NCBI GenBank assembly: GCA_003762875.1
Contig: RIBL01000003.1
Coordinates: forward strand, 62,001 to 126,000
DNA from: Muribaculaceae bacterium Isolate-110 (HZI)
GTDB taxonomy: Bacteria > Bacteroidota > Bacteroidia > Bacteroidales > Muribaculaceae
Direction of reading: 5' to 3'
DNA: 64,000 nucleotides
The notes beneath the pieces are model-generated. The model did no database searches. It had not been told where the DNA came from and saw only the letters and a program-made list of their open reading frames with translations. Below, piece after piece: positions 1 through 64,000 of this stretch. Both the position numbers and the translations under genes were made by a program. The first letter of the stretch is position 1, and every line of letters starts with the position of its first letter.

Positions 1-203
1 ACCTGCTCGGTAAGATGATGCCCGCCAAACTCACCCCGGCCATTACCGGCGCGCTCATACAGAATGGCATTCCTGCCGAAACAGCAGCCGCGATGGCCCA
101 GGCCAAAGTGGCAAGCTATGGTTTCGAACCGACAGGCAAGTTTACAGCCGACTACAAGCTCCATGCTTTCATCCCCTCGATAGGCATCAGCTACAACTTC
201 TGA
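1..203 (+). CDS. C-terminal end of an outer-membrane beta-barrel protein (partial)
   Basis: The frame is open from base 3 at the window edge to the TGA at 201-203, so only the last 66 or so residues are present. The end, FIPSIGISYNF, has the alternating hydrophobic pattern and terminal phenylalanine of a last beta-strand (the BAM recognition signal) in outer-membrane barrels. A FadL/OmpP1-like transporter is possible, but the fragment is too short to assign a family. It converges on the M13 peptidase gene, with a long shared hairpin terminator between them. Confidence 0.6.
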   Translation, partial: LLGKMMPAKLTPAITGALIQNGIPAETAAAMAQAKVASYGFEPTGKFTADYKLHAFIPSIGISYNF

Positions 204-214
204 TTCAGAGCCTG

Positions 215-279
215 AAATAAAAGTCAAAAATAATAGTTCCCAAGGCAGTCTCGGGAACTATTATTTTTGACTTTTATTT
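215..279. terminator. 27-bp perfect inverted repeat, bidirectional terminator
   Basis: Bases 215-241 pair perfectly with 253-279 around an 11-base loop. The arms are A-rich on the left and T-rich on the right, so RNA from either strand ends in a U-rich tract. It lies between two convergent genes (stops at 203 and 299), the expected place for a shared terminator. Confidence 0.85.
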
Positions 280-298
280 TAGTATTTATCGCAAGAGC

Positions 299-2350
299 TT
301 ACCAGATAATCACGCGCTCAGCCTCCGGACGATACATGGGCTGGCCTTCAGTGATGCCGAATGCCTCGAAGAAGGGAGCGATGTTGCGCAGAGTGACATT
401 AACACGGTTGATGCCAAGCGAATGGACGTCGCCTGTAGTGAGCGAGCGTATCTCCTCGGGGCGGATATTGTTGGCCCAGAGGTTAGCATAGTTCATATAG
501 AACACCTGCTCTGGAGTAAAGCCGTCTATGAGAGCCTCGGGCGACTTAATGTCGACACCCTTCTTGTCCTGAGCATTGAGGAAGGCTGTCATGGCTACAC
601 GCAGACCACCCTGGTCGGCGATATTCTCTCCGAGAGTGTAGGCACCGTTAGCATGGAGACCGGGGAGCACTTCCACCTCGTCAAACTGAGCGGCGAGACC
701 CTGGGTCTTCTCTTTAAACTTGGCAGCGTCCTCGGCAGTCCACCAGTTGGCCATGTTGCCCTGAGCGTCGAAGTTGCAGCCCTGATCGTCAAAGCCGTGA
801 GTCATCTCGTGACCGATTACGACACCTATGCCGCCATAGTTTTCCGCGTCGGAGGCATTGGGATCAAAGAAGGGAGCCTGGAGAATAGCGGCCGGGAACA
901 CGATTTCGTTGGCCAGAGGATTGTAGTAGGCGTTAACAGTCTGAGGAGTCATGCCCCACTCTGTGCGGTCAACGGGCTTGCCCCACTTGGCGTAGGTGTC
1001 GGCCTGATGCCACATAGCCACATTGTGCATGTTTTCATAATAGCTGAGTTTGGGGTCAATCTCCATCGACGAGTAGTCTTTCCACTTGTCGGGATAGCCG
1101 ATTTTGACTGTAAAGGCAGCGAGCTTCTCGTGGGCGCGGGCCTTGGTGGAGTCACTCATCCAGTCGAGATTGTCGATGTGCTGGCCGAGAGCCGTGCGGA
1201 GATTCTCTACGAGACCAACCATATAGTCCTTGGATGACTGGGGGAAGTATTTCTCGACATAGAGCTCACCCACAGCCTCGCCGAGAGCACTCTCGGTGGC
1301 CGACAGCGAACGTTTCCAGAGGGGACGAAGCTCCTGGACACCGCTCATCACCTTGGAGAACTCGAAGTTGGCATTGATGAAGTCGTCAGAAAGCTTGGAA
1401 GAAGCCTGGCTCACATAGTCCCAGAGATAATAGTCCTTGATTTCGCGGTCAGAGAGCGAGGCCATGAGCTTGGAAGCGGTGGCCATCACCTTGGGCGAGG
1501 AGACAATGATAGTGTCGGGGGTCGGGATGTTCATTGTCTCGATGAAGAAACGGTCCCAGTTGACCGAAGGATATGCCTCCTTGACCTGAGCGATAGTGTA
1601 GGGATTATACATTGCAGGGATGTCGCGGCTCTCCTCGCGTGTCTTGGAGTCCTTGGCCAGCGCGGTCTCTATTTTCAGGACATTGGCCATGATACGGTCG
1701 GCATCGGCCTTGGCATATCCGGCATTCTGCATCTGAGTGGAGATAAGAGTCTTGTAAGCCTCGCGCACCGAAGTGTTGCGCTCGTCGTCGAGCAGATAGT
1801 AGTCACGGTCGCCGAGTCCGAGGTGAGCACCGTCGAGATACATGGCATAGACCGTCGAGTTGGCGAGGTCTTCCATCGGGCCGGCTCCGAAGAAAGGCGA
1901 AGCATAGTTGCCGTGCATCCAGAGGAAGAGGTCGTTCATGCCTTCGTGGGGAGTCTCCTCGATTTTTTTGAGGTCGGCGAGAATGGGGGTCGCTCCCTCG
2001 GCGTTGCGGCGGGCGGTGTCCATGGCCTGCGAGTAGACAGTCCACACCTTGTAAGCCACTGTGCCGGGCTGGGGATTGGTAGAGCCGAGACCTTCGACAA
2101 GGCTCTTCACTCGGGCCTCGCATGTGTCGCTGATGATGTCAAACTGACCATAGCGGGCATGCTCGGGAGTGAGAGGATTAGCCTCCATCCATCCCTTGTT
2201 GATGCGGGTGTAGAAGTCCTGGCCGGCGGGAATGGTTGTGTCAATGTAATTGACATTCAGGCTGGCGAGATGCTCTGAATTGCCGCTGCCACACGATACG
2301 GAAGCGAGCGAGAGCGTCATAGCGATTGCTGTAAGTGGAAACGCTTTCAT
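299..2350 (-). CDS. M13 family zinc metallopeptidase (neprilysin/PepO-like) lipoprotein
   Basis: A predicted surface or periplasmic endopeptidase of 683 residues, the usual length for M13. The start at 2350 gives a lipoprotein signal (MKAFPLTAIAMTLSLASVSC, lipid cysteine at residue 20); an upstream in-frame start would only add non-signal sequence. The zinc-binding HEMTH motif is at residues 514-518 and the third ligand motif ENIAD at 575-579, with the expected spacing. The upstream part is the variable M13 N-terminal domain. The gene follows xseB by 41 bases and is probably cotranscribed with it. The peptide substrate cannot be told from sequence; M13 enzymes usually cut short peptides. Confidence 0.95.
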   Translation of the reverse strand: MKAFPLTAIAMTLSLASVSCGSGNSEHLASLNVNYIDTTIPAGQDFYTRINKGWMEANPLTPEHARYGQFDIISDTCEARVKSLVEGLGSTNPQPGTVAYKVWTVYSQAMDTARRNAEGATPILADLKKIEETPHEGMNDLFLWMHGNYASPFFGAGPMEDLANSTVYAMYLDGAHLGLGDRDYYLLDDERNTSVREAYKTLISTQMQNAGYAKADADRIMANVLKIETALAKDSKTREESRDIPAMYNPYTIAQVKEAYPSVNWDRFFIETMNIPTPDTIIVSSPKVMATASKLMASLSDREIKDYYLWDYVSQASSKLSDDFINANFEFSKVMSGVQELRPLWKRSLSATESALGEAVGELYVEKYFPQSSKDYMVGLVENLRTALGQHIDNLDWMSDSTKARAHEKLAAFTVKIGYPDKWKDYSSMEIDPKLSYYENMHNVAMWHQADTYAKWGKPVDRTEWGMTPQTVNAYYNPLANEIVFPAAILQAPFFDPNASDAENYGGIGVVIGHEMTHGFDDQGCNFDAQGNMANWWTAEDAAKFKEKTQGLAAQFDEVEVLPGLHANGAYTLGENIADQGGLRVAMTAFLNAQDKKGVDIKSPEALIDGFTPEQVFYMNYANLWANNIRPEEIRSLTTGDVHSLGINRVNVTLRNIAPFFEAFGITEGQPMYRPEAERVIIW

Positions 2351-2391
2351 GTTAATGATTGGAATAGAGTGTATGTTATATTTGTGTGATG

Positions 2392-2604
2392 TCATTCCTG
2401 ACGGAGCGACGCGAGGGTGTCGCGCAGACTTTCCTCGGTGGTGGTGAGGCGCGAGCGGCATTCGCCGAGCAACTCGGTGGCACGGCGGGTGTAGTCGGCC
2501 AGATGGTCGATGTCGCAGCGGTCGCCCTGCATCATGCGCACGATGTTATCGAGCTCGGCCACACACTGGGCATATGTAAGCTGACTTACTGGTGTAAATT
2601 CCAT
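2392..2604 (-). CDS. xseB: exodeoxyribonuclease VII small subunit
   Basis: A 70-residue helical protein matching XseB: an N-terminal YAQCVAELDNIV stretch, a central GD turn, and a second helix with CRSRL near residues 49-53, the family pattern of two helices. XseB joins several copies to one XseA to form the ExoVII single-strand nuclease. The large-subunit gene, normally next to xseB, is not adjacent here: the next gene upstream is adk. The M13 peptidase gene follows in the same direction. Confidence 0.85.
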   Translation of the reverse strand: MEFTPVSQLTYAQCVAELDNIVRMMQGDRCDIDHLADYTRRATELLGECRSRLTTTEESLRDTLASLRQE

Positions 2605-2619
2605 GCTTTATTATATTAT

Positions 2620-2699
2620 AAACAGTAATTAGCAATCGGGAAATCAGATAGCTGTGCAAAGATACACAATTACAGATTACCTGTTGCTAATTACTGTTT
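2620..2699. repeat. 16-bp inverted repeat of the AATTAGCAATT family
   Basis: Bases 2620-2635 are the exact reverse complement of 2684-2699. The core (CAGTAATTAGCAA) belongs to the A/T-rich repeat family also seen near 6001, 11020, 44490 and 50340. It fills the gap between adk and xseB. The spacer holds a TATCTTTG box on the minus strand (2657-2664), so the repeat encloses a likely promoter for xseB. Confidence 0.7.
2657..2664 (-). promoter_or_regulatory. putative -7 box (TATCTTTG) for xseB and the M13 gene
   Basis: On the minus strand the bases read TATCTTTG, matching the Bacteroidota -7 consensus TAnnTTTG, about 53 bases before the xseB start. No TTTG is seen 19-21 bases upstream, so the -33 part is weak. 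Confidence 0.4.
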
Positions 2700-2727
2700 A
2701 AAAAATTTTTTCTGCGGGAATATGCGG

Positions 2728-3294
2728 TCAGCCTATCGCACTCACGATGCGGTCAAAAATCTCATCGACCGAGCCGAGACCGTGGATGGCCTTGTAGCTG
2801 CCGTCGCGCACGTAGTATTCGCGCAGGGGCGAAGTGGTGTTGTGATACACTTGCAGACGCTGGCGGATAGTGTCAGCATTATCGTCGGCACGGCCCGATG
2901 ACTTGCCGCGCTCTATGAGACGCTTTGTCAGCTCGTCGTCAGGCACTTCGAGGCCTACTACGGCATGAATCTTCTCACCGCGGCCCGAGAGCATCTCGGC
3001 CAGCGCGTCAGCCTGGGGAATGGTGCGGGGAAATCCGTCGAAGATAAAGCCCTTGGACGAAGGGGTGAGACGGTCGACTTCCGATGCAAGTATGCGCACC
3101 ATCAGATCATCGGGTATAAGATTTCCGCCTGAGATGTAGCTGTCGGCAATGTTTCCAAGTTCTGTGCCGGCGGCGATTTCGCGGCGAAGCACTTCGCCGG
3201 TTGAAATGTGAGTCAGGCCATAACGGTCTATGAGCTTTTCGCTCTGGGTGCCCTTGCCGCTGCCGGGGCCACCAAAAATTACGAGATTAAACAT
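2728..3294 (-). CDS. adk: adenylate kinase
   Basis: Interconverts AMP plus ATP and two ADP in the cytosol. The P-loop GGPGSGKGT is at residues 8-16, followed by the AMP-binding region (STGEVLR, then FDGFPRT) and an arginine-rich LID start (LIERGKSSGRADDN). The LID is the short form without zinc cysteines. Its 188 residues are typical for this class. It lies 105 bases downstream of hpt on the same strand, a purine salvage/nucleotide pair. The start MFNLVIFGG places the P-loop correctly. Confidence 0.97.
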   Translation of the reverse strand: MFNLVIFGGPGSGKGTQSEKLIDRYGLTHISTGEVLRREIAAGTELGNIADSYISGGNLIPDDLMVRILASEVDRLTPSSKGFIFDGFPRTIPQADALAEMLSGRGEKIHAVVGLEVPDDELTKRLIERGKSSGRADDNADTIRQRLQVYHNTTSPLREYYVRDGSYKAIHGLGSVDEIFDRIVSAIG

Positions 3295-3399
3295 CTTTCT
3301 TTTCTTACCTTACTCTTATGTTGTACAGTGCGGACGTCTGAATGTTACGCCCCGACAGGAAGAGGGGCCTCACAACATCCTGCGCCCGACACTCATAAC

Positions 3400-3945
3400 T
3401 TATTCTGACTGCTCGTCAAGGACATATATATCCTTGAGGTTGCGGGCCATGCCGTCGATGTCGAGGCCATAGCCGATGATAAACTTCTTGGGTATCTCAA
3501 AACCCACATAGTCGGGCGACACGGGCACCTGCAGAGCCTCAGGCTTGAACAGGAGCGTGGCTATGCGCACCGAAGCGGGATTCATGGCCTGGATGTCGGC
3601 ATGCAGACGCTGCATGGTGTAGCCGGTGTCGATGATGTCCTCGACAATGATGACGTGACGGCCCTCGAGATTCTCCGAGAGGCCCATTATCTGTTTTACC
3701 ACGCCGGTGGTGCCTGTGCCCTCATAGCTCTTCAGACGTATGAAGGTGATTTCGGCATCAATATCGAGCGCGCGGAAAAGGTCGACGGCAAAGGGTGCCG
3801 CACCGTTGAGCACGCACACGAGGAGAGGATACTCTCCGGCATAATCAGCCGAAATACGCTGGCCAAGCTGCGCTACTTGCGCGCTGATGGCATCATTTGT
3901 GATGAAGGGACGAAATGTGAGACCCTGATATGTCTTTCGTTTCAT
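3400..3945 (-). CDS. hpt: hypoxanthine phosphoribosyltransferase
   Basis: Salvages hypoxanthine and guanine with PRPP. The PRPP-binding loop is [14 protein letters not shown] around residues 97-110, with the two acidic residues before DTG, and the upstream flexible-loop region ([11 protein letters not shown]) is present. Its 181 residues are normal for bacterial Hpt. It starts about 12 bases after the predicted transcription start of a strong promoter and is followed by adk, so the two are likely one purine operon, divergent from the phosphohexomutase gene. Confidence 0.95.
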
Positions 3946-3962
3946 TTTGGCAACTTTGGGTG

Positions 3963-3994
3963 CAAAGTTAGCAATTATTTATAACATGGTCAAA
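3963..3994 (-). promoter_or_regulatory. Bacteroidota-type promoter for hpt-adk
   Basis: On the minus strand TTTG (3994-3991) is followed after 20 bases by TAACTTTG (3970-3963), a match to TTTG-N19/21-TAnnTTTG. The leader to the hpt ATG at 3945 would be only about 10-15 bases. Confidence 0.75.
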
Positions 3995-4151
3995 AGTATG
4001 GCATAAAAGTTTTTAAACATACAGGTGTCACAAAAGTTCGTATTTTTACAAAAATTTTGCTTGCCGACACGCCGTAAACGTAGCCTTTTGCGCCCTGTGG
4101 CCGCCGCGAAACTTTTGTATGCCTATTTTGTTCTCTTTTGTGTTTTTTAAT

Positions 4152-4182
4152 TTTGATTTTTGCACCAAAAGGCTTACCTTTG
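4152..4182 (+). promoter_or_regulatory. Bacteroidota-type promoter for the phosphohexomutase
   Basis: TTTG at 4152-4155, 19 bases, then TACCTTTG at 4175-4182: a full match to the sigma-AB consensus. The leader to the ATG at 4237 is about 48 bases. Confidence 0.8.
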
Positions 4183-4236
4183 CTTTTCAACGAAATCAAT
4201 TCTAACTTAATAACTCACATAAAACCTTACAACAAT

Positions 4237-5982
4237 ATGGAAAACGACCAGTTGTTACAGGAAGTAACAGCCAAAGCCAAGGTGTGGCTCGGCGAAGGAT
4301 ACGACGCGGAGACCCGCGCCGAAGTGCAGCGTATGCTTGACGCCGATGACAAGACCGACCTGATAGAATGCTTCTACCGTGACCTCGAATTCGGAACCGG
4401 CGGACTGCGCGGCATCATGGGTGCTGGCTCCAACCGCATGAATATATACACCGTGGGTGCCGCCACCCAGGGCCTCGCCAACTATCTCAAGGAAGCCTTC
4501 AAGGATCTGCCCGAAATCAGCGTGGCCGTAGGCCATGACGTGCGCAACAACTCGCGCAAGTTTGCCGAAATCGTAGCCGACATCTTCTCGGCCAACGGCA
4601 TCAAGGTATACCTCTTCGACAGCTTCCGTCCCACTCCCGAGCTGTCTTTTGCCATACGTCACTTCGGATGCCAGAGCGGCGTCAACATCACCGCCTCACA
4701 CAACCCCAAGATCTACAATGGCTACAAGGCCTATTGGGAAGACGGTGCCCAGATTATCGCACCCCACGACGTCAATATCATCGACCACGTCAACCGCATC
4801 AAGAGCGTGAGCGAAATCAAGTTTGAGGGTGACAAGTCGAAAATCCAGATTGTTGGGCCTGAAGTCGACAAGATATATCTCGAGAAAATCAAGGAGCTCT
4901 CGCTCAGCCCCGAGGCCATCGAGCGCAACAAAGACCTCAAGATTGTCTACACCCCCATCCACGGCACAGGCGTCGAACTGATACCCGCCTCGCTCAAGAA
5001 CTACGGCTTCGCCAACATCATCCACGTGCCCGAGCAGGACGTGCCCAGCGGTGATTTCCCCACCGTCGAGTCGCCCAACCCCGAAGTGCCCTCGGCCATG
5101 GCTCTCGCCATCGCCAAGGCCAAGGAGGTAGGAGCCGACATCGTGATGGCCTCCGACCCCGACGCCGACCGCGTGGGATGCGTGATACGCGACAACAACA
5201 ACGAGTATGTGCTGCTCAACGGCAACCAGATATGCATGATACTCCTCTACTACATCATCACCCGCAACCGCGAGCTCGGACTCATCAAGGGCAACGAGTT
5301 TGTCGTAAAGACCATCGTGACCACCGAGACCATCAAGAGCATCTGCGACGCCAATAAGGTGAAGATGTTTGACTGCTACACCGGCTTCAAGTGGATTGCA
5401 GCCGTGATGCGCGACAACGAGGATGTGCTCCGCTACATCGGCGGCGGCGAAGAGAGCTACGGCTTCCTGGCCGAGACCTTCGTGCGCGACAAGGACGCTG
5501 TGTCGGCATGCTCGCTTCTGGCCGAAGCCTGCGCATGGGCCAAGGACAAGGGCATGGACTTCCAGGCCATGCTTGCCGACATCTACAAGACCTATGGTTT
5601 CAGCCTCGAGGTAGGCGTGTCGGTGGTACGTCCCGGCAAGAGCGGCGCAGAGGAAATCCAGGCCCTCATGAAGCAGTTCCGCGAGAATCCGCCCAAGACT
5701 CTCGCCGGCAGCCCCGTTGTGGAGGTGAAGGACTATCTGTCGCTCAACGCCACCAAGGCCGACGGATCGGTCGAGAAGCTCGACTTCCCCACCACATCCA
5801 ACGTGCTCCAGTACTTCACCGCCGACGGTTCAAAGGTGTCGGTACGCCCCTCGGGCACCGAGCCTAAAATCAAGTTCTACATGGAGGTACGCATACCCAT
5901 GGAGTCGGCCGACCAGTACAACGCTTGCAACGAAGCCGCCCATGCCAAGGTGGAACTCCTGAAGAAAGATCTGGGCATCTGA
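4237..5982 (+). CDS. phosphoglucomutase/phosphomannomutase (alpha-D-phosphohexomutase)
   Basis: A cytosolic enzyme that moves phosphate between C1 and C6 of hexose phosphates, linking glycolysis to nucleotide-sugar synthesis. It has 581 residues, the length of the longer (PGM2-like) class. All four family loops are visible: phosphoserine loop TASHNP, metal loop DPDADR, sugar loop GGGEESYG and phosphate loop RPSGTEPK near the C terminus. The ATG at 4237 is chosen because it starts at the normal N terminus; an in-frame start at 4138 lies upstream of the promoter boxes. The preferred sugar cannot be decided from these motifs. Confidence 0.93.
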   Translation: MENDQLLQEVTAKAKVWLGEGYDAETRAEVQRMLDADDKTDLIECFYRDLEFGTGGLRGIMGAGSNRMNIYTVGAATQGLANYLKEAFKDLPEISVAVGHDVRNNSRKFAEIVADIFSANGIKVYLFDSFRPTPELSFAIRHFGCQSGVNITASHNPKIYNGYKAYWEDGAQIIAPHDVNIIDHVNRIKSVSEIKFEGDKSKIQIVGPEVDKIYLEKIKELSLSPEAIERNKDLKIVYTPIHGTGVELIPASLKNYGFANIIHVPEQDVPSGDFPTVESPNPEVPSAMALAIAKAKEVGADIVMASDPDADRVGCVIRDNNNEYVLLNGNQICMILLYYIITRNRELGLIKGNEFVVKTIVTTETIKSICDANKVKMFDCYTGFKWIAAVMRDNEDVLRYIGGGEESYGFLAETFVRDKDAVSACSLLAEACAWAKDKGMDFQAMLADIYKTYGFSLEVGVSVVRPGKSGAEEIQALMKQFRENPPKTLAGSPVVEVKDYLSLNATKADGSVEKLDFPTTSNVLQYFTADGSKVSVRPSGTEPKIKFYMEVRIPMESADQYNACNEAAHAKVELLKKDLGI

Positions 5983-6000
5983 AATTAATTTTCAATTATA

Positions 6001-6058
6001 AATTAGTAATTAGCAATTAACCTGACCTGCCGAGGCCGGTAATTGCTAATTACTAATT
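6001..6058. repeat. 18-bp perfect inverted repeat, AATTAGTAATTAGCAATT family
   Basis: Bases 6001-6018 pair perfectly with 6041-6058, separated by a GC-richer 22-base centre. It fills the gap between the phosphohexomutase stop and the dtd start. It could act as a terminator for the former, but the same core recurs at other gene boundaries, so it is also a dispersed repeat. Confidence 0.75.
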
Positions 6059-6076
6059 AATAATTATCAATTGATT

Positions 6077-6529
6077 ATGAGGTTGGTCATACAGCGCGTA
6101 AGCCGCGCATCAGTCAGCATCAGCGGTCAGCTCCGCGCCTCGACAGGCCCGGGGCTGATGGTGCTTGTAGGGGTAGCCGAAGGCGACACCGAAGAGGATG
6201 CCCTGTGGCTCGCAGCCAAGACTGCGTCCATGAGAATATTTTCCGATGAAAACGGAGTGATGAACCGCTCGGTCATCGACTGTGGCGGCGACATTCTGGC
6301 CGTAAGCCAGTTTACGCTCAATGCCTCTACGCGCAAAGGCAACCGCCCCAGCTACATCCGTGCGGCCGGCCACGATGTGGCCATCCCGCTCTATGAGCTT
6401 TATTGCGCTGAATGTGGGCGGCTCACAGGCCGAGAAGTGGCCACGGGAGTGTTTGGTGCCGACATGCAGGTCGAACTGATCAACGACGGCCCGGTCACCA
6501 TCATCATCGACTCACGCCTCAGGGAATAA
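6077..6529 (+). CDS. dtd: D-aminoacyl-tRNA deacylase
   Basis: Hydrolyses D-amino acids from mischarged tRNA. The 150-residue protein has the family landmarks: N-terminal MRLVIQRVSRASV, the SQFTL motif in the middle, and a C-terminal GPVT motif in NDGPVTI, which form the catalytic site at the dimer interface. The ATG at 6077 is preferred over the TTG two codons upstream. The MazG-like gene follows after 10 bases, suggesting cotranscription of two housecleaning enzymes. Confidence 0.96.
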   Translation: MRLVIQRVSRASVSISGQLRASTGPGLMVLVGVAEGDTEEDALWLAAKTASMRIFSDENGVMNRSVIDCGGDILAVSQFTLNASTRKGNRPSYIRAAGHDVAIPLYELYCAECGRLTGREVATGVFGADMQVELINDGPVTIIIDSRLRE

Positions 6530-6539
6530 CATCACCGCC

Positions 6540-6896
6540 ATGCCGACCGACTCACCCGCCGTCTCCCCCACCCTTGCCGACGTGCAGCGCACAGTCGACG
6601 AGTGGATACGCTCTACCGGATGCGGATATTTCTCCGAGCTGACCAATGCCGTAATCCTCGCTGAAGAGACCGGCGAAGTGTCACGCGTGATGGCCAGACT
6701 TTATGGTGACCAGAAGGCCAAACCGGGCGACAAGACCTCGCTGGCCGACGAACTCGCCGACCTGCTGTGGGTGCTCACAGCCATAGCCAATCAGACAGGC
6801 GTAGACTTGACACAGGCCTTCGCCGCCAATCTTCATAAAAAGAACCTCAGAGACAAGAACAGATTTCAATCCGCCAATCCGGAGCCAACATCATAA
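6540..6896 (+). CDS. MazG-like nucleotide pyrophosphohydrolase
   Basis: A small all-alpha NTP pyrophosphatase of the MazG/RS21-C6 superfamily, 118 residues. The metal-binding pattern EETGE (about residues 42-46) followed by DELAD (about 77-81) is visible. Such proteins hydrolyse non-canonical or surplus (d)NTPs to the monophosphate and PPi. It directly follows dtd. The substrate is unknown. Confidence 0.85.
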   Translation: MPTDSPAVSPTLADVQRTVDEWIRSTGCGYFSELTNAVILAEETGEVSRVMARLYGDQKAKPGDKTSLADELADLLWVLTAIANQTGVDLTQAFAANLHKKNLRDKNRFQSANPEPTS

Positions 6897-6966
6897 GGTA
6901 ATGCCAGGATGCCTTCAAAGCAACGCTGACCGCCCCTGTGCGCGACAACGTCCAGACCGGCCTCCA

Positions 6967-7016
6967 CATAACCTTATAATCCCTTAACCCTATAACCTTT
7001 GTCCGCAGGACAAGTA
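6967..7016 (+). repeat. ATAACC-hairpin element before deoC
   Basis: Tandem ATAACC/TAACCC units are followed by the hairpin TTGTCCGCAGGACAA (6999-7013), 9 bases before the deoC ATG at 7022. The same arrangement with changed but still complementary stem bases precedes mscS, the ABC permease gene and the ATP-grasp gene in this window. Confidence 0.7.
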
Positions 7017-7021
7017 CAATT

Positions 7022-7906
7022 ATGGATAAATACAATCAGGCAATAGCCGACTCACAGGTCATTACCGACGACGCTCAGGTCGCCGCAAAAGTAAACGAGA
7101 TACTCGAAAAGCATCTTGAGGAAAACCGCACTCCCGAAGTGCTGCGCCAACTGTTCAACTGCATCGACCTGACCACACTCAAGTCGACCGACTCACAGCA
7201 GTCGGTAGCTAACTTCACCGAGCGTGTCAACGCCTTTGAGCAGGAACACCCCGAGCTGCCCAACGTAGCCGCCATATGCGTCTACCCCAACTTCGTGCCT
7301 ATCGTGCGCACCGTGCTTGACGTAAGCTCGGTCGACATAGCGGCCGTAGCCGGATGCTTCCCCTCGGCCCAGTCGTTCATCGAAGTCAAGATGGCCGAGA
7401 TAGCACTCGCGGTCGAAGCCGGAGCCGACGAGATCGACATCGTGTTTCCAATCGGCGACTACCTCGACAACGATTATGAGGAGGTGGCCGACCAGATCAG
7501 CGAGATGAAACACGCCTGCCGCGAATCACTCCTCAAAGTCATCCTCGAGACCGGCGCGCTCAAAAACGCACGCGACATACGCAACGCCTCTGTGCTCAGC
7601 CTCTACTCAGGTGCCGACTTCCTCAAGACCTCGACAGGCAAGGAATATCCCGGCGCATCGCTCGAGGCCGCCTATGTGATGTGTCAGTGCATCAAGGAGT
7701 ACTATGCCAAGACACAGCAGCCCGTGGGCTTCAAGGTGGCCGGCGGAGTGTCGACTACCGACGACGCGCTCAAGTATTACACCATCGTCAAGGAGGTGCT
7801 CGGCGAGAAGTGGTGCGGCTCCAACGAACTGTTCCGCATCGGAGCCTCACGTCTGGCCAACAACCTGCTCTCCGACATTCTCGGCACCGAGACAAAATTC
7901 TTTTAA
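7022..7906 (+). CDS. deoC: deoxyribose-phosphate aldolase
   Basis: Class I aldolase that splits 2-deoxyribose-5-phosphate into glyceraldehyde-3-phosphate and acetaldehyde in deoxynucleoside catabolism. The Schiff-base lysine is K202 in FLKTSTGK and the second active-site lysine is K238 in GFKVAGGV. The 294-residue length is longer than the E. coli enzyme because of an N-terminal extension of roughly 40 residues, common in Bacteroidales. The ATG at 7022 sits just after the hairpin element, which is in the mRNA leader. Confidence 0.95.
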   Translation: MDKYNQAIADSQVITDDAQVAAKVNEILEKHLEENRTPEVLRQLFNCIDLTTLKSTDSQQSVANFTERVNAFEQEHPELPNVAAICVYPNFVPIVRTVLDVSSVDIAAVAGCFPSAQSFIEVKMAEIALAVEAGADEIDIVFPIGDYLDNDYEEVADQISEMKHACRESLLKVILETGALKNARDIRNASVLSLYSGADFLKTSTGKEYPGASLEAAYVMCQCIKEYYAKTQQPVGFKVAGGVSTTDDALKYYTIVKEVLGEKWCGSNELFRIGASRLANNLLSDILGTETKFF

Positions 7907-7915
7907 ACCGTCATA

Positions 7916-8000
7916 AAAATGGGAAATTGAAAAATTTCACAGCAATCGCGCCATCCCGGCGCAATGAATCCCTGTTTTCAAATTTTCAATTTCCCGTTTT
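7916..8000. repeat. imperfect ~21-bp inverted repeat between deoC and the GYF gene
   Basis: AAAATGGGAAATTGAAAAAT at 7916-7935 is nearly the reverse complement of 7980-8000, with one mismatch and one extra A. It could form a terminator for deoC; it differs in sequence from the other repeat families here. Confidence 0.55.
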
Positions 8001-8013
8001 CATATCTTTCTGC

Positions 8014-8478
8014 ATGAAATATTGGATTATTGTCAATGACACCCGGCTGGGCCCTATGGATCTTGAGCAGGTCATCAACACTCCGGGCTTTGGCCCCGAC
8101 ACCCCGATATGGCATGACGGGCTGTCAGACTGGACCACGGCCTCACGTGTGCCCGAGCTGGCCGTGCTCTTCTCACGCCCCGCTCCGGCCCAACCCTATG
8201 TCCACACCTACGCCCCCGGCGGCCCTGCTCCGGCCGACGAGCAGCAGATGCCTCCCACCTATCTCGTGTGGGCCGTGCTGTCGACTCTATGCTGCTGTCT
8301 GCCCACAGGCATCGTGGCACTTGTGTATGCATCCAAAGTAAGCCCGCTTTACCTCCGTGGCGACTACCGAGGCTCGCGCGAAGCCTCCGAAAAAGCCTGC
8401 TGGTGGGTGATAATATCCTTTGTGGCCGGTCTCATCTGGGCACCGTTCTCAGCCATATGGTCGCTGCTCACCATGTGA
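8014..8478 (+). CDS. GYF_2 (DUF4339) plus CD225-like membrane protein
   Basis: A 154-residue protein. The N-terminal 50 residues (MKYWIIVNDTRLGPMDLEQV, then IWHDGLSDWTTA) match the GYF_2/DUF4339 module, a small protein-interaction fold. A proline-rich linker follows, then two membrane segments with a CCC cluster (about residues 88-115 and 130-150), as in CD225/dispanin-like proteins. The 3' end overlaps the next gene by 22 bases, suggesting translational coupling. The function is unknown. Confidence 0.8.
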   Translation: MKYWIIVNDTRLGPMDLEQVINTPGFGPDTPIWHDGLSDWTTASRVPELAVLFSRPAPAQPYVHTYAPGGPAPADEQQMPPTYLVWAVLSTLCCCLPTGIVALVYASKVSPLYLRGDYRGSREASEKACWWVIISFVAGLIWAPFSAIWSLLTM

Positions 8479-8846
8479 GCCGGCGCGTATGGACAGCCGT
8501 GGGGCTCATAGCTGCCGCCGCCCTCATCGCGGCCTATTATCGGCTCGGCCCCGAGTCGGGCCTGTATCCCCGCTGCATGTTCCGCCAGCTCACCGGGCTT
8601 GACTGTCCCGGGTGTGGCTCGCAACGCGCCATCCACGCGCTGCTCCACGGCCACGTGGCCGAGGCCTGGGGCTACAATGCCCTGCTCCTGGTCGAGATGC
8701 CGCTGATAGCACTCCTGCTGGCCGCAGGCTCCATGCGCCGACGCTTCCCGCGACTCCATGCAGCCCTCAACTCGCGCTCATTGACAGTCACGCTCCTGGC
8801 CACCATCATCGGCTGGACCATAATACGCAATATTTTAAACATCTAA
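8457..8846 (+). CDS. DUF2752 membrane protein
   Basis: A 129-residue membrane protein with the DUF2752 signature: a cysteine, then DCPGCGSQRA, where the CPGCG pair suggests a metal or redox site. Three hydrophobic segments are visible. Translation probably starts at ATG 8457 inside the preceding gene; GTG 8475 is an alternative. This family often sits beside GYF/CD225 membrane genes in Bacteroidota, as here. No biochemical role is established that I know of. Confidence 0.8.
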   Translation: MVAAHHVSRRVWTAVGLIAAAALIAAYYRLGPESGLYPRCMFRQLTGLDCPGCGSQRAIHALLHGHVAEAWGYNALLLVEMPLIALLLAAGSMRRRFPRLHAALNSRSLTVTLLATIIGWTIIRNILNI

Positions 8847-8872
8847 GCCTCGCGCTTATCTCATCAAGCAAC

Positions 8873-10927
8873 ATGAATATCCTTCCCGGACATAAGATAA
8901 CGCTACGTGCCCTCCTCTTCTTTGCGGCGGTGACCCTTATAGTGTATTTCCTGCCGCGCACCGACAAGAACCACTATATCTACGAAGTCAACCGCCCCTG
9001 GAGCTACGCGCTGCTCACCGCTCCGTTTGACATCCCCGTGCACCTCGACTCGGCAAGCGTCGCTGTGCTCAAGGACAGCATCGACCGCAATTTCGAGCCG
9101 GTGTACGTACGCGACCTGGCCGCCGAGAAGACCCTCATCTCCGACTATACCACGCGGCTCAACTCCGCCAAAGGACTGGATATTACTCCGGCGCAGAAAA
9201 ACCAGATAATCCGCGCCATACGTAATATCTATGAAAACGGCATCGTCGACCGCGACACCTATCAGCGCATCGCCTCGGGCCAGCTCCCGTCCGTGAGGTT
9301 CATTCACGACAACGTGGCCATCTCCATGCCCACCGACCGCTATCTCTCGGCCTTCCGCGCCTATGAGCACCTCGACAGCACCCTGCGCGACCGCGACGTC
9401 AGGGCGGCACTCACGGCCACACGCCTCTCCGACATGCTCCAGCCCACCATCACGCTCGACACCGTGACCTCGCGCCGCCTCATTGACGAGGCCTATCAGA
9501 AAGCCATGGCCCCGGTGGGTGTCATACAGCAGGGCGAGCGCATCATCGACAAAGGCGAAGTGGTCACCACACGTCTGGCCACCATACTCGACACCTACGA
9601 GCAGATGATCAACGACCGCGGTGACGGCAAAATCTCCCAGCACCACTATCCGGTGGCCGGCCAGATACTCTATATGGTCATCCTCTTCGCCGCGCTCTAC
9701 AGCTATCTCTACTATTTCCGGCCCGATTATTTCAGCGACAACCGCACCGTAGTGTTTCTGATGTCGCTCCTGACGGTGTTTACGCTCTTCACGTTTGCCA
9801 TGCAGGCCGCTTTCCGTTCGGGCCTATATATATCACCATTCACGATGGTGCCCATACTCGTGCTGGTGTTTCTCGACTCGCGCACGGCCTACTTTGCCCA
9901 CCTCATCCAGGTGCTCATATGCACTATCGTCGCCCCGTTCCCGCTCGAGTTTGTATTCATCCAGTTCATAGCCGGCGTGGTGGCCATCGACTCGCTCAAA
10001 GACCTCGCGCGCCGCAGCCAGCTCATACGCACCGCAGCCCTGATATTCGTGGCCTACTCGCTATGCTACATCTCCATCGAAGTAATGCAGTCGGGCTCGC
10101 TGGCCAAGACCGAGGGCAGGATATTCGGATGCTTCGGCATAAACGCCATACTCATCTCGTTCAGTTACGTACTGATGTTTCTGCTCGAGCGAGTGTTTGG
10201 CTACACATCGCGCGTGACACTCGTAGAGCTCTCCGACACCAACAATCCGCTCCTGCGCGAACTCTCCGAAGAGTGTCCCGGCACCTTCAACCACTCCATG
10301 GCCGTGAGCAATCTCGCCTCAGTGGCCGCACAGGCCATCGGTGCCAACGTGCAGATGGTGCGTACAGGCGCGCTCTATCACGACATAGGCAAAATTAAAA
10401 ACCCCGCCTTTTTCACCGAAAACCAGCACGGTGTCAATCCCCACGACGCCCTCGACCCCATCCAGAGCGCGCGCGTGGTCACAGGCCACATACGCGACGG
10501 CCTCGCAATGGCCGACAAGGCCAAACTGCCCCCCAAGATACGCGAGTTTATCTCCGAACACCACGGAGCAGGCAAGGCCCGATATTTCTACACCACCTAC
10601 TGCAACTCTCAGCCCGACGAAGAGGTCGACCCCACCCCCTTCACCTACCCCGGCCCCAACCCCCGCAGCCGCGAGACCTCACTGCTCATGATGGCCGACG
10701 CCGTCGAAGCCGCCTCACGCTCCATGAAGGAACATTCGCCCGAAGCCATCACCGCGCTCGTCAACAAGATTATCGACGGCCAGATAGCCGAAGGGCTGCA
10801 CAATGAGTCGCCCCTGTCGTTCAGAGACGTCCAGGCCGTCAAAGCCTCCTTCATACAGCGTCTCCGCACCATGTATCACTCGCGCATATCCTATCCCGAG
10901 CCGGTCAATAAAGTTGAAAGCTTATAG
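8873..10927 (+). CDS. 7TM-HD family phosphohydrolase, PgpH-like (probable c-di-AMP phosphodiesterase)
   Basis: 684 residues: one N-terminal membrane segment, a large extracytoplasmic 7TMR-HDED region (about residues 30-260), seven membrane segments (about 265-450) and a cytosolic HD domain. HD landmarks are H474 (NHSMAV), H503-D504 (YHDIGK) and a following EHHG. In Listeria PgpH this architecture hydrolyses cyclic di-AMP. ATG 8873 gives the correct N terminus. Family architecture is clear; the c-di-AMP substrate here is inference. Confidence 0.9.
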   Translation: MNILPGHKITLRALLFFAAVTLIVYFLPRTDKNHYIYEVNRPWSYALLTAPFDIPVHLDSASVAVLKDSIDRNFEPVYVRDLAAEKTLISDYTTRLNSAKGLDITPAQKNQIIRAIRNIYENGIVDRDTYQRIASGQLPSVRFIHDNVAISMPTDRYLSAFRAYEHLDSTLRDRDVRAALTATRLSDMLQPTITLDTVTSRRLIDEAYQKAMAPVGVIQQGERIIDKGEVVTTRLATILDTYEQMINDRGDGKISQHHYPVAGQILYMVILFAALYSYLYYFRPDYFSDNRTVVFLMSLLTVFTLFTFAMQAAFRSGLYISPFTMVPILVLVFLDSRTAYFAHLIQVLICTIVAPFPLEFVFIQFIAGVVAIDSLKDLARRSQLIRTAALIFVAYSLCYISIEVMQSGSLAKTEGRIFGCFGINAILISFSYVLMFLLERVFGYTSRVTLVELSDTNNPLLRELSEECPGTFNHSMAVSNLASVAAQAIGANVQMVRTGALYHDIGKIKNPAFFTENQHGVNPHDALDPIQSARVVTGHIRDGLAMADKAKLPPKIREFISEHHGAGKARYFYTTYCNSQPDEEVDPTPFTYPGPNPRSRETSLLMMADAVEAASRSMKEHSPEAITALVNKIIDGQIAEGLHNESPLSFRDVQAVKASFIQRLRTMYHSRISYPEPVNKVESL

Positions 10928-11046
10928 TTTAAAGAGTTTAGAGAGTTTATAAAGTTCAAAAAGTTTATAAAGTCACAAAATTAAGCCCTCAGCCACCCTC
11001 CCCGGCATGCAAAAATTACTAATTACTAATTGATAATTACTAATTC
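10924..11046. repeat. intergenic low-complexity repeats between the HD gene and the GH3 gene
   Basis: Bases 10924-10976 are near-tandem copies of an AGTTTATAAAG/AGAGTTTAGAG unit. Bases 11011-11045 are tandem TTACTAATTACTAATTGATA units of the AATTAGTAATTAGCAATT family. Similar AGTTTAAAG phrases occur at 13410, 37828, 50520 and 56764. No promoter box stands out. Confidence 0.5.
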
Positions 11047-11053
11047 ACCCCAA

Positions 11054-13396
11054 ATGTTGCCTAAATTACTTCCATTGCTCTTTGCCGCGGCCACAGCCAT
11101 GAGTGCCGCAGCCTACACACCGATCACACTGCCCGTCATCCCCGCCGACCCGCAGCTCGAGAAAAAGGTGGCCCAAAAGGTCGCCACCATGAGCCTTGAC
11201 GAAAAAATCGGACAGATGATACAGCTCCAGATCGACATCATCGGCGACCATGACGCCGACGGAGTGTTTCATTTCTCACAAGCCAAAGCCGACAGCGTAA
11301 TCGGCACCTACAAGGTAGGCTCATTTCTCAACACCCCCGGCACCACCTGCCTCACCGCCGCAGAATGGTGTCAGTTGATACCCAAGATACAGGAAACATC
11401 GCTGCGTCTCACGGGCATACCCACCATCTATGGCCTCGACCAGAACCACGGCACCACCTACACAGCCGACGGCACACTCTTCCCGCAAAACCTCAACGTA
11501 GCGGCGACATTCGACACCTCGCTGGCACGCACGGCCGCCGAAATCACAGCCTACGAGACACGTGCCTCCGACTGCCCCTGGACATTCTCGCCCACACTCG
11601 ACCTCGCCCGCGACCCGCGCTGGCCGCGTTTCTGGGAAAACTATGGCGAAGACCCGCTGGTCAACGCACTCATGGGCGCGGCCGCCGTCAGAGGCTTCCA
11701 GGGCGACGACCCCAACCACGTAGGGCCTCGCCACATCGCCGTCTCAGTCAAGCACTTCATGGGCTATGGCATACCCTTCTCGGGCAAAGACCGCACCCCG
11801 GCCTACATCTCCCCCTCCGACCTGCGCGAGAAGCATTTCGCCCCCTACCTCGAAGCCATACGCAACGGCGCGCTCACTCTCATGGTCAACTCTTCGTCAA
11901 TCAACGGCACCCCCGTCCACGCCAACCCCATACTCCTCACCCAATGGCTCAAAAACGACCTGCAATGGGACGGCATGATAGTCACCGACTGGGCCGACAT
12001 CAACAACCTCTACACGCGCGAGCATGTGGCCAAAGATAAGAAAGACGCCATACGCATAGCCATCAACGCCGGTATCGACATGGCCATGGAGCCATACAAA
12101 TGCGACTTCTGCACGCTGCTCAAAGAACTCGTCGAGGAGGGCAAGGTGTCCATGAGCCGCATCGACGACGCGGCCTCACGGGTGATACGCCTCAAATATC
12201 GCCTCGGCCTCTTCGACCGCCCCGACACCTATCTCAAAGACTATCCCGAGTTTGCATCCAAAGACCACGCCGAGGCCGCCCTACGCGCCGCCGAGGAGTC
12301 GATGGTGCTGCTCAAAAACGACAATTCCCTCCTGCCCCTGCGCCCGGGCATGAAACTGTTCGTCACCGGCCCGACAGCCAACTCCATGCGATCGCTCAAC
12401 GGCGGATGGAGCTACTCATGGCAGGGACACATAGCCGACGCTTACGCCAAAGACCACAACACCATCCTCGAGGCCCTGCAACAGCGTTTCGGCAACGACA
12501 ACATAATCTATCGCCCCACCGTTACATTTGACGAAAAAGGCTCCTGGCAAAGCGAGCTGCGCTGCACCGACGCAGAGTTTGCCGAAGCCGCAGTATGCGC
12601 AGTCAAGGCCGACGCGCTCATCCTCTGCATCGGCGAAAACTCCTACTGCGAGACTCCCGGCAACCTCTCCGACCTCCATCTCTCGCCCCTGCAGCGCGAC
12701 ATGGTGAGACGCTTCGCCTCGCTCGACCGCCCCATAATACTCGTGCTCAACGAAGGTCGTCCGCGCATCATCGCCGACATCGAGCCGCTCGCCTCGGCAG
12801 TCATCGACATCATGCTCCCGGGCAATTTCGGCGGCGACGCACTGGCCCGCCTCATGGCCGGCGACGCCAACTTCTCGGGCAAACTCCCCTTCACCTATCC
12901 GCGCGAGATCAATTCGCTCGTCACCTACGACTACAAGACCAGCGAGGAAGTTGGCAGCATGGAGGGCGCATATGACTATGACGCGCGTGTCAACGTGCAG
13001 TGGCCATTCGGCTACGGCCGCAGCTACACCTCCTACACTTACTCCGACCTCAAGGTCGACAGGACCGAGTTTGACGCCTCCGACTCACTCACCGTGACAC
13101 TGCTCGTCACCAACACCGGACAAATGCACGGCAAGGAGTCGGTGCTGCTCTTCTCGTCTGACCATGTGGCCTCGATAGTACCCGACAACAAACGTCTGCG
13201 CGCTTTCACCAAACTCGCGCTTATGCCGGGCGAGACACGCGAAGTGCGATTCACCATCCCGGCCACCGATCTGGCGTTTGTAGGAGCCGACGGCCGCTGG
13301 ACCCTCGAAGAGGGCGATTTCACCCTCACCGTCGGCCAGCTCTCCGTCCCCGTCCGCTGCACATCGACCACAACCTTCCCCCGCCCCAACATCTAA
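11054..13396 (+). CDS. GH3 family beta-glucosidase (secreted)
   Basis: 780 residues with a signal peptide ending near residue 20 (MLPKLLPLLFAAATAMSAAA). The N-terminal TIM barrel carries the GH3 nucleophile D312 in VTDWADI and the KHFMGYG substrate loop. The alpha/beta sandwich (KLFVTGP, then NLSDLHLSP) and the C-terminal fibronectin-III-like domain follow. The domain order is that of bacterial beta-glucosidases and exo-glycosidases. It is probably periplasmic and releases terminal glucose or xylose. It is a single gene, about 10 kb from the xylan locus. Confidence 0.93.
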   Translation: MLPKLLPLLFAAATAMSAAAYTPITLPVIPADPQLEKKVAQKVATMSLDEKIGQMIQLQIDIIGDHDADGVFHFSQAKADSVIGTYKVGSFLNTPGTTCLTAAEWCQLIPKIQETSLRLTGIPTIYGLDQNHGTTYTADGTLFPQNLNVAATFDTSLARTAAEITAYETRASDCPWTFSPTLDLARDPRWPRFWENYGEDPLVNALMGAAAVRGFQGDDPNHVGPRHIAVSVKHFMGYGIPFSGKDRTPAYISPSDLREKHFAPYLEAIRNGALTLMVNSSSINGTPVHANPILLTQWLKNDLQWDGMIVTDWADINNLYTREHVAKDKKDAIRIAINAGIDMAMEPYKCDFCTLLKELVEEGKVSMSRIDDAASRVIRLKYRLGLFDRPDTYLKDYPEFASKDHAEAALRAAEESMVLLKNDNSLLPLRPGMKLFVTGPTANSMRSLNGGWSYSWQGHIADAYAKDHNTILEALQQRFGNDNIIYRPTVTFDEKGSWQSELRCTDAEFAEAAVCAVKADALILCIGENSYCETPGNLSDLHLSPLQRDMVRRFASLDRPIILVLNEGRPRIIADIEPLASAVIDIMLPGNFGGDALARLMAGDANFSGKLPFTYPREINSLVTYDYKTSEEVGSMEGAYDYDARVNVQWPFGYGRSYTSYTYSDLKVDRTEFDASDSLTVTLLVTNTGQMHGKESVLLFSSDHVASIVPDNKRLRAFTKLALMPGETREVRFTIPATDLAFVGADGRWTLEEGDFTLTVGQLSVPVRCTSTTTFPRPNI

Positions 13397-13530
13397 GTCT
13401 CTCATTGTTTAGAAAGTCTAAAAAAGTCAACAGAGTTAAGACATTATGCGTACGCAGGACGCATATGTCTGGAATAATTGGGGCCGGCATTAATATATGA
13501 TGTACCGATATTTCGGCTTGACCACCAAAA

Positions 13531-13567
13531 AAGCATCCGCAACCCATTGCATGAGTTGCGGATGCTT
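13531..13567 (-). terminator. hairpin terminator of the 13610 gene
   Basis: 13531-13543 pairs with 13555-13567 (13 bp, GCATCCGCAAC core). Reading the minus strand, the hairpin is followed by TTTT (from AAAA at 13527-13530). It lies just past the stop of the minus-strand gene and may also end GH3 transcription. Confidence 0.75.
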
Positions 13568-13609
13568 GATTTATAGACTATTTTCTATGTGTATACGGAA
13601 TCGGGGAGA

Positions 13610-14266
13610 TTACTTTACGTAAACTTTCTCAACCTTGTTGCCCTGACGACGGATATAGAGACCGTTGGCAGGATTCTCAACGCGGATACCCTGGAGGTTG
13701 AAATACTCAACAGGTGCATTGGCGTTGTCGACATTGATGTCGGTGATACCTGAAGCCTTTGTGTAATCAACAGCAATTATAGCAAAAGGCTGTTCACCTG
13801 TGTTCTTGAAGGTAACCACACGCTGGTTGTCAATGTCGAACGACTGAACATTGGGATTTGCAAAATCCTTATATGAGTCAATGATGCCCTTATTGTCATC
13901 AACAGTATACTGAACACCGCCAACTTCGGCCCAATAGCATGGACGCTCAGTAGCAGCATCTTTGTTGATTGTGGCATAGAATGTAAGCTTGGTCACGACA
14001 AAGCCTTCGGGAAGAGTAAGAGTGTTCTGCGCACCATTGGAGAACTTGATTGTAACCATAGCTTCATCATTGATGGTCATCGAACTGCCAGATTCAAGGT
14101 TCTTACCTGTGTTCATACACTGAAGAGTCCAACCTTCGGGAGCACCCATATCCTCACCGGTGAGAATGTTCTGCTTAACTTTGTTGGGATTGCTGAGATA
14201 AACAGTGTCGGCTGAAGCTGAAAGTGCCATTACGGCTGCTGCAAAAAGAGTAAAAATTTTCTTCAT
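13610..14266 (-). CDS. secreted protein of unknown function with a conserved C-terminal tail
   Basis: 218 residues. The signal peptide MKKIFTLFAAAVMALSASA precedes a beta-rich region with no catalytic motif that I recognise. The last 30 or so residues (FNLQGIRVENPANG, then YIRRQGNKVEKVYVK) are almost the same as the end of the next gene's pectinesterase and resemble the short secretion/sorting tails of Bacteroidales type IX-secreted proteins. The ATG at 14266 is preferred over 14272. The function is unknown; the product is probably exported to the cell surface. Confidence 0.7.
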   Translation of the reverse strand: MKKIFTLFAAAVMALSASADTVYLSNPNKVKQNILTGEDMGAPEGWTLQCMNTGKNLESGSSMTINDEAMVTIKFSNGAQNTLTLPEGFVVTKLTFYATINKDAATERPCYWAEVGGVQYTVDDNKGIIDSYKDFANPNVQSFDIDNQRVVTFKNTGEQPFAIIAVDYTKASGITDINVDNANAPVEYFNLQGIRVENPANGLYIRRQGNKVEKVYVK

Positions 14267-14349
14267 AAGCATTTGTTTTTTGATATTAAATAACAGTTAT
14301 ACGTGTGTGTTTAAGGTTGATTTATTGTGAGTGTGTGCTGGTGTGTTTT

Positions 14350-14381
14350 CAAAACTAATGCTTGAAAGGCTTTTTCACAAT
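14350..14381 (-). promoter_or_regulatory. putative promoter of the 14266 gene
   Basis: On the minus strand ATTG (14381-14378), 20 bases, then TAGTTTTG (14357-14350) resembles TTTG-N20-TAnnTTTG. The leader would be about 77 bases. Confidence 0.5.
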
Positions 14382-14470
14382 GTATCAGCAAATTTACGAT
14401 AAAAAACCACCCGTCACAATTTTTTAACCCACATTAACACTATCAATCTGTTATCCACATGACTTTCACT

Positions 14471-14521
14471 AAAAAACCGCTGTCCATGAGATAGCATGAA
14501 TACCATAACAGGGACAGCGGT
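14471..14521 (-). terminator. terminator of the pectinesterase gene
   Basis: 14476-14485 pairs with 14512-14521 (10 bp, ACCGCTGTCC). On the minus strand the hairpin is followed by a run of Ts (AAAAAA at 14471-14476). It lies 65 bases past the stop codon. Confidence 0.7.
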
Positions 14522-14585
14522 CAAGAATCGGTCAGCCAGATGGCTGTATATTCCTAAAACAATCTTCTTTTTTAGAAATCACATA

Positions 14586-17500
14586 TTACTTTATATATAC
14601 CTTCTCCACGGTGTCACCCTGACGACGTATATAGATGCCATTGGAGGGGTTGGCCACGCGTATGCCCTGAAGGTTAAAGTATTGTATTTCGTCCTCGTTT
14701 ATGTCAGCTCCAACAGAGTCGATGCCGGTAGTCGTGTCGACAGCCACGTCGGAGAGATGGCCCTGCGCTCCGTTGGCATTGATAGCGCGGACGGTATAGT
14801 CAGGCATAGTCTCGCGGGCATTGGAGAGCGTATAGGATGTCGAGGTGGTATAGTCAATCAGCTTTCCATCGGCATATATCATATAGCCGGCAGCACCGTT
14901 TACAGATTCCCAGGAAAGCACACCAGGCTTAATAACGGGAGAGCCGGGGGCGGGAAGCTCAACAGTAAGCTCGGTGGCAAGCCAACTGTCAGTGCTTCCG
15001 AGCACATTCTCCACAGTGAAATATTCTGCATATTGCTCAGGCAGCACGGGCGAATATGAATTGATGCTGGTGGGAGAGTTCTTACGTACAGAGAGATCGA
15101 GCAGGTTGCCGGAGGCATCCTTGGAGCCATATTCAAAGAAATGGGTGACAAGAGTGCCCATCGGACCCCACGCGCCATTATCGGGCTTAGCTTCCATTGT
15201 AGTATGGAGGAAGAATGCACGGGGCTCGTTCTGCCACGGACGACCGAGACTATAGTCGCCCTGGCCCTTGATAACACAATTGGAGAATACATAACCGTGC
15301 TTGAGCGAAGGCGATGTGGAGGGTGCGGTTATATATCCGCCGGAGATTTCATGAACAATAGTACAGTGGTCATAGAAGTGGTCACCGCCTCCGCATATGT
15401 AGTCGACCGAACCGTGGATAGTACAGTTGAGATAATAACCGCGCTCGCCCGTAACCTGGGTGTCCTGAATACTCTGGAGTGTGACATTTTTCATGATATC
15501 GAGATTACCTCCATAATGGGCCACACCGACGCCGGCACGCTGAGGCTTGCCAAAGTCAAGATCATTGCGCAGGGTTAAGTTCTCCATATAGATATTGGTG
15601 GAATAGCGGGTGGAGAATATCGGGTCGGAGATACCTGTCTTGGTGCCGTGGATCAGCACACCCTCACGGCTCTCGCCGATGAGGCTGACGTTATAGCGGT
15701 TATTGATGAGAAGCGCGTCCGAACCGAGATCATAGTCTCCGTCATATATATATATCACGGTAGTTGCAGCATCGGCCGATGAGTTGGTTGCACTAAGTGA
15801 GGCCACGGCGTCGCGAAGCTGTGCCACAGTGCTTACATTGATGAAGCGGTCGGCGGCAATAGCCTCTACAGCAGCTTCCGAGCCGATGGTGAGAGTGGTC
15901 TTGTGCTCCTCGGCAGTCTTGTTGCCGAACACATCTGAAGCCTCACCGGCAGGTATCGAGACGACAACATCCGTATTCCAGGCAAGATTCCACAAGGGGA
16001 AGCTCAGGCTGGTGCCTCCGCCATAGGCTATTACCTTGTTGCCGGCCACGGAAATCTCACAATCGGTCATCTCGCGGTCAAAAGAGAATGTCACCACGGC
16101 ATGGTTACGTCCTTCATAGGGGGTCACTGCGATATTCTGAAGTTGCGGAGCTGTAGTCGGGGTTAATTGGTCATACACAAATTCAAACCACATGACAGGC
16201 TGCTGTCCATCCTCGAAATCTATCACAAACGGTGTGCCGGGCACGTGATTCTCGACATTGACCACAAGATCGACAGGACGAGTATTGCCCTGGATAAAAT
16301 ATCCGTTGGTGGGACAATACACCTTAGCACCCTCACTTGTCACCGAGGCGACTTTACCGGCCTTATAGTTATCATAAAGCTGGTGAAGTATGAGCTGTTT
16401 TACCTTATGATAGGAGGGTGCGGTCACGGTTGTGGCCTGAGGTTTCAGTTTAAACTGCTTGCCGTCCCATCCGTCATTGCAGGGGTTGATGGTGTAGAGT
16501 CCGTTGCTCCATGATCCATCTGCCTGCTTGAGAGCTCCGTCATATTTTATGACAGTCGACTTGTCGGTGTCGGCGGGAGTATAGAGGTGTATGCCGTCGA
16601 CGATGAACTCAAACGATTTGCTTACGCTTACGGCCTTGCCGTCAATCTGATAGGTGGCTTTGGTGCCGTCCATAGATTTGAGCACCGCTTCGGCGGTAGA
16701 ATTGTCGGCGAATGTGGCCGTAACAACAGGCATCGAGGTGAACACCATATCGCTGATGGTCAGCCCGGGGGTCTGGGCATTGACTGCATCGATCACATCG
16801 GCTCCGACACCTGTACCTCCTATATTGAGGCCGGTCATCACTATGTCGCCGATGTGGAATATGCGCATTGTATACACAGTCTTATAGGCGACCACACTAC
16901 CCTCTTCGGGTGTGAGTGTCACGGTGACGATAGTCTCTCCGTTGGCCGCAGGGGCGGGCACTGAGTATCGGCCGTCGGCAATCTCGGTCACAGTGACATT
17001 TTCACCGTCTCTGACTGCTGTGACCGCAGTAGAACCATGCACGCGGTCAAATGATAATGTGACATCGCTGCCGTCATACTCCATCGGGAGATTACAATTG
17101 TAATCGTAACCCTCGCCGGCTGTCACGCTCTGGCCTTCAATGGCAAAATTACGCAGGCAGGCATAGTGGTCGGCCACTCGTTTGAGCTCTACATCCTTGA
17201 AGTTAAGAATATAACCGCCATGTTCGGCTTTGAAGAGGATTTTGAGCACATTGTCACCCTTGGCCACTTCACCCTCGAGATGCACGGTGGCAGGGGTGTA
17301 GTTGCCGAGATTTTCTATGGCCCATGAAGTGGAGGTTGTGACATTGTCATCCTTGTCAGCGACTGTGATCAGGGCCGTACCCTCGCCGCTGCGTGATATG
17401 CCCCACACGAGGTCATACACACCAGCTTCATCACACACAATATTATATGAGCCCGAGCAGTCGTTTTTGACATAACCGACATTGCCTGCACTTTCCACCC

Positions 17501-18122
17501 TCATGCCTGTATAATTGCCTTTTTCAAGCGAGATAGGGCCGGGGATATGGTCTCGGTTGTCGTTGATGCCGGCATAGAAGCCCATTTTGCCCCAGTTGCC
17601 GGCATAATTGCTGCCCTGGAGATCGGAGGTTGTCAGTTCAAGTGTGTAGTTGCCGACGGCAAGCGGCTCGGAGAGAAACCATTCCCAGTTGTAGGTGCGG
17701 TTCCATGCACCGGTATTTGGTATAGGATTCTTGGTCTGCGCCACAACGTCACCGTTATTGTCACGAAGAGTGAGATTTATGGTGCAGGTGCCTTTGTGAC
17801 CTGTCGACATTTTGAATGTATAGGGTTGTGCTACACTGTTTTCAAACGCAAATGTGACTTTGGTCTTTGAGCTTGTGCTTCCGAAACACTGATCTGCACC
17901 GGCAGAGTTTTCGACCTTTGCATTCTCATATGTCGCCAGAGAGAGGTCGATGTAAGTCCCCTCGGCGGTAGGGATTGTAAATTTGGCATCTACAGCCCGT
18001 GAGACTGAGCGTCCTACTGTCGGGACTTGTGGCTCAGACAAGACAGAGCCCGCCGCATAAGCCATCCCGGCCGTAACGGCAAGAGAGGCGATGCCGACAA
18101 GCACCTTGTTGATTTTATTCAT
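14586..18122 (-). CDS. secreted multidomain pectinesterase with C-terminal sorting-like tail
   Basis: 1178 residues. A signal peptide (MNKINKVLVGIASLAVTAGM, cleavage near AYA) is followed by about 740 residues of beta-sandwich and Ig-like modules, probably carbohydrate-binding. The pectin methylesterase beta-helix starts near residue 760. Its motifs are visible: QDT at about 885-887, VDYICGG at about 905 (VDFIFG in canonical enzymes) and LGRPW at 958-962. A fibronectin-III-like segment (about 1080-1150) and the tail FNLQGIRVANPSNG, then VEKVYIK, close the protein. It should remove methyl esters from pectin at the cell surface. No other pectin gene is nearby. Confidence 0.88.
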   Translation of the reverse strand: MNKINKVLVGIASLAVTAGMAYAAGSVLSEPQVPTVGRSVSRAVDAKFTIPTAEGTYIDLSLATYENAKVENSAGADQCFGSTSSKTKVTFAFENSVAQPYTFKMSTGHKGTCTINLTLRDNNGDVVAQTKNPIPNTGAWNRTYNWEWFLSEPLAVGNYTLELTTSDLQGSNYAGNWGKMGFYAGINDNRDHIPGPISLEKGNYTGMRVESAGNVGYVKNDCSGSYNIVCDEAGVYDLVWGISRSGEGTALITVADKDDNVTTSTSWAIENLGNYTPATVHLEGEVAKGDNVLKILFKAEHGGYILNFKDVELKRVADHYACLRNFAIEGQSVTAGEGYDYNCNLPMEYDGSDVTLSFDRVHGSTAVTAVRDGENVTVTEIADGRYSVPAPAANGETIVTVTLTPEEGSVVAYKTVYTMRIFHIGDIVMTGLNIGGTGVGADVIDAVNAQTPGLTISDMVFTSMPVVTATFADNSTAEAVLKSMDGTKATYQIDGKAVSVSKSFEFIVDGIHLYTPADTDKSTVIKYDGALKQADGSWSNGLYTINPCNDGWDGKQFKLKPQATTVTAPSYHKVKQLILHQLYDNYKAGKVASVTSEGAKVYCPTNGYFIQGNTRPVDLVVNVENHVPGTPFVIDFEDGQQPVMWFEFVYDQLTPTTAPQLQNIAVTPYEGRNHAVVTFSFDREMTDCEISVAGNKVIAYGGGTSLSFPLWNLAWNTDVVVSIPAGEASDVFGNKTAEEHKTTLTIGSEAAVEAIAADRFINVSTVAQLRDAVASLSATNSSADAATTVIYIYDGDYDLGSDALLINNRYNVSLIGESREGVLIHGTKTGISDPIFSTRYSTNIYMENLTLRNDLDFGKPQRAGVGVAHYGGNLDIMKNVTLQSIQDTQVTGERGYYLNCTIHGSVDYICGGGDHFYDHCTIVHEISGGYITAPSTSPSLKHGYVFSNCVIKGQGDYSLGRPWQNEPRAFFLHTTMEAKPDNGAWGPMGTLVTHFFEYGSKDASGNLLDLSVRKNSPTSINSYSPVLPEQYAEYFTVENVLGSTDSWLATELTVELPAPGSPVIKPGVLSWESVNGAAGYMIYADGKLIDYTTSTSYTLSNARETMPDYTVRAINANGAQGHLSDVAVDTTTGIDSVGADINEDEIQYFNLQGIRVANPSNGIYIRRQGDTVEKVYIK

Positions 18123-18196
18123 GGTAAAATTAAGTAAAAGTAAAAATGTATTATAATGATTTGATAAAAGTTTTCAGGTTTTTCATGATTATATGA

Positions 18197-18204
18197 CAAA
18201 GATA
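18197..18204 (-). promoter_or_regulatory. putative -7 box (TATCTTTG) for the pectinesterase
   Basis: Minus-strand TATCTTTG, 74 bases before the ATG at 18122. The -33 element is not at the usual spacing. Confidence 0.4.
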
Positions 18205-18251
18205 CGGTGAAAAATTTGACACTTCGGGGCAAATTTTATCGGAATATCCGG

Positions 18252-20237
18252 CTACGGCTCTGGAATCACGCCATCGGCCACAGCCGAGATGCGGCGCATT
18301 GGGGTGGTGTTGATGACCAGCGGCACTGTCTCGGAGGTGACTATGCTGGTATCGAGGCCCAAGGCCTCCTCGTCGGTCAGGCCCAGGCGGCTCAGCTGAC
18401 GGTGGAGATTCATGAGCCGCACTGTAGAGGGGCTGCACGAACTGTTGAGCGAAAACACCCGGTGGATGACAATGAAATGAAAGTCGCCCGCTATGCCACG
18501 CCGCCGCAGCGAGGGATAAGTGCTGGTGAGATCAAAGCGGCCCTGAGCCACAAGGTCCTCGACTATCTGACGCAGATAGACCGTCACACGCGGCGAGATG
18601 CGAAATCCGAGATACATCCTCACATCATAAAGCGTGTCGGGCACCACGGTCCTCACTTCATACTCGAGCGTGTCGGGCGCGTCGGTATAATCTATATGTA
18701 TCATCCAGTAGTGGTCAGCGCGTTTGGGCTGCTTGTTGATTATCGAATAGATGATTTTGCTCTCGACAGTGCCGTTGGCCGGCGCGCCTGAGAGATAGAT
18801 GAGATTGGAGGCATACTTGGGTATCTCCGTGTCGGCCTTGAGGTCGGTGATGACTCCGGCATAGTCGTCAAGCCTCACATACTCAAGCATGGAGCGGCGC
18901 ACTCTCACGCCCTTGCGCCACCCTATCATGACAAAGCATACAACGCCGGCAATGAGCATGGTAAACCATCCGCCGTGGGCAAACTTGAACATATTGGCCA
19001 CGAAGAAACATCCCTCCAGGGCCACATATCCCCCGAAAAATATGCCGACTACCCATCCGGGAGTGCGGTGCAGACGCAGATAGACGCCAAGGAGCACCGT
19101 GGTCATGAGCATGGTCACGGTGATAGCCAGTCCGTAGGCCGCCTCCATATGGGCCGACGAGCGAAACACGAGCACCGTCACGATGCAACCCGCATAAAGC
19201 GCGAGGTTGACGGCGGGTATATAGAGCTGACCGCGGTGGTCGGAGGTGTGCTTGATGACCATACGCGGCCAGAAGTCAAGGCCCATGGCTTCGCTGAAAA
19301 TGGTAAACGACCCGCTGAGCAGGGCCTGGCTCGCGATGACAGCCGCGCATGCCGACATCACAACTCCGGCCACGACAAACCAGTCAGGCATAATCCCGTA
19401 GAAAGGGTTGACGGCAGGGTCGATGTCGCCCCGGCGGGCTATCATCCACGCTCCCTGTCCGAGATAGTTGAGTATGAGCATGACTTTGACAAAAATCCAG
19501 CTCACCGCTATGTTGAGGCGTCCACAGTGGCCGAGGTCGGAGTAGAGGGCCTCGGCTCCGGTGGTACACAGAAACACCGCGCCCAACACCAGAAACCATC
19601 CCGGATAGGCCACCAACAGCTTCACGGCATACCACGGATTGAATGCCTTGAATATCGCGGGACACAGGTGGACACTCGCCGCCCCCATGACTCCGAGCAT
19701 CAGAAACCACACGAGCATATAGGGCCCGAAGAGGCGGCCGATGCTGCCGGTTCCGGCCCGCTGCATGAGAAATATGAGCGAGATTATGGCTATGACTATG
19801 GGCACTACGGGAATGGACGGGTCAATGGGGGCGAGCCCTTCGATGGCCGAGGTCACGGTCATGGCGGGCGTAATCACCCCGTCGGCTATCAGGGCGGCCG
19901 CGCCTATGGCGGCCACGACATAGAGCCATCGCGCACCCCTGCGTCTCAACAGCGAGTAGAGAGCCAGGATGCCCCCCTCGCCCTTGTTGTCGGCCCGGAG
20001 GGCTATGACCACATATTTGAGCGTAGTCTGGAGCGTTAGCGTCCATATCACACACGACACGGCTCCGATGATATAGTCGGCGTCATAGGCGGGATTGACA
20101 CCCATTATGGCCTTCATCACATAAAGGGGCGATGTGCCTATGTCGCCGAATACTATGCCCATGGTGACGAGCAGCCCCAGGGCCGAGAGGCGGTGGAGCG
20201 AAGAGGTTGTGGCGGCGTTGGCGGCTGAAGGTTTCAT
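18252..20237 (-). CDS. kup: Kup family low-affinity potassium transporter
   Basis: 661 residues with about twelve membrane segments in the N-terminal 440 or so residues and a cytosolic C-terminal domain. The N-terminal family signature GIVFGDIGTSPLYV is at about residues 27-40, followed by GEGGILALYSLL. It imports K+ with protons. It lies 122 bases downstream of the mscS-like gene on the same strand, so the two may form an osmoadaptation unit. The length is normal for Kup. Confidence 0.95.
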   Translation of the reverse strand: MKPSAANAATTSSLHRLSALGLLVTMGIVFGDIGTSPLYVMKAIMGVNPAYDADYIIGAVSCVIWTLTLQTTLKYVVIALRADNKGEGGILALYSLLRRRGARWLYVVAAIGAAALIADGVITPAMTVTSAIEGLAPIDPSIPVVPIVIAIISLIFLMQRAGTGSIGRLFGPYMLVWFLMLGVMGAASVHLCPAIFKAFNPWYAVKLLVAYPGWFLVLGAVFLCTTGAEALYSDLGHCGRLNIAVSWIFVKVMLILNYLGQGAWMIARRGDIDPAVNPFYGIMPDWFVVAGVVMSACAAVIASQALLSGSFTIFSEAMGLDFWPRMVIKHTSDHRGQLYIPAVNLALYAGCIVTVLVFRSSAHMEAAYGLAITVTMLMTTVLLGVYLRLHRTPGWVVGIFFGGYVALEGCFFVANMFKFAHGGWFTMLIAGVVCFVMIGWRKGVRVRRSMLEYVRLDDYAGVITDLKADTEIPKYASNLIYLSGAPANGTVESKIIYSIINKQPKRADHYWMIHIDYTDAPDTLEYEVRTVVPDTLYDVRMYLGFRISPRVTVYLRQIVEDLVAQGRFDLTSTYPSLRRRGIAGDFHFIVIHRVFSLNSSCSPSTVRLMNLHRQLSRLGLTDEEALGLDTSIVTSETVPLVINTTPMRRISAVADGVIPEP

Positions 20238-20359
20238 AGCTGAGAGGACGTGAGATTGCGACAGGAGGATGCCACTCGGGCCCTAAGCCCGGTGTCATCC
20301 TCCTTGTATAACCGTTCAGTCACCGCGAGGGTTCACATGCCCCTCACCGCCCGTCAGTC

Positions 20360-21292
20360 TCAATTCATGTGGACATCCACCTGCGGGAAGGGGAAGGAGA
20401 CGCCGGCCCGTTCGGGCAGACGGTTGTAGATGGTCTCGTTCATATCGAAAAACACTCTCCAGAAGTCGTCGCTTTTGACCCAGGCGCGTATCGAGAGGGT
20501 CACGGCCGAGTCGTCGAGCGAGGCGAGATATACCGCAGGGGGCACCACACCCTCGTCCGGAATCGGCTCGGAGAGCACACGCGGGTCAGCGGCAAGTATC
20601 TCGAGTATGGCCTCGCGGGCGCGCTCCACACTGTCACCGTAAGAGATGCCGATCTTCCACTCCACACGGCGATAGTGCTGGGTGGTGGAGTTGTTGATGG
20701 CCCCGGTGGAGAGTCCGCCGTTGGGTATGATGATGGTCTTGTAGTCGGGGGTGGTGATGATGGTCGAAAACATCTCGATCTTCTTGACCGTCCCGGCAAA
20801 TCCCTGTGCCTCGATGTAATCGCCCACCTTGAATGGCTTGAGGGCGAGGATGAGCACTCCGCCGGCAAAGTTCTGAAGCGTGCCGCTCAGTGCCATGCCT
20901 ATAGCGACACCGGCCGAGGCGAAGAGCGCGAGAAACGAGCTGGTCTCTATGCCGAGGATGCCGATGACTGCCACGATGAGTATAAAGTAGAGCACTATCC
21001 TCACAAAACTCAGCACAAACGTCAGCAACGAGGCTTCGACATTGCGTCGGCGCAGCAGACGGTCTGTGAAGTTGTAGAGACGGTTGATGACAAACTTACC
21101 GGCATAAAATACCAGTATTGCAGCCGCGAGCGAAATGGCGAAGTGGGCCAGGTCGGTGGCGATTGCGTTGATGACCTGGTCAAACGACATGTTTTTAAAC
21201 TGTGAGAGTTCTTCGGCGGGATTGGGTAGATCGACCGACGAGGCATCCGCCCCATGCGCTCCCATAATTGCATCAGCTATTGGATCAAACAT
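20360..21292 (-). CDS. MscS family mechanosensitive channel
   Basis: 310 residues: an N-terminal helix, membrane segments at about residues 45-65, 85-105 and 110-135, the pore helix TM3 with small residues (ASAGVAIGMALSGTLQNFAGG), then the beta domain (KPFKVGDYIEAQGFAGTV) and the mixed C-terminal domain. It opens under membrane tension to release solutes in hypo-osmotic shock. The ATG at 21292 follows directly after the hairpin elements. kup follows downstream. Confidence 0.93.
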   Translation of the reverse strand: MFDPIADAIMGAHGADASSVDLPNPAEELSQFKNMSFDQVINAIATDLAHFAISLAAAILVFYAGKFVINRLYNFTDRLLRRRNVEASLLTFVLSFVRIVLYFILIVAVIGILGIETSSFLALFASAGVAIGMALSGTLQNFAGGVLILALKPFKVGDYIEAQGFAGTVKKIEMFSTIITTPDYKTIIIPNGGLSTGAINNSTTQHYRRVEWKIGISYGDSVERAREAILEILAADPRVLSEPIPDEGVVPPAVYLASLDDSAVTLSIRAWVKSDDFWRVFFDMNETIYNRLPERAGVSFPFPQVDVHMN

Positions 21293-21301
21293 AATTATTA
21301 C

Positions 21302-21593
21302 TTGGCCTGCGGCCAAAGGTTATAAGGTTATTACTTGCTCTTCGAGCAAAGGTTATAAGGTTATGAGGTTATCAATAAGTCTTGTTTACTTGGCCTTCGG
21401 CTAAAGGTTATGGGGTTATTACTTGCTCTTCGAGCAAATGAGGTTATCAATAAGGTCAGTCGCTAAGCCCCTGAGGGGCATAGATTATACGGTTCTGTCG
21501 GTCGTTCATTAGACCCATTAGCCCCATTCGGCCCATTTGCCCCGGAAAATACCCCGCAGGCCCGACCTCATAACCTTTGCTCAGCGAGCAAGT
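21302..21593 (-). repeat. composite hairpin-repeat element upstream of mscS (copy 1)
   Basis: Read on the minus strand this holds a chain of blocks. TTGCTCGCTGAGCAA (21591-21577) and GGTTATGAGGT come first, then a run of GGGNCTAATG-like 10-mers (about 21545-21504), GACCGACAGAACC, a palindrome GCCCCTCAGGGGC (21478-21466), GACTGACCTTATTGATAAC, and four more hairpins at 21423-21437, 21390-21404, 21335-21349 and 21302-21316, ending 10 bases before the mscS ATG. The same block order occurs at 52213-52498. Confidence 0.75.
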
Positions 21594-22851
21594 AAGCTGG
21601 TGTCACACAGACCACATCCTTCCACCACTGGAGAGTGTTGTAGCCGCGCCACGAGATGTCGGAGGGCTTTTCGATGGCAAATGAGCCGAGTCCGCAATAT
21701 CGGGCGATATACAGACCGCCGATGCCGTTACGCGTGGCAGCCCCGTAGACCACGACCTTGCGCCACTGTGCGCGCCATGCCTCGAGCAGAGCGAGCGACG
21801 CGGCATGCTCCTTGTTGGCAGGATTGTCGGGATTGTCAGGGTCATCGGGGTCCTGGCGATGCGTCGTGGTAGTGAAATACTCCATAAGGTTGTCCATATC
21901 ATAGACATACCCCGTGTCATAAGGCTTATTATAGCGTTGTATCTCCGACACCCACGGATCGATTACAGTCACCGTTTCATAGATGTCCCTTGTCACATCG
22001 GCAAGCCCCTCGAGCTCTGTAATATTGTAGACAGCTATCTGACAACCGTCGTCATAGCCGTTCTCGTCAGCCTCATAAAATTTATACGTGTTCTCGGCCA
22101 TCCTGACCACGGCATCCTCATCGCTCAGCTCCGGGTCAAACATCACAGGCACATTCCTGTCATAAGGCATACCGTCGATGCTCAGTTCGGTCGGCGACGC
22201 CACAATCCAAGGCGTGATGTCGCGCAGCTCATATATGGTCTCGACATTGCCCATGAGACAGCAGTCAAAATAAATGAAGGCAAAACGCTCGTCGGCAAGC
22301 GTCCGAGCCAGCGACTGCACCGTGATGTGATAACCCCGGTCGTCACCAAAAGCCCTGTAACGGTCGTCATTCTCATTTATCCCGCCGAGCCACCCGTTGG
22401 CATGGCTCCAAAGCACCAGCCCATACTCATTGGCCGGCGCGATGCTCTTCATGTCGTCCATCACAAGGCTTATGCGCTCGGGGTCGACCGAATATATTGA
22501 CGGATCATCAGGATAGGTCTTGACCACTTTGAGCCCCTGCTCGGTGATTTCGAGCATCTGCGGCGGATTGCCCGACGCGGTCTTGGGACGGTTGTGATAC
22601 ACCAGCAGACGTCCGCCGTTGAGCGCGCCGCCCTTCACTCCATCGAGCATCTCGCGTATGTCGGCGTCGTCACACCCCCACTGGGTGCCGAGACTGTTGT
22701 CAGCCACCATATACACGAGCACAGTCCGGCCAACCGTCGCCACAGGTCCGGGCGCGGGGTCAATGACATCGTCCTTCTCATCAACACACGAGGCCGAAAG
22801 AGTCACGAAAGCAAAAAGCAATGATGTTAACCGTATTATAAAATCTCGCAT
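21568..22851 (-). CDS. clostripain-related (C11 family) cysteine peptidase lipoprotein
   Basis: 427 residues with a lipoprotein signal (lipobox LSASC, cysteine at residue 21). The clan CD catalytic dyad is H150 in LWSHANGW and a cysteine at 197/198 in YFDCCLMGN. C11 enzymes cleave after Arg or Lys; in Bacteroidales they occur as cell-surface proteases. The last nine codons and the TGA stop are read from one of the repeat hairpins (21577-21591), so the original C terminus was probably replaced by repeat sequence. Confidence 0.88.
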   Translation of the reverse strand: MRDFIIRLTSLLFAFVTLSASCVDEKDDVIDPAPGPVATVGRTVLVYMVADNSLGTQWGCDDADIREMLDGVKGGALNGGRLLVYHNRPKTASGNPPQMLEITEQGLKVVKTYPDDPSIYSVDPERISLVMDDMKSIAPANEYGLVLWSHANGWLGGINENDDRYRAFGDDRGYHITVQSLARTLADERFAFIYFDCCLMGNVETIYELRDITPWIVASPTELSIDGMPYDRNVPVMFDPELSDEDAVVRMAENTYKFYEADENGYDDGCQIAVYNITELEGLADVTRDIYETVTVIDPWVSEIQRYNKPYDTGYVYDMDNLMEYFTTTTHRQDPDDPDNPDNPANKEHAASLALLEAWRAQWRKVVVYGAATRNGIGGLYIARYCGLGSFAIEKPSDISWRGYNTLQWWKDVVCVTPAYLLAEQRL

Positions 22852-23203
22852 TACTTACACAATTTTTCTTTTAAAGCACACAAAGATAGTGATTATCGGC
22901 ATAATATGGAAACGGGAGTGTGTAAAATATGACACATCCTGCGCCTACGGCCGTCCAAAGTTAATATTATATCATTTCCGTACCGTTTTATTATATAATT
23001 TTGAACATATTTTTGTTAATAACTATTGCATTATAAAAAATTATGTTTACCTTTGCGTACAAACTACCATTACCTAAGTCGACAAGCCTCCATAATCACA
23101 ATTCGCGCAAGCGATTATGAAGCCTAAATATACAATAACCGCCATTCTTCTTACCTTATAACCAACCAATCACCTTAAATTATAAAACACAATCCTAAAT
23201 CAC
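22852..23203. other. divergent intergenic region of the C11 gene and the xylan locus
   Basis: 352 bases without a gene. A minus-strand TATCTTTG box at 22881-22888 could serve the C11 gene (30 bases before its start). The plus-strand promoter at 23025-23055 serves susC, leaving a leader of about 140 bases. I see no clear operator or riboswitch in the leader. Confidence 0.6.
23025..23055 (+). promoter_or_regulatory. promoter of the xylan locus
   Basis: ATTG at 23025-23028, 19 bases, then TACCTTTG at 23048-23055: the -7 box is perfect and the -33 box differs by one base from TTTG. A TTTTG also lies at 23011-23015. Confidence 0.7.
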
Positions 23204-26195
23204 ATGAAGTGCACAGTAAACCTATTGAGGTCCATAGTGCTATGGCTCGTCTGCATGACGCCGCTATGGGCCCTTTCCCAGAACATCACTGTGACGGGAA
23301 CCGTGCAGGATGAAGCGGGCGATCCGCTCATCGGTGCGACAGTTCAGCAGAAAGGAACGAATGTCGGCACAGCCACCGACATTGACGGTAATTTCTCGCT
23401 CAATGTATCCAAAAACGCTACACTTGTCGTCAGCTATGTCGGCTACACCACTCAGAGCGTATCCGTCGACGGACGCACATCCATCACGGTGACTCTCAAA
23501 GAGAACGCCGAAGTGCTCGATGAAGTGGTGGTAGTGGGCTACGGCCAGATGAAACGCTCCGACATGACCGGTTCGGTAGTGTCGGTGAGCGATGCCGCCA
23601 TCAAGAAATCGGTCCCCACAAGCATCGACCAGGTGCTCCAGGGCCGCGCGGCCGGTGTCACCATACAGGCCAACTCCGGTACTCCCGGTGCATCATCATC
23701 GATACGCATCCGCGGTGTCAACTCGCTCAACGCCACCAACCAGCCAATCTTCGTGATTGACGGCGTGGTCATCGACTCGGCCACCGACGACGAGTCATCC
23801 AACCCTCTGAGCTCCATCAATCCCTCCGACATCGTGTCGATGGACATCCTCAAGGACGCCTCGGCCACTGCCATCTACGGCTCGCGGGCATCCAACGGTG
23901 TGATTATGATAACCACCAAGCGCGGCGCGGCAGGCAACGCCACCATCACCTATGACGGATATGTAGGCTGGCAGGAACAGCCCACCAAATATGACATGCT
24001 CAACCTCCGCGAGTATGCAGCCCACCACAACGTGCGTTCCGACCTCGGCATCACCACAGGTTTCTCCAACGCATTCATCAACCCCGGACTGCTCGGCGAA
24101 GGCACCGACTGGCAGGACGAACTCTTCCGCAAAGCTCTCATGACCAGTCACAACATCTCCGTGTCGGGCGGCAACGAGAAGACCACCTATGCATTCTCGG
24201 GCGGCTATCTCAGCCAGGACGGTATCGCTCGCGGCTCGAGCTTCCGACGGCTCGTTTGACGGTCCCGACGACGTGTGGATGCCCGACAACCCCGTAGGAC
24301 TCGCGGCCATGCTCACCAACAATAACCGCAAGACCAACTTCCGCTTCAACACCTATCTCGAAGCAACCCTCTACAAAGGCCTCACACTCAAGACCGAAGT
24401 ATCCGGCGACTGGAACTACAACAATTATTACTACTTCCAGCCCACCTACCACTTCGGCGTCAAGACACAGGACACACGCACATCCAAGTGGACCAAGACC
24501 AACACCAAATACTGGTCGTGGCGCAACATCCTCACCTATGCCCAGACATTCAACAAAGTGCACAGCGTCAACGTGATGCTGGGCCAGGAAATGTCACACA
24601 GCAGCTGGGAGACTCAGGTAGGCACAGCCACAGGCTTCCTTACCAACACCACCCCCGACCTCTCGGCCGGCGACATATCCACATCGACCACAACAGGCTA
24701 CCGCAACACCAACGCCATATCATCGTTCTTCGGACGCGCCTTCTACTCGTTTGACGACCGCTACCTCCTCACGGCCACCATACGCCGCGACGGCTCGTCA
24801 AAGTTTGCCAAAGGCCACCGATGGGGATGGTTCCCCTCGGTAGCTCTCGCATGGCGCGCATCGCAGGAATCATTCCTCCGCGAGCTCCCCTGGCTCTACA
24901 ACGCCAAGCTCCGCGCCGGATGGGGCAAGACCGGCAACCAGAATGTTGCCGACTGGGCCACTGTCGCTCTTCTCAGCTACAAGACTACACCCTGGGGCAC
25001 CGGTGTCCTCACCGGCAACACCCCCAACACCGAGCTCACTTGGGAGACAACCACCTCCTGGAACCTCGGTCTTGACTTCGGAGTGCTCGACAACCGCATC
25101 GAACTCGTAGCCGACATCTACTACAAGAAGACCAACAATCTTCTGCTTCAGGTACAGATACCCGGCTTCGTAGGCTCTTCCGGCCACGGCGCGGCCTCCA
25201 ACCCTTGGGACAACGTAGGCTCAATCGAAAACAAGGGCGTCGAACTCACCCTCAACACCACCAACATCTCCAACCGCGACTTCCAGTGGACTTCCAACGT
25301 TGTCTTTGGCCTCAACCGCAACAAAGTGGCAAGCCTCGACACCGAAAACGCCACCCTCGACAAGTCGTTCCAGCCCTCGTCAAAGAGCCTCATCGTGACA
25401 CGCACCGTCGTAGGACAGCCCATCGGACAGTTCTACGGCCTCAAAGTCATCGGCCGCTTCGACAAGCCCACCGACTTCTACTATCACGACGCACAGGGCA
25501 ACCTCTGCGAAGTGGCACGCCCCAAAGGCGAAGCCATCGACAAGGCCCAGACATGGCTCGGCTACTACATCTATGAGGACGTCAACGGCGACGGAGTCAT
25601 TGACGCCGGCGACTATCAGTTCATTGGCAACCCAGAGCCAAAATTCACATGGGGCTTCGGCAACACATTCTCATGGAAAGGTCTTGACCTCACCGTCTTC
25701 TTCCAGGGCTCATATGGCGGCAAGGCTCTCAACCTCACACGCATGCGCATCGAGAATCCCCGCGACAACAACAACATCCTGCGCTCGTCGCTCAACTATG
25801 CACGCGTTGGCAAACTCGACCCCAACGGTCCCGACGACGACTTCCGCAACCTTTATGTCATCAACTCAGGCTCGACCGACATGATCGGCCTCACGCTCAA
25901 CGCCAGCAACTATGCCTACAATGAGGTGAGCGACCGCTTTATCGAGGACGCATCCTACATACGCCTGCAAAACATCTCGCTGGGCTACACTCTGCCCCGT
26001 CCCGTGGTGCGCAAGATATGCCTCGACAACGTGCGCGTGTACTGCAACATTCAGAACGTCTACACCTGGACCAAATACAAGGGTCTCGACCCCGAGGTCG
26101 GCGCGATGTATGGCGACGCCCTCATGACAGGCCTCGACTACGGACGCTATCCCTCGCCCCGCATCTACACATTCGGTCTGAACGTGTCATTCTAA
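23204..26195 (+). pseudogene. susC: SusC family TonB-dependent xylan-oligosaccharide transporter, interrupted by a deletion/frameshift
   Basis: The N-terminal part (23204-24259) has a signal peptide, a carboxypeptidase-D-like domain (VTGTVQDEAGDPLIGA), a TonB box (EVVVVGYG) and the plug. It runs off frame after GSSFRR and stops at 24259. The barrel resumes in another frame from about 24246 (DGSFDGPDD onward) and ends properly with FGLNVSF at 26195. The expected stretch of roughly 60 residues between the halves is missing, so bases were deleted (a number equal to 2 modulo 3), probably between CCGACGG-like direct repeats. The two parts sum to about 998 residues. The gene is inactive unless this is an assembly error. 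Confidence 0.85.
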
Positions 26196-26231
26196 CCACT
26201 GTCTCCCCCATCAAATCAAAAGAATCTTACA

Positions 26232-27923
26232 ATGAAACACAAGATATTCATCCTTGCCGCATTGGCCGCCGCAGGAATGGCCGTCACTTCATGTGACGAC
26301 TTCCTGGACCAGACCAATACCTACCAGGGCAACCTTGACACATTCTTTGATAGCGACGAGGCTATCGAGAATGCCACCGCACCGCTCTACAACTACGTGT
26401 GGTGCACGTTCAATGAAAAATTCTATTACAGCGTGGGCGACGGCCGTGCCAACAACATCACCGCGCGCTGGAGCGACTACATCTATCCCTACACCAACTT
26501 TACCGACAATGCCGCATCGCCTGGCCTTGAAGACGCTTGGGGCTCGTTCTACTCGGTCATCGCTCAGAGCAACAACACCATCAACGCCATCATCGACAAG
26601 GGTCAGGCCGCAAGCGAGCGCGCACGCATTCAGGGCATAGCCGAAGCACGCTTCATGCGCGGACTCGCCTTCTGGTACATCGGACAGGTATGGGCCAAGG
26701 GCATCATATACACCGACACTCAGGAGGCTCAGAAAAACACCGTCGTGCCTCCCCACCGCCAGACCGACGTCATAGAGTTTGCCATACGCGACATGGAGTA
26801 TGCCGCCGCCAACCTCTCGCCCACCGCCAAGCAGCCCGGACGCGTGACCTGCCACAGTGCCTACGGCATGCTATCGCGCTTCTACCTCACCATGGCCGGA
26901 CTCACCACCGACGGCATCTATGACGGCAACAACATTGCCACCGACCATAACCGCGGCTCACGCAACCAATATTATCTCGACCTGGCCCGCAAAGCCGCCG
27001 AGAAGTGCATCAAAGAGGGTCCCTACCGCCTCATGGACACCTACGGCTCGCTGTTCGCTGTCCCCACTTGGAACAACAACTCCGAGTCAGTATTCCAGCT
27101 CCAGTGGCTCCAGGGCGGCACCGACGCCATCGGATGGGGTGCCAACAACGCCATGAGCATCTTCTTCCAGTGGTCGACAATGGTCGGCGAGGAAAACTGG
27201 GGCAACGCCACCTATGCCTCCTATGACCTGGTGCGCACCTACCGTCCCGACGACTTCGCAGTGCGCCGCTACCACACCATCTGCACCGTGGGCGCATACT
27301 ATCCCGACCTCAACGTCAAGAACGGCGGCTACACCTACAACGTCACCGAGAAAGATTATGAGAAGAAGTGCAACATCAAGAAGCATGTAGTGGGCAAATA
27401 CGAGGACAACGGCGTGAGCTACAAGCAGTCATCAGGCGTCAACACCTACATGATGCGTCTGGCCGAGGTATACCTCAACTATGTGGAGGCCGTGCTCGGC
27501 AACAACGCCTCGACCTCCGACGCCACCGCCCTTCAGTTTCTCAACGACGTGCGCACACGCGCCAAGGCCAACCCCAAGACCGGGGCCATCACCTATGAGG
27601 ACATAAAGTATGAGCGTCGCATAGAGTTTGCTCTCGAAGGCCTATACTGGTATGACCTGCTCAACCGCAGCTACTACTGTCAGCAGGAGGTAATCAACTA
27701 CCTCAACGCCCAGGAGCGCAACGCATCCTACCAGTGGGACGAGACTGAGACTTGTCAGTATGCCAAGACCGCCGATGCCGACGACGTGGCCACCGCTACT
27801 GCCGCCAGCCTCACCCTCTCAATCTCCAACGTCGACCTTACACGCAACCCCCTTCTCGAGTCCACCCCCGTGGCCTATCCCTTCGGCGAGCGCGAAGTGT
27901 CACACACCGCTCTTTTCCAGTAA
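26232..27923 (+). CDS. susD: SusD family outer-membrane glycan-binding lipoprotein
   Basis: 563 residues. The lipoprotein signal has its cysteine at residue 21 (GMAVTSCDDFLDQ), typical of SusD. The TPR-like helical repeats of the family are visible (ARFMRGLAFWYIGQVWAKG; RLAEVYLNYVEAVLG), and the C-terminal RNPLLESTPVAYPFGERE resembles the usual SusD ending. It forms the lid on the SusC barrel and delivers glycan. It starts 36 bases after susC and is intact, although its partner is broken. Confidence 0.95.
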   Translation: MKHKIFILAALAAAGMAVTSCDDFLDQTNTYQGNLDTFFDSDEAIENATAPLYNYVWCTFNEKFYYSVGDGRANNITARWSDYIYPYTNFTDNAASPGLEDAWGSFYSVIAQSNNTINAIIDKGQAASERARIQGIAEARFMRGLAFWYIGQVWAKGIIYTDTQEAQKNTVVPPHRQTDVIEFAIRDMEYAAANLSPTAKQPGRVTCHSAYGMLSRFYLTMAGLTTDGIYDGNNIATDHNRGSRNQYYLDLARKAAEKCIKEGPYRLMDTYGSLFAVPTWNNNSESVFQLQWLQGGTDAIGWGANNAMSIFFQWSTMVGEENWGNATYASYDLVRTYRPDDFAVRRYHTICTVGAYYPDLNVKNGGYTYNVTEKDYEKKCNIKKHVVGKYEDNGVSYKQSSGVNTYMMRLAEVYLNYVEAVLGNNASTSDATALQFLNDVRTRAKANPKTGAITYEDIKYERRIEFALEGLYWYDLLNRSYYCQQEVINYLNAQERNASYQWDETETCQYAKTADADDVATATAASLTLSISNVDLTRNPLLESTPVAYPFGEREVSHTALFQ

Positions 27924-27954
27924 CCATACGTAACGAGTCAACACAGTTAAAGAT

Positions 27955-29355
27955 ATGAAACCAATACATATATATCTGCCGCTTCTCACGGTTCTCTCGC
28001 TCGGGTCGGTAGCCTGCAACAGCGAGGACGCCTACTTCAACGAGGACTCCCAGAAGGCACCCATGCAGATTACACGAGTATATCTCGAGGACTATGAGTC
28101 AGCCGTGCCCGACCGCCCGGTAGAGTTTGCACGCCTCGGCCAGATGCTCCGTCTCGAAGGCGCAGGTCTCTACGGAGTGCGCAGAGTCGAAATAAACGGT
28201 TACGAGACCTACTTCAACCGTGCCTATGTCACCGACAACAACCTGCTCATAACCCTCAACGGCGACACTCCCGTATCGGACTGCCCCGAAAACGTGCGCA
28301 ACACCATACATCTCTACAAGGACGGAGGCAATGAATACGTATTCTCATTCGAAATACGCGCGGCCACACCACTCTTCTCCCACTTCAGCAACACTCTCCC
28401 CAACCCCGGCGAGAAGGTGATTGTGTATGGAAGCAACATGCAGGAGACTTCCGAGATACTCCTCCCCGACGGCTCTAAAATCACCGAAGGCATCGACAGC
28501 GACCGCGACGGCGAATGGTTCTCATTCACCATGCCCGCCGGCATGAACGCTTCAGGCTCCATCGAGGCGGTCAACGCCAACGGACGCATCAAGAGCCCAG
28601 CATGCTTCAACGAGCGCGGAGGCATATTCCTCGACTTTGACGACAACGGCAAGATGGGCTCCTGGAGCGCGACCTACGGCTCCGCCGATCTCGAGTCTGA
28701 CCCCCTCGGCACCGGACGCGGCAACGTCGCACCCCTCGTGCCTGAGTCGACCCTGGCCGACGGCCCGCTACAGACCGGCGCGAAGAGCCTCTACTGGGCT
28801 ACCGCCGGACGCGGCGACGACCCCAACGATGACTGGAGCAAATATTTCGGTCTGATTCCGGCCGACACCCCCGTGGCAGATGTCGCTTTACAATATGATA
28901 TCTATTGTCCCGACCTAATGACCACAGGCGTCATAGAGTTCTCCCTGCAGAACAACCTCTCCAACTATGGCTGGAACACCGCCGAGACCAAGCCCGACAT
29001 CACCGAATGGTGCACATATCCCACAGCATATGTCTGGATACCATGGTATGACAAAGGCGAGGTCAAACCCTATTCGACCGAAGGATGGACCACTGTCACC
29101 GTTCCCTTCAGCAACGTAGGCAAATATCAGGATGCCGCGGCGGCCTACACGTTCAACGATGTGGTCAACGACCGCAACAACGGTTCCTACAGCAACTTCC
29201 TCATGCTGCTGGTCAACAGCGACGTCAAGTACAACGAAAGCACAACTCTCCCCGCCGAGGCTTTCAGCCAGAAAGTCTATGTCGACAACTGGCGCATTGT
29301 CCCCTACAAGACATATAAGGTCTCCGACTTCCCCGATGAAGATGAGGAGGACTGA
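27955..29355 (+). CDS. surface glycan-binding lipoprotein with IPT/TIG-like domains
   Basis: 466 residues, lipidated at cysteine 21 (LSLGSVACNSE). The first 200 residues look like two Ig-like IPT/TIG modules (GQMLRLEGAGLYGVRRVEIN; NPGEKVIVYGSNM). The C-terminal 250 residues form a beta-sandwich that resembles the glycan-binding domain of SGBP-B proteins (DUF4990-like). The third position in the operon after susC and susD is where Bacteroidetes loci carry such binding proteins. The ligand is presumably xylan, by context. Confidence 0.75.
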   Translation: MKPIHIYLPLLTVLSLGSVACNSEDAYFNEDSQKAPMQITRVYLEDYESAVPDRPVEFARLGQMLRLEGAGLYGVRRVEINGYETYFNRAYVTDNNLLITLNGDTPVSDCPENVRNTIHLYKDGGNEYVFSFEIRAATPLFSHFSNTLPNPGEKVIVYGSNMQETSEILLPDGSKITEGIDSDRDGEWFSFTMPAGMNASGSIEAVNANGRIKSPACFNERGGIFLDFDDNGKMGSWSATYGSADLESDPLGTGRGNVAPLVPESTLADGPLQTGAKSLYWATAGRGDDPNDDWSKYFGLIPADTPVADVALQYDIYCPDLMTTGVIEFSLQNNLSNYGWNTAETKPDITEWCTYPTAYVWIPWYDKGEVKPYSTEGWTTVTVPFSNVGKYQDAAAAYTFNDVVNDRNNGSYSNFLMLLVNSDVKYNESTTLPAEAFSQKVYVDNWRIVPYKTYKVSDFPDEDEED

Positions 29356-29393
29356 TTAACGTCAAGAGTATTTAACACCTAAAGTTTACCACA

Positions 29394-31727
29394 ATGAAAT
29401 CTACCAAGATATATCTTCCCCTCATCGCAGCGGGTCTGCTCATGTCGGCCTGCGACGACCAGGTGATGGAGTGGCGCGAGAGCGACCCCACGGTCAAGCC
29501 TACCGAGATACCTCTGAAACTCGCCGAGACCCTATCGCGTTACGACTACCTCAAGAATTACATGGCCGAATATCGTCCCGACGCCAAGATATTCCTAGGC
29601 ATGGGGCTTGATGACTTCCTCGCCTCGCCGGAATATAGCCGGGTGGTGCTCGACAACTATCAGGGCGTGACCTTCGGCAACGCCATGAAGCACGGCTCGC
29701 TCGTCAAGGCCAACGGCTCCATCGACTGGACCAAAGTCGACCAGTTCCTGGCCATGAACACCGGTCTGGACATATATGGCCACAACCTCATATGGCATAC
29801 ACAGCAAAACCAGTCTTATCTCAAGAGCCTCATCGAGCCGGCCATGGAACTGGTGGGAGATCCCGACACCGACCGTGTGTGTGACAACATCATCGTCAAC
29901 GGCGACTTTGAGAAAGGCGAGACATCGCCCTGTATCGGATGGAGCAACCACACCGCCTCCGTGTCACAGCCCGGCCATGACAGCGACTACTGCATGCGAC
30001 TTGACGTGTCGGCCGAAAGTACAGCCAACTGGAAAGACCAGCGGTTCTGGGATGTCACCGTCCTGACTCCCGGCGAGACCTATGCCTATGAATATTGGGC
30101 CAGAACAGAGACCCCCGGCACGAAAATACAGTTTCTCTACCAGAATCCCGACAACACCGGTTCTCAGCAGGGTTACGGTGCCGACAACGAGCTGACTTCG
30201 ACATGGATGCGCTACACGGGCGAGTTCACATGTCCTGACGGCTTTGACGGCATTACCCGCGTAGGCCTCCAGTTTGGCGGTCAGGAATCCGTTCTGTTTC
30301 TTGACGGCTTCCAGTTTGGCAGGAAAGTCGACGCTCCCGACAAGCCGGCCGACCCCGACCTGCTCCGTCCCAACCTTCTCGCCAACGGCACTTTTGACGC
30401 CAACCGCGACGGTTGGTCGATGTGGAACGGTGGCTCCGATGGTTGCTCCATTGACTGGGATGCCGAAGAGGGTATGTTTGCCCCAGGCTGCATGAAGATT
30501 GTCAACGTTCTCACCGAACCCAACAACCAGTACAAGTGTCAGATACACGCCGACTTCACCCAGCCCGTCGAGGCTGGCGCCACATACTACATCTCCTACT
30601 ACATCCGCACGGCCGAAGGTGCCGGCTCGGTGCGCTTCTCCACAACCGGTTCATCCCACTATCAGGGCGACCAGACCGTCACACCGGCATGGACACGCAT
30701 CGAGTGGGAGATCACCGCCTCAGGCGAGCAGACCGGCCTCTGCATAGATATCGCCGCCGCTCCCAACACATATTATATCGACAACATCGTAGTCTCCACA
30801 ACCCCTTTCAGCACCGCCGAGGCTCAGGCTCGCTCTGCCGCACGCGGCTCGCGCGCACAATCGATCAAATATGTGCTCAAGTCGGCTGAAGAGAAGAAAG
30901 CTCTCCTGCTCGACGCAATGGAGCGTTGGATTAAAGAATGTATGGAACACATGGGCACCAACGTTTCGGCCTGGGACGTCATCAACGAGCCCATTGGCGA
31001 CGACATCTCGTTCCGTGGCATCGACGGCGGATGGATGTCCAACTCCGACGACGAAAATCCCGTGCCCGACTCAGCTCCAGTCGAGACCGAGGAGGACGGA
31101 CTCAAACTCAACTGGCGTTCGGCCTCCGGCAACCAGCACTTCTACTGGGGATACTTCTGCGGTTTTGACTACGCTGTCAAGGCCTTTGAATACGCCCGTA
31201 AGTACGCTCCCGCCGGCACCAAACTCTTTGTCAACGATTACAACCTCGAGACCAGCCCCCGCAAGCTCGCCAAGCTCATCGAGTTTGTCAATAAAATCGA
31301 GCAAGGCGGAGCCACCGTCGACGGCATCGGCACACAGATGCACGTCTCGATGTCGATAACCAAAGAGCAGGTCGACGCTATGTTCCGGACTATGGCTGAG
31401 ACCGGCAAACTCGTCCGCATCACCGAGCTCGACATCAAGATCGGCTCTGCCTCTCCGTCAGCCGAGCAACTTGCACAGCAGTCCGAGTGCTACAGGATGA
31501 TTCTCGCCTCCTACTTCGAGAACGTACCCGTAGCCCAGCAGAGTGCAGTCACTATGTGGACACTTTCCGACAACGCCGACGAACACAAATACTGGATACC
31601 CGATGACGCCCCCAACATCTTCGACGCCAAGTATGGCCGCAAGCACGCATATAAGGGCGTGTGCGACGCCATAGCCGGACGCGACCTCAGCGAAGAGTTC
31701 GAGAGCCCCGACTACTCCAAACATTAA
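29394..31727 (+). CDS. GH10 endo-1,4-beta-xylanase with two CBM4-like modules inserted in the catalytic domain
   Basis: 777 residues, lipoprotein signal (LLMSACDD). The GH10 barrel begins at about residues 40-155 (LDIYGHNLIWHTQQNQSY), is interrupted by two beta-sandwich modules of about 150 residues (starting NGDFEKGE near 168 and NGTFDANRDGW near 330), and resumes at about 485. The acid/base is E532 in WDVINEP and the nucleophile E678 in ITELD. This split design is known from Bacteroidetes xylanases such as Prevotella Xyn10C. It should cut xylan at the cell surface. Confidence 0.93.
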   Translation: MKSTKIYLPLIAAGLLMSACDDQVMEWRESDPTVKPTEIPLKLAETLSRYDYLKNYMAEYRPDAKIFLGMGLDDFLASPEYSRVVLDNYQGVTFGNAMKHGSLVKANGSIDWTKVDQFLAMNTGLDIYGHNLIWHTQQNQSYLKSLIEPAMELVGDPDTDRVCDNIIVNGDFEKGETSPCIGWSNHTASVSQPGHDSDYCMRLDVSAESTANWKDQRFWDVTVLTPGETYAYEYWARTETPGTKIQFLYQNPDNTGSQQGYGADNELTSTWMRYTGEFTCPDGFDGITRVGLQFGGQESVLFLDGFQFGRKVDAPDKPADPDLLRPNLLANGTFDANRDGWSMWNGGSDGCSIDWDAEEGMFAPGCMKIVNVLTEPNNQYKCQIHADFTQPVEAGATYYISYYIRTAEGAGSVRFSTTGSSHYQGDQTVTPAWTRIEWEITASGEQTGLCIDIAAAPNTYYIDNIVVSTTPFSTAEAQARSAARGSRAQSIKYVLKSAEEKKALLLDAMERWIKECMEHMGTNVSAWDVINEPIGDDISFRGIDGGWMSNSDDENPVPDSAPVETEEDGLKLNWRSASGNQHFYWGYFCGFDYAVKAFEYARKYAPAGTKLFVNDYNLETSPRKLAKLIEFVNKIEQGGATVDGIGTQMHVSMSITKEQVDAMFRTMAETGKLVRITELDIKIGSASPSAEQLAQQSECYRMILASYFENVPVAQQSAVTMWTLSDNADEHKYWIPDDAPNIFDAKYGRKHAYKGVCDAIAGRDLSEEFESPDYSKH

Positions 31728-31772
31728 CGCTAAACATTAACGCTGCGGACATCCGCAACCTGTAATCCCGCG

Positions 31773-31815
31773 GGGGGTGTATCCTATAGCTAAAACGCCG
31801 TCACGATACACCCCC
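31773..31815 (+). terminator. hairpin after the surface xylanase gene
   Basis: 31773-31783 (GGGGGTGTATC) pairs with 31805-31815 (11 bp) around a 21-base loop, followed by a T-rich but not pure T tract. It separates the susCD-SGBP-GH10 unit from the enzyme/transporter unit. Confidence 0.65.
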
Positions 31816-31925
31816 TCGCTTTATATTCTACCTTTAACCCCTATTTTATATCCATTTGCGCCACCGTGGTGACAAAAAGAAAAACATTTGAAATATGTGT
31901 AAACGTCACATATGACTATAATTCA

Positions 31926-31933
31926 TAAATTTG
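31926..31933 (+). promoter_or_regulatory. putative -7 box (TAAATTTG) with almost no leader
   Basis: TAAATTTG matches TAnnTTTG and ends 4 bases before the ATG at 31938, so a transcript would be leaderless or nearly so. There is no TTTG at the usual -33 spacing; the nearest is at 31887-31890. Confidence 0.4.
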
Positions 31934-31937
31934 CCTT

Positions 31938-33677
31938 ATGAAGTCCCTACTAAGCCTCCTACTGCTGTTAACCGTCTCACTCACCGCCTCTGCCCGGTCC
32001 GAATCACGGCTTGAGCGACACCCCGACGGCTCGGCCACTCTCGTGGTCGACGGCCGCCCTTACATTATAATAGGTGGCGAGACGGGCAACTCGATGGCTT
32101 CCTGCGCCGCCGACATTGACCGGTGCATGGCCGACGCTCTGGCCCACGGTTACAACACAGTGCTGATACCCGTGTCGTGGGAACTCATTGAGCCGCAAAA
32201 GGGCCGGTATGACTTCGCGAGCGTCGACTCCATCATCTCGGCCGCACGTGCCCGCAATCTCCGCGTTGTACCCCTCTGGTTTGGTGCATGGAAAAACTCA
32301 ATGTCATGCTACGCCCCCGCGTGGTTCAAGCGCGACACCGCTACCTATCCGCGTGCCGTCACGCGCAGCGGTAAGCCCCTTGAGATTGCCTCGGCCTTCT
32401 CTCCGGCAGTCCATGAAGCCGATGCCGACGCTTTCCGCGCGCTCCTGCGCCACATCGCCGAGACCGACTCCGACGGCACCGTCATAATGATACAGATTGA
32501 AAACGAAATCGGCATGCTCGAGGATGCCCGCGACCACTCCGGGCTCGCTCAGGCCGAGTATGACAAGGGAGTGCCCTCATCTCTCATGTCATATCTCAAA
32601 AAACACCTGTCATCGCTCCACCCCTCATTGCTGAACAAATGGCGCGACGCCGGCTTCAGGTCTTCAGGCTCATGGACCGAAGTGTTTGGCGACGACATCT
32701 ACACCGACGAACTCTTCCAGGCCTACAGCTATGCCCTCTATGTCGAGCGGCTCGCCAGCGAGGCCCGCAAAATATTTCCCACCATGCCGCTCTATGTCAA
32801 CGCGGCCATGAACTCGCGCGGACGTCAGCCCGGACAATACCCCTCGGGCGGCCCCCTCGCCCACCTCAAGGACATGTGGCATGCCGGCTCGCCGACAATC
32901 GACATTCTCGCCCCCGACCTCTATGACGGCGACATCGCTTCATGGCTCGCGGCCTATGCCCTTGCCGACAATCCCCTCTTCGTCCCCGAAATCAAAACCA
33001 CTCCAGCCAACGCCTCACAGGCCTGTTATGCCATAGGCGAGCACCACGCCATCGGGTTCTCCCCCTTTGCCTACAATCTGCGCCCCGAGGCCGACCGCGC
33101 CTATCAGCGCGAAGGCAATCTCTGTCTCTCATCCCTCACCCCATTGCTGTTCCGAACCGCGGCCAAAGGCTCCGGCAAATTCACACACGCTCCGTCGGCA
33201 GGACTCTACTTCACCCCCGACTCGACTACCCGCACCATCATCCGCGACGGCCTGCGCATCCGCGCATCCCACTACTTCACCCTCCCCTGGGACCCCCGCG
33301 CCACCGACGGCTCTGTCTGGCCCGAGACCGGCGGACTCATCCTGCAACTCGCGCCGATGGACTACATCGTGGCCGGCTCGGGCATAGTGCTCACCTTCGA
33401 CCCCGCCGACTCTGCCGCCGACTCAGCTCCCGCAGCCCGGCTCGGTGAAGACGGATTCCTCCTCACAGGCTCCGACACAGCAACTCCGGACGTGCAGACC
33501 AAAACGTCAGCCCAAAAGCGCGTCGGACTCGCGTCGGTAGAGGAAGTCTCGGTCAACCCCGACGGCACACTCACCCGTCTGCGCACCCTCAACGGCGACG
33601 AGACCCACCAGGGACGCCACGTGCGCATCGGAGTGGACGGATTCAGGATACTCCACGTCACCCTCTACTCCTACTGA
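31938..33677 (+). CDS. GH35-like glycoside hydrolase (DUF5597 type), secreted
   Basis: 579 residues with a signal peptide (MKSLLSLLLLLTVSLTASA). The TIM barrel follows (VIPVSWE-like ALIPVSW region, then VPLWFGAWKNS). The probable acid/base is E190 in QIENEIG and the nucleophile E351 in VPEIK. The C-terminal 220 or so residues resemble the DUF5597 module found after GH35-like barrels in Bacteroidetes. In a xylan locus it may remove galactose or arabinose side groups; the activity is not predictable from sequence alone. Confidence 0.82.
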   Translation: MKSLLSLLLLLTVSLTASARSESRLERHPDGSATLVVDGRPYIIIGGETGNSMASCAADIDRCMADALAHGYNTVLIPVSWELIEPQKGRYDFASVDSIISAARARNLRVVPLWFGAWKNSMSCYAPAWFKRDTATYPRAVTRSGKPLEIASAFSPAVHEADADAFRALLRHIAETDSDGTVIMIQIENEIGMLEDARDHSGLAQAEYDKGVPSSLMSYLKKHLSSLHPSLLNKWRDAGFRSSGSWTEVFGDDIYTDELFQAYSYALYVERLASEARKIFPTMPLYVNAAMNSRGRQPGQYPSGGPLAHLKDMWHAGSPTIDILAPDLYDGDIASWLAAYALADNPLFVPEIKTTPANASQACYAIGEHHAIGFSPFAYNLRPEADRAYQREGNLCLSSLTPLLFRTAAKGSGKFTHAPSAGLYFTPDSTTRTIIRDGLRIRASHYFTLPWDPRATDGSVWPETGGLILQLAPMDYIVAGSGIVLTFDPADSAADSAPAARLGEDGFLLTGSDTATPDVQTKTSAQKRVGLASVEEVSVNPDGTLTRLRTLNGDETHQGRHVRIGVDGFRILHVTLYSY

Positions 33678-33712
33678 CACCATTTAATCGAAAACTATTA
33701 CCTTAAAACCAT

Positions 33713-35119
33713 ATGAACGCAACCACCGCAACTACCCGACAATCCAAGGGCTTCTATAAGCTCTCCATGCTGCAATGCATCGGATTTGGCTCCGGCGACC
33801 TGGCCCAGAACCTCATCTACCAGACCATCAGCATGTATCTTCTCTTCTTCTACACCAACGTCTACGGGCTCGACCCGGCCGTGGCCGCTGTTATGTTTCT
33901 CATAGTCCGGATCGTCGACGTCATCTGGGACCCCCTGGTAGGCACCTATGTCGACAAACACGACCCTAAGCTCGGCAAATACCGCGCTTATCTCATACTC
34001 GGAGGCATACCGCTCACAGCCTTTGCCATACTCTGCTTCTGGAACGGCTTCTCAGGCTCGCTCTTCTATGCCTACTTCACCTACGTCGGACTCTCCATGT
34101 GCTATACGCTCGTCAACGTGCCTTACGGCGCGCTCAACGCCTCGCTCACTCGCGACACCGCCGAGATAACCAAACTCACATCGGTGCGCATGTTCATGGC
34201 CAATGTCGGAGGCCTCGCCGTAGGCATGGGCATACCAATGATACTCAAATTCTTCGATCCCGCCGAGACCACCGACATGTCCATGAGCGACTCGGCATGG
34301 TTTGCCACCATGGCCCTCTACGGCAGCATCGGCCTCGCGCTGCTCATATTCTGCTTCAGCCAGTGTCGCGAACGCGTGGTCATGGACAAAAGCGAGACCG
34401 AAAACGTCAAAGTCTCCGACCTCTGGATGGAGTTTGTACACAACCGTCCCCTGCGCATCCTCGCCTTCTTCTTCATCACCGCCTTCGCCATGATGGCCAT
34501 AGGCAACGCAGCCGGAGCCTACTACATCAACTACAACCTCTCCGGCTCGGCCGAAGAGCTCTCCATCTTCATGGGCCTCGGTTCCATTCCGGCATTCATA
34601 TTCATGCCCATGATACCCGCCATAAAGCGCATGGTAGGCAAGAAAGGCATGTTTTACATCTTCCTCGTCACAGCCATCATCGGCATGGGCATGCTCTATG
34701 CCATCTCAGTCATCCCGGCCCTCCGTCAGCACATGTGGATGGTCTACATAGCCCAGTTCATCAAATCGACAGGCGTCATCGTGGCCACAGGCTACATGTG
34801 GGCACTCGTCCCCGAAGTAATCTCGTTTGGCGAATACACACACGGCCGACGCATCTCAGGCATCGTCAACGCCCTCACCGGCATCTTTTACAAAGCCGGC
34901 ATGGCCCTCGGAGGCGTAGTGCCAGGACTCGTGCTCGCCTTTGTCGGATTTGACAAAACCGCCCCCACCCAGACCCCCTTTGCCGAGCAAGGCATCCTCT
35001 GGCTCGTGGCCGTCATCCCCGCCATACTTCTCGCGCTCGCAATGTTCATCATCTCGCGCTACGAGCTTGACGACGACGTCATCGACCGCATCAACCGCGA
35101 GATCGAATCGCGCTCCTGA
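33713..35119 (+). CDS. GPH/MelB family sugar:cation symporter
   Basis: 468 residues, twelve predicted membrane segments, no signal peptide. Family signatures are FGSGDLAQNLIYQ near the N terminus and RIVDVIWDPLVGTYVDKHDPKLGKYR in the loop after TM2, where the aspartates couple cation and sugar. It should carry xylo-oligosaccharides or xylose across the inner membrane (XynP-like), given its place between xylanase genes. It starts 36 bases after the GH35-like gene. Confidence 0.92.
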   Translation: MNATTATTRQSKGFYKLSMLQCIGFGSGDLAQNLIYQTISMYLLFFYTNVYGLDPAVAAVMFLIVRIVDVIWDPLVGTYVDKHDPKLGKYRAYLILGGIPLTAFAILCFWNGFSGSLFYAYFTYVGLSMCYTLVNVPYGALNASLTRDTAEITKLTSVRMFMANVGGLAVGMGIPMILKFFDPAETTDMSMSDSAWFATMALYGSIGLALLIFCFSQCRERVVMDKSETENVKVSDLWMEFVHNRPLRILAFFFITAFAMMAIGNAAGAYYINYNLSGSAEELSIFMGLGSIPAFIFMPMIPAIKRMVGKKGMFYIFLVTAIIGMGMLYAISVIPALRQHMWMVYIAQFIKSTGVIVATGYMWALVPEVISFGEYTHGRRISGIVNALTGIFYKAGMALGGVVPGLVLAFVGFDKTAPTQTPFAEQGILWLVAVIPAILLALAMFIISRYELDDDVIDRINREIESRS

Positions 35120-35167
35120 CATCCAAGGCCCAATTGCCCCATAATCAACTCACCAATCATTAACAAT

Positions 35168-36265
35168 ATGAAACACCTTCTGACCCTCCCGCTGCTCGCG
35201 CTGCTTGTTTCGTGTGCATCGAGCGCGCCCGGAGACAAGCCTCTCAAAGAAGCTTTTGCCGACAACTTCCTCATCGGAGGAGCCATCAACATGGACGTCG
35301 TAAACGGCAACGACCCCAAAGGCGACTCCATAGTCACCCGTCACTTCAACACCATTGTGGCCGAAAACTGCATGAAAAGCGAGAAAATCAACCCCGCCGA
35401 AGGCATATATGCCTGGGATGACGCCGACGCCTTCGTGAAATACGGCCAGGACAGAGGCATGTTTATCGTCGGCCACACACTCATATGGCACTCACAGCTC
35501 GCACCATGGTTTGCCGTCGACTCGCTCGGCCAGCCCGTCACCCCCGAAGTGCTCAAAGAGCGCATGCGCACACACATCACTACAGTCATGAACCGCTACA
35601 AAGGTCGCATACAAGGCTGGGACGTAGTCAATGAAGCAATTCTCGACGACGGCTCCTACCGCCAGTCGCCATTCTACGATATACTCGGAGAGGAGTTTAT
35701 ACCCCTGGCCTTCCAATACGCCATGGAAGCCGACCCCGACGCCGAACTCTACATCAACGACTTCTCCATGGCCGCGCCAGGCAAACGCGACCGCTACGTA
35801 CAGTTGGTCAACGACCTCAAGGCGCGCGGACTCCGTGTCGACGCCATCGGCATGCAGGGCCACATGGGCTTGGACTATCCCGACATAGCCGAGTTTGAGA
35901 AATCCATCAAAGCCTTCGCCTCGACAGGTGCCAAAGTCATGATTACCGAATGGGACATGTCGGCACTCCCGACAGTCAACACCGGCGCAAACGTCTCTGA
36001 CACCGCAGCCTATCAGGCAGCCCTAAACCCCTATCCCGACGGACTCCCCGATGACGTGGCCGCCCGCTGGAACGACCGCATGCGTCAGATGATGGACCTC
36101 TTCATAGCCAACGCCGACGTAATCTCGCGCGTCAACGCCTGGGGCACCGACGACGCCTCTTCATGGAAAAACAACTGGCCCGTAGCTGGCCGCACAGAGT
36201 ATCCCCTGCTCTTCGACCGCGTCTACAACCTCAAGCCCTTCCTTCGCCCCTACACCACCCGCTAA
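35168..36265 (+). CDS. GH10 endo-1,4-beta-xylanase
   Basis: 365 residues with a lipoprotein signal (LLALLVSCASS). It is a compact GH10 barrel without extra modules: HTLIWHSQ at about residue 100, acid/base E156 in WDVVNEA, and nucleophile E261 in ITEWDM. It probably acts in the periplasm or on the outer membrane on oligosaccharides made by the larger GH10. It follows the symporter by 48 bases and is the last gene before the inverted-repeat cassette. Confidence 0.95.
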   Translation: MKHLLTLPLLALLVSCASSAPGDKPLKEAFADNFLIGGAINMDVVNGNDPKGDSIVTRHFNTIVAENCMKSEKINPAEGIYAWDDADAFVKYGQDRGMFIVGHTLIWHSQLAPWFAVDSLGQPVTPEVLKERMRTHITTVMNRYKGRIQGWDVVNEAILDDGSYRQSPFYDILGEEFIPLAFQYAMEADPDAELYINDFSMAAPGKRDRYVQLVNDLKARGLRVDAIGMQGHMGLDYPDIAEFEKSIKAFASTGAKVMITEWDMSALPTVNTGANVSDTAAYQAALNPYPDGLPDDVAARWNDRMRQMMDLFIANADVISRVNAWGTDDASSWKNNWPVAGRTEYPLLFDRVYNLKPFLRPYTTR

Positions 36266-36279
36266 CCGGCACTATACTA

Positions 36280-36768
36280 AGATACAAAAGTTTCATAAGG
36301 ACAAAAGAAACATAAGTTTTTCATATCTCATAACCTCACGTCCATGGATACCGAAAACCTGATCAAAGAAATTGTGGACTCAGCCATCACTGTCAAACGT
36401 ACTCTCGGACATGGATTTCTTGAGGCCGTATATCACAATGCCCTCATGTTTGAATTGCAACACCGAGGATACAAATGTGAGAAAGAAAAAGACATAAAGG
36501 TATACTACCTCGACCGTATAGCCGGAGCATATCGTGCCGATTTGATAGTCGAAGGAAAAGTAATCATCGAGATTAAAGTCGCAGACGGCATAGCTCCGGC
36601 ACATGAATACCAACTTGTCAACTATCTGCGTGCGACAAACATCGAAGATGGATTGATTGTTAATTTCGGCACTTTCCCGGTCGGCTTCAAACGCAAATTC
36701 CTAAACAAAAAACTTAGCTGAAATTAAAAAACTTATGTTTCTTCTGTCCTTCTGAAACTTTTGTATCT
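36280..36768. mobile_element. inverted-repeat cassette carrying a GxxExxY gene
   Basis: Bases 36280-36321 are the reverse complement of 36727-36768 over 42 positions with two mismatches. The ~489-base unit holds only the GxxExxY gene (36344-36721) and is visibly more A/T-rich than the genes around it. The repeat contains shorter phrases (ACAAAAGTTT, AAAGGACAAAAG) that continue just outside the right end (36769-36800). I see no clear target-site duplication and no transposase. Whether it moves is inference. Confidence 0.65.
36344..36721 (+). CDS. GxxExxY family protein (PD-(D/E)XK nuclease-like)
   Basis: 125 residues, full length for the family. The signature GFLEAVY is at about residues 24-30. 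The nuclease-like core is AYRADLIVEGKVIIEIKV (about 64-82), with an aspartate and then E-x-K as in the PD-(D/E)XK fold, followed by QLVNYL. No function has been established that I know of. It lies between a GH10 and a GH43 gene but has no evident link to xylan use, and long inverted repeats flank it. Confidence 0.85.
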   Translation: MDTENLIKEIVDSAITVKRTLGHGFLEAVYHNALMFELQHRGYKCEKEKDIKVYYLDRIAGAYRADLIVEGKVIIEIKVADGIAPAHEYQLVNYLRATNIEDGLIVNFGTFPVGFKRKFLNKKLS

Positions 36769-36833
36769 AAAAACTTTTGTCCTTTTGTATCCCCTATACC
36801 CCATATCTCCCATATCTTTAACCCGATTATTTT

Positions 36834-37826
36834 ATGAATCCACTCCAACCCGACAAACGTTATCTTTTCCCGGACGACTACATGGCCGATCCGAGCGTAC
36901 ACGTATACAACGGTAAAATTTACATCTACCCCTCCCACGACTGGGAATGTGAAAACGTCGAAAACGACAACGGCGACCAATACGTCATGAAAGACATGCA
37001 CGTACTCTCCATCGACGGCGACCCCATGACCGGCAAAGTCACCGACCACGGCAAAGCCCTCGACATCGCCGACATACCCTGGGCCGGACGACAGCTCTGG
37101 GACTGCGACTGCGCCGAAAAAGACGGTCGTTACTACCTCTACTTCCCCCTCAAAGACCAAAACGACATCTTCCGCATCGGAGTAGCCATAGCCGACCGTC
37201 CCGAAGGCCCCTTCATACCACAGCCCGACCCCATACGCGGCAGCTACTCGATGGACATCTGCGTGCTCCCCGACGCCGACGGACACTATTATCTCTACTT
37301 TGGCGGACTCTGGGGCGGACAGCTCCAGCGTTACCGCGACAACAAAGCCCTCGAGAGTGCCGACCTCCCCGAAGGCGACGTCCCCGCACTCCCCAGCCGA
37401 TGCGTGCGCCTCACCGCCGACATGCTCCAGTTTGCCGAAGAGCCTCGTCCCATCGTAATCCTCGACAAAGAAGGCAACCCACTCAAAGCCAACGACCCTC
37501 ATCGCTTCTTCGAAGCCTCCTGGGTGCATAAATACAACGGTAAATATTACTTCTCCTACTCCACCGGCGACTCCCATCTGCTCTGCTACGCCATCGGCGA
37601 CAACCCCTACGGCCCCTTCGTCTATCAGGGCGTAATCCTCACACCCGTCGTAGGCTGGACCACCCACCACTGCATCATCGAGTATGAAGGCAAATGGTAT
37701 CTCTTCCACCACGACAGCATACCCTCGGGCGGCAAATCATGGCTCCGCTCCCTCAAAGTATGCCCCATCACCTACGACTCCGAAGGCCACATCCTCACCA
37801 TCGACGGAGGAGGAGATTCTTTATAG
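36834..37826 (+). CDS. GH43 family arabinofuranosidase/beta-xylosidase
   Basis: 330 residues, a single five-blade beta-propeller domain without a signal peptide, so probably cytosolic. The catalytic triad fits GH43: base D19 in ADPSV, pKa modulator D141 in SMDICV, and acid E227 in FFEASW. It should release arabinose or xylose from imported xylo-oligosaccharides. It is the last plus-strand hydrolase before the glycosyltransferase/mutase pair. Confidence 0.92.
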   Translation: MNPLQPDKRYLFPDDYMADPSVHVYNGKIYIYPSHDWECENVENDNGDQYVMKDMHVLSIDGDPMTGKVTDHGKALDIADIPWAGRQLWDCDCAEKDGRYYLYFPLKDQNDIFRIGVAIADRPEGPFIPQPDPIRGSYSMDICVLPDADGHYYLYFGGLWGGQLQRYRDNKALESADLPEGDVPALPSRCVRLTADMLQFAEEPRPIVILDKEGNPLKANDPHRFFEASWVHKYNGKYYFSYSTGDSHLLCYAIGDNPYGPFVYQGVILTPVVGWTTHHCIIEYEGKWYLFHHDSIPSGGKSWLRSLKVCPITYDSEGHILTIDGGGDSL

Positions 37827-37836
37827 TTTAAAGATT

Positions 37837-37896
37837 AAAGTTAAAAGTTTAGAGCATCGCGCGAACGAGTTCCGTAAACTCTAAACTTTTAACTTT
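37837..37896. terminator. 18-bp perfect inverted repeat after the GH43 gene
   Basis: 37837-37854 (AAAGTTAAAAGTTTAGAG) pairs perfectly with 37879-37896, with partial pairing beyond. It lies 11 bases past the GH43 stop. The right arm runs into the -7 box of the next gene. Confidence 0.6.
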
Positions 37897-37909
37897 AAAC
37901 TTTATTAAT

Positions 37910-37917
37910 TACCTTTG
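37910..37917 (+). promoter_or_regulatory. -7 box (TACCTTTG) for the glycosyltransferase gene, leaderless
   Basis: TACCTTTG ends 5 bases before the ATG at 37923, so transcription would start at or next to the start codon. A TTTT at 37887-37890 sits at the -33 spacing but is not a clear TTTG. Confidence 0.5.
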
Positions 37918-37922
37918 CACCT

Positions 37923-38888
37923 ATGATACAGCTATCAGGCATACTGTCACGGCGCAAGGTAAAGCACAGACCCTCGTGGCATCTGGTGTTTGAGTGGGAG
38001 GACGAGATTTCGCGCGCCCTTTCACTCCCCGTCCACGCCCCCGCCCGTCCCGGATGGTGGGCGCGCTCACTGGCCCGCAGGCTCGGGCTGAAATGTCCGG
38101 CAAGACACTTTCACCCAATGCTCGAATTTGTAATGATAGCCACCCCCGACAACCGCGGCCGTTACAGTCGCCACACAGTGCCGTGGATTATCGACTGGTT
38201 TCTCCCCGACAGCGACATCCCGGCATTTCTCCACTCCACGCGCCACTGTCAGCAAGTGCTCATATCAAGCCGCGAAGCCTACGAGCGGCTCACAGCCAAC
38301 GGAGCCGACCCCGGCCGCTACCGCCATCTGCCGCTATCACTCCCCGACCGCTACCGTCTCGACCCCTCGGCCGAGATGCACAAAGACATCGACCTCGCCC
38401 TGGTAGGACGCAACACAAGCCTCCTGCTCGAGTATGCCCGACGCTACGTCGACTCACACCCCGGACTCCGCGTAGTGGTCAAAGGCCCCAAACGAGACGG
38501 ACACCCCTGGGTCTACGACCTCGAGGGACACCCCGTGGCCGACATCGACAGCCGCCGGGACTACCTCGCCCTCATGCGACGCTGCCGCCTCTTTCTTTAC
38601 TCCACTCCCGGCATCGACGACGGCAAACCCACCCAAGGCTTCTCCCAGGTAACACCACGGTTTCTCGAAGCCCTCGCCTGCGGCTGCCGCCCACTCATGC
38701 GCTATCCCGACAACCCCGACACACGCTACTACCGCCTCAGCGACTTCGGCCCCTCGATCGACACCTATGCACAGTTTGAAGCCGAGGCCGACCGCATACT
38801 CTCCACCCCCCTCGACCTCGACGCCATAGCAGCCTACCTCGCTCCCCGCTACACATCACAGGTAATCAAAAGCATCGTATATTTATGA
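37923..38888 (+). CDS. glycosyltransferase (GT-B-like, CgeB-type)
   Basis: 321 residues, cytosolic. The C-terminal half has the GT-B donor-domain pattern: LALVGRNTSLLLEYARRYVD, then a YSTPGIDDGKPTQGFSQVTPRFLEALACGCRPL segment in which the proline/glutamate and ALACG match the family EX7E-like region, and a final helix region. The N-terminal half is less typical. It overlaps the next gene by four bases, so the two are coupled. Its substrate is unknown; the partner suggests galactofuranose or a related sugar. Confidence 0.75.
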   Translation: MIQLSGILSRRKVKHRPSWHLVFEWEDEISRALSLPVHAPARPGWWARSLARRLGLKCPARHFHPMLEFVMIATPDNRGRYSRHTVPWIIDWFLPDSDIPAFLHSTRHCQQVLISSREAYERLTANGADPGRYRHLPLSLPDRYRLDPSAEMHKDIDLALVGRNTSLLLEYARRYVDSHPGLRVVVKGPKRDGHPWVYDLEGHPVADIDSRRDYLALMRRCRLFLYSTPGIDDGKPTQGFSQVTPRFLEALACGCRPLMRYPDNPDTRYYRLSDFGPSIDTYAQFEAEADRILSTPLDLDAIAAYLAPRYTSQVIKSIVYL

Positions 38889-40123
38889 AACGCATAGCCA
38901 TCATAGGAGCCGGAGTCAGCGGCCTCACCATGGGCCGTCTGCTCGCCCCACGCGCAACAGTCACCATCTACGAATCCGACAGCCGCCCGGGCGGACTCAT
39001 CAAGTGTGATCGCGTGGAGGGTAACCTCTTCCACACGTGTGGAGGCCACGTCTTCAACACCCGCCGGCAGGAGGTGCTCGACATGTTCTGGAGCCTCTTT
39101 GACCGCGAACGCGACTTCGTAAAGGCCGACCGCAACTCGGCCGTCAGTATGCCCGACGGTGCCGAGATTCCCTACCCGATCGAAAACCACGCCTATATGC
39201 TCGACGACGACACCCTCCACGCCGTCATTGCCGACGTGGCCCGCATGAGGGCCGAAGCCGACGAGCCCCACAACTTCGAGCAATTCCTCCGCAAACAGTT
39301 CGGGCCCACCCTCTACGACCTCTACTTCGGACCCTACAACCGCAAGGTGTGGCGGCGCGACCTCTCCTCTGTGCCCCTCTCGTGGCTCGAAGGCAAGCTC
39401 CCGATGCCGACACCCGAGGAGATAATATACAACAACATACGTCGTGTCAAAGAGAAAGCCTTTGTCCACAGCACCTTCTACTACGAGCGTCACGACGGCT
39501 CGCAATTTCTCGCCGACACCCTCGCCCAAGGTCTCGACATTCGCTACAACACTCCCGTCGAGACCCTCACCCTCACACCTCAGGGCTCCTGGGACATCAA
39601 CGGCACCCCCTATGACACCGTGATATTCTGCGGCAACATACGTCAGCTCCCCTCCATGCTGCGCGGACTCGACATCTCGGGCTACACCTCTGCCATCGAA
39701 AGCCTCGAGTCACACGGCACAACATCCGTCTTCTGTGAGATAACCCCCAACCCTTATAGCTGGATCTACCTCCCCGACTCTCGCTATGACGCCCACCGCA
39801 TCATATGCACCGGCAACTTCTCGGCCACCAACAACACCCCCGGCCACATGACCGCAACCGTCGAATTTACCGACTCCATATCACACGACGAGATTCTGCG
39901 ACAGCTCCCCTCCATACCATTCTCGCCACGTTACATCACCCACCGTTACAACCCATGCACCTATCCCATACAGCACGCCGACACTCGCACCATGATTTCA
40001 TCGCTGTGCGACCGTCTGGCTCCGGTCGGCTTATATCTCACAGGCCGCTCGGCTCTCTGGGAATACTTCAACATGGACGTAGCCATGGACTCGGCCATCC
40101 GACTCGCCTCCCGCATCAGCTGA
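38885..40123 (+). CDS. UDP-galactopyranose mutase-like FAD-dependent oxidoreductase
   Basis: 412 residues. The N-terminal dinucleotide-binding motif GAGVSGLTMGRLL is followed by YESDSRPGG (FAD contacts) and HTCGGHVFNT, resembling the histidine loop of UDP-galactopyranose mutase. A later YFGPYNRKVW matches the family's conserved region. The product could isomerise a nucleotide sugar. The overlap with the glycosyltransferase gene supports a joint role in a surface glycan. A general amine-oxidase or protoporphyrinogen-oxidase-like flavoprotein is the alternative. Confidence 0.72.
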   Translation: MKRIAIIGAGVSGLTMGRLLAPRATVTIYESDSRPGGLIKCDRVEGNLFHTCGGHVFNTRRQEVLDMFWSLFDRERDFVKADRNSAVSMPDGAEIPYPIENHAYMLDDDTLHAVIADVARMRAEADEPHNFEQFLRKQFGPTLYDLYFGPYNRKVWRRDLSSVPLSWLEGKLPMPTPEEIIYNNIRRVKEKAFVHSTFYYERHDGSQFLADTLAQGLDIRYNTPVETLTLTPQGSWDINGTPYDTVIFCGNIRQLPSMLRGLDISGYTSAIESLESHGTTSVFCEITPNPYSWIYLPDSRYDAHRIICTGNFSATNNTPGHMTATVEFTDSISHDEILRQLPSIPFSPRYITHRYNPCTYPIQHADTRTMISSLCDRLAPVGLYLTGRSALWEYFNMDVAMDSAIRLASRIS

Positions 40124-40155
40124 CCGCCGTCAGAGACACAAATCTCAACCAACTT

Positions 40156-40299
40156 ATGAAACTGATTGAAATTAACATAGCCAAAATATCCGAGTTACGC
40201 CATAAATTTCATGTGCGTAGACTTTTCGTATTCGGAGCCATACTCACTGACCTATTTTCTCAACAAACATACCGTCCTGACTCGTCTATTACAGAATAA
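40156..40299 (+). pseudogene. truncated MNT-type nucleotidyltransferase remnant
   Basis: A 47-codon frame starting MKLIEINIAKISELRHKFHV, then RRLFVFGAILTDLF. This matches the first 40 or so residues of MNT-family nucleotidyltransferases (HEPN-MNT toxin-antitoxin antitoxins), where FGS-x-x-x-x-x-F is followed by SDIDLLV. Here the serine is alanine and the D-x-D catalytic segment is missing; the frame ends in unrelated residues. It is A/T-rich compared with its neighbours. No HEPN toxin gene is beside it. It is probably a decayed remnant. Confidence 0.65.
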
Positions 40300-40356
40300 A
40301 GCCCGTTGCGGCTACTTTTATTCCTTCCCAACCCTCTATATCTACCCTTACCAATC

Positions 40357-42348
40357 ATGACCACAGTAATCAAGACCCTGCTGTCAGTCTGCCTCATATG
40401 CTCCTGTCTCACATCTCAGGCCGTAAGCGACGTCACATTCAACAAAAAACGTCTGTCCCCCACTCTTGAGCTCGCACGTCAGGAACTCACCGCCCCCGGC
40501 ATACTCCCCGACATAACCCAAATAAGAGTCGAGACCCGCAGCCGCCCCTCCGACGGAAACGACAGCTACGAAATCACCCGACAGGACGACCGCATCACCA
40601 TCACAGCCCCCACCGATCTCGGCGCACTCTATGGCGCATATCATCTGGCCCGACTATCGGCCTCCGGAGCACATGTGCCCTCTCACATCTCCGAGTCACC
40701 GGCCTTCGCCCTGCGCATACTCAACCATTGGGACAATCTCGACGGCACCATCGAGCGCGGCTATGCCGGCCGCTCGATGTGGAAATGGGACGAGCTCCCC
40801 GACGTCATGTCACCGCGATATGCCGACTATGCTCGACGCAACGCAAGCATCGGCATCAACGCCACCGTGCTCAACAACGTCAACGCCTCGCCCCTCATCC
40901 TCTCCACCCCCTATCTCCACAAAATCAAAGCACTGGCCGACACATTCCGCCCCTACGGCATAAAAGTATTCCTGTCGGTCAACTTCGCCACCCCAATGGC
41001 CCTCGACTCGCTCCCCACAGCCGACCCTCTCGACCCGGCCGTGCAGAAGTGGTGGAAGCGAAAAGCCGACGAAATCTACAGTCTCATCCCCGACTTCGGC
41101 GGTTTTCTCGTCAAAGCCAACTCCGAAGGCCAGCCCGGTCCGATGGATTTCGGCCGCACTCATGCCGAGGGAGCCAATATGCTCGCCCGTGCCCTGCGCC
41201 CTCATCACGGCATAGTGATGTGGAGGGCATTTGTCTACTCACCCATCGACGCCGACCGCGCCAAGCAGGCCTACATGGAGTTTCAACCACTCGACGGCCG
41301 CTTTGACCCCAACGTCATAATCCAGATCAAGAACGGCCCCATCGACTTCCAGCCCCGCGAGGCTTACAGTCCGCTGTTCGGAGCCATGCCGGCCACTCCT
41401 CAGATGGTGGAGTTTCAGGTAACGCAGGAATACCTCGGCCATGCCAACCACCTGGCCTTTCTCGCCCCCATGTGGCAGGAATTTTTCAGCCAGGTATCCC
41501 CCGCCTCGCTCAAAGCCGTGGCCGGAGTCGCCAATGTGGGTGACGACCCCAATATGACAGGCCATCCGCTGGCCGACGCCAACTGGTATGCATTCGGACG
41601 TCTGGCCTGGGACCCCACGCTCACCCCCGAAGCCATCGCCGGCGAGTGGATTGACTCCCGGCTCATCGACCCGGCCGAGACTCCGGCCGACATACGCCGC
41701 AGCCTCATCGACATGTTCACCACCTCGCGCGAGACCGTAGTCGACTACATGATGCCGCTCGGACTTCACCACATCTTCGCATGGGGCCACCATTACGGCC
41801 CCGAGCCCTGGTGTGACATCGAGGGCGCACGTCCCGACTGGATGCCCTCCTACTATCACCGCGCCGACAAGGCCGGACTCGGTTTTGACCGCACACCCTC
41901 GGGCAGCGACGCCGTGTCGCAATATCCCGACTCCCTCCGTTCCGTCTATGCCGACATCTCGACATGTCCCGAAAATCTCCTCCTGTGGTTTCACCACGTC
42001 CCCTGGGACCACCGCATGCAGTCGGGCCGCACCATGTGGCAGGAGCTGTGTCACCGCTACGCTACAGGAGCCGCACGCGCCGCACGCTATCAGCATGTAT
42101 GGGCCGACGCACGCCCCTACGTCAGCCCCGCCATATGGACCGACGTCAACCGCCGCCTCATCACACAGGCCCGCGACGCCCAATGGTGGAAAGACGCCTG
42201 TGTGCTCTATTTCAGCCAATTCTCAAGTCAGGCACCCACGCCCGAAGTCTACCCCATCCATCACACCCTCCCCGACCTCAAGCACATCAACCTCGGCATA
42301 GACAATTACACCAACCCATCACCCGCCCTGCTCGACTCGCTCCGATAA
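40357..42348 (+). CDS. GH67 alpha-glucuronidase
   Basis: 663 residues with a signal peptide (TLLSVCLICSCLTSQA), ATG 40357. The probable catalytic residues are E257 in ANSEGQPGP, D330 in PIDFQP and E358 in QEYLGH. Their spacing (73 and 28) equals that of E292, D365 and E393 in the Cellvibrio japonicus enzyme. It removes 4-O-methylglucuronic acid from the non-reducing end of xylo-oligosaccharides. It completes the enzyme set for glucuronoxylan but is separated from the other genes by the glycosyltransferase pair and the MNT remnant. Confidence 0.95.
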   Translation: MTTVIKTLLSVCLICSCLTSQAVSDVTFNKKRLSPTLELARQELTAPGILPDITQIRVETRSRPSDGNDSYEITRQDDRITITAPTDLGALYGAYHLARLSASGAHVPSHISESPAFALRILNHWDNLDGTIERGYAGRSMWKWDELPDVMSPRYADYARRNASIGINATVLNNVNASPLILSTPYLHKIKALADTFRPYGIKVFLSVNFATPMALDSLPTADPLDPAVQKWWKRKADEIYSLIPDFGGFLVKANSEGQPGPMDFGRTHAEGANMLARALRPHHGIVMWRAFVYSPIDADRAKQAYMEFQPLDGRFDPNVIIQIKNGPIDFQPREAYSPLFGAMPATPQMVEFQVTQEYLGHANHLAFLAPMWQEFFSQVSPASLKAVAGVANVGDDPNMTGHPLADANWYAFGRLAWDPTLTPEAIAGEWIDSRLIDPAETPADIRRSLIDMFTTSRETVVDYMMPLGLHHIFAWGHHYGPEPWCDIEGARPDWMPSYYHRADKAGLGFDRTPSGSDAVSQYPDSLRSVYADISTCPENLLLWFHHVPWDHRMQSGRTMWQELCHRYATGAARAARYQHVWADARPYVSPAIWTDVNRRLITQARDAQWWKDACVLYFSQFSSQAPTPEVYPIHHTLPDLKHINLGIDNYTNPSPALLDSLR

Positions 42349-42380
42349 TCCCGCCCACAGAGCCGCGACATACGAAAACA

Positions 42381-42432
42381 AAGAGCGCGGGAGTGATAAT
42401 TTTGATATGAGAATTATCACTCCCGCGCTCTT
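42381..42432. terminator. 21-bp perfect inverted repeat after the GH67 gene
   Basis: 42381-42401 (AAGAGCGCGGGAGTGATAAT core) pairs perfectly with 42412-42432 around a 10-base loop. It is a strong hairpin 33 bases after the stop codon, marking the end of the xylan region. Confidence 0.85.
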
Positions 42433-42767
42433 GCATTTTATACCTTTTTATTGTCATATTTTTCCACACGCCGGCACTGAGATTAACATTATTTATATGT
42501 ATAATGTGAGTATTTCTGTGTAACTTTGCAAAAGAGGGTGAATAGGCTCATGCCGATTCGTGCCCTCTCGTGACCCGACTCTCCCCTCGCCCCCTTTGTT
42601 CAGGACTCTGACTGAGGGGAAAAGCCGTATATAACGGACTGTAACTTCGCGAAATGCAAGATTTAAAATGACCTTCCGATTTTTCCATTTTAAATTTTCC
42701 ATCTTCCACACCTCTCCCTCATCCGGCCCGGTGCCACCCTCTTTGGAAAAAGAAAAAAACTACATAA
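42433..42767. other. intergenic leader region upstream of recJ
   Basis: 335 bases without a gene. A TAACTTTG box at 42521-42528 may be the recJ promoter -7 element, giving a leader of roughly 240 bases; no good -33 is seen. An imperfect A/T inverted repeat (ATTTAAAATG at 42661-42670 with 42686-42695) follows. I see no riboswitch that I can name. Confidence 0.5.
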
Positions 42768-44486
42768 ATGACAAGTAAATGGAACTACTGTCCTCTTACA
42801 TCCGACGAGCAAGAAGCGGAATCCCGACTGGCGCAACGCTATTCGGGCACTCCGCCTGTTAGCGAGCTGCTGGCACAACGGGGCATATCCACAATCGAGG
42901 AGGCTGACAAATTTTTCTACCCCTCGCTCAAGGATCTGCACGACCCGTTCCTCATGCCCGACATGGACCGGGCTGTGGAGCGGCTCAACCTCGCCATGGG
43001 GAGGAAAGAAAAAATAATGGTCTACGGAGACTATGACGTGGACGGCACCACTGCCGTGGCTCTCGTCTACAAATATCTGCGTAACTATTACTCTAACATC
43101 GAGTATCACATACCCACTCGCACCGAGGACGGGTATGGCATCTCGCGCGCCACTATCGACATGGCCGCCGAGAGCGGAGTACGTCTCTTCATCATACTCG
43201 ACTGCGGCATCAAGGCCACCGACGAAGTTGCCTATGCGCGCTCACTCGGCATCGACTTCATCATCTGCGACCACCACGTGGCCGACGATGTGCTGCCCCC
43301 TGCGGCAGCCATCCTCAACCCCAAACTCGAAGGCTCGACCTACCCGTGCTCCCATCTCTCGGGGTGTGGAGTGGGCTATAAACTCATGCAGGCCTTCGCC
43401 ATCTCCAACTCCCTTCCTATGGGCGACCTCGAGGGACTGCTCGACCTTGTGGCGGTGTCAATCGCCGCCGACATCGTGCCGATGGTAGGTGAGAACAGGA
43501 TACTCACCTACTATGGTCTCAAACGCCTCAACTCCAACCCCAACATGGGTCTGCGCGCCATCATACGCACCTGCGGACTCTCGGGCAAGGAGATTACCAT
43601 CAGCGATGTAATATTCAAGATCGGACCGCGCATCAACGCCTCGGGACGTATGCAGAGCGGCAAAGAGGCCGTCGACCTGCTCGTGAGCCGCGACATGGCC
43701 GACGCTCTGGCTCGCGCCAAGGATATCGACGGATACAACCAGGACCGTAAGGAGCTTGACAAGCAGATAACCGAAGAAGCCAACACTATACTCGAAGAGC
43801 GCGACGTAAGCCATTCGCAGAAAAAGTCGATAGTCATCTACAACAAAAACTGGCACAAAGGCATCATCGGCATCGTGGCATCGCGCCTCACCGAGCTCTA
43901 CTACAAGCCGACCGTAGTGCTCACCCATGCCAACGGCCTGGCCACCGGATCGAGCCGTTCGGTGCAGGGTTTTGACGTCTACAGTGCGGTCGAGTCGACC
44001 CGCGACCTGCTCGAAAACTTCGGCGGACACACCTATGCGGTAGGCCTCTCGCTCAAGGAGGAAAACATCCCCGAGTTCACACGCCGGTTTGAGGAATATG
44101 TCAGGACCAATATCCGCACCGACCAGCTCACGCCCCAGCACGACATTGACGCCTATCTGACATTCAGCGAGATAACACCCGAGTTTCTCACGTTGCTGCG
44201 CAAGTTCAACCCCTACGGGCCAGGCAACTCCAAACCTGTGTTCTGCACCCTCCGTGTCAAGGACTTCGGCACCAGCAAACTCGTCGGCAAGCAGGGCGAG
44301 CACATCAAACTCGAAGTGGTCGATGACACCTCGGGCAAAGTCTACAACGGCATCGCCTTTAACTCGGCCGCCTACTTCCCCCACATCCACGCCGGCAAGC
44401 CGTTTGACATCTGCTACACCATCGAGGAAAACAAGCGCAAGACATCCCACTCCGTACAGCTCCTCGTAAAAGGAATCCTCTGTTAA
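42768..44486 (+). CDS. recJ: single-stranded-DNA-specific exonuclease RecJ
   Basis: 572 residues. The DHH phosphoesterase motifs are in order: DYDVDGT (about residue 88-94), DCGIK (about 145-149) and DHH (about 167-169), followed by the DHHA1 domain with SGRMQSGKEAV-like and GFDVYSAV segments, and the OB-fold C terminus. It degrades 5' single-stranded ends in recombination and mismatch repair. recQ lies next, a sensible pair because RecQ unwinds the substrate of RecJ. Confidence 0.96.
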   Translation: MTSKWNYCPLTSDEQEAESRLAQRYSGTPPVSELLAQRGISTIEEADKFFYPSLKDLHDPFLMPDMDRAVERLNLAMGRKEKIMVYGDYDVDGTTAVALVYKYLRNYYSNIEYHIPTRTEDGYGISRATIDMAAESGVRLFIILDCGIKATDEVAYARSLGIDFIICDHHVADDVLPPAAAILNPKLEGSTYPCSHLSGCGVGYKLMQAFAISNSLPMGDLEGLLDLVAVSIAADIVPMVGENRILTYYGLKRLNSNPNMGLRAIIRTCGLSGKEITISDVIFKIGPRINASGRMQSGKEAVDLLVSRDMADALARAKDIDGYNQDRKELDKQITEEANTILEERDVSHSQKKSIVIYNKNWHKGIIGIVASRLTELYYKPTVVLTHANGLATGSSRSVQGFDVYSAVESTRDLLENFGGHTYAVGLSLKEENIPEFTRRFEEYVRTNIRTDQLTPQHDIDAYLTFSEITPEFLTLLRKFNPYGPGNSKPVFCTLRVKDFGTSKLVGKQGEHIKLEVVDDTSGKVYNGIAFNSAAYFPHIHAGKPFDICYTIEENKRKTSHSVQLLVKGILC

Positions 44487-44577
44487 TTAGTAATTAGCAA
44501 TTAGTAATTATCAGGCTGACGATCAGCAATTCACAGCAGTCCGTAAATTATACACACTATCAATTGCCAATTACTAA
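44487..44577. repeat. AATTAGTAATTAGCAATT-family repeats between recJ and recQ
   Basis: TAATTAGTAATTAGCAATTA begins right after the recJ stop, and CAATTGCCAATTACTAATTG closes the gap. The two ends are roughly inverted. The last bases of the right repeat supply the TTG start codon of recQ. Confidence 0.7.
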
Positions 44578-46485
44578 TTGAAACTAAGTGTCCTGAAGCA
44601 ATATTGGGGCTATGACGAGTTCCGGCCCATGCAGGAAGAGATAATCGACTCCATGCTCGCCGGACACGACACCCTCGGACTGCTCCCCACAGGGGGCGGC
44701 AAGAGCCTCACGTTTCAAGTGCCGGCACTCATGCTTGAAGGAGTGACCATAGTAGTCACCCCACTTATCTCGCTCATGAAGGACCAGGTGGACAACCTGG
44801 CCGACCGTGGCATAAGGGCCGTATTGTTTCACTCCGGACTCACACCGCGCGAAAAAGACCTCGCCATGACACGATGTCGTCTCGGCAAAGCCAAGATTGC
44901 ATACGTCTCACCCGAACGCCTTCAGAACGAACATTTTCTCGCCGAACTGCGCACACTCACCGTCTCGCTGCTCGTGGTCGACGAGGCCCACTGCATATCG
45001 CAGTGGGGCTATGACTTCCGCCCCTCCTACCTGCGCATAGCAGCCCTGCGACGCATAGTAGGCCCGCACGTGCCGGTGCTCGCGCTCACCGCCTCGGCCA
45101 CGCCCGAAGTCACGGCCGACATCATGCGCCACCTGTCGTTTGACAAGCCGCGAGTCTTTGCCCGTAGCTTCACACGCGAAAACCTCAGCTACATAGTGCG
45201 TTATGCCGACGCCAAGGAGCCGACACTCATGCGCGTGCTCCTCAACACCTCAGGCACCTCCATAGTATATGTGCGCTCGCGACGCCGCACCCGCGAACTC
45301 GCCGCACTCCTCTCCGACGCCGGCATATCGGCCGAAGCCTACCACGCCGGTCTCGACCCCGAGGACAAAGAGATGCGCCAGGACCGATGGAAACGCGGCG
45401 AAGTGAGAGTCATGGTAGCCACCAACGCCTTCGGCATGGGCATAGACAAACCCGATGTGCGCCTGGTGGTGCACTACGACCTGCCCCCATCGCTCGAAGA
45501 ATACTATCAGGAAGCCGGGCGAGGCGGACGCGACGGCAAGGAGTCGCTCGCCGTGGTCATAGCCTCGCGCTCCGACAAGGGACTGCTCACACGACGCGTC
45601 AACGAAGCCTTCCCGCCCAAGGACTTCATAGCCCACGTCTACGAGATGGCAGGCAACTTTCTCAACATCCCCGTGGGCGAAGGCTACGGGACTGTATGCC
45701 AGTTTAATTTCAACCTTTTCTGCGACACATTCAGCCTCCCGCCCGTCACCACACGCAGCGCGCTCCACATCCTCACACGCGCCGGCTATGTGGAGTATAT
45801 CGAAGAGACCACCTCGCGCTCACGCATCATGGTGATAATGAAGCGCGACGACCTCTACTCGCTGCGTCTCAACCCCGACACCGAAGAAGTGTTGCAATGC
45901 GTGCTCCGGCAATACACAGGCCTGTTTGCCGACTATGTCTACATAAGCGAACTCATGATAGCCGAGCGTCTGCGCCTCTCGTCCGAGCAGGTCTACAACT
46001 CCCTGCTCACGCTCGGGCGCATGCACGTAATCCACTACATCCCCCGCGCCACCACCCCCTATCTCGTCTTTACCACCTCGCGCGAGGAGCCGCGCCACAT
46101 CATCATCCCCATCGACGTCTACGAGCGTCAGCGCGAACGCATGGAGCAGCGGGTCAACGCGATGAAGGAGTTTGTGTTCAACGCCTCGGAATGCCGCGCC
46201 AACACCCTGCTGCGCTATTTCGGCGAATCGCCGGCCGAGCCGTGCGGCAAATGTGACGTCTGCCGCTCGCGACGCCAGGCCCGGCGCGCCGATGCAGAGC
46301 AGTCCAATCTGCGCGACGCCATCATCTATCACGCCTCGCGCCCCGGAGGCACCGACGTCAGCGAGACAGTCGACACCCTCGCGCCCCGCTACGGACGCGA
46401 CACCGTCATACAGGCCATCCGCGACCTCGCCTCACAGTCGGCAGTCATCCTCCGCGACACCCGCATCACTCTGAGAGCACTGTAA
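44578..46485 (+). CDS. recQ: ATP-dependent DNA helicase RecQ
   Basis: 635 residues. Helicase motifs: FRPMQEEII (motif 0), TGGGKS (Walker A), DEAHC (motif II), SATPEV, and GRGGRDG (motif VI). The zinc cysteines (ECRAN, then CGKCDVC) and winged-helix part of the RQC region follow. An HRDC domain is not evident. The start must be TTG 44578: a TAA stop codon precedes it directly in frame, and the next ATG is too far inside. The TTG belongs to a repeat that fills the gap after recJ. Confidence 0.94.
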   Translation: MKLSVLKQYWGYDEFRPMQEEIIDSMLAGHDTLGLLPTGGGKSLTFQVPALMLEGVTIVVTPLISLMKDQVDNLADRGIRAVLFHSGLTPREKDLAMTRCRLGKAKIAYVSPERLQNEHFLAELRTLTVSLLVVDEAHCISQWGYDFRPSYLRIAALRRIVGPHVPVLALTASATPEVTADIMRHLSFDKPRVFARSFTRENLSYIVRYADAKEPTLMRVLLNTSGTSIVYVRSRRRTRELAALLSDAGISAEAYHAGLDPEDKEMRQDRWKRGEVRVMVATNAFGMGIDKPDVRLVVHYDLPPSLEEYYQEAGRGGRDGKESLAVVIASRSDKGLLTRRVNEAFPPKDFIAHVYEMAGNFLNIPVGEGYGTVCQFNFNLFCDTFSLPPVTTRSALHILTRAGYVEYIEETTSRSRIMVIMKRDDLYSLRLNPDTEEVLQCVLRQYTGLFADYVYISELMIAERLRLSSEQVYNSLLTLGRMHVIHYIPRATTPYLVFTTSREEPRHIIIPIDVYERQRERMEQRVNAMKEFVFNASECRANTLLRYFGESPAEPCGKCDVCRSRRQARRADAEQSNLRDAIIYHASRPGGTDVSETVDTLAPRYGRDTVIQAIRDLASQSAVILRDTRITLRAL

Positions 46486-46487
46486 GC

Positions 46488-46515
46488 GGGGTGTACTATC
46501 TCCTTAGTACACCCC
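46488..46515 (+). terminator. hairpin after recQ
   Basis: 46488-46498 (GGGGTGTACTA) pairs with 46505-46515 (11 bp, 6-base loop). No clear T run follows, so termination is uncertain. A TACTTTTG box at 46622-46629, 38 bases before the next ATG, may be that gene's -7 element. Confidence 0.5.
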
Positions 46516-46666
46516 CGCACGCCATCCGCCCCAAAGGCTTTGAGGGTGTCTTAGACGGGTAGTACACCATCCAGTCTATCGTTTTTTAAACCAAAATATG
46601 GGGTAAATGTTGTTTTTTTAGTACTTTTGCAAGATAAACCCTCCTAACAGGCAGTTTTTAAAGACG

Positions 46667-48673
46667 ATGCATCCTATCAAGCAGTTAAGATTGCTCCTTG
46701 CAATGATTGCGGCAGCCATGCTGGTGGCCGCCTGTGCCAATATGGGCCGGCCCGAAGGTGGCCCGCGCGACGAGCTGCCTCCCGTGTATGTGCGCTCCAC
46801 CCCCGCGATGGGCCAGCTCAATGTCAAAGGCAACAAGATAACAGTCGAGTTTGACGAGAATATCGCTCTTGACGACGCCATGAACAAGATAGTCGTGTCA
46901 CCGGCCCAGCGCACCACCCCCGCCATATCGTCAAACGCCAAACGCGTGACCGTAGAGCTGCGCGACACACTGCTGCCCAACACCACCTACACCATCGACT
47001 TTGCCGACGCAGTCAAAGACCTCAACGAAGGCAATGTGCTTGACGGTCTGGCCCTTGACTTTGCCACAGGCGATACCATCGACACCCTGCGCATCTCAGG
47101 CATGGTGTTTGAAGCACAGACGCTCGAGCCCGCACAGGGCATGCTCGTGGGCGTATACTCCAATCTCGAGGACTCGGCCATACACACTCTGCCGATGGAC
47201 CGCATCACCAAGACCAACCAACTGGGACAGTTCACCATACGCAATCTCAAGGAAGGGACCTATCGCATCTTCGCGCTCAACGACGTGAACCGCGACTATC
47301 ACTGGGACCGTTCGGAGGACGTAGCCTTCTATGACGCCACCATCAGTCCGACAGCCACCCCGACCACCGTGACCGACACCCTCGTGCGCGAGAACGGTCA
47401 GCGCGACTCGCTCGTGACCCGCGACGCCACCCGTTATCTGCCCGACGATGTGCTCCTCACATGGTTTAACGAAGGATATTCCTCGCAATATCTCAAGGAC
47501 TACAAACGCCCCGAGCGCAACAAGATAACCTTTCAGTTCGGCACCAAGGCCGACACCCTCCCCATAATCCGTCTGCTCAACACCCACCGCGCAGGCGACG
47601 AAATATCCACCTGGAGCATGCTCGACGCCTCGCCCACACTTGACACGCTGACCTACTGGATAGCCGACACCTCGCTCGTAGCCATCGACTCCATCACCCT
47701 CGAGGCCAGCTACATGCGCACCGACACCAACGACTGCCTGAGCTGGACCACCGACACCCTGCGCTTCAACATACGCACCGTCAAGAAAAAGGAGGAAAAG
47801 AAAAAGAAGAAAAAAGACGACGAGGAGGAGGACTCAATACCCAAGATACCACATATGGACCTGCGCGTATCGTCAGGCTCCAGCCAGGAGCTCAACCGCG
47901 GACTCGTCATCACCGGAGGCACTCCGATAGTGAGCTTCGACACCACGGCTGTGAAACTCGAGATGCAGGTCGACACGCTATGGTATCCCATAGAGCCGCC
48001 GCGTTTTCACCGTCTCGACTCGCTCAAGCCCATGACCTACACCGCCCCCTATGAATGGGAGGAGGGCACGAAATATCGTCTGACGGTCGACTCGGCCGCC
48101 GTACATGACATCTACGGACTCGACAACGAACCGCTCACCCATGAGTTCACCACCAAAAAGAGCGACGACTACTCGACCGTATCGTTCACCATCACCGGAC
48201 TTGACGGACGTCCGGCCATAGTGGAAGTGCTCAACACGTCCGACAAACCCGCCGGCTACGCCCCCGTCGAGGGCAACATAGCCACCATAGCCTATCTGCC
48301 GCCCGGCACCTACTACGCACGCCTGTATATCGACGCCAACGGCGACGGCAAGTGGACCACAGGCTCACTCTCCGACTCAATACCGCGCCAGCCCGAGGAG
48401 ACATATTATTATCCCAAGAAGCTGACTCTCAAAAAGAACTGGACCATCGAGCAGAGCTGGGACATCAACGAGCTGCCCGTCGACCAGCAGAAGCCGCAGG
48501 AAATCAAGAAAAACAAGCCCAAGCGCAAGAAGGGCGATCCTGAGGAGCCACGCAACGGTGACGAAGAGGAAGAGGACGAATTTTTTGACGACCCCTTCAT
48601 GAACAACGCCACCCGCAACGGCAATCTCACCAACGGCAACTACAACTATAACACCAATAACAGATATTTTTAG
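46667..48673 (+). CDS. Ig-like domain lipoprotein (SbsA_Ig type)
   Basis: 668 residues. Lipoprotein signal with cysteine at about residue 23 (LVAACANMGRP). An N-terminal SbsA-type Ig-like domain (PPVYVRSTPAMGQ, then TVEFDENIAL) follows, then mixed beta modules. A highly charged segment of lysines and acids at about 372-388 (KKKEEKKKKKKDDEEE) links to a second half with GLDGRPAIVEVL, and an Asn-rich tail (NGNYNYNTNNRYF) ends it. This type is conserved in Bacteroidota without a known role. It lies between DNA repair and membrane genes. Confidence 0.75.
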   Translation: MHPIKQLRLLLAMIAAAMLVAACANMGRPEGGPRDELPPVYVRSTPAMGQLNVKGNKITVEFDENIALDDAMNKIVVSPAQRTTPAISSNAKRVTVELRDTLLPNTTYTIDFADAVKDLNEGNVLDGLALDFATGDTIDTLRISGMVFEAQTLEPAQGMLVGVYSNLEDSAIHTLPMDRITKTNQLGQFTIRNLKEGTYRIFALNDVNRDYHWDRSEDVAFYDATISPTATPTTVTDTLVRENGQRDSLVTRDATRYLPDDVLLTWFNEGYSSQYLKDYKRPERNKITFQFGTKADTLPIIRLLNTHRAGDEISTWSMLDASPTLDTLTYWIADTSLVAIDSITLEASYMRTDTNDCLSWTTDTLRFNIRTVKKKEEKKKKKKDDEEEDSIPKIPHMDLRVSSGSSQELNRGLVITGGTPIVSFDTTAVKLEMQVDTLWYPIEPPRFHRLDSLKPMTYTAPYEWEEGTKYRLTVDSAAVHDIYGLDNEPLTHEFTTKKSDDYSTVSFTITGLDGRPAIVEVLNTSDKPAGYAPVEGNIATIAYLPPGTYYARLYIDANGDGKWTTGSLSDSIPRQPEETYYYPKKLTLKKNWTIEQSWDINELPVDQQKPQEIKKNKPKRKKGDPEEPRNGDEEEEDEFFDDPFMNNATRNGNLTNGNYNYNTNNRYF

Positions 48674-48687
48674 ACAACTGTCCGACA

Positions 48688-49701
48688 TTGGCAAACTTCA
48701 CCAAAATACTGTTGCGCTACTGCGTGCCCGCAGTGATAACCGTAGGTCTGTGTTACCTGCTGGTCAGGGGGATGGACCTGCGTCAGATGTGGGAGACCAT
48801 ATGCACGCAGTGTGACTTCCGCTGGATAGCCGTCAACATCCTCCTGCTCATCGGAGCCATGTGGGCACGCGCCGCCCGCTGGCAGCTCCAGCTCAGAGCT
48901 CTTGGCATCAAGGCCTCGGTGTGGGTGCTGACACTGAGTGTATTCGGCACCTATGCGGTCAATCTGGTGTTTCCGCGTCTTGGTGAAGTGTGGCGCACCG
49001 GTTTTGTGGCCGAGCGTCAGAAAGCCCCCTTCACCACCGTATTCGGCTCGATGGTGGCCGACCGCCTCTCCGACACCGTTATGGTCGGACTCATCTCGCT
49101 CTCGGCCTTTGTGCTCGCAGGCCCGCAACTGATGTCATATCTCGGCCAGAACCCCGGGCTCATGGCCCGCGTCATCGCCCTGCTCTGTTCGCCCGTGCTG
49201 TGGGGCTGCGTGACAGCGGTGCTTGCCGTCACGGTGTGGATATTTGTCAGGTATCCCGAAAACAAGGTTGTGGCCACATGCCGCCGTCTGTGGCAAGGGC
49301 TGTGGGAAGGTTTTGCCGTGATAGGCCGCATGAGAGGCAAAGGTCTGTGGCTCTTCTACACCTTAATATTATGGACGTGCTACTTTGTGGGACTCGTGTG
49401 TGCCTTCATGTCATTTCCGCTCGTAGCCGAGGTGATGGTGCGCCACGGGCTTACAGCCGTACAGCTCTGCTTCGTACTCACAAGCCTGTCGATGCTTGTT
49501 CCATCCAACGGCGGCATCGGACCCTGGCAGTGGGCCATGATATTCGGCCTCAGCCTCTATTGTGACGGCATCCCGGGCCTGACCAAAGATTACATGGCAT
49601 CATTTGCCAATCTCGCGCTCGGCGTACAGGCCGTGACATCTATAATACTCGGTCTTTTCACTTTCGCGTGGATAGCCCTAACCAAAAACCCGAAGAAATG
49701 A
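48688..49701 (+). CDS. UPF0104/LPG synthase transmembrane-region-like membrane protein
   Basis: 337 residues, about eight membrane segments, start TTG 48688 (no ATG is available upstream before the preceding gene; the first ATG downstream would cut the first membrane helix). Motifs of the flippase-like AglD/MprF-N family include RAARWQLQLRALG, FPRLGEVWRTGF and PSNGGIGPWQWAM. Such proteins are thought to move lipids or lipid-linked sugars across the membrane. The stop overlaps the next gene's ATG (ATGA). Confidence 0.82.
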   Translation: MANFTKILLRYCVPAVITVGLCYLLVRGMDLRQMWETICTQCDFRWIAVNILLLIGAMWARAARWQLQLRALGIKASVWVLTLSVFGTYAVNLVFPRLGEVWRTGFVAERQKAPFTTVFGSMVADRLSDTVMVGLISLSAFVLAGPQLMSYLGQNPGLMARVIALLCSPVLWGCVTAVLAVTVWIFVRYPENKVVATCRRLWQGLWEGFAVIGRMRGKGLWLFYTLILWTCYFVGLVCAFMSFPLVAEVMVRHGLTAVQLCFVLTSLSMLVPSNGGIGPWQWAMIFGLSLYCDGIPGLTKDYMASFANLALGVQAVTSIILGLFTFAWIALTKNPKK

Positions 49702-50339
49702 AATGGATTGACGACCAGGAGGATTATTTCCTTCGCGACTTCAACGACAAGGATGGCGACAAAACCGCCACCCCGGCTGAAGGCACAGACACTCCCGCCG
49801 CTCCTGCCGCCGGGAGCGACACCGCTACGGCCGCTGACAATCAACCCTCATCGCAGAACGGCGGCGGCAGCAACGAGTTTACATTCCCCTCGGGCCAAAG
49901 TTACGCCAATGGCTCTCCGGCCGCATCTCCGGCCGATGATGACGCTCCGGCCCGGAGCCGTCGCCGACGTCGCCGCCGGCGTCTGGCCTGGTTTTTCATT
50001 ATAGTGTTTGCCGTGCTGGCCGTGGCTTTCTACATACGCTATTTCGTGCCCTATACGTCCGACACTCTCACCACGGGCTATATCACTCTTGTGGAGAAGA
50101 GGGGCATATTTTTCAAGACATTTGAAGGAGAGATGATTTCTGAGAGTGTGCTTGCCGATACTTCCAAGGTGTACTCGCGCGATTTTTATTTCTCCATACC
50201 CAACGACTCTCTGGGGCGGCTCGTGCAGTCCTATCAGGGTACGGGCAAGCGTGTCACCGTCACCACACAAAAATATTTCGGCACCGTGCCCTGGCGCGGC
50301 TCCCAAAAATCTGTCATAACGAACATTTCTGTCAATTAG
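49698..50339 (+). CDS. membrane-anchored conserved protein of unknown function
   Basis: 213 residues. Acidic N terminus (MKWIDDQEDYFLRDF), a low-complexity Pro/Ala/Ser/Asn linker, an arginine cluster (RSRRRRRRRR) before a single membrane segment (about 104-122), then about 90 residues outside with RYFVPYTSDT, GIFFKTFEGEM and VTVTTQKYFGTVPWRG. Similar proteins in Bacteroides are often mislabelled '6-phosphogluconate dehydrogenase'; nothing here supports an enzyme. It is coupled by an ATGA overlap to the flippase-like gene. Confidence 0.7.
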   Translation: MKWIDDQEDYFLRDFNDKDGDKTATPAEGTDTPAAPAAGSDTATAADNQPSSQNGGGSNEFTFPSGQSYANGSPAASPADDDAPARSRRRRRRRRLAWFFIIVFAVLAVAFYIRYFVPYTSDTLTTGYITLVEKRGIFFKTFEGEMISESVLADTSKVYSRDFYFSIPNDSLGRLVQSYQGTGKRVTVTTQKYFGTVPWRGSQKSVITNISVN

Positions 50340-50520
50340 TAATTAGCAATTAGTAATTAGTAATTAACTAATGCTGATATTATCAGTGATATTGGCTGTC
50401 AATTCAATGCCATCATTATTATATTGCAAATTGCTTAATCGGCTTGCCGCTTGGCTTGCAAAAAATTGCTAATTGCTAATTACTAATTGCTAATTATTTA
50501 TTGCTAATTGCTAATTTGAA
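50336..50520. repeat. AATTAGTAATTAGCAATT-family repeats between the 49698 gene and aroA
   Basis: CAATTAGTAATTAGCAATTA and further tandem copies begin at the preceding stop codon. The inverted forms (TTGCTAATTGCTAATTACTA) occupy 50467-50518. The centre (about 50375-50460) is unlike the ends and has no gene. This is the longest member of this repeat family in the window. Confidence 0.7.
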
Positions 50521-50537
50521 GTTTAAAGTAAGAAGGA

Positions 50538-51824
50538 TTGGATATAAAGTTATTTCCCCCCGAAGGATTTCTTGAGGCGCGGCTGTCGCTGCCGCTGTCC
50601 AAGAGCATGAGTGCGCGCGCGCTCATCATCAGTGCTCTCACTCCCGGAGCCGTATTGCCGGGACAGGTGGCTGAGTGTGACGACACCGACGCCATGCTTG
50701 CGGCTCTGCGCGATGCTCCGCTCTCTCCCGCCCACCGCACCGTCAATGTAGGCGCGGCCGGCACTACCATGAGGTTTCTCACCGCCTACTACGCCTGTAC
50801 ACCGGGATGTGACATCACTCTCGACGGCTCTGAGCGTATGCGCCAACGCCCTATCAAGGTGCTCGTCGAGGCTCTGCGTCAGCTCGGTGCCGACATAAGC
50901 TATGAGGGCGAAGAGGGTTTCCCGCCGCTGCGCATACGCGGACAGCGGTTGCGCGGAGGCGAACTCGAACTTGACGCTTCGGTCAGTTCGCAGTATATCT
51001 CGGCACTGCTCATGACGGCTCCCGTCATGGAACAGGGTCTGAAACTTACACTGCTCGGCGAGATAGCATCGCGCCCCTATATACTCATGACTCTCAAGAT
51101 GATGCGCGACCACGGCGTGGAGAGCGATTTCTATCTCAACACCGTCACTGTGCCCGCGGGCAGCTACAAAGTACCCGCGACACCCCGCCCCATCGAGGGC
51201 GACTGGAGCGCGGCGGCCGCATGGTATGAAATCGTAGCTCTCTCGGCCGGCATGGTCACCATCGACAATCTCACCGACGATTCATGTCAGGGCGACCGAC
51301 GTCTGGCCGACATATATGCCCGCCTGGGTGTCGACACCGAGTGGGAGGGCGAGGAGGGTGGCACCGAGCTTATGGCCAATCCGGATGCCGACGCGAGGGC
51401 CTCAATCGATTTTTCCGACTGTCCCGACCTTGCACAGTATGTGACGGTGACTTGCGTGATGCTGGGCATACCGTTTCACTTCACCGGACTTCACACTCTC
51501 GCCATCAAGGAGACCGACCGTGTGGCGGCTCTGCACGACGAACTTGCCAAGACCGGCGTGATGCTCGACACATCGGTGGCGGGCGCGCTCAGTTGGGACG
51601 GACGCCGTGTACCCATCAGCCGCATGCCTGTCTTTGACACCTATGACGACCACCGCATGGCCATGTGTCTCGCGCCCGTGTCGCTCTATATCCCCGGCAT
51701 TGTGATACGTAACGCCGAGGTGGTGAGCAAGAGTTATCCCGGCTATTGGGATGCCCTGCGCGCCGCCGGCTTTACCATCGCCGATGCCGACGCCGAGACT
51801 CCCGATAACGAAAACGAAGCATAA
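50538..51824 (+). CDS. aroA: 3-phosphoshikimate 1-carboxyvinyltransferase (EPSP synthase)
   Basis: 428 residues. Family motifs: LPLSKSMSARA (shikimate-3-phosphate binding), AAGTTMRFL (the NAGT loop with the asparagine replaced), SERMRQRPI, KETDR and DDHRMAM. Start TTG 50538: a TAA stop lies three codons upstream in frame, and the next ATG (residue 24) would remove the SKS motif. It catalyses the PEP addition step of the shikimate pathway. A short conserved gene follows after 6 bases. Confidence 0.93.
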   Translation: MDIKLFPPEGFLEARLSLPLSKSMSARALIISALTPGAVLPGQVAECDDTDAMLAALRDAPLSPAHRTVNVGAAGTTMRFLTAYYACTPGCDITLDGSERMRQRPIKVLVEALRQLGADISYEGEEGFPPLRIRGQRLRGGELELDASVSSQYISALLMTAPVMEQGLKLTLLGEIASRPYILMTLKMMRDHGVESDFYLNTVTVPAGSYKVPATPRPIEGDWSAAAAWYEIVALSAGMVTIDNLTDDSCQGDRRLADIYARLGVDTEWEGEEGGTELMANPDADARASIDFSDCPDLAQYVTVTCVMLGIPFHFTGLHTLAIKETDRVAALHDELAKTGVMLDTSVAGALSWDGRRVPISRMPVFDTYDDHRMAMCLAPVSLYIPGIVIRNAEVVSKSYPGYWDALRAAGFTIADADAETPDNENEA

Positions 51825-51830
51825 GCAGCC

Positions 51831-52211
51831 ATGACAGGAGCTTTCATAATACTCGGCATAACTCTTCTGACGGGCCTGATACTCTATATCACCCGTGACA
51901 GGTCAGCCACGGTGGCCGACTCTACGACTCCGCAAGAGGAGATTGAGGAGGAAGAGGTGTGTTGCGGGCGGCATGCGGTGTGCGAGAAGGGGTTACTGAC
52001 CTCCGAGGAGCTGTATTACAACGATGAGGAACTCGACAGCTACAAGGGTCGCGAGCCTGGGAGCTATACCCCAGAAGAAATTGAGGAGTTTCGCGAAGTA
52101 CTCTACACTCTGCGCCCCGAGGAGGTGTATCAGTGGGGCGTCGCTCTTACTCAGCGCGATATACCTCTGCCCGACGCCCTGCGCGACGAGTGGCTCATGC
52201 TTGTCTCTTGA
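51831..52211 (+). CDS. small membrane-anchored protein with a CCGxHxxCE motif
   Basis: 126 residues. One N-terminal membrane segment (about residues 4-20), an acidic linker (EEIEEEE), then CCGRHAVCE at about 44-52, ELYYNDEELDSY and a helical C terminus. The three cysteines and a histidine in a short span suggest a metal site. Related Bacteroidales proteins next to aroA are sometimes called 'phospholipase', without support here. The function is unknown. The stop is followed at once by the composite repeat element. Confidence 0.7.
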   Translation: MTGAFIILGITLLTGLILYITRDRSATVADSTTPQEEIEEEEVCCGRHAVCEKGLLTSEELYYNDEELDSYKGREPGSYTPEEIEEFREVLYTLRPEEVYQWGVALTQRDIPLPDALRDEWLMLVS

Positions 52212-52212
52212 C

Positions 52213-52498
52213 TTGCTCTTCGAGCAAAGGTTATGAGGTTATAAGGTTATAAGGTTATAAGGTTAAGCCTGACGGAACGTTTTTGGGGCTAATGGGGCCG
52301 ATGGGGCTAATGAGCCGAATGGGCCTGATGGGCCTGATGGGCGACCGACAAAACCTTGTAATCTTTGCTCTTCGAGCAAAGTGACTGATTTATTGATAAC
52401 TTATAATCTTATAACCCTTAGTCAAAGGCCAGATAATAACCTCATAACCTTTGCCCATAGGGCAAGTAATAACCTTATAACCTTTGCCCGCAGGGCAA
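52213..52498 (+). repeat. composite hairpin-repeat element upstream of the ABC permease gene (copy 2)
   Basis: In order: TTGCTCTTCGAGCAA (52213-52227), GGTTATGAGGTTATAAGG tandem units, a run of GGGGCTAATGGGGCCGATGG-like 10-mers (52284-52341), GACCGACAAAACCTTGTAA, TTGCTCTTCGAGCAA (52365-52379), GACTGATTTATTGATAAC, then hairpins TTGCCCATAGGGCAA (52451-52465) and TTGCCCGCAGGGCAA (52484-52498), 5 bases before the ATG. The block order is the same as in the element before mscS. Confidence 0.75.
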
Positions 52499-52503
52499 GT
52501 AAA

Positions 52504-53301
52504 ATGGATATATTTAATTACGAGTTTTTCCGCAACGCACTTATGGCGGTGGTGCTGCTGAGCATTGCGTCGGCCATCATAGGGACATATATAGTGAGCC
52601 GTCGTCTGGTGTCAATATCGGGCGGCGTGACACATGCCTGCTTCGGCGGTCTTGGTCTCGGCTATTATCTGAGCATCAACCCCGTAATCATGGCAGCCGT
52701 CTTTGCCATAGCCTCGTCGCTGGGCGTTCAGTGGATGTCGGCGCGACACCGTGTGCGCGAAGATTCGGCCATAGCCGTGATATGGGCCATAGGTATGGCC
52801 ATAGGCACACTTTTTATATTCCTGACTCCGGGCTACGTGCCTGAACTCAATTCGTTTCTCTTCGGCAATATCCTCACTGTCACCCGCGGCGACCTGTGGG
52901 CATTCCTGATATTCACGCTCGTGCTTACAGGATTTATGGCTGCCATGTATCGCAACATTGTCATCTGTGCCTTCGACCCTGACTTCGCCCGGGTACGCCG
53001 TCTGCCGGTGACCTTTGTCACCACTGCCATGACCGTGCTTGTGGCCGTGTGTATAGTGCTCACCATCCGGCTTGTCGGAGTGATGCTGCTCATGTCGATG
53101 CTCGCGCTGCCCCAGATGACCGCCGAACTGTTTGTCAAGCGTTTCGGCTCCATAATGCGGCTGTCAATCGGCATCTCGCTGACATGCTCGCTGGCCGGAC
53201 TGCTGCTGGCCACGGTGGTCAACGTGCCGTGCTCGGCCCTGATAGTGCTGACCATGGCCGGGGCCTATCTCGTGTCGTGGGCCATACGCCGAATTATCTG
53301 A
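52504..53301 (+). CDS. metal ABC transporter permease (ZnuB-like)
   Basis: 265 residues, seven or eight membrane segments, ABC-3 family of zinc/manganese importers (SRRLVSISGGVTHACFGGLGLG; VRLVGVMLLMSMLALPQ-like TIRLVGVMLLMSMLALPQM). The start at ATG 52504 is preferred; an in-frame reading upstream only translates the hairpin repeats. The partner ATPase and binding protein are not adjacent. Substrate is inferred from family only. Confidence 0.9.
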   Translation: MDIFNYEFFRNALMAVVLLSIASAIIGTYIVSRRLVSISGGVTHACFGGLGLGYYLSINPVIMAAVFAIASSLGVQWMSARHRVREDSAIAVIWAIGMAIGTLFIFLTPGYVPELNSFLFGNILTVTRGDLWAFLIFTLVLTGFMAAMYRNIVICAFDPDFARVRRLPVTFVTTAMTVLVAVCIVLTIRLVGVMLLMSMLALPQMTAELFVKRFGSIMRLSIGISLTCSLAGLLLATVVNVPCSALIVLTMAGAYLVSWAIRRII

Positions 53302-53359
53302 AAAAACCGCCGATTGGCCACATTTGCCATATTAGCCTCATGAAATAGCGGTCAAATTA

Positions 53360-53390
53360 TTTGAATTAAAGCGAAAATATTGTACCTTTG
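53360..53390 (+). promoter_or_regulatory. Bacteroidota-type promoter for the PpiD-like gene
   Basis: TTTG at 53360-53363, 19 bases, TACCTTTG at 53383-53390: a full consensus match. The leader is about 73 bases. Confidence 0.8.
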
Positions 53391-53470
53391 TGCGTTAATT
53401 GCGCAGGATAGCTCCCGCGCACCCGCCTTAACATACCAAACCGAATAATCAAAAATCATCTAAACATAGA

Positions 53471-55540
53471 ATGGCAACACTCGAAAAAATCCGTAGCAAG
53501 TCAGTGCTCTTGCTGATCATCGTTGGAGCCGCCTTGCTGGCTTTTATCATCGGTGACTTCTTCACTTCGGGCCGCACCCTCTTCGGCACCGGAACAACCA
53601 TCGCCAAAGTAGGCGACCAGAAAGTAGATGTACAGGAATTTCAGCGTCGCGTGCAGCAGGCCTCACAGCAGGCCCAGCAGAGCGGCCAGCGCATCGACAA
53701 CGCCGTGCTCCAGCAGCAGGTGCTCGATGCCATGATCGCTGAAAAGCTCTTCAACCAGGAGATAGCCGACCTCGGCATCACCGTGACCGACGCAGAGCTT
53801 ACCGAAATGATGGTGGGCAAAAACTCGGCCTACGTAGACCGCATGGTGCAGCAGCAGCTCGGCCTGCCCGACGCAGCCACCGCCCACGACATGGCTTTCA
53901 ACCCCACAAAATACGGCATGCCCCAGGAACAGGCCATGCAGCTCCAGCAGTATTGGCTCGACATGGAGCAGAACGTCGAGAAGATGCTCCTCCAGCAGAA
54001 GTTCCAGACTCTCTTCACAGGTCTCATCGCCGCCAACAACCTTGACGCCAAGGCTCTCTATGACGAGAACGCACCCACAGCCAACGTGGTGTATGCCAAG
54101 AAAGACTTCTCATCGCTCAAGGATGATGAATATGCCGTCGAAAGCTCCGACGTCAACGCCATCTACAACTCGGAGAAAAACCGCTATGCCCTCACCGAGC
54201 CCGTGCGCCTCGTGAGCTACATAGCCGTCAACATCATCCCCTCACAGGCCGATGTGCTCGCCGGTCAGAAGAAAGTCGAGGACGCAATCCTCGCCCTCAA
54301 CAACCAGCCCGAGACACAGGGTCTGGCCGACATGCCCGAGTTTATCGCCGACCGTCAGATGCTCTCACAGGCCGACGTAGACCGTCAAGCCCGTCTGAAA
54401 TCAGCCCTCGACTCGCTCTCAGTGGGCCGTGCAGTGCTCGTGAGCAAGAACGGCAACGACTACACCATCGCCAAGCTCCTCAACAAGAGCCAGCAGCCCG
54501 ACAAAGTGAAGCTCGACTTCATGGCCGTGCAGGGCACCAAGGCTCAGATCGACTCGCTCGTAAGCCTCCTCAACGGCGGCGCGGCGTTTGACTCAATCGC
54601 AGCCTCGCCCTTAGTGGCCCAGTCACAGAAAGAGATGGAGGTATCGCTCCTCGACGCCAACTCGGCCATGATCAAGGAGCTCATCGCCGACCGCGCCACC
54701 GGAGTATACTTCGCACCCGACACACTTGCCGAGGGCGGACGCATCGTGCGTGTGGCCGAGCTCAACGCTCCCACAACTGTCTATGAGATCGCCAACGTGA
54801 CCTTCACCACCGAGCCCTCCAACGCCACCATCAACGAGCTCGAGGCATCGCTTCAGGACTATGTGGCCGGACACCGTTCAGCCAAAGAGTTTACCGACAG
54901 CGCGCAGGCCGGCGGCTACACCGCCTTCCCCTTCTACGTGTCGGCATCAACCCCCTCTATCAGCAACCTCACCGACAGCCATGCGGCAGTGGCATGGGCC
55001 ATGGAGGCCGACAAGGGTGATGTATCGCCCGTATTCGGCGACATCCAGACCGGCCACCTCCTCGCCGTGGCAGTCGACGACATCTATGAGGACTTCACCC
55101 CGGCCCGCGACCCGCAGCTCAACAACGAGCTGACCCGCCGCGCCCTCAACAACAAGAAGGCCGCCAAACTCATCGCCGACTATCAGGGCAAGGCCTCTGA
55201 CATAGCCGGATATGCCCAGCTCATGGGCGCATCGGTCGACACCACCTCGGTTAACTTCGGCCAGCCCTTCGTGCCCGGCATCGGCATGAACGAGAGCGAG
55301 CTCCAGGGCCGTGTGGCCGCAGCCAAGGCAGGCGACCTCATCGGTCCCATGCAGGGCAGCAACGCCGTGGTAGTGCTCCAGGTGACAGCCATCGACAACG
55401 AAGGCCGCCCCTACAACCGTGAGGAGAGCGCGGTACGCTTTGACCAGCAGCGCGGCGCATCGCGCATGGCCGGCAACCTCCCCGCCATACTCCGCGGCAA
55501 CAAGAAAGTAAAGAACAACATGAACATTTTCTATAAGTAA
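53471..55540 (+). CDS. PpiD/SurA_N-type periplasmic chaperone (peptidylprolyl isomerase family)
   Basis: 689 residues with one N-terminal membrane anchor (SVLLLIIVGAALLAFIIG) and a long SurA_N-like helical chaperone region (GDQKVDVQEFQRRVQQASQQ, then VLDAMIAEKLFNQEI). The central rotamase region (about 345-460) is degenerate, as in most Bacteroidetes members, so chaperone activity is more likely than isomerase. It helps outer-membrane proteins fold in the periplasm. It has its own promoter and terminator, so it is a single-gene unit. Confidence 0.88.
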   Translation: MATLEKIRSKSVLLLIIVGAALLAFIIGDFFTSGRTLFGTGTTIAKVGDQKVDVQEFQRRVQQASQQAQQSGQRIDNAVLQQQVLDAMIAEKLFNQEIADLGITVTDAELTEMMVGKNSAYVDRMVQQQLGLPDAATAHDMAFNPTKYGMPQEQAMQLQQYWLDMEQNVEKMLLQQKFQTLFTGLIAANNLDAKALYDENAPTANVVYAKKDFSSLKDDEYAVESSDVNAIYNSEKNRYALTEPVRLVSYIAVNIIPSQADVLAGQKKVEDAILALNNQPETQGLADMPEFIADRQMLSQADVDRQARLKSALDSLSVGRAVLVSKNGNDYTIAKLLNKSQQPDKVKLDFMAVQGTKAQIDSLVSLLNGGAAFDSIAASPLVAQSQKEMEVSLLDANSAMIKELIADRATGVYFAPDTLAEGGRIVRVAELNAPTTVYEIANVTFTTEPSNATINELEASLQDYVAGHRSAKEFTDSAQAGGYTAFPFYVSASTPSISNLTDSHAAVAWAMEADKGDVSPVFGDIQTGHLLAVAVDDIYEDFTPARDPQLNNELTRRALNNKKAAKLIADYQGKASDIAGYAQLMGASVDTTSVNFGQPFVPGIGMNESELQGRVAAAKAGDLIGPMQGSNAVVVLQVTAIDNEGRPYNREESAVRFDQQRGASRMAGNLPAILRGNKKVKNNMNIFYK

Positions 55541-55565
55541 GCATCCCGTAAACAAAAGGATATGA

Positions 55566-55607
55566 ATCACCCTCGGCCGATAATGGCGGCCGAGGGTGAT
55601 TTTTTTG
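55566..55607 (+). terminator. rho-independent terminator of the PpiD-like gene
   Basis: 55566-55579 pairs with 55587-55600 (14 bp, GC-rich ACCCTCGGCCG core, 7-base loop) and is followed by seven Ts. Confidence 0.92.
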
Positions 55608-55679
55608 TCAAGACGGGAGATATACCGGTCTGACTGTCACTTTTAGTTTGATTAACTACAGTGTTTAGCGGATTTTTTG

Positions 55680-55687
55680 TAACTTTG
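55680..55687 (+). promoter_or_regulatory. putative -7 box (TAACTTTG) for trpS
   Basis: TAACTTTG lies 27 bases before the trpS ATG and just past the upstream terminator. No TTTG occurs at the usual -33 distance. Confidence 0.45.
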
Positions 55688-55714
55688 TCACCCAAATAAA
55701 CTAACGCTATCAAC

Positions 55715-56776
55715 ATGAAAGATAAAGAAATCGTGCTCTCGGGCATCCGTGCCACCGGCAATCTGCACCTGGGCAACTACTATGGCGCTCTCAGCAAGTT
55801 TGTCAAGATGCAGGATGACTACGACTGCCTCTTCTTCATAGCCGACCTCCACGCACTCACCACCAATCCCGACCCCAAGGCCCTGCACGAGAACGTGCGC
55901 AACATCCTGGCCGAGTATCTCGCCGCCGGCGTAGACCCCGACAAGGCCAATATATTCGTCCAGAGCGATGTGCCAGAAATATCCGAGATGTATCTGCTGC
56001 TCAACATGCACGTGGGCATCGGCGAGCTTATGCGCACAGCCTCATTCAAAGACAAGGCCCGCAAGCAGCTCGGCATCACCGACGACGGCCAGGACATCGA
56101 GAAGCAGATAATCGGAGCCGACACCAACAAGCGCGTCAACGCCGGCCTGCTCACCTATCCCACTCTCATGGCTGTTGACATCCTCATCCAGAAGGCCCAC
56201 AAGGTGCCCGTAGGCAAGGACCAGGAGCAGCATCTCGAGCTGACACGCCGCTTTGCACGCCGCTTCAACTCGTTCTATGGCGTAGACCTCTTCCCCGAAC
56301 CCGAGAACTTCAACTTCGGCGACCATGCAGTGAAGGTGCCCGGACTAGACGGCTCGGGCAAGATGGGCAAGAGCGAGGGCAACTGCATATATCTCGTTGA
56401 CGAGGAAAAGGTGCTCCGCAAGAAAGTGATGCGCGCCAAGACCGACGAAGGCCCCAAGGAGCCCAATCAGCCCGTATCGGAGCCTGTAGAAAACCTCTTC
56501 ACCCTCATGGAGCTTACATCGGGCCCCGAGATGGTGCAGCAGTATCGCGACGCCTATGCAGACTGCTCGATACGCTACGGCGACCTCAAGAAGCAACTGG
56601 CCGACGATATACTCAAAGTCACTACCCCGATACGCGAACGCTATCAGGAGATACGCGCCGACGAGGCATATATCGCCAAGGTGGTGCGTCAGGGAGCGGA
56701 ACGCGCCCGCGAGCGCGCGTCGAAGACCCTTGCCGAAGTGCGCGAGGCCATGGGTATTTTGAAGTTTAAAGGTTAA
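55715..56776 (+). CDS. trpS: tryptophanyl-tRNA synthetase
   Basis: 353 residues, class I synthetase. The HIGH-equivalent motif is in ATGNLHLGNYYGAL (residues 13-26) and the KMSKS-equivalent is KMGKSEG at about residue 218. The middle (KVPVGKDQEQHLELTR) is typical of bacterial TrpRS. It charges tRNA-Trp. The terminator and -7 box upstream make it the head of a unit that may include the GT117 gene. Confidence 0.96.
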   Translation: MKDKEIVLSGIRATGNLHLGNYYGALSKFVKMQDDYDCLFFIADLHALTTNPDPKALHENVRNILAEYLAAGVDPDKANIFVQSDVPEISEMYLLLNMHVGIGELMRTASFKDKARKQLGITDDGQDIEKQIIGADTNKRVNAGLLTYPTLMAVDILIQKAHKVPVGKDQEQHLELTRRFARRFNSFYGVDLFPEPENFNFGDHAVKVPGLDGSGKMGKSEGNCIYLVDEEKVLRKKVMRAKTDEGPKEPNQPVSEPVENLFTLMELTSGPEMVQQYRDAYADCSIRYGDLKKQLADDILKVTTPIRERYQEIRADEAYIAKVVRQGAERARERASKTLAEVREAMGILKFKG

Positions 56777-56808
56777 AAGATCAAGAGTTTAGAGCTCAAT
56801 TTATAATC

Positions 56809-59800
56809 GTGAAGCGATACAATCTCATCAACAACACATTGGGCTGGCTGTGCTTTGCCATAGCCGCGGTGACATATCTGCTCACCGTCGAGCCTACAGC
56901 CAGCTTCTGGGACTGCCCGGAGTTTATCTCGCAGGGTTACAAACTTGAAGTAGGCCACCCGCCGGGCAACCCCATATTCATGCTTGCCGCCCGCTTTTTT
57001 GTCAACTTCGCCTTTGGCGACGTGACCAAGGTGGCACTCATGGTCAACTCGATGTCAGCACTGCTGTCGGCGGCAACCATACTGCTGCTCTTCTGGACCA
57101 TCACCCATCTGGTGAAACGTCTGACAGTCAAGGATGACGCCGAGGAGGTATCGCTCGTGCAGATGCTCGTGATTTTCGGTTCGGGCATATGTGGCGCGCT
57201 GGCCTACACGTGGAGCGACACGTTCTGGTTCTCGGCCGTCGAGGGCGAGGTCTATGCGTTCTCGTCGTTCTGCACCGCGCTGGTGTTCTGGCTGATACTC
57301 AAGTGGGAAAACCGTGCCCACATGCCCCACAGCGACAAATATCTGATACTGATAGCCTATGTGATAGGCATCTCAATAGCCGTACACCTTCTCAACCTGC
57401 TGTGTATCCCCGCCATAGGCCTGGTCATCTACTACCGTCTGTGGAAAGACACCACCGCGACAGGCTCGCTCGTGGCACTCGGCCTCTCGGCCGTAGTGGT
57501 GGGTCTGATACTCTACGGACTCGTGCCCGGATTCATCGAAGTGTCACAGTATTTCGAGCTCTTCTTTGTCAATGTGGCCGGTCTGAGCTACAACATCGGT
57601 GTGCTCATCTATGCTATCCTCACTGTAGGCTCGTTCATATGGGCCATCAGCGAACTTTACAAGCAGAACAACGTGAGCCGTCTGCGCTGGAGCGTGGCCC
57701 TCAGCATTCTGCTCTCGGGCATTCCCTTCATCGGCAACAGCATGTGGATACCCGTCATTATCATGGGTGGCCTGCTGGCCTATCTGTTCTGGGCCAAGAA
57801 GCTCCCGGTGAGAATCCTCAACATCGTGGTGATGAGCATCTTTGTCATCTTCATCGGCTACTCGAGCTACGCGCTGCTGCTCATACGCTCGTCGGCCAAT
57901 CCGCCGATGAACCAGAACGCGCCCGACAATGTGTTTGCCCTCGCCTCTTACCTCAACCGCGAGCAGTATGGCGAGCGTCCGCTCTTCTACGGCCAGACCA
58001 ACAATTCGTCGGTGGTCTATGAAGCGTCGCCCTCGGGCCAGCTCACCCCGCAATACTCCGACGGTGCGCCCCAGTATGCCAAAACCACCAAGACTTCGCC
58101 CGACCAGAAGGACAGCTATGTATTCCAGGGCTATAAGAAGAACTACCGCATGAGCCCCGAGCTCGACATGCTCTTCCCCCGCATATACAGCGGAGCGCAC
58201 ACCCAGGCCTATTCGGAATGGATAGGCGGACTCAGAGGCACTCCTGTCAAGGCCACACAGTATGTCGACCAAAACGGCAACGTGATCCAGCACACCGACC
58301 GCATCAAGCCGACATTCGGCGAGAGCATGAGGTTTTTCCTCGTCTATCAGCTCAACCATATGTACTGGCGTTACTTCATGTGGAACTTTGCCGGCCGCCA
58401 GAACGATATCCAGGGCAACGGCGAGGTAAACCACGGCAACTGGATTTCGGGCATCCCTTTCATCGACACTCCCCGTCTGGGCGACCAGAGTCTTCTGCCC
58501 GACTCGGAGGGCAAGGGCAATCCGGGCCACAACGTGTTCTACATGCTCCCGCTCATCCTCGGCCTCATCGGTCTCGGCTGGCAGGCATTCGTGTCAAAGC
58601 GCGGCATCGAGCAGTTCTGGGTGATATTCTTCCTCTTCTTCATGACGGGTATCGCCATTGTGCTCTATCTCAATCAGACACCCTCGCAGCCCCGTGAGCG
58701 CGACTACGCGTTTGCCGGCTCGTTTTACGCCTACACCATATGGGTGGGCATGGGTGTTGCCGGCCTGTGGCACATACTCACGAGTCTCATGGCTCCCAAG
58801 CCGTCAAAAGAGAAGTCGTCATCGTCCAACCCAGCCGACAAGTCGCTCATCGCAGCCGTCATAGCCTGTGTGATCGGTCTGGCAGTGCCCTTGCAGATGG
58901 TATCGCAGACATGGGATGACCATGACCGCTCGGGACGCTACACCACACGCGACTTCGGCATGAACTATCTCGACTCGGTGGACGAAAACGGCATCATATT
59001 CACCAACGGTGACAACGACACCTTCCCCCTGTGGTATGCTCAGGAAGTGGAGGGCCACCGCACCGACGTCAAGGTGGTCAACCTCAGCTATCTCACCACT
59101 GACTGGTATGCCAATCAGGTCAAGCATCCCTCCTATGAGGCCGCAGGTATCGAGACCCTCGCCAAACCCGAGAATTATGCCTATGACCGCATGAACTTCA
59201 ACTACTTCGCCTCCGACGAGGACACCACAGCCGTGCTCGTGGACTCATCGCTCGCACAGCTCTATGACCTGAAATCGAGTCAGAACTCGTGGAACGCGCC
59301 GATGATGAAGTATACCAACATGTATATCCCCGTCGATCTCGAAGCCGCAGTCAAGGCCGGACGCATCACCGAGCAGGAGGCCGCCCAGTGTGACCCCGTG
59401 ATGATAGCCAACATGCACAACGACCCCGAGTCGATGAGCCACGGAGGCATGACTCTGAGCCAGGTGCTGAGTCTCGACATACTCAACACCTCGATCAAGA
59501 ACGGATGGAAACGACCGGTCTACATCGCGTCGACCGTACCCTCCAACTATTATCTCGGACTCCAGCCCTACATGCGCTCCACCGGTATGGCCTATGAGTT
59601 CACCCCTGTGGTCAACGACGAAAATTCCGACCGCGACATCGTGGCAGTCAACACCGACAAGGCCTATCGCAACATCACCGAGAAATTCCGCTGGGGCGGT
59701 CTCGACAAAGTGACCGAGCCGGGCCAGATATATCTCGACGAGACAGTGCGCCGCATGGTCACCACCCACCGCTCCTATATACTCACCGCAGCCACCGCCT

Positions 59801-60282
59801 TCATCAACGAGGCTGTCATGGCCGAGCGTTCCGACAGCACCGTCACCGACGAGGCCGACCGCGCGGCTCTCGCAGCCTACAAGGCTGACCGCTACGAGAA
59901 GGCCTACACGCTGCTCAAGCTCATGGAGGAGAAACTCCCCGAGGCTGCATCACCCTACGCGGTACAGATACCTCAGAAGATGGCCCAGATATATGCCCGC
60001 ATAGGCATGGCCACCGAGCGTCCCGAGCTGAAGCAGCACGCCCTCGAGCTTCTCGAGAAGGAGTTGCGCCGCTACGGAGCCAATGTGAAATATTACCAGA
60101 GCCTCGCGCCCTGGCAGTATGCGACACTTCAGGACACCGACCGCTTTGCCGAGACTTACTACATGGTGTATCTCCTTCAGGACTATGCCGACGCGGGAGG
60201 TGACGCCGAAGCAATAATCAGCGACCTCGAGGAGATGGGAGTCAACTTTGACCGCATCGTCTCGATAATCGAACAACGATAA
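56809..60282 (+). CDS. DUF2723 / GT117 family membrane protein
   Basis: 1157 residues, start GTG 56809. The N-terminal half (to about residue 370) has about ten membrane segments with the DUF2723 signature (VEPTASFWDCPEFI at about residue 26-39), where the acidic residues resemble those of membrane glycosyltransferases. More membrane segments lie near 585-700, and the C-terminal 450 residues are soluble and probably periplasmic (TNGDNDTFPLWYAQEVEG). The family is listed as GT117 and is thought to glycosylate surface molecules. The gap to trpS is 32 bases. Confidence 0.88.
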   Translation: MKRYNLINNTLGWLCFAIAAVTYLLTVEPTASFWDCPEFISQGYKLEVGHPPGNPIFMLAARFFVNFAFGDVTKVALMVNSMSALLSAATILLLFWTITHLVKRLTVKDDAEEVSLVQMLVIFGSGICGALAYTWSDTFWFSAVEGEVYAFSSFCTALVFWLILKWENRAHMPHSDKYLILIAYVIGISIAVHLLNLLCIPAIGLVIYYRLWKDTTATGSLVALGLSAVVVGLILYGLVPGFIEVSQYFELFFVNVAGLSYNIGVLIYAILTVGSFIWAISELYKQNNVSRLRWSVALSILLSGIPFIGNSMWIPVIIMGGLLAYLFWAKKLPVRILNIVVMSIFVIFIGYSSYALLLIRSSANPPMNQNAPDNVFALASYLNREQYGERPLFYGQTNNSSVVYEASPSGQLTPQYSDGAPQYAKTTKTSPDQKDSYVFQGYKKNYRMSPELDMLFPRIYSGAHTQAYSEWIGGLRGTPVKATQYVDQNGNVIQHTDRIKPTFGESMRFFLVYQLNHMYWRYFMWNFAGRQNDIQGNGEVNHGNWISGIPFIDTPRLGDQSLLPDSEGKGNPGHNVFYMLPLILGLIGLGWQAFVSKRGIEQFWVIFFLFFMTGIAIVLYLNQTPSQPRERDYAFAGSFYAYTIWVGMGVAGLWHILTSLMAPKPSKEKSSSSNPADKSLIAAVIACVIGLAVPLQMVSQTWDDHDRSGRYTTRDFGMNYLDSVDENGIIFTNGDNDTFPLWYAQEVEGHRTDVKVVNLSYLTTDWYANQVKHPSYEAAGIETLAKPENYAYDRMNFNYFASDEDTTAVLVDSSLAQLYDLKSSQNSWNAPMMKYTNMYIPVDLEAAVKAGRITEQEAAQCDPVMIANMHNDPESMSHGGMTLSQVLSLDILNTSIKNGWKRPVYIASTVPSNYYLGLQPYMRSTGMAYEFTPVVNDENSDRDIVAVNTDKAYRNITEKFRWGGLDKVTEPGQIYLDETVRRMVTTHRSYILTAATAFINEAVMAERSDSTVTDEADRAALAAYKADRYEKAYTLLKLMEEKLPEAASPYAVQIPQKMAQIYARIGMATERPELKQHALELLEKELRRYGANVKYYQSLAPWQYATLQDTDRFAETYYMVYLLQDYADAGGDAEAIISDLEEMGVNFDRIVSIIEQR

Positions 60283-60311
60283 GCCGGGCTATCCGCCCAA
60301 CAGACTATTTT

Positions 60312-61376
60312 ATGGAAAACAAGATAAAAGTGGGCATCACCCACGGAGACATCAACGGCATCGGCTATGAAATAATCCTCAAGACCCTCGAGGATCCCCG
60401 CATAGCCGAGATATGCACCCCGGTGGTGTATGGTTCGGCCAAGATTGCGGCGTCCTACCGCAAGATGATGGAGTTGCCCGAGGTGAAGTTCACTCAGATA
60501 GAAAACGCAACCCAGGCCAACGGCGACCATAACTATATAATAAATGTAGTCGACGAGACCGTGGTGCCCGAGCCGGGCAAATGCACGCCGGCCGCCGGTG
60601 CCGCCGCTCTCGCCGCGCTTGACCGCGCCGTGGCCGATCTACGCGAGGGCAATATTGACGTGCTCGTGACTTGCCCTATAAGCAAAGACGCTATCCACGG
60701 CGAAGAGTTTGCCTTTCCGGGCCACACCGAGTATCTCGAAGACCGTCTGGGCCAAGGCTCGGCCAAAGCCATGATGATAATGGCCGGCGAGGAACTCAGA
60801 GTGGCCCTCGTCACCATCCACGAACCGCTGTCGGGCGTGGCTTCCAAGGTGACCAAAGAGGCTGTGGCCGACTGTATCATGCGGTTTAACCGCTCGCTCA
60901 TATCCGATTTCGGCATCCACTCGCCCCGTATAGCCGTGCTCTCGCTCAACCCCCATGCAGGAGACAACGGCGTGATAGGTTCGGAGGAAAACGATATCAT
61001 CACGCCCGCGGTGGCCGAGGCCTACAAGAAACGGGTGTTTGCCTTCGGTCCCTATCCGGCCGACGGATTTTTCGGAAGCGGCTCCTACAAAAAGTTTGAC
61101 GGCATCCTGGCCATGTATCACGACCAGGGCCTCATCCCTTTCAAGCTGCTCATAGGCGAGCGCGGTGTCAACTACACAGCCGGACTCCCGGCCGTGCGCA
61201 CATCGCCCGACCACGGCACAGCCTTTGACATCGCCGGCAAAGGCTCGGCCGACCCACAGTCGCTGCGCGAGGCCATCTACATGGCCCTCGACATCTATCG
61301 CAACCGCCGTCGCGAAGCCGACGCCACAGCCAATCCGCTGCGCAAGCAGAACTTCGACCGCGGACGCAATGAGTAA
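60312..61376 (+). CDS. pdxA: 4-hydroxythreonine-4-phosphate dehydrogenase
   Basis: 354 residues. NAD-dependent step of pyridoxal-5'-phosphate synthesis. The metal-binding histidines are in PGHTEYL (about 137), NPHAGDNG (about 212) and YHDQGLIP (about 266-273). N-terminal GITHGDINGIGYE is the family substrate motif. It starts 30 bases after GT117. Confidence 0.96.
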   Translation: MENKIKVGITHGDINGIGYEIILKTLEDPRIAEICTPVVYGSAKIAASYRKMMELPEVKFTQIENATQANGDHNYIINVVDETVVPEPGKCTPAAGAAALAALDRAVADLREGNIDVLVTCPISKDAIHGEEFAFPGHTEYLEDRLGQGSAKAMMIMAGEELRVALVTIHEPLSGVASKVTKEAVADCIMRFNRSLISDFGIHSPRIAVLSLNPHAGDNGVIGSEENDIITPAVAEAYKKRVFAFGPYPADGFFGSGSYKKFDGILAMYHDQGLIPFKLLIGERGVNYTAGLPAVRTSPDHGTAFDIAGKGSADPQSLREAIYMALDIYRNRRREADATANPLRKQNFDRGRNE

Positions 61377-61487
61377 TCGCGTGAACGCGATTACTCAGAG
61401 TTGAGAATTGAGGAGTTTAACCACTCGCCGGTTTTTAACCGTTTGCTCTTGACAGCCGGGACCGTCATCACACCACATCAACCAATC

Positions 61488-62183
61488 ATGCACTACGCCA
61501 TTATCGCCGCCGGAGAAGGTTCACGCCTGAAGCATGAGGGCATCAATGTCCCCAAGCCGCTGGTGCGTATTGGCGGAAGCACACTGATAGAGCGGCTGAC
61601 AGGGATATTCCGCTCGCGACACGACTGCGAGAGCGTGAGTGTAGTCATAAGTCCAGAGGTAGCTGCTTGTGCCCCGGAGATTGACGCCGACCACGTGGTG
61701 ACGGCCTCCACTTCCGGCTCAATGCACAGTCTGCACCGGCTCGCCCCCTGCCTGAAAGGGTGCGGGCGGTTTTGCCTCACGACAGTCGACACAGTGTTTG
61801 ACCCGACCGAGTTTGACCACTATATTGACGCCTATGCCGCCGACACAGGCACGTATGACGGCTATATGGGAGTCACGACTTATATCGACGACGAAAAGCC
61901 TCTCTACATATCAGCCGACCGAGAGGGCACCGTCACCGGCTATTTCGACACCCCCGTCGAAGGAGCCGACTACATCTCGGGCGGCATATACGCACTGCCC
62001 GAGAGCGCGCTCGAGATACTCGACGAATGCATGGCCGCCGGCAAGACGCGCATGCGCGACTTTCAGCGCGCGCTCGTAGCCTCAGGCATGCGGCTCAAGG
62101 CGTGGCCTTTCGGACGCATAATCGACATAGACCACGCCTCCGACATCGACAAAGCGGCCCGCCTCCTCTCCCTGGCCCCATAA
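61488..62183 (+). CDS. NTP transferase (sugar/alcohol-phosphate nucleotidyltransferase)
   Basis: 231 residues, start ATG 61488. The GT-A-type nucleotidyltransferase core is seen: IIAAGEGSRL (residues 4-13) with KPLVRIGG downstream, and a TTVDTVFD acidic motif near 100-107. It should activate a phosphorylated alcohol or sugar with CTP or another NTP. With the CDP-alcohol phosphatidyltransferase at 63772 it could make and use a CDP-alcohol. The stop codon lies in the following repeat (ATAACC unit). Confidence 0.8.
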   Translation: MHYAIIAAGEGSRLKHEGINVPKPLVRIGGSTLIERLTGIFRSRHDCESVSVVISPEVAACAPEIDADHVVTASTSGSMHSLHRLAPCLKGCGRFCLTTVDTVFDPTEFDHYIDAYAADTGTYDGYMGVTTYIDDEKPLYISADREGTVTGYFDTPVEGADYISGGIYALPESALEILDECMAAGKTRMRDFQRALVASGMRLKAWPFGRIIDIDHASDIDKAARLLSLAP

Positions 62184-62264
62184 CCTTTGCCCACATGGCA
62201 AAACAAAGCTCTCTTGCATAACCTCATAACCTTATAACCTCATAACCTTTGCCCGCAGGGCAAA
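62184..62264 (+). repeat. ATAACC-hairpin elements before the ATP-grasp gene
   Basis: Hairpins TTGCCCACATGGCAA (62188-62202, one mismatch) and TTGCCCGCAGGGCAA (62250-62264), separated by CATAACCTCATAACCTTATA-type units. The second ends 7 bases before the ATG at 62272. Confidence 0.7.
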
Positions 62265-62271
62265 TAACAGT

Positions 62272-63138
62272 ATGGCCGACACTAAAATAGCAGCAATACT
62301 CCGCGCCGGAGCCTATTCGCCCAACCACATAGGCAACGATGCGGCCATAATCAACCTCACGTGCGAACAGTTGCGCAAGCGTGGCTGCCAGGTGAAGACC
62401 TATTCGGAGGAACAGCTCATAGCAGGAGCCGTCAAAGAGCCGATAGTCATACACATGTGCCGCGACCAACGCTCGTTTCCCATACTCCAGGCCATGGAAG
62501 ACTCGGGCCGCCTCGTAATCAACTCGGGCTACGGAGTGGAAAACTGCACTCGCGAACGCCTCACACGCATCCTCCTCGGCTCAGGCATCCCCTATCCCGA
62601 AAGCCTCATGGTCAACACCAACCAGACTGTCACCGAGCAGATGGAGCGCATCGGCATGGAGCGCGCCTGGATCAAGCGCGGCGACACGTATGCCATGCAC
62701 AAGGAGGACGTCACCTATGTGCGTCATCCAGAAGAGGCTCAGGAAGTGCTTCAGGAATACTTTCTGCGCGGCATCAAGCGTGCCGTCATCAACCGTCACC
62801 TGGATGGCGACCAGGTGAAATTTTACGGCGTGAGAGACACCGACTACTTCTACTGCTTCTACCCCTTCGAGAAAACCTACTCGTCAAAAGGCGATGACAA
62901 AGCCCCGAGACGAGGAGGCGAGGAGGCGAGATTTGACATCGACAAGTTTCGCGACGCCTGCGACCGCGCGGCCGATATACTCGACATACGCATCTATGGC
63001 GGCGACGCCATCATCGACCCCGAGGGTAACTTCTCCATCATCGACTTCAACGACTGGCCCAGTTTCGCGCCCTGTCGCGTCGAGGCCTCGGGCGTGATAG
63101 CCCGTGCGATTCTCGCCGAAATCAAAAAGCGCAAATAA
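62272..63138 (+). CDS. ATP-grasp-like ligase
   Basis: 288 residues, no signal peptide. The N-terminal part has the PreATP-grasp look (VIHMCRDQRSFPILQAMED). The ATP-grasp core follows, with lysines in WIKRGDTYAMHK, the RAVINRHLDGDQVKFYGV strand pair, and acidic metal ligands in DAIIDPEGNFSIIDFNDWPSF. It probably forms an amide or thioester bond on an unknown acceptor. The hairpin elements precede its start and the GtrA gene follows after 17 bases. Confidence 0.75.
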   Translation: MADTKIAAILRAGAYSPNHIGNDAAIINLTCEQLRKRGCQVKTYSEEQLIAGAVKEPIVIHMCRDQRSFPILQAMEDSGRLVINSGYGVENCTRERLTRILLGSGIPYPESLMVNTNQTVTEQMERIGMERAWIKRGDTYAMHKEDVTYVRHPEEAQEVLQEYFLRGIKRAVINRHLDGDQVKFYGVRDTDYFYCFYPFEKTYSSKGDDKAPRRGGEEARFDIDKFRDACDRAADILDIRIYGGDAIIDPEGNFSIIDFNDWPSFAPCRVEASGVIARAILAEIKKRK

Positions 63139-63155
63139 CAAACCCGACAACAAAA

Positions 63156-63698
63156 ATGGCTACAAAAAGCATATCAAAAATAAAGGATAAATTTATCAAC
63201 GGCGGTGACATCGTGTCGACATTTCTGCGCTCGTCGGTGTCATCACAGATAGCTTCGTGGATCGACATGGGCGTGGGCTTTGTGTTCTTTGCCTTTGTCC
63301 ATCTGGCTCCGTGGATATCCACAGCCATCGGCGCGGTGTGTGGCGGCATAGTCAACTGTTGCATCAACTACCGCTTCACATTCCATGCCACCGACATCCC
63401 CGTCAAGGCCGTGGCCGTGAAATATTCGCTCGTATGGCTAGGCTCGCTCATGCTCAACGTCTACGGCACACAGGCCGCCTTTGAGCTGCTCAACCAGCTT
63501 AGTTTTCTCGAAGAGATGGGCTTCAAACCCAACGGATATTACGCGGCGGCCCGACTGAGCGTCTCGCTCATAGTGTCGATATTCTGGAACTTCCTAATGC
63601 AGAAAAACTTTGTATACCGTCACAACCGCATCGACCCCTATGCCATAAGGTTTGTCGACCTGTTCATGCATCCCGGCAAGAACGGTTCAGACAAGTGA
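63156..63698 (+). CDS. GtrA family membrane protein
   Basis: 180 residues, four membrane segments (about 28-48, 52-72, 85-110, 130-150). The family pattern NYRFTFHATD after TM2 and WNFLMQKNFVYR near the end is clear. GtrA proteins are thought to flip or assist transfer of prenyl-linked sugars. Its place before a CDP-alcohol phosphatidyltransferase suggests membrane-lipid or surface-glycan work. Confidence 0.88.
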   Translation: MATKSISKIKDKFINGGDIVSTFLRSSVSSQIASWIDMGVGFVFFAFVHLAPWISTAIGAVCGGIVNCCINYRFTFHATDIPVKAVAVKYSLVWLGSLMLNVYGTQAAFELLNQLSFLEEMGFKPNGYYAAARLSVSLIVSIFWNFLMQKNFVYRHNRIDPYAIRFVDLFMHPGKNGSDK

Positions 63699-63771
63699 CA
63701 GACATCCCCACGGCTGAAATCACATCAATATATATATCCAACGCTACCAATCATTTTCCATACGTATCTCT

Positions 63772-64000
63772 ATGCCCGATTCAGATATCACAATGCAACC
63801 CAAGACATCAACTTTCAAGAAGATGCGCGATGCTCTCCAGCAGGGCATCTATTGTGTCATCAACCCCTTCGTAAGACTGCTCATACGCATGGGCATCACT
63901 CCCAACATTGTCACGACCATAGGTCTGCTCGGCAATATCGCCGCCGCGGCCCTACTCGTCTATGCCGGATATACCGGCTCGGCCACCGACATGAATTATG
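63772..64000 (+). CDS. CDP-alcohol phosphatidyltransferase (partial, runs off the window)
   Basis: The open frame from ATG 63772 runs to the window end without a stop (76 codons). The N terminus is soluble; RLLIRMGITPNIVTTIGLLG is the characteristic start of this family's first membrane helix region. The catalytic D-x2-D-G-x2-A-R motif is beyond the end. It would move a phospho-alcohol from a CDP carrier to a lipid acceptor. The operon with the NTP transferase is suggestive. Confidence 0.82.
   Translation, partial: MPDSDITMQPKTSTFKKMRDALQQGIYCVINPFVRLLIRMGITPNIVTTIGLLGNIAAAALLVYAGYTGSATDMNY

Follow-up and report, generated by a model that had tools for sequence, protein, structure and literature searches.

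A GxxExxY gene between inverted repeats in a Muribaculaceae genome points to a possible, so far undescribed family of hairpin elements mobilized by a Cas4-like nuclease

Introduction

Proteins annotated as GxxExxY form a functionally unassigned family that is found in many phyla. In the available parts of the papers searched, the name appears solely as an annotation, and the available part of one of them describes a gene that was called cas4 by one program and GxxExxY by another (PMC8934634). A pairing of GxxExxY genes with repeats was not found among the matches listed, as judged by title and the start of the abstract in literature open without subscription. The locus described here is a single GxxExxY gene between two long inverted repeats at the junction of two glycoside hydrolase genes. 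It lies in a stretch of 64,000 nucleotides (hereafter the window) from contig RIBL01000003.1 of Muribaculaceae bacterium Isolate-110 (HZI), whose genome (G000) comprises 3.42 Mb in 100 contigs. To an earlier, sequence-only reading of the window, the locus looked like a one-gene non-autonomous mobile cassette or a selfish nuclease unit that is moved by its own product or in trans. If GxxExxY proteins are tied to specific repeats, the family would gain a likely role and a substrate that can be tested. The pairing would also account for intergenic repeats of the ACACGGATT, CACGAAG, and ACATAAG kinds, and would allow the spread of 23S intervening sequences and of other one-gene elements with inverted repeats to be tested directly.

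Results

The unit is 489 nt long, and its arms, which are 95% complementary and separated by 405 nt, lie exactly where the sequence-only reading had placed 42-base inverted ends with two mismatches (Table 1). The only ORF of at least 80 amino acids wholly inside the arm pair is the GxxExxY gene; it begins with an ATG 22 nt past the left arm, has no internal stop, and encodes a protein that matches TIGR04256 with 127.6 bits (cut-off 35), in agreement with the single, complete gene that had been described. The cassette is also A/T-rich, as had been claimed, with a G+C content of 0.397 versus 0.578 in GH10 and 0.571 in GH43, and a G+C content this low was observed in 22 of 2541 stretches of the same size. 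Pfam searches identified the neighbors as GH10 and GH43, confirming that the cassette splits this gene pair. In silico, the RNA of the unit folds with a z-score of -6.4, with 0 of 100 shuffled sequences equally stable, and the predicted structure is a long stem of both arms that encloses the ORF. No Rfam match was found anywhere in the window. Taken together, this fold and the recurrence of the arm at 40 sites in the genome (see below) indicate that the arm pair exceeds chance.

Table 1. Positions in the window of the unit, its neighbors, and a related junction
Feature	Position	Strand	Remarks
Left arm	36280..36321	+	42 nt; member of a dispersed arm family
GxxExxY gene	36344..36721	+	125 aa; predicted Cas4/RecB-like PD-(D/E)XK nuclease
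Right arm	36727..36768	-	Reverse complement of the left arm, two mismatches
Partial extra right-arm copy, directly downstream of the unit	36769..36793	-	Remnant or neighboring unit
GH10, upstream neighbor	35168..36265	+	The GH10-GH43 junction is the insertion site
GH43, downstream neighbor	36834..37826	+	
AT-rich gene-less hairpin at recJ-recQ	44483..44579	.	Junction where the congener G010 carries a GxxExxY unit

TIGR04256 and PF13366 (PDDEXK_3; 124.8 bits, cut-off 22) are the only profiles that match the window protein. A profile search of solved structures by sequence yielded nothing convincing for this protein. The solved fold closest to its predicted model (pLDDT 92.5, pTM 0.85) is 4ic1 (SSO0001; E 3e-4, TM 0.58, rmsd 12.2 over 131 columns), a Cas4, to which the match is moderate; weaker matches were obtained to MGME1, LHK-Exo, and lambda exonuclease. 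Among 76 sequences, residues G24, E27, D66, Q90, and Y94 are invariant and E76 and K78 are conserved in at least 90%. GxxExxY proteins thus carry conserved E-D-ExK-QxxxY residues, a pattern that presumably represents the RecB/Cas4-type active-site motif. These positions would fit an active site of that type and, with both the ExK and QxxxY elements present, GxxExxY is predicted to be a Cas4/RecB-like PD-(D/E)XK nuclease; the PD-(D/E)XK-like core proposed earlier is likewise supported by the PF13366 match and the Cas4-like predicted model. Eight pairs of genes were considered for dN/dS, of which three with dS below 1 gave values of 0.04, 0.11, and 0.20. The ratios were 0.05 and 0.19 in another two, where dS was near 2; a usable dS was lacking for two others, including the window-G010 pair, and one was unusable owing to an N. 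Based on the low ratios in the first three pairs, the protein seems to be retained, at least where units are stable.

A search of G000 with the arm returned at least 108 matches, a lower bound since 40 of 103 candidates were scored, and these cluster into 65 arm places distributed over 40 sites; two or more arms are present at 23 of the sites. A local search of the G000 stretches minus the window gave 40 sites, comprising 21 inverted pairs, 17 single arms, and 2 sites with arms in the same direction. A few of the G000 sites may be assembly duplicates, given that some contigs start or end at arms; the first 116 bases of contigs C57 and C90 are identical. The gene-less pairs consist of a left arm, a spacer of 13-152 nt (versus 405 nt in the window unit), and an inverted right arm. 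No second GxxExxY gene was found in G000, the copy in the window unit being the only one in the genome. A lone cassette with private repeats is thus rejected by the genome-wide matches, with arms at 40 or more G000 sites that are otherwise gene-less. Rather, the window unit is the one gene-bearing member, in G000, of an otherwise gene-less family of arms and hairpins. One of 66 arm midpoints falls inside an ORF of at least 100 amino acids, although such ORFs make up 81% of the stretches. Arms align better within units (mean score 33.1) than between them (24.0), and 15 of 22 left arms score best with their own right arm, a number reached in 0 of 10,000 permutations. A target duplication of at least 3 nt was found in 0 of 16 units with well-defined ends, and nested copies of elements occur (L035).

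Several gene-less units of G000 (L025, L038, L049, and others) have a second inverted repeat nested in the loop. Such repeats were detected at p<0.01 in 6 of 13 tested spacers and are not all of one word; one of them, GACAGGAGTACAGGAGT, resembles the arms of the GxxExxY units L106, L092, and L093. An arm at 7298-7339 of L038 runs over the 3' end of an ORF, whose last codons and stop it provides. The window also contains a repeat family of GGTTATAAGGTTATGAGG with TTACTTGCCCGCAGGGCAA hairpins (21295-21577, 52208-52514, 6968-7016, and 62218-62267), the AGGTTAT words of which also match the sequence on either side of a G000 S23 four-helix gene (L330), and an AT-rich hairpin family, TAATTAGTAATTAGCAATTAG, located in intergenic gaps that include recJ-recQ (5976-6076, 11014-11056, 44483-44579, and 50326-50531).

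Comparison with relatives revealed the empty sites that an insertion predicts. GH10 and GH43 are adjacent in nine congeners among the fetched loci, and in eight of these the aligned ends are 18-118 bp apart, with no arm pair and no such unit; in none of the nine does the GxxExxY gene occupy the junction without repeats, an outcome that would have spoken against a cassette. In the ninth, G005, a gene-less hairpin that starts and ends with the window arm family is present; 21 arm matches were found in this genome, which lacks a GxxExxY gene. In the congener G010, an arm-gene-arm unit with 67% DNA identity to the window unit lies between recJ and recQ (Pfam). Homology between the two units spans exactly 36280 to 36768 and ends at the outer arm ends, at a different site, and both units sit between co-directional genes. 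The recJ-recQ junction was readable in 18 of 19 fetched loci of the genus (G000 included, G010 counted apart): 14 have 2-54 bp, and G000, G004, G021, and G033 have longer, repeat-bearing sequence, which in G000 is an AT-rich hairpin. The window unit is therefore an insertion and its presence is lineage-specific. Of the proposed one-gene mobile cassette, the inserted, arm-bounded, one-gene unit is upheld, and its standing alone with its own repeats is not. Different hairpin elements use the same junctions and, therefore, what G005 carries at GH10-GH43 may have inserted independently and not be the unit minus its gene; sites may be shared because they are hot spots, and the gene-less hairpin does not prove gene loss. 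In G000 and G005, the rhaA-rhaT junction (L332, L333, L055) is occupied by an S23 unit; its occupant in G010 is a gene-less hairpin of the window arm family.

Units linked to menB are vertically stable in seven Prevotella-type genomes, indicating that units can stay in place for long and, therefore, that movement must be slow. At L207, L209, L211, L218, L222, L233, and L248, the GxxExxY gene is preceded by related genes in one conserved locus; the preceding gene in L211, the one searched, is menB (NCBIfam). A conserved neighbor gene as a needed partner was rejected, because the approximately 1 kb of upstream homology seen in several pairs corresponds to genes that differ between clades. A plasmid search returned 8 records and a phage search returned none.

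GxxExxY genes are patchily distributed: within the genus, 4 of 27 genomes have a match that passes the cut-off, and within the family 40 of 198 do. Some genomes carry several (up to 8 matches in G212). When the 250 nt on either side of each gene were compared, inverted flanks scoring at least 17 were found at 49 of 69 GxxExxY genes in the family versus 0 of 23 ordinary ORFs taken from those loci, and at 44 of 78 GxxExxY genes across phyla versus 5 of 133 ordinary ORFs, such that the flanks noted at the window gene do have counterparts at other GxxExxY genes. Twelve of the 78 across-phyla genes exceed the highest score of the 133 ordinary ORFs. In a first run against 43 ordinary ORFs from family and S23 loci, 44 of 69 genes were above the 99% level and 36 of 69 were above the maximum. 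With flanks of other loci as shuffled partners, 49 of 71 family genes and 27 of 78 across-phyla genes exceed the 99% level (22 and 51, respectively, fall below it), and 46 of 78 across-phyla genes exceed the 95% level. It should be noted that the across-phyla loci, drawn from named genomes, are the top 80 among at least 548; 2 of the 80 were excluded for short flanks, as were 1 or 3 of 72 family genes, depending on the test. Further, L066, L067, and L068 were left out of the family flank test, the full-length family genes in G170 and G081 and fragments lie outside the tested set, and two loci are common to both sets (L077 = L237; L065 and L200).

The arms consist of tandem words such as ACATAAG, ACAGGATT, ACACGGATT, and CACGAAG, and the sequence of the arms follows the protein subfamily. 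The Mantel correlation between arms and proteins was 0.45 over 93 genes and 0.23 between the family and across-phyla sets; without same-locus copies it was 0.35 (n=66, p<=0.0005), and 0.35 again with host G+C partialled out. A correlation of this kind is also expected from simple co-inheritance. Amplification of arms was followed in two further genera. In G095, 55 matches to the arms of its own unit were detected, most of them single arms, versus 1, 1, and 0 in its three congeners; single arms at L318 and L325 of this genome lie beside MITE-like ends (GAGGGTGTATCAAAAT). In the third genus (11 genomes), the L078 arm type gave 60 matches in G198 and 72 in G191, which carry GxxExxY proteins (L078 and L070) that are 60% identical, and was detected in 0 of 9 congeners, which either lack GxxExxY or have proteins whose identity to L078 does not exceed 46%. 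Counts from repeat-rich genomes are lower bounds, with part of the candidates scored, while genomes of the compared genera that gave zero matches were scored in full. Thus, arm amplification in these two genera (4 and 11 genomes, respectively) is confined to genomes with the matching gene type. A pooled Fisher test of matching gene versus amplification (5 of 6 versus 1 of 22, p 3.5e-4) serves as a guide only, since the class "matching gene" was assigned after the results were known and G002 was classed as gene-bearing though its copy is broken and it has one arm match. As judged from these comparisons, the link between GxxExxY genes and repeats holds generally across genera and phyla. The sequence-only reading had held that repeats occurring genome-wide with no link to GxxExxY genes would count against it; the first half of that outcome was observed and the second was not, the link extending across genera and phyla.

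Discussion

The results point to a family of mobile hairpins, so far undescribed, that would depend on a Cas4-like nuclease. By analogy, the explanation we favor, with some reserve, is a REPIN-RAYT-like system in which a PD-(D/E)XK nuclease would be the enzyme and the window unit its gene-bearing hairpin member. The arms would be the ends of the unit and, most likely, putative binding sites of the GxxExxY protein, and the gene-less arms and pairs are probably, although far from certainly, non-autonomous relatives spread or left by the GxxExxY system. We infer that the unit moves. In such a scheme, the GxxExxY gene would first be read through from the host operon, as the 22 nt from arm to ATG suggest, and the arm pair, when single-stranded during replication or repair, would fold into a hairpin similar to that predicted in silico for the RNA of the unit. 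The nuclease would then recognize the repeated ACA-type words of the arms and cut at or near the hairpin, a step suggested by the fold, the conserved active-site residues, and arm-protein co-inheritance. Finally, host repair or replication would insert or copy the hairpin between genes with no target duplication. If one arm is copied from the other, arms would match within a unit and differ between units. Two cases run counter to this scheme, namely G005, with arms but no gene, and Bacteroides fragilis Q1F2, with a GxxExxY gene but only 3 weak 25-nt arm matches. Likewise, the preponderance of single arms in G095 and the 17 one-armed sites among the 40 local sites in G000 run counter to a model of paired hairpins.

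Alternatively, the unit could act at the level of RNA, with the arms forming a transcript stem that is cut by RNase III, thereby sparing the host operon, and with the gene being secondary. The long two-arm stem predicted around the ORF (z -6.4) and the position between co-directional genes in G000 and G010 are what such an element would show. Moreover, S23 genes have the same layout and, in the available part of the source, the Coxiella intervening sequence is described as having 28-bp terminal inverted repeats that are cut by RNase III (PMC4990558). This explanation is nevertheless considered unlikely: rRNA is absent from 80 of 80 GxxExxY loci, the degree of co-orientation is nothing unusual (107 of 144 upstream and 107 of 143 downstream), and arm-protein co-inheritance and gene-linked amplification would be left unexplained.

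There is similarly little to recommend GxxExxY as a passenger of hairpins that are moved in trans by a RAYT or an insertion sequence. Most insertion sequences generate a target duplication, and one of at least 3 nt was seen in 0 of 16 units. G000 does encode one Y1 transposase (the transposase check covered Y1), but this gene has inverted REP flanks of its own that differ from the arms. Retention of many arms by G005, which has no GxxExxY gene, is readily accommodated by a passenger, whereas subfamily-specific arms across phyla are not expected of one. Least probable of all is that the hairpins are terminators or were made in place by template-switch copying and trapped the gene by chance, which the low-complexity arms that match within units and their intergenic sites would allow, but which is at odds with units of two species that are homologous exactly from end to end at unrelated sites, an arm sequence common to 40 sites, and the gene-specific association of arms.

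Returning to a hairpin family run by the GxxExxY nuclease, a broader version is put forward more tentatively, as a possibility that we would not yet bet on: mobile hairpins would form a widespread class that depends on a minimal Cas4-like nuclease and seeds genomes with gene-less hairpins of matching arm sequence, with S23 elements as a sister class that shares some intergenic sites and 23S intervening sequences as a special case that landed in rRNA. This class would include Bacteroidota, Verrucomicrobiota, Acidobacteriota, desulfobacterial lineages, and Planctomycetota, and perhaps archaea, based on a single short contig from an archaeal MAG.

Comparison with known systems

The likeness of GxxExxY to Cas4 and lambda-exonuclease nucleases lies in its modeled fold and in the conserved E-D-ExK-QxxxY residues. 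Cas4-type nucleases carry an iron-sulfur cluster; in contrast, the window protein has only 125 amino acids and a single cysteine and, therefore, no cluster of the Cas4 type. With MITEs and insertion sequences, the family shares terminal inverted repeats, gene-less derivatives, and nested copies, as in L035. It differs in that the unit has no transposase domain, the only gene between the arms being PDDEXK_3, and in that no target duplication of at least 3 nt was seen in 16 units, although some transposon families produce none.

S23 four-helix genes, the kind of gene found in 23S intervening sequences, also tend to lie between inverted repeats, with 19 of 30 fetched loci above the 99% level of ordinary ORFs. 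Of three such genes examined in G000, L330 (28.5) and L332 (24.0) score clearly and the partial L331 (15.0) weakly. Their flanking words (AGTTnnTAGTT, AGGTTATAAGG) differ from the arms of GxxExxY genes. As far as the available part of the source describes 23S intervening sequences with an S23 protein, they resemble the window unit in having one small ORF between terminal inverted repeats, in length (428-444 versus 489), and in a mobility that has long been only a hypothesis (PMC4990558). The terminal inverted repeats of the window unit likewise form a long stem in the predicted fold. However, the unit lies outside rRNA and its ORF belongs to a family other than S23, and that ORF is intact, whereas the Coxiella ORF is said, in the same part of the source, to undergo reductive evolution (PMC4990558). 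An rRNA intervening sequence was accordingly rejected as an identity for the unit, with no Rfam match in the window and no rRNA in 80 of 80 GxxExxY loci.

The REPIN-RAYT system, in which REPINs are thought to depend on RAYTs according to the available part of the source, provides several likenesses (PMC3116915). The window family consists of dispersed intergenic repeats, often in inverted doublets, and includes a gene flanked by the same repeats that is single-copy in G000. Membership in a RAYT system was rejected, because the only Y1 gene of G000 carries other repeats. That Y1/RAYT-type gene (L329 1292-1994, around G000:C25:191010-191348) lies between inverted REP copies of approximately 88 nt that are unlike the window arms, and its right REP copy falls within the open frame, before the likely start codon. 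The two systems also differ in that some genomes have several GxxExxY genes and in their enzymes, RAYT being described in the available text as a Y1 (HUH) tyrosine transposase (PMC3116915) and GxxExxY being PD-(D/E)XK by Pfam and modeled fold, with PDDEXK_3 the only such domain in the window unit. What the two also have in common, as far as the available part of that source goes, is a repeat type that is tied to a gene type (PMC3116915).
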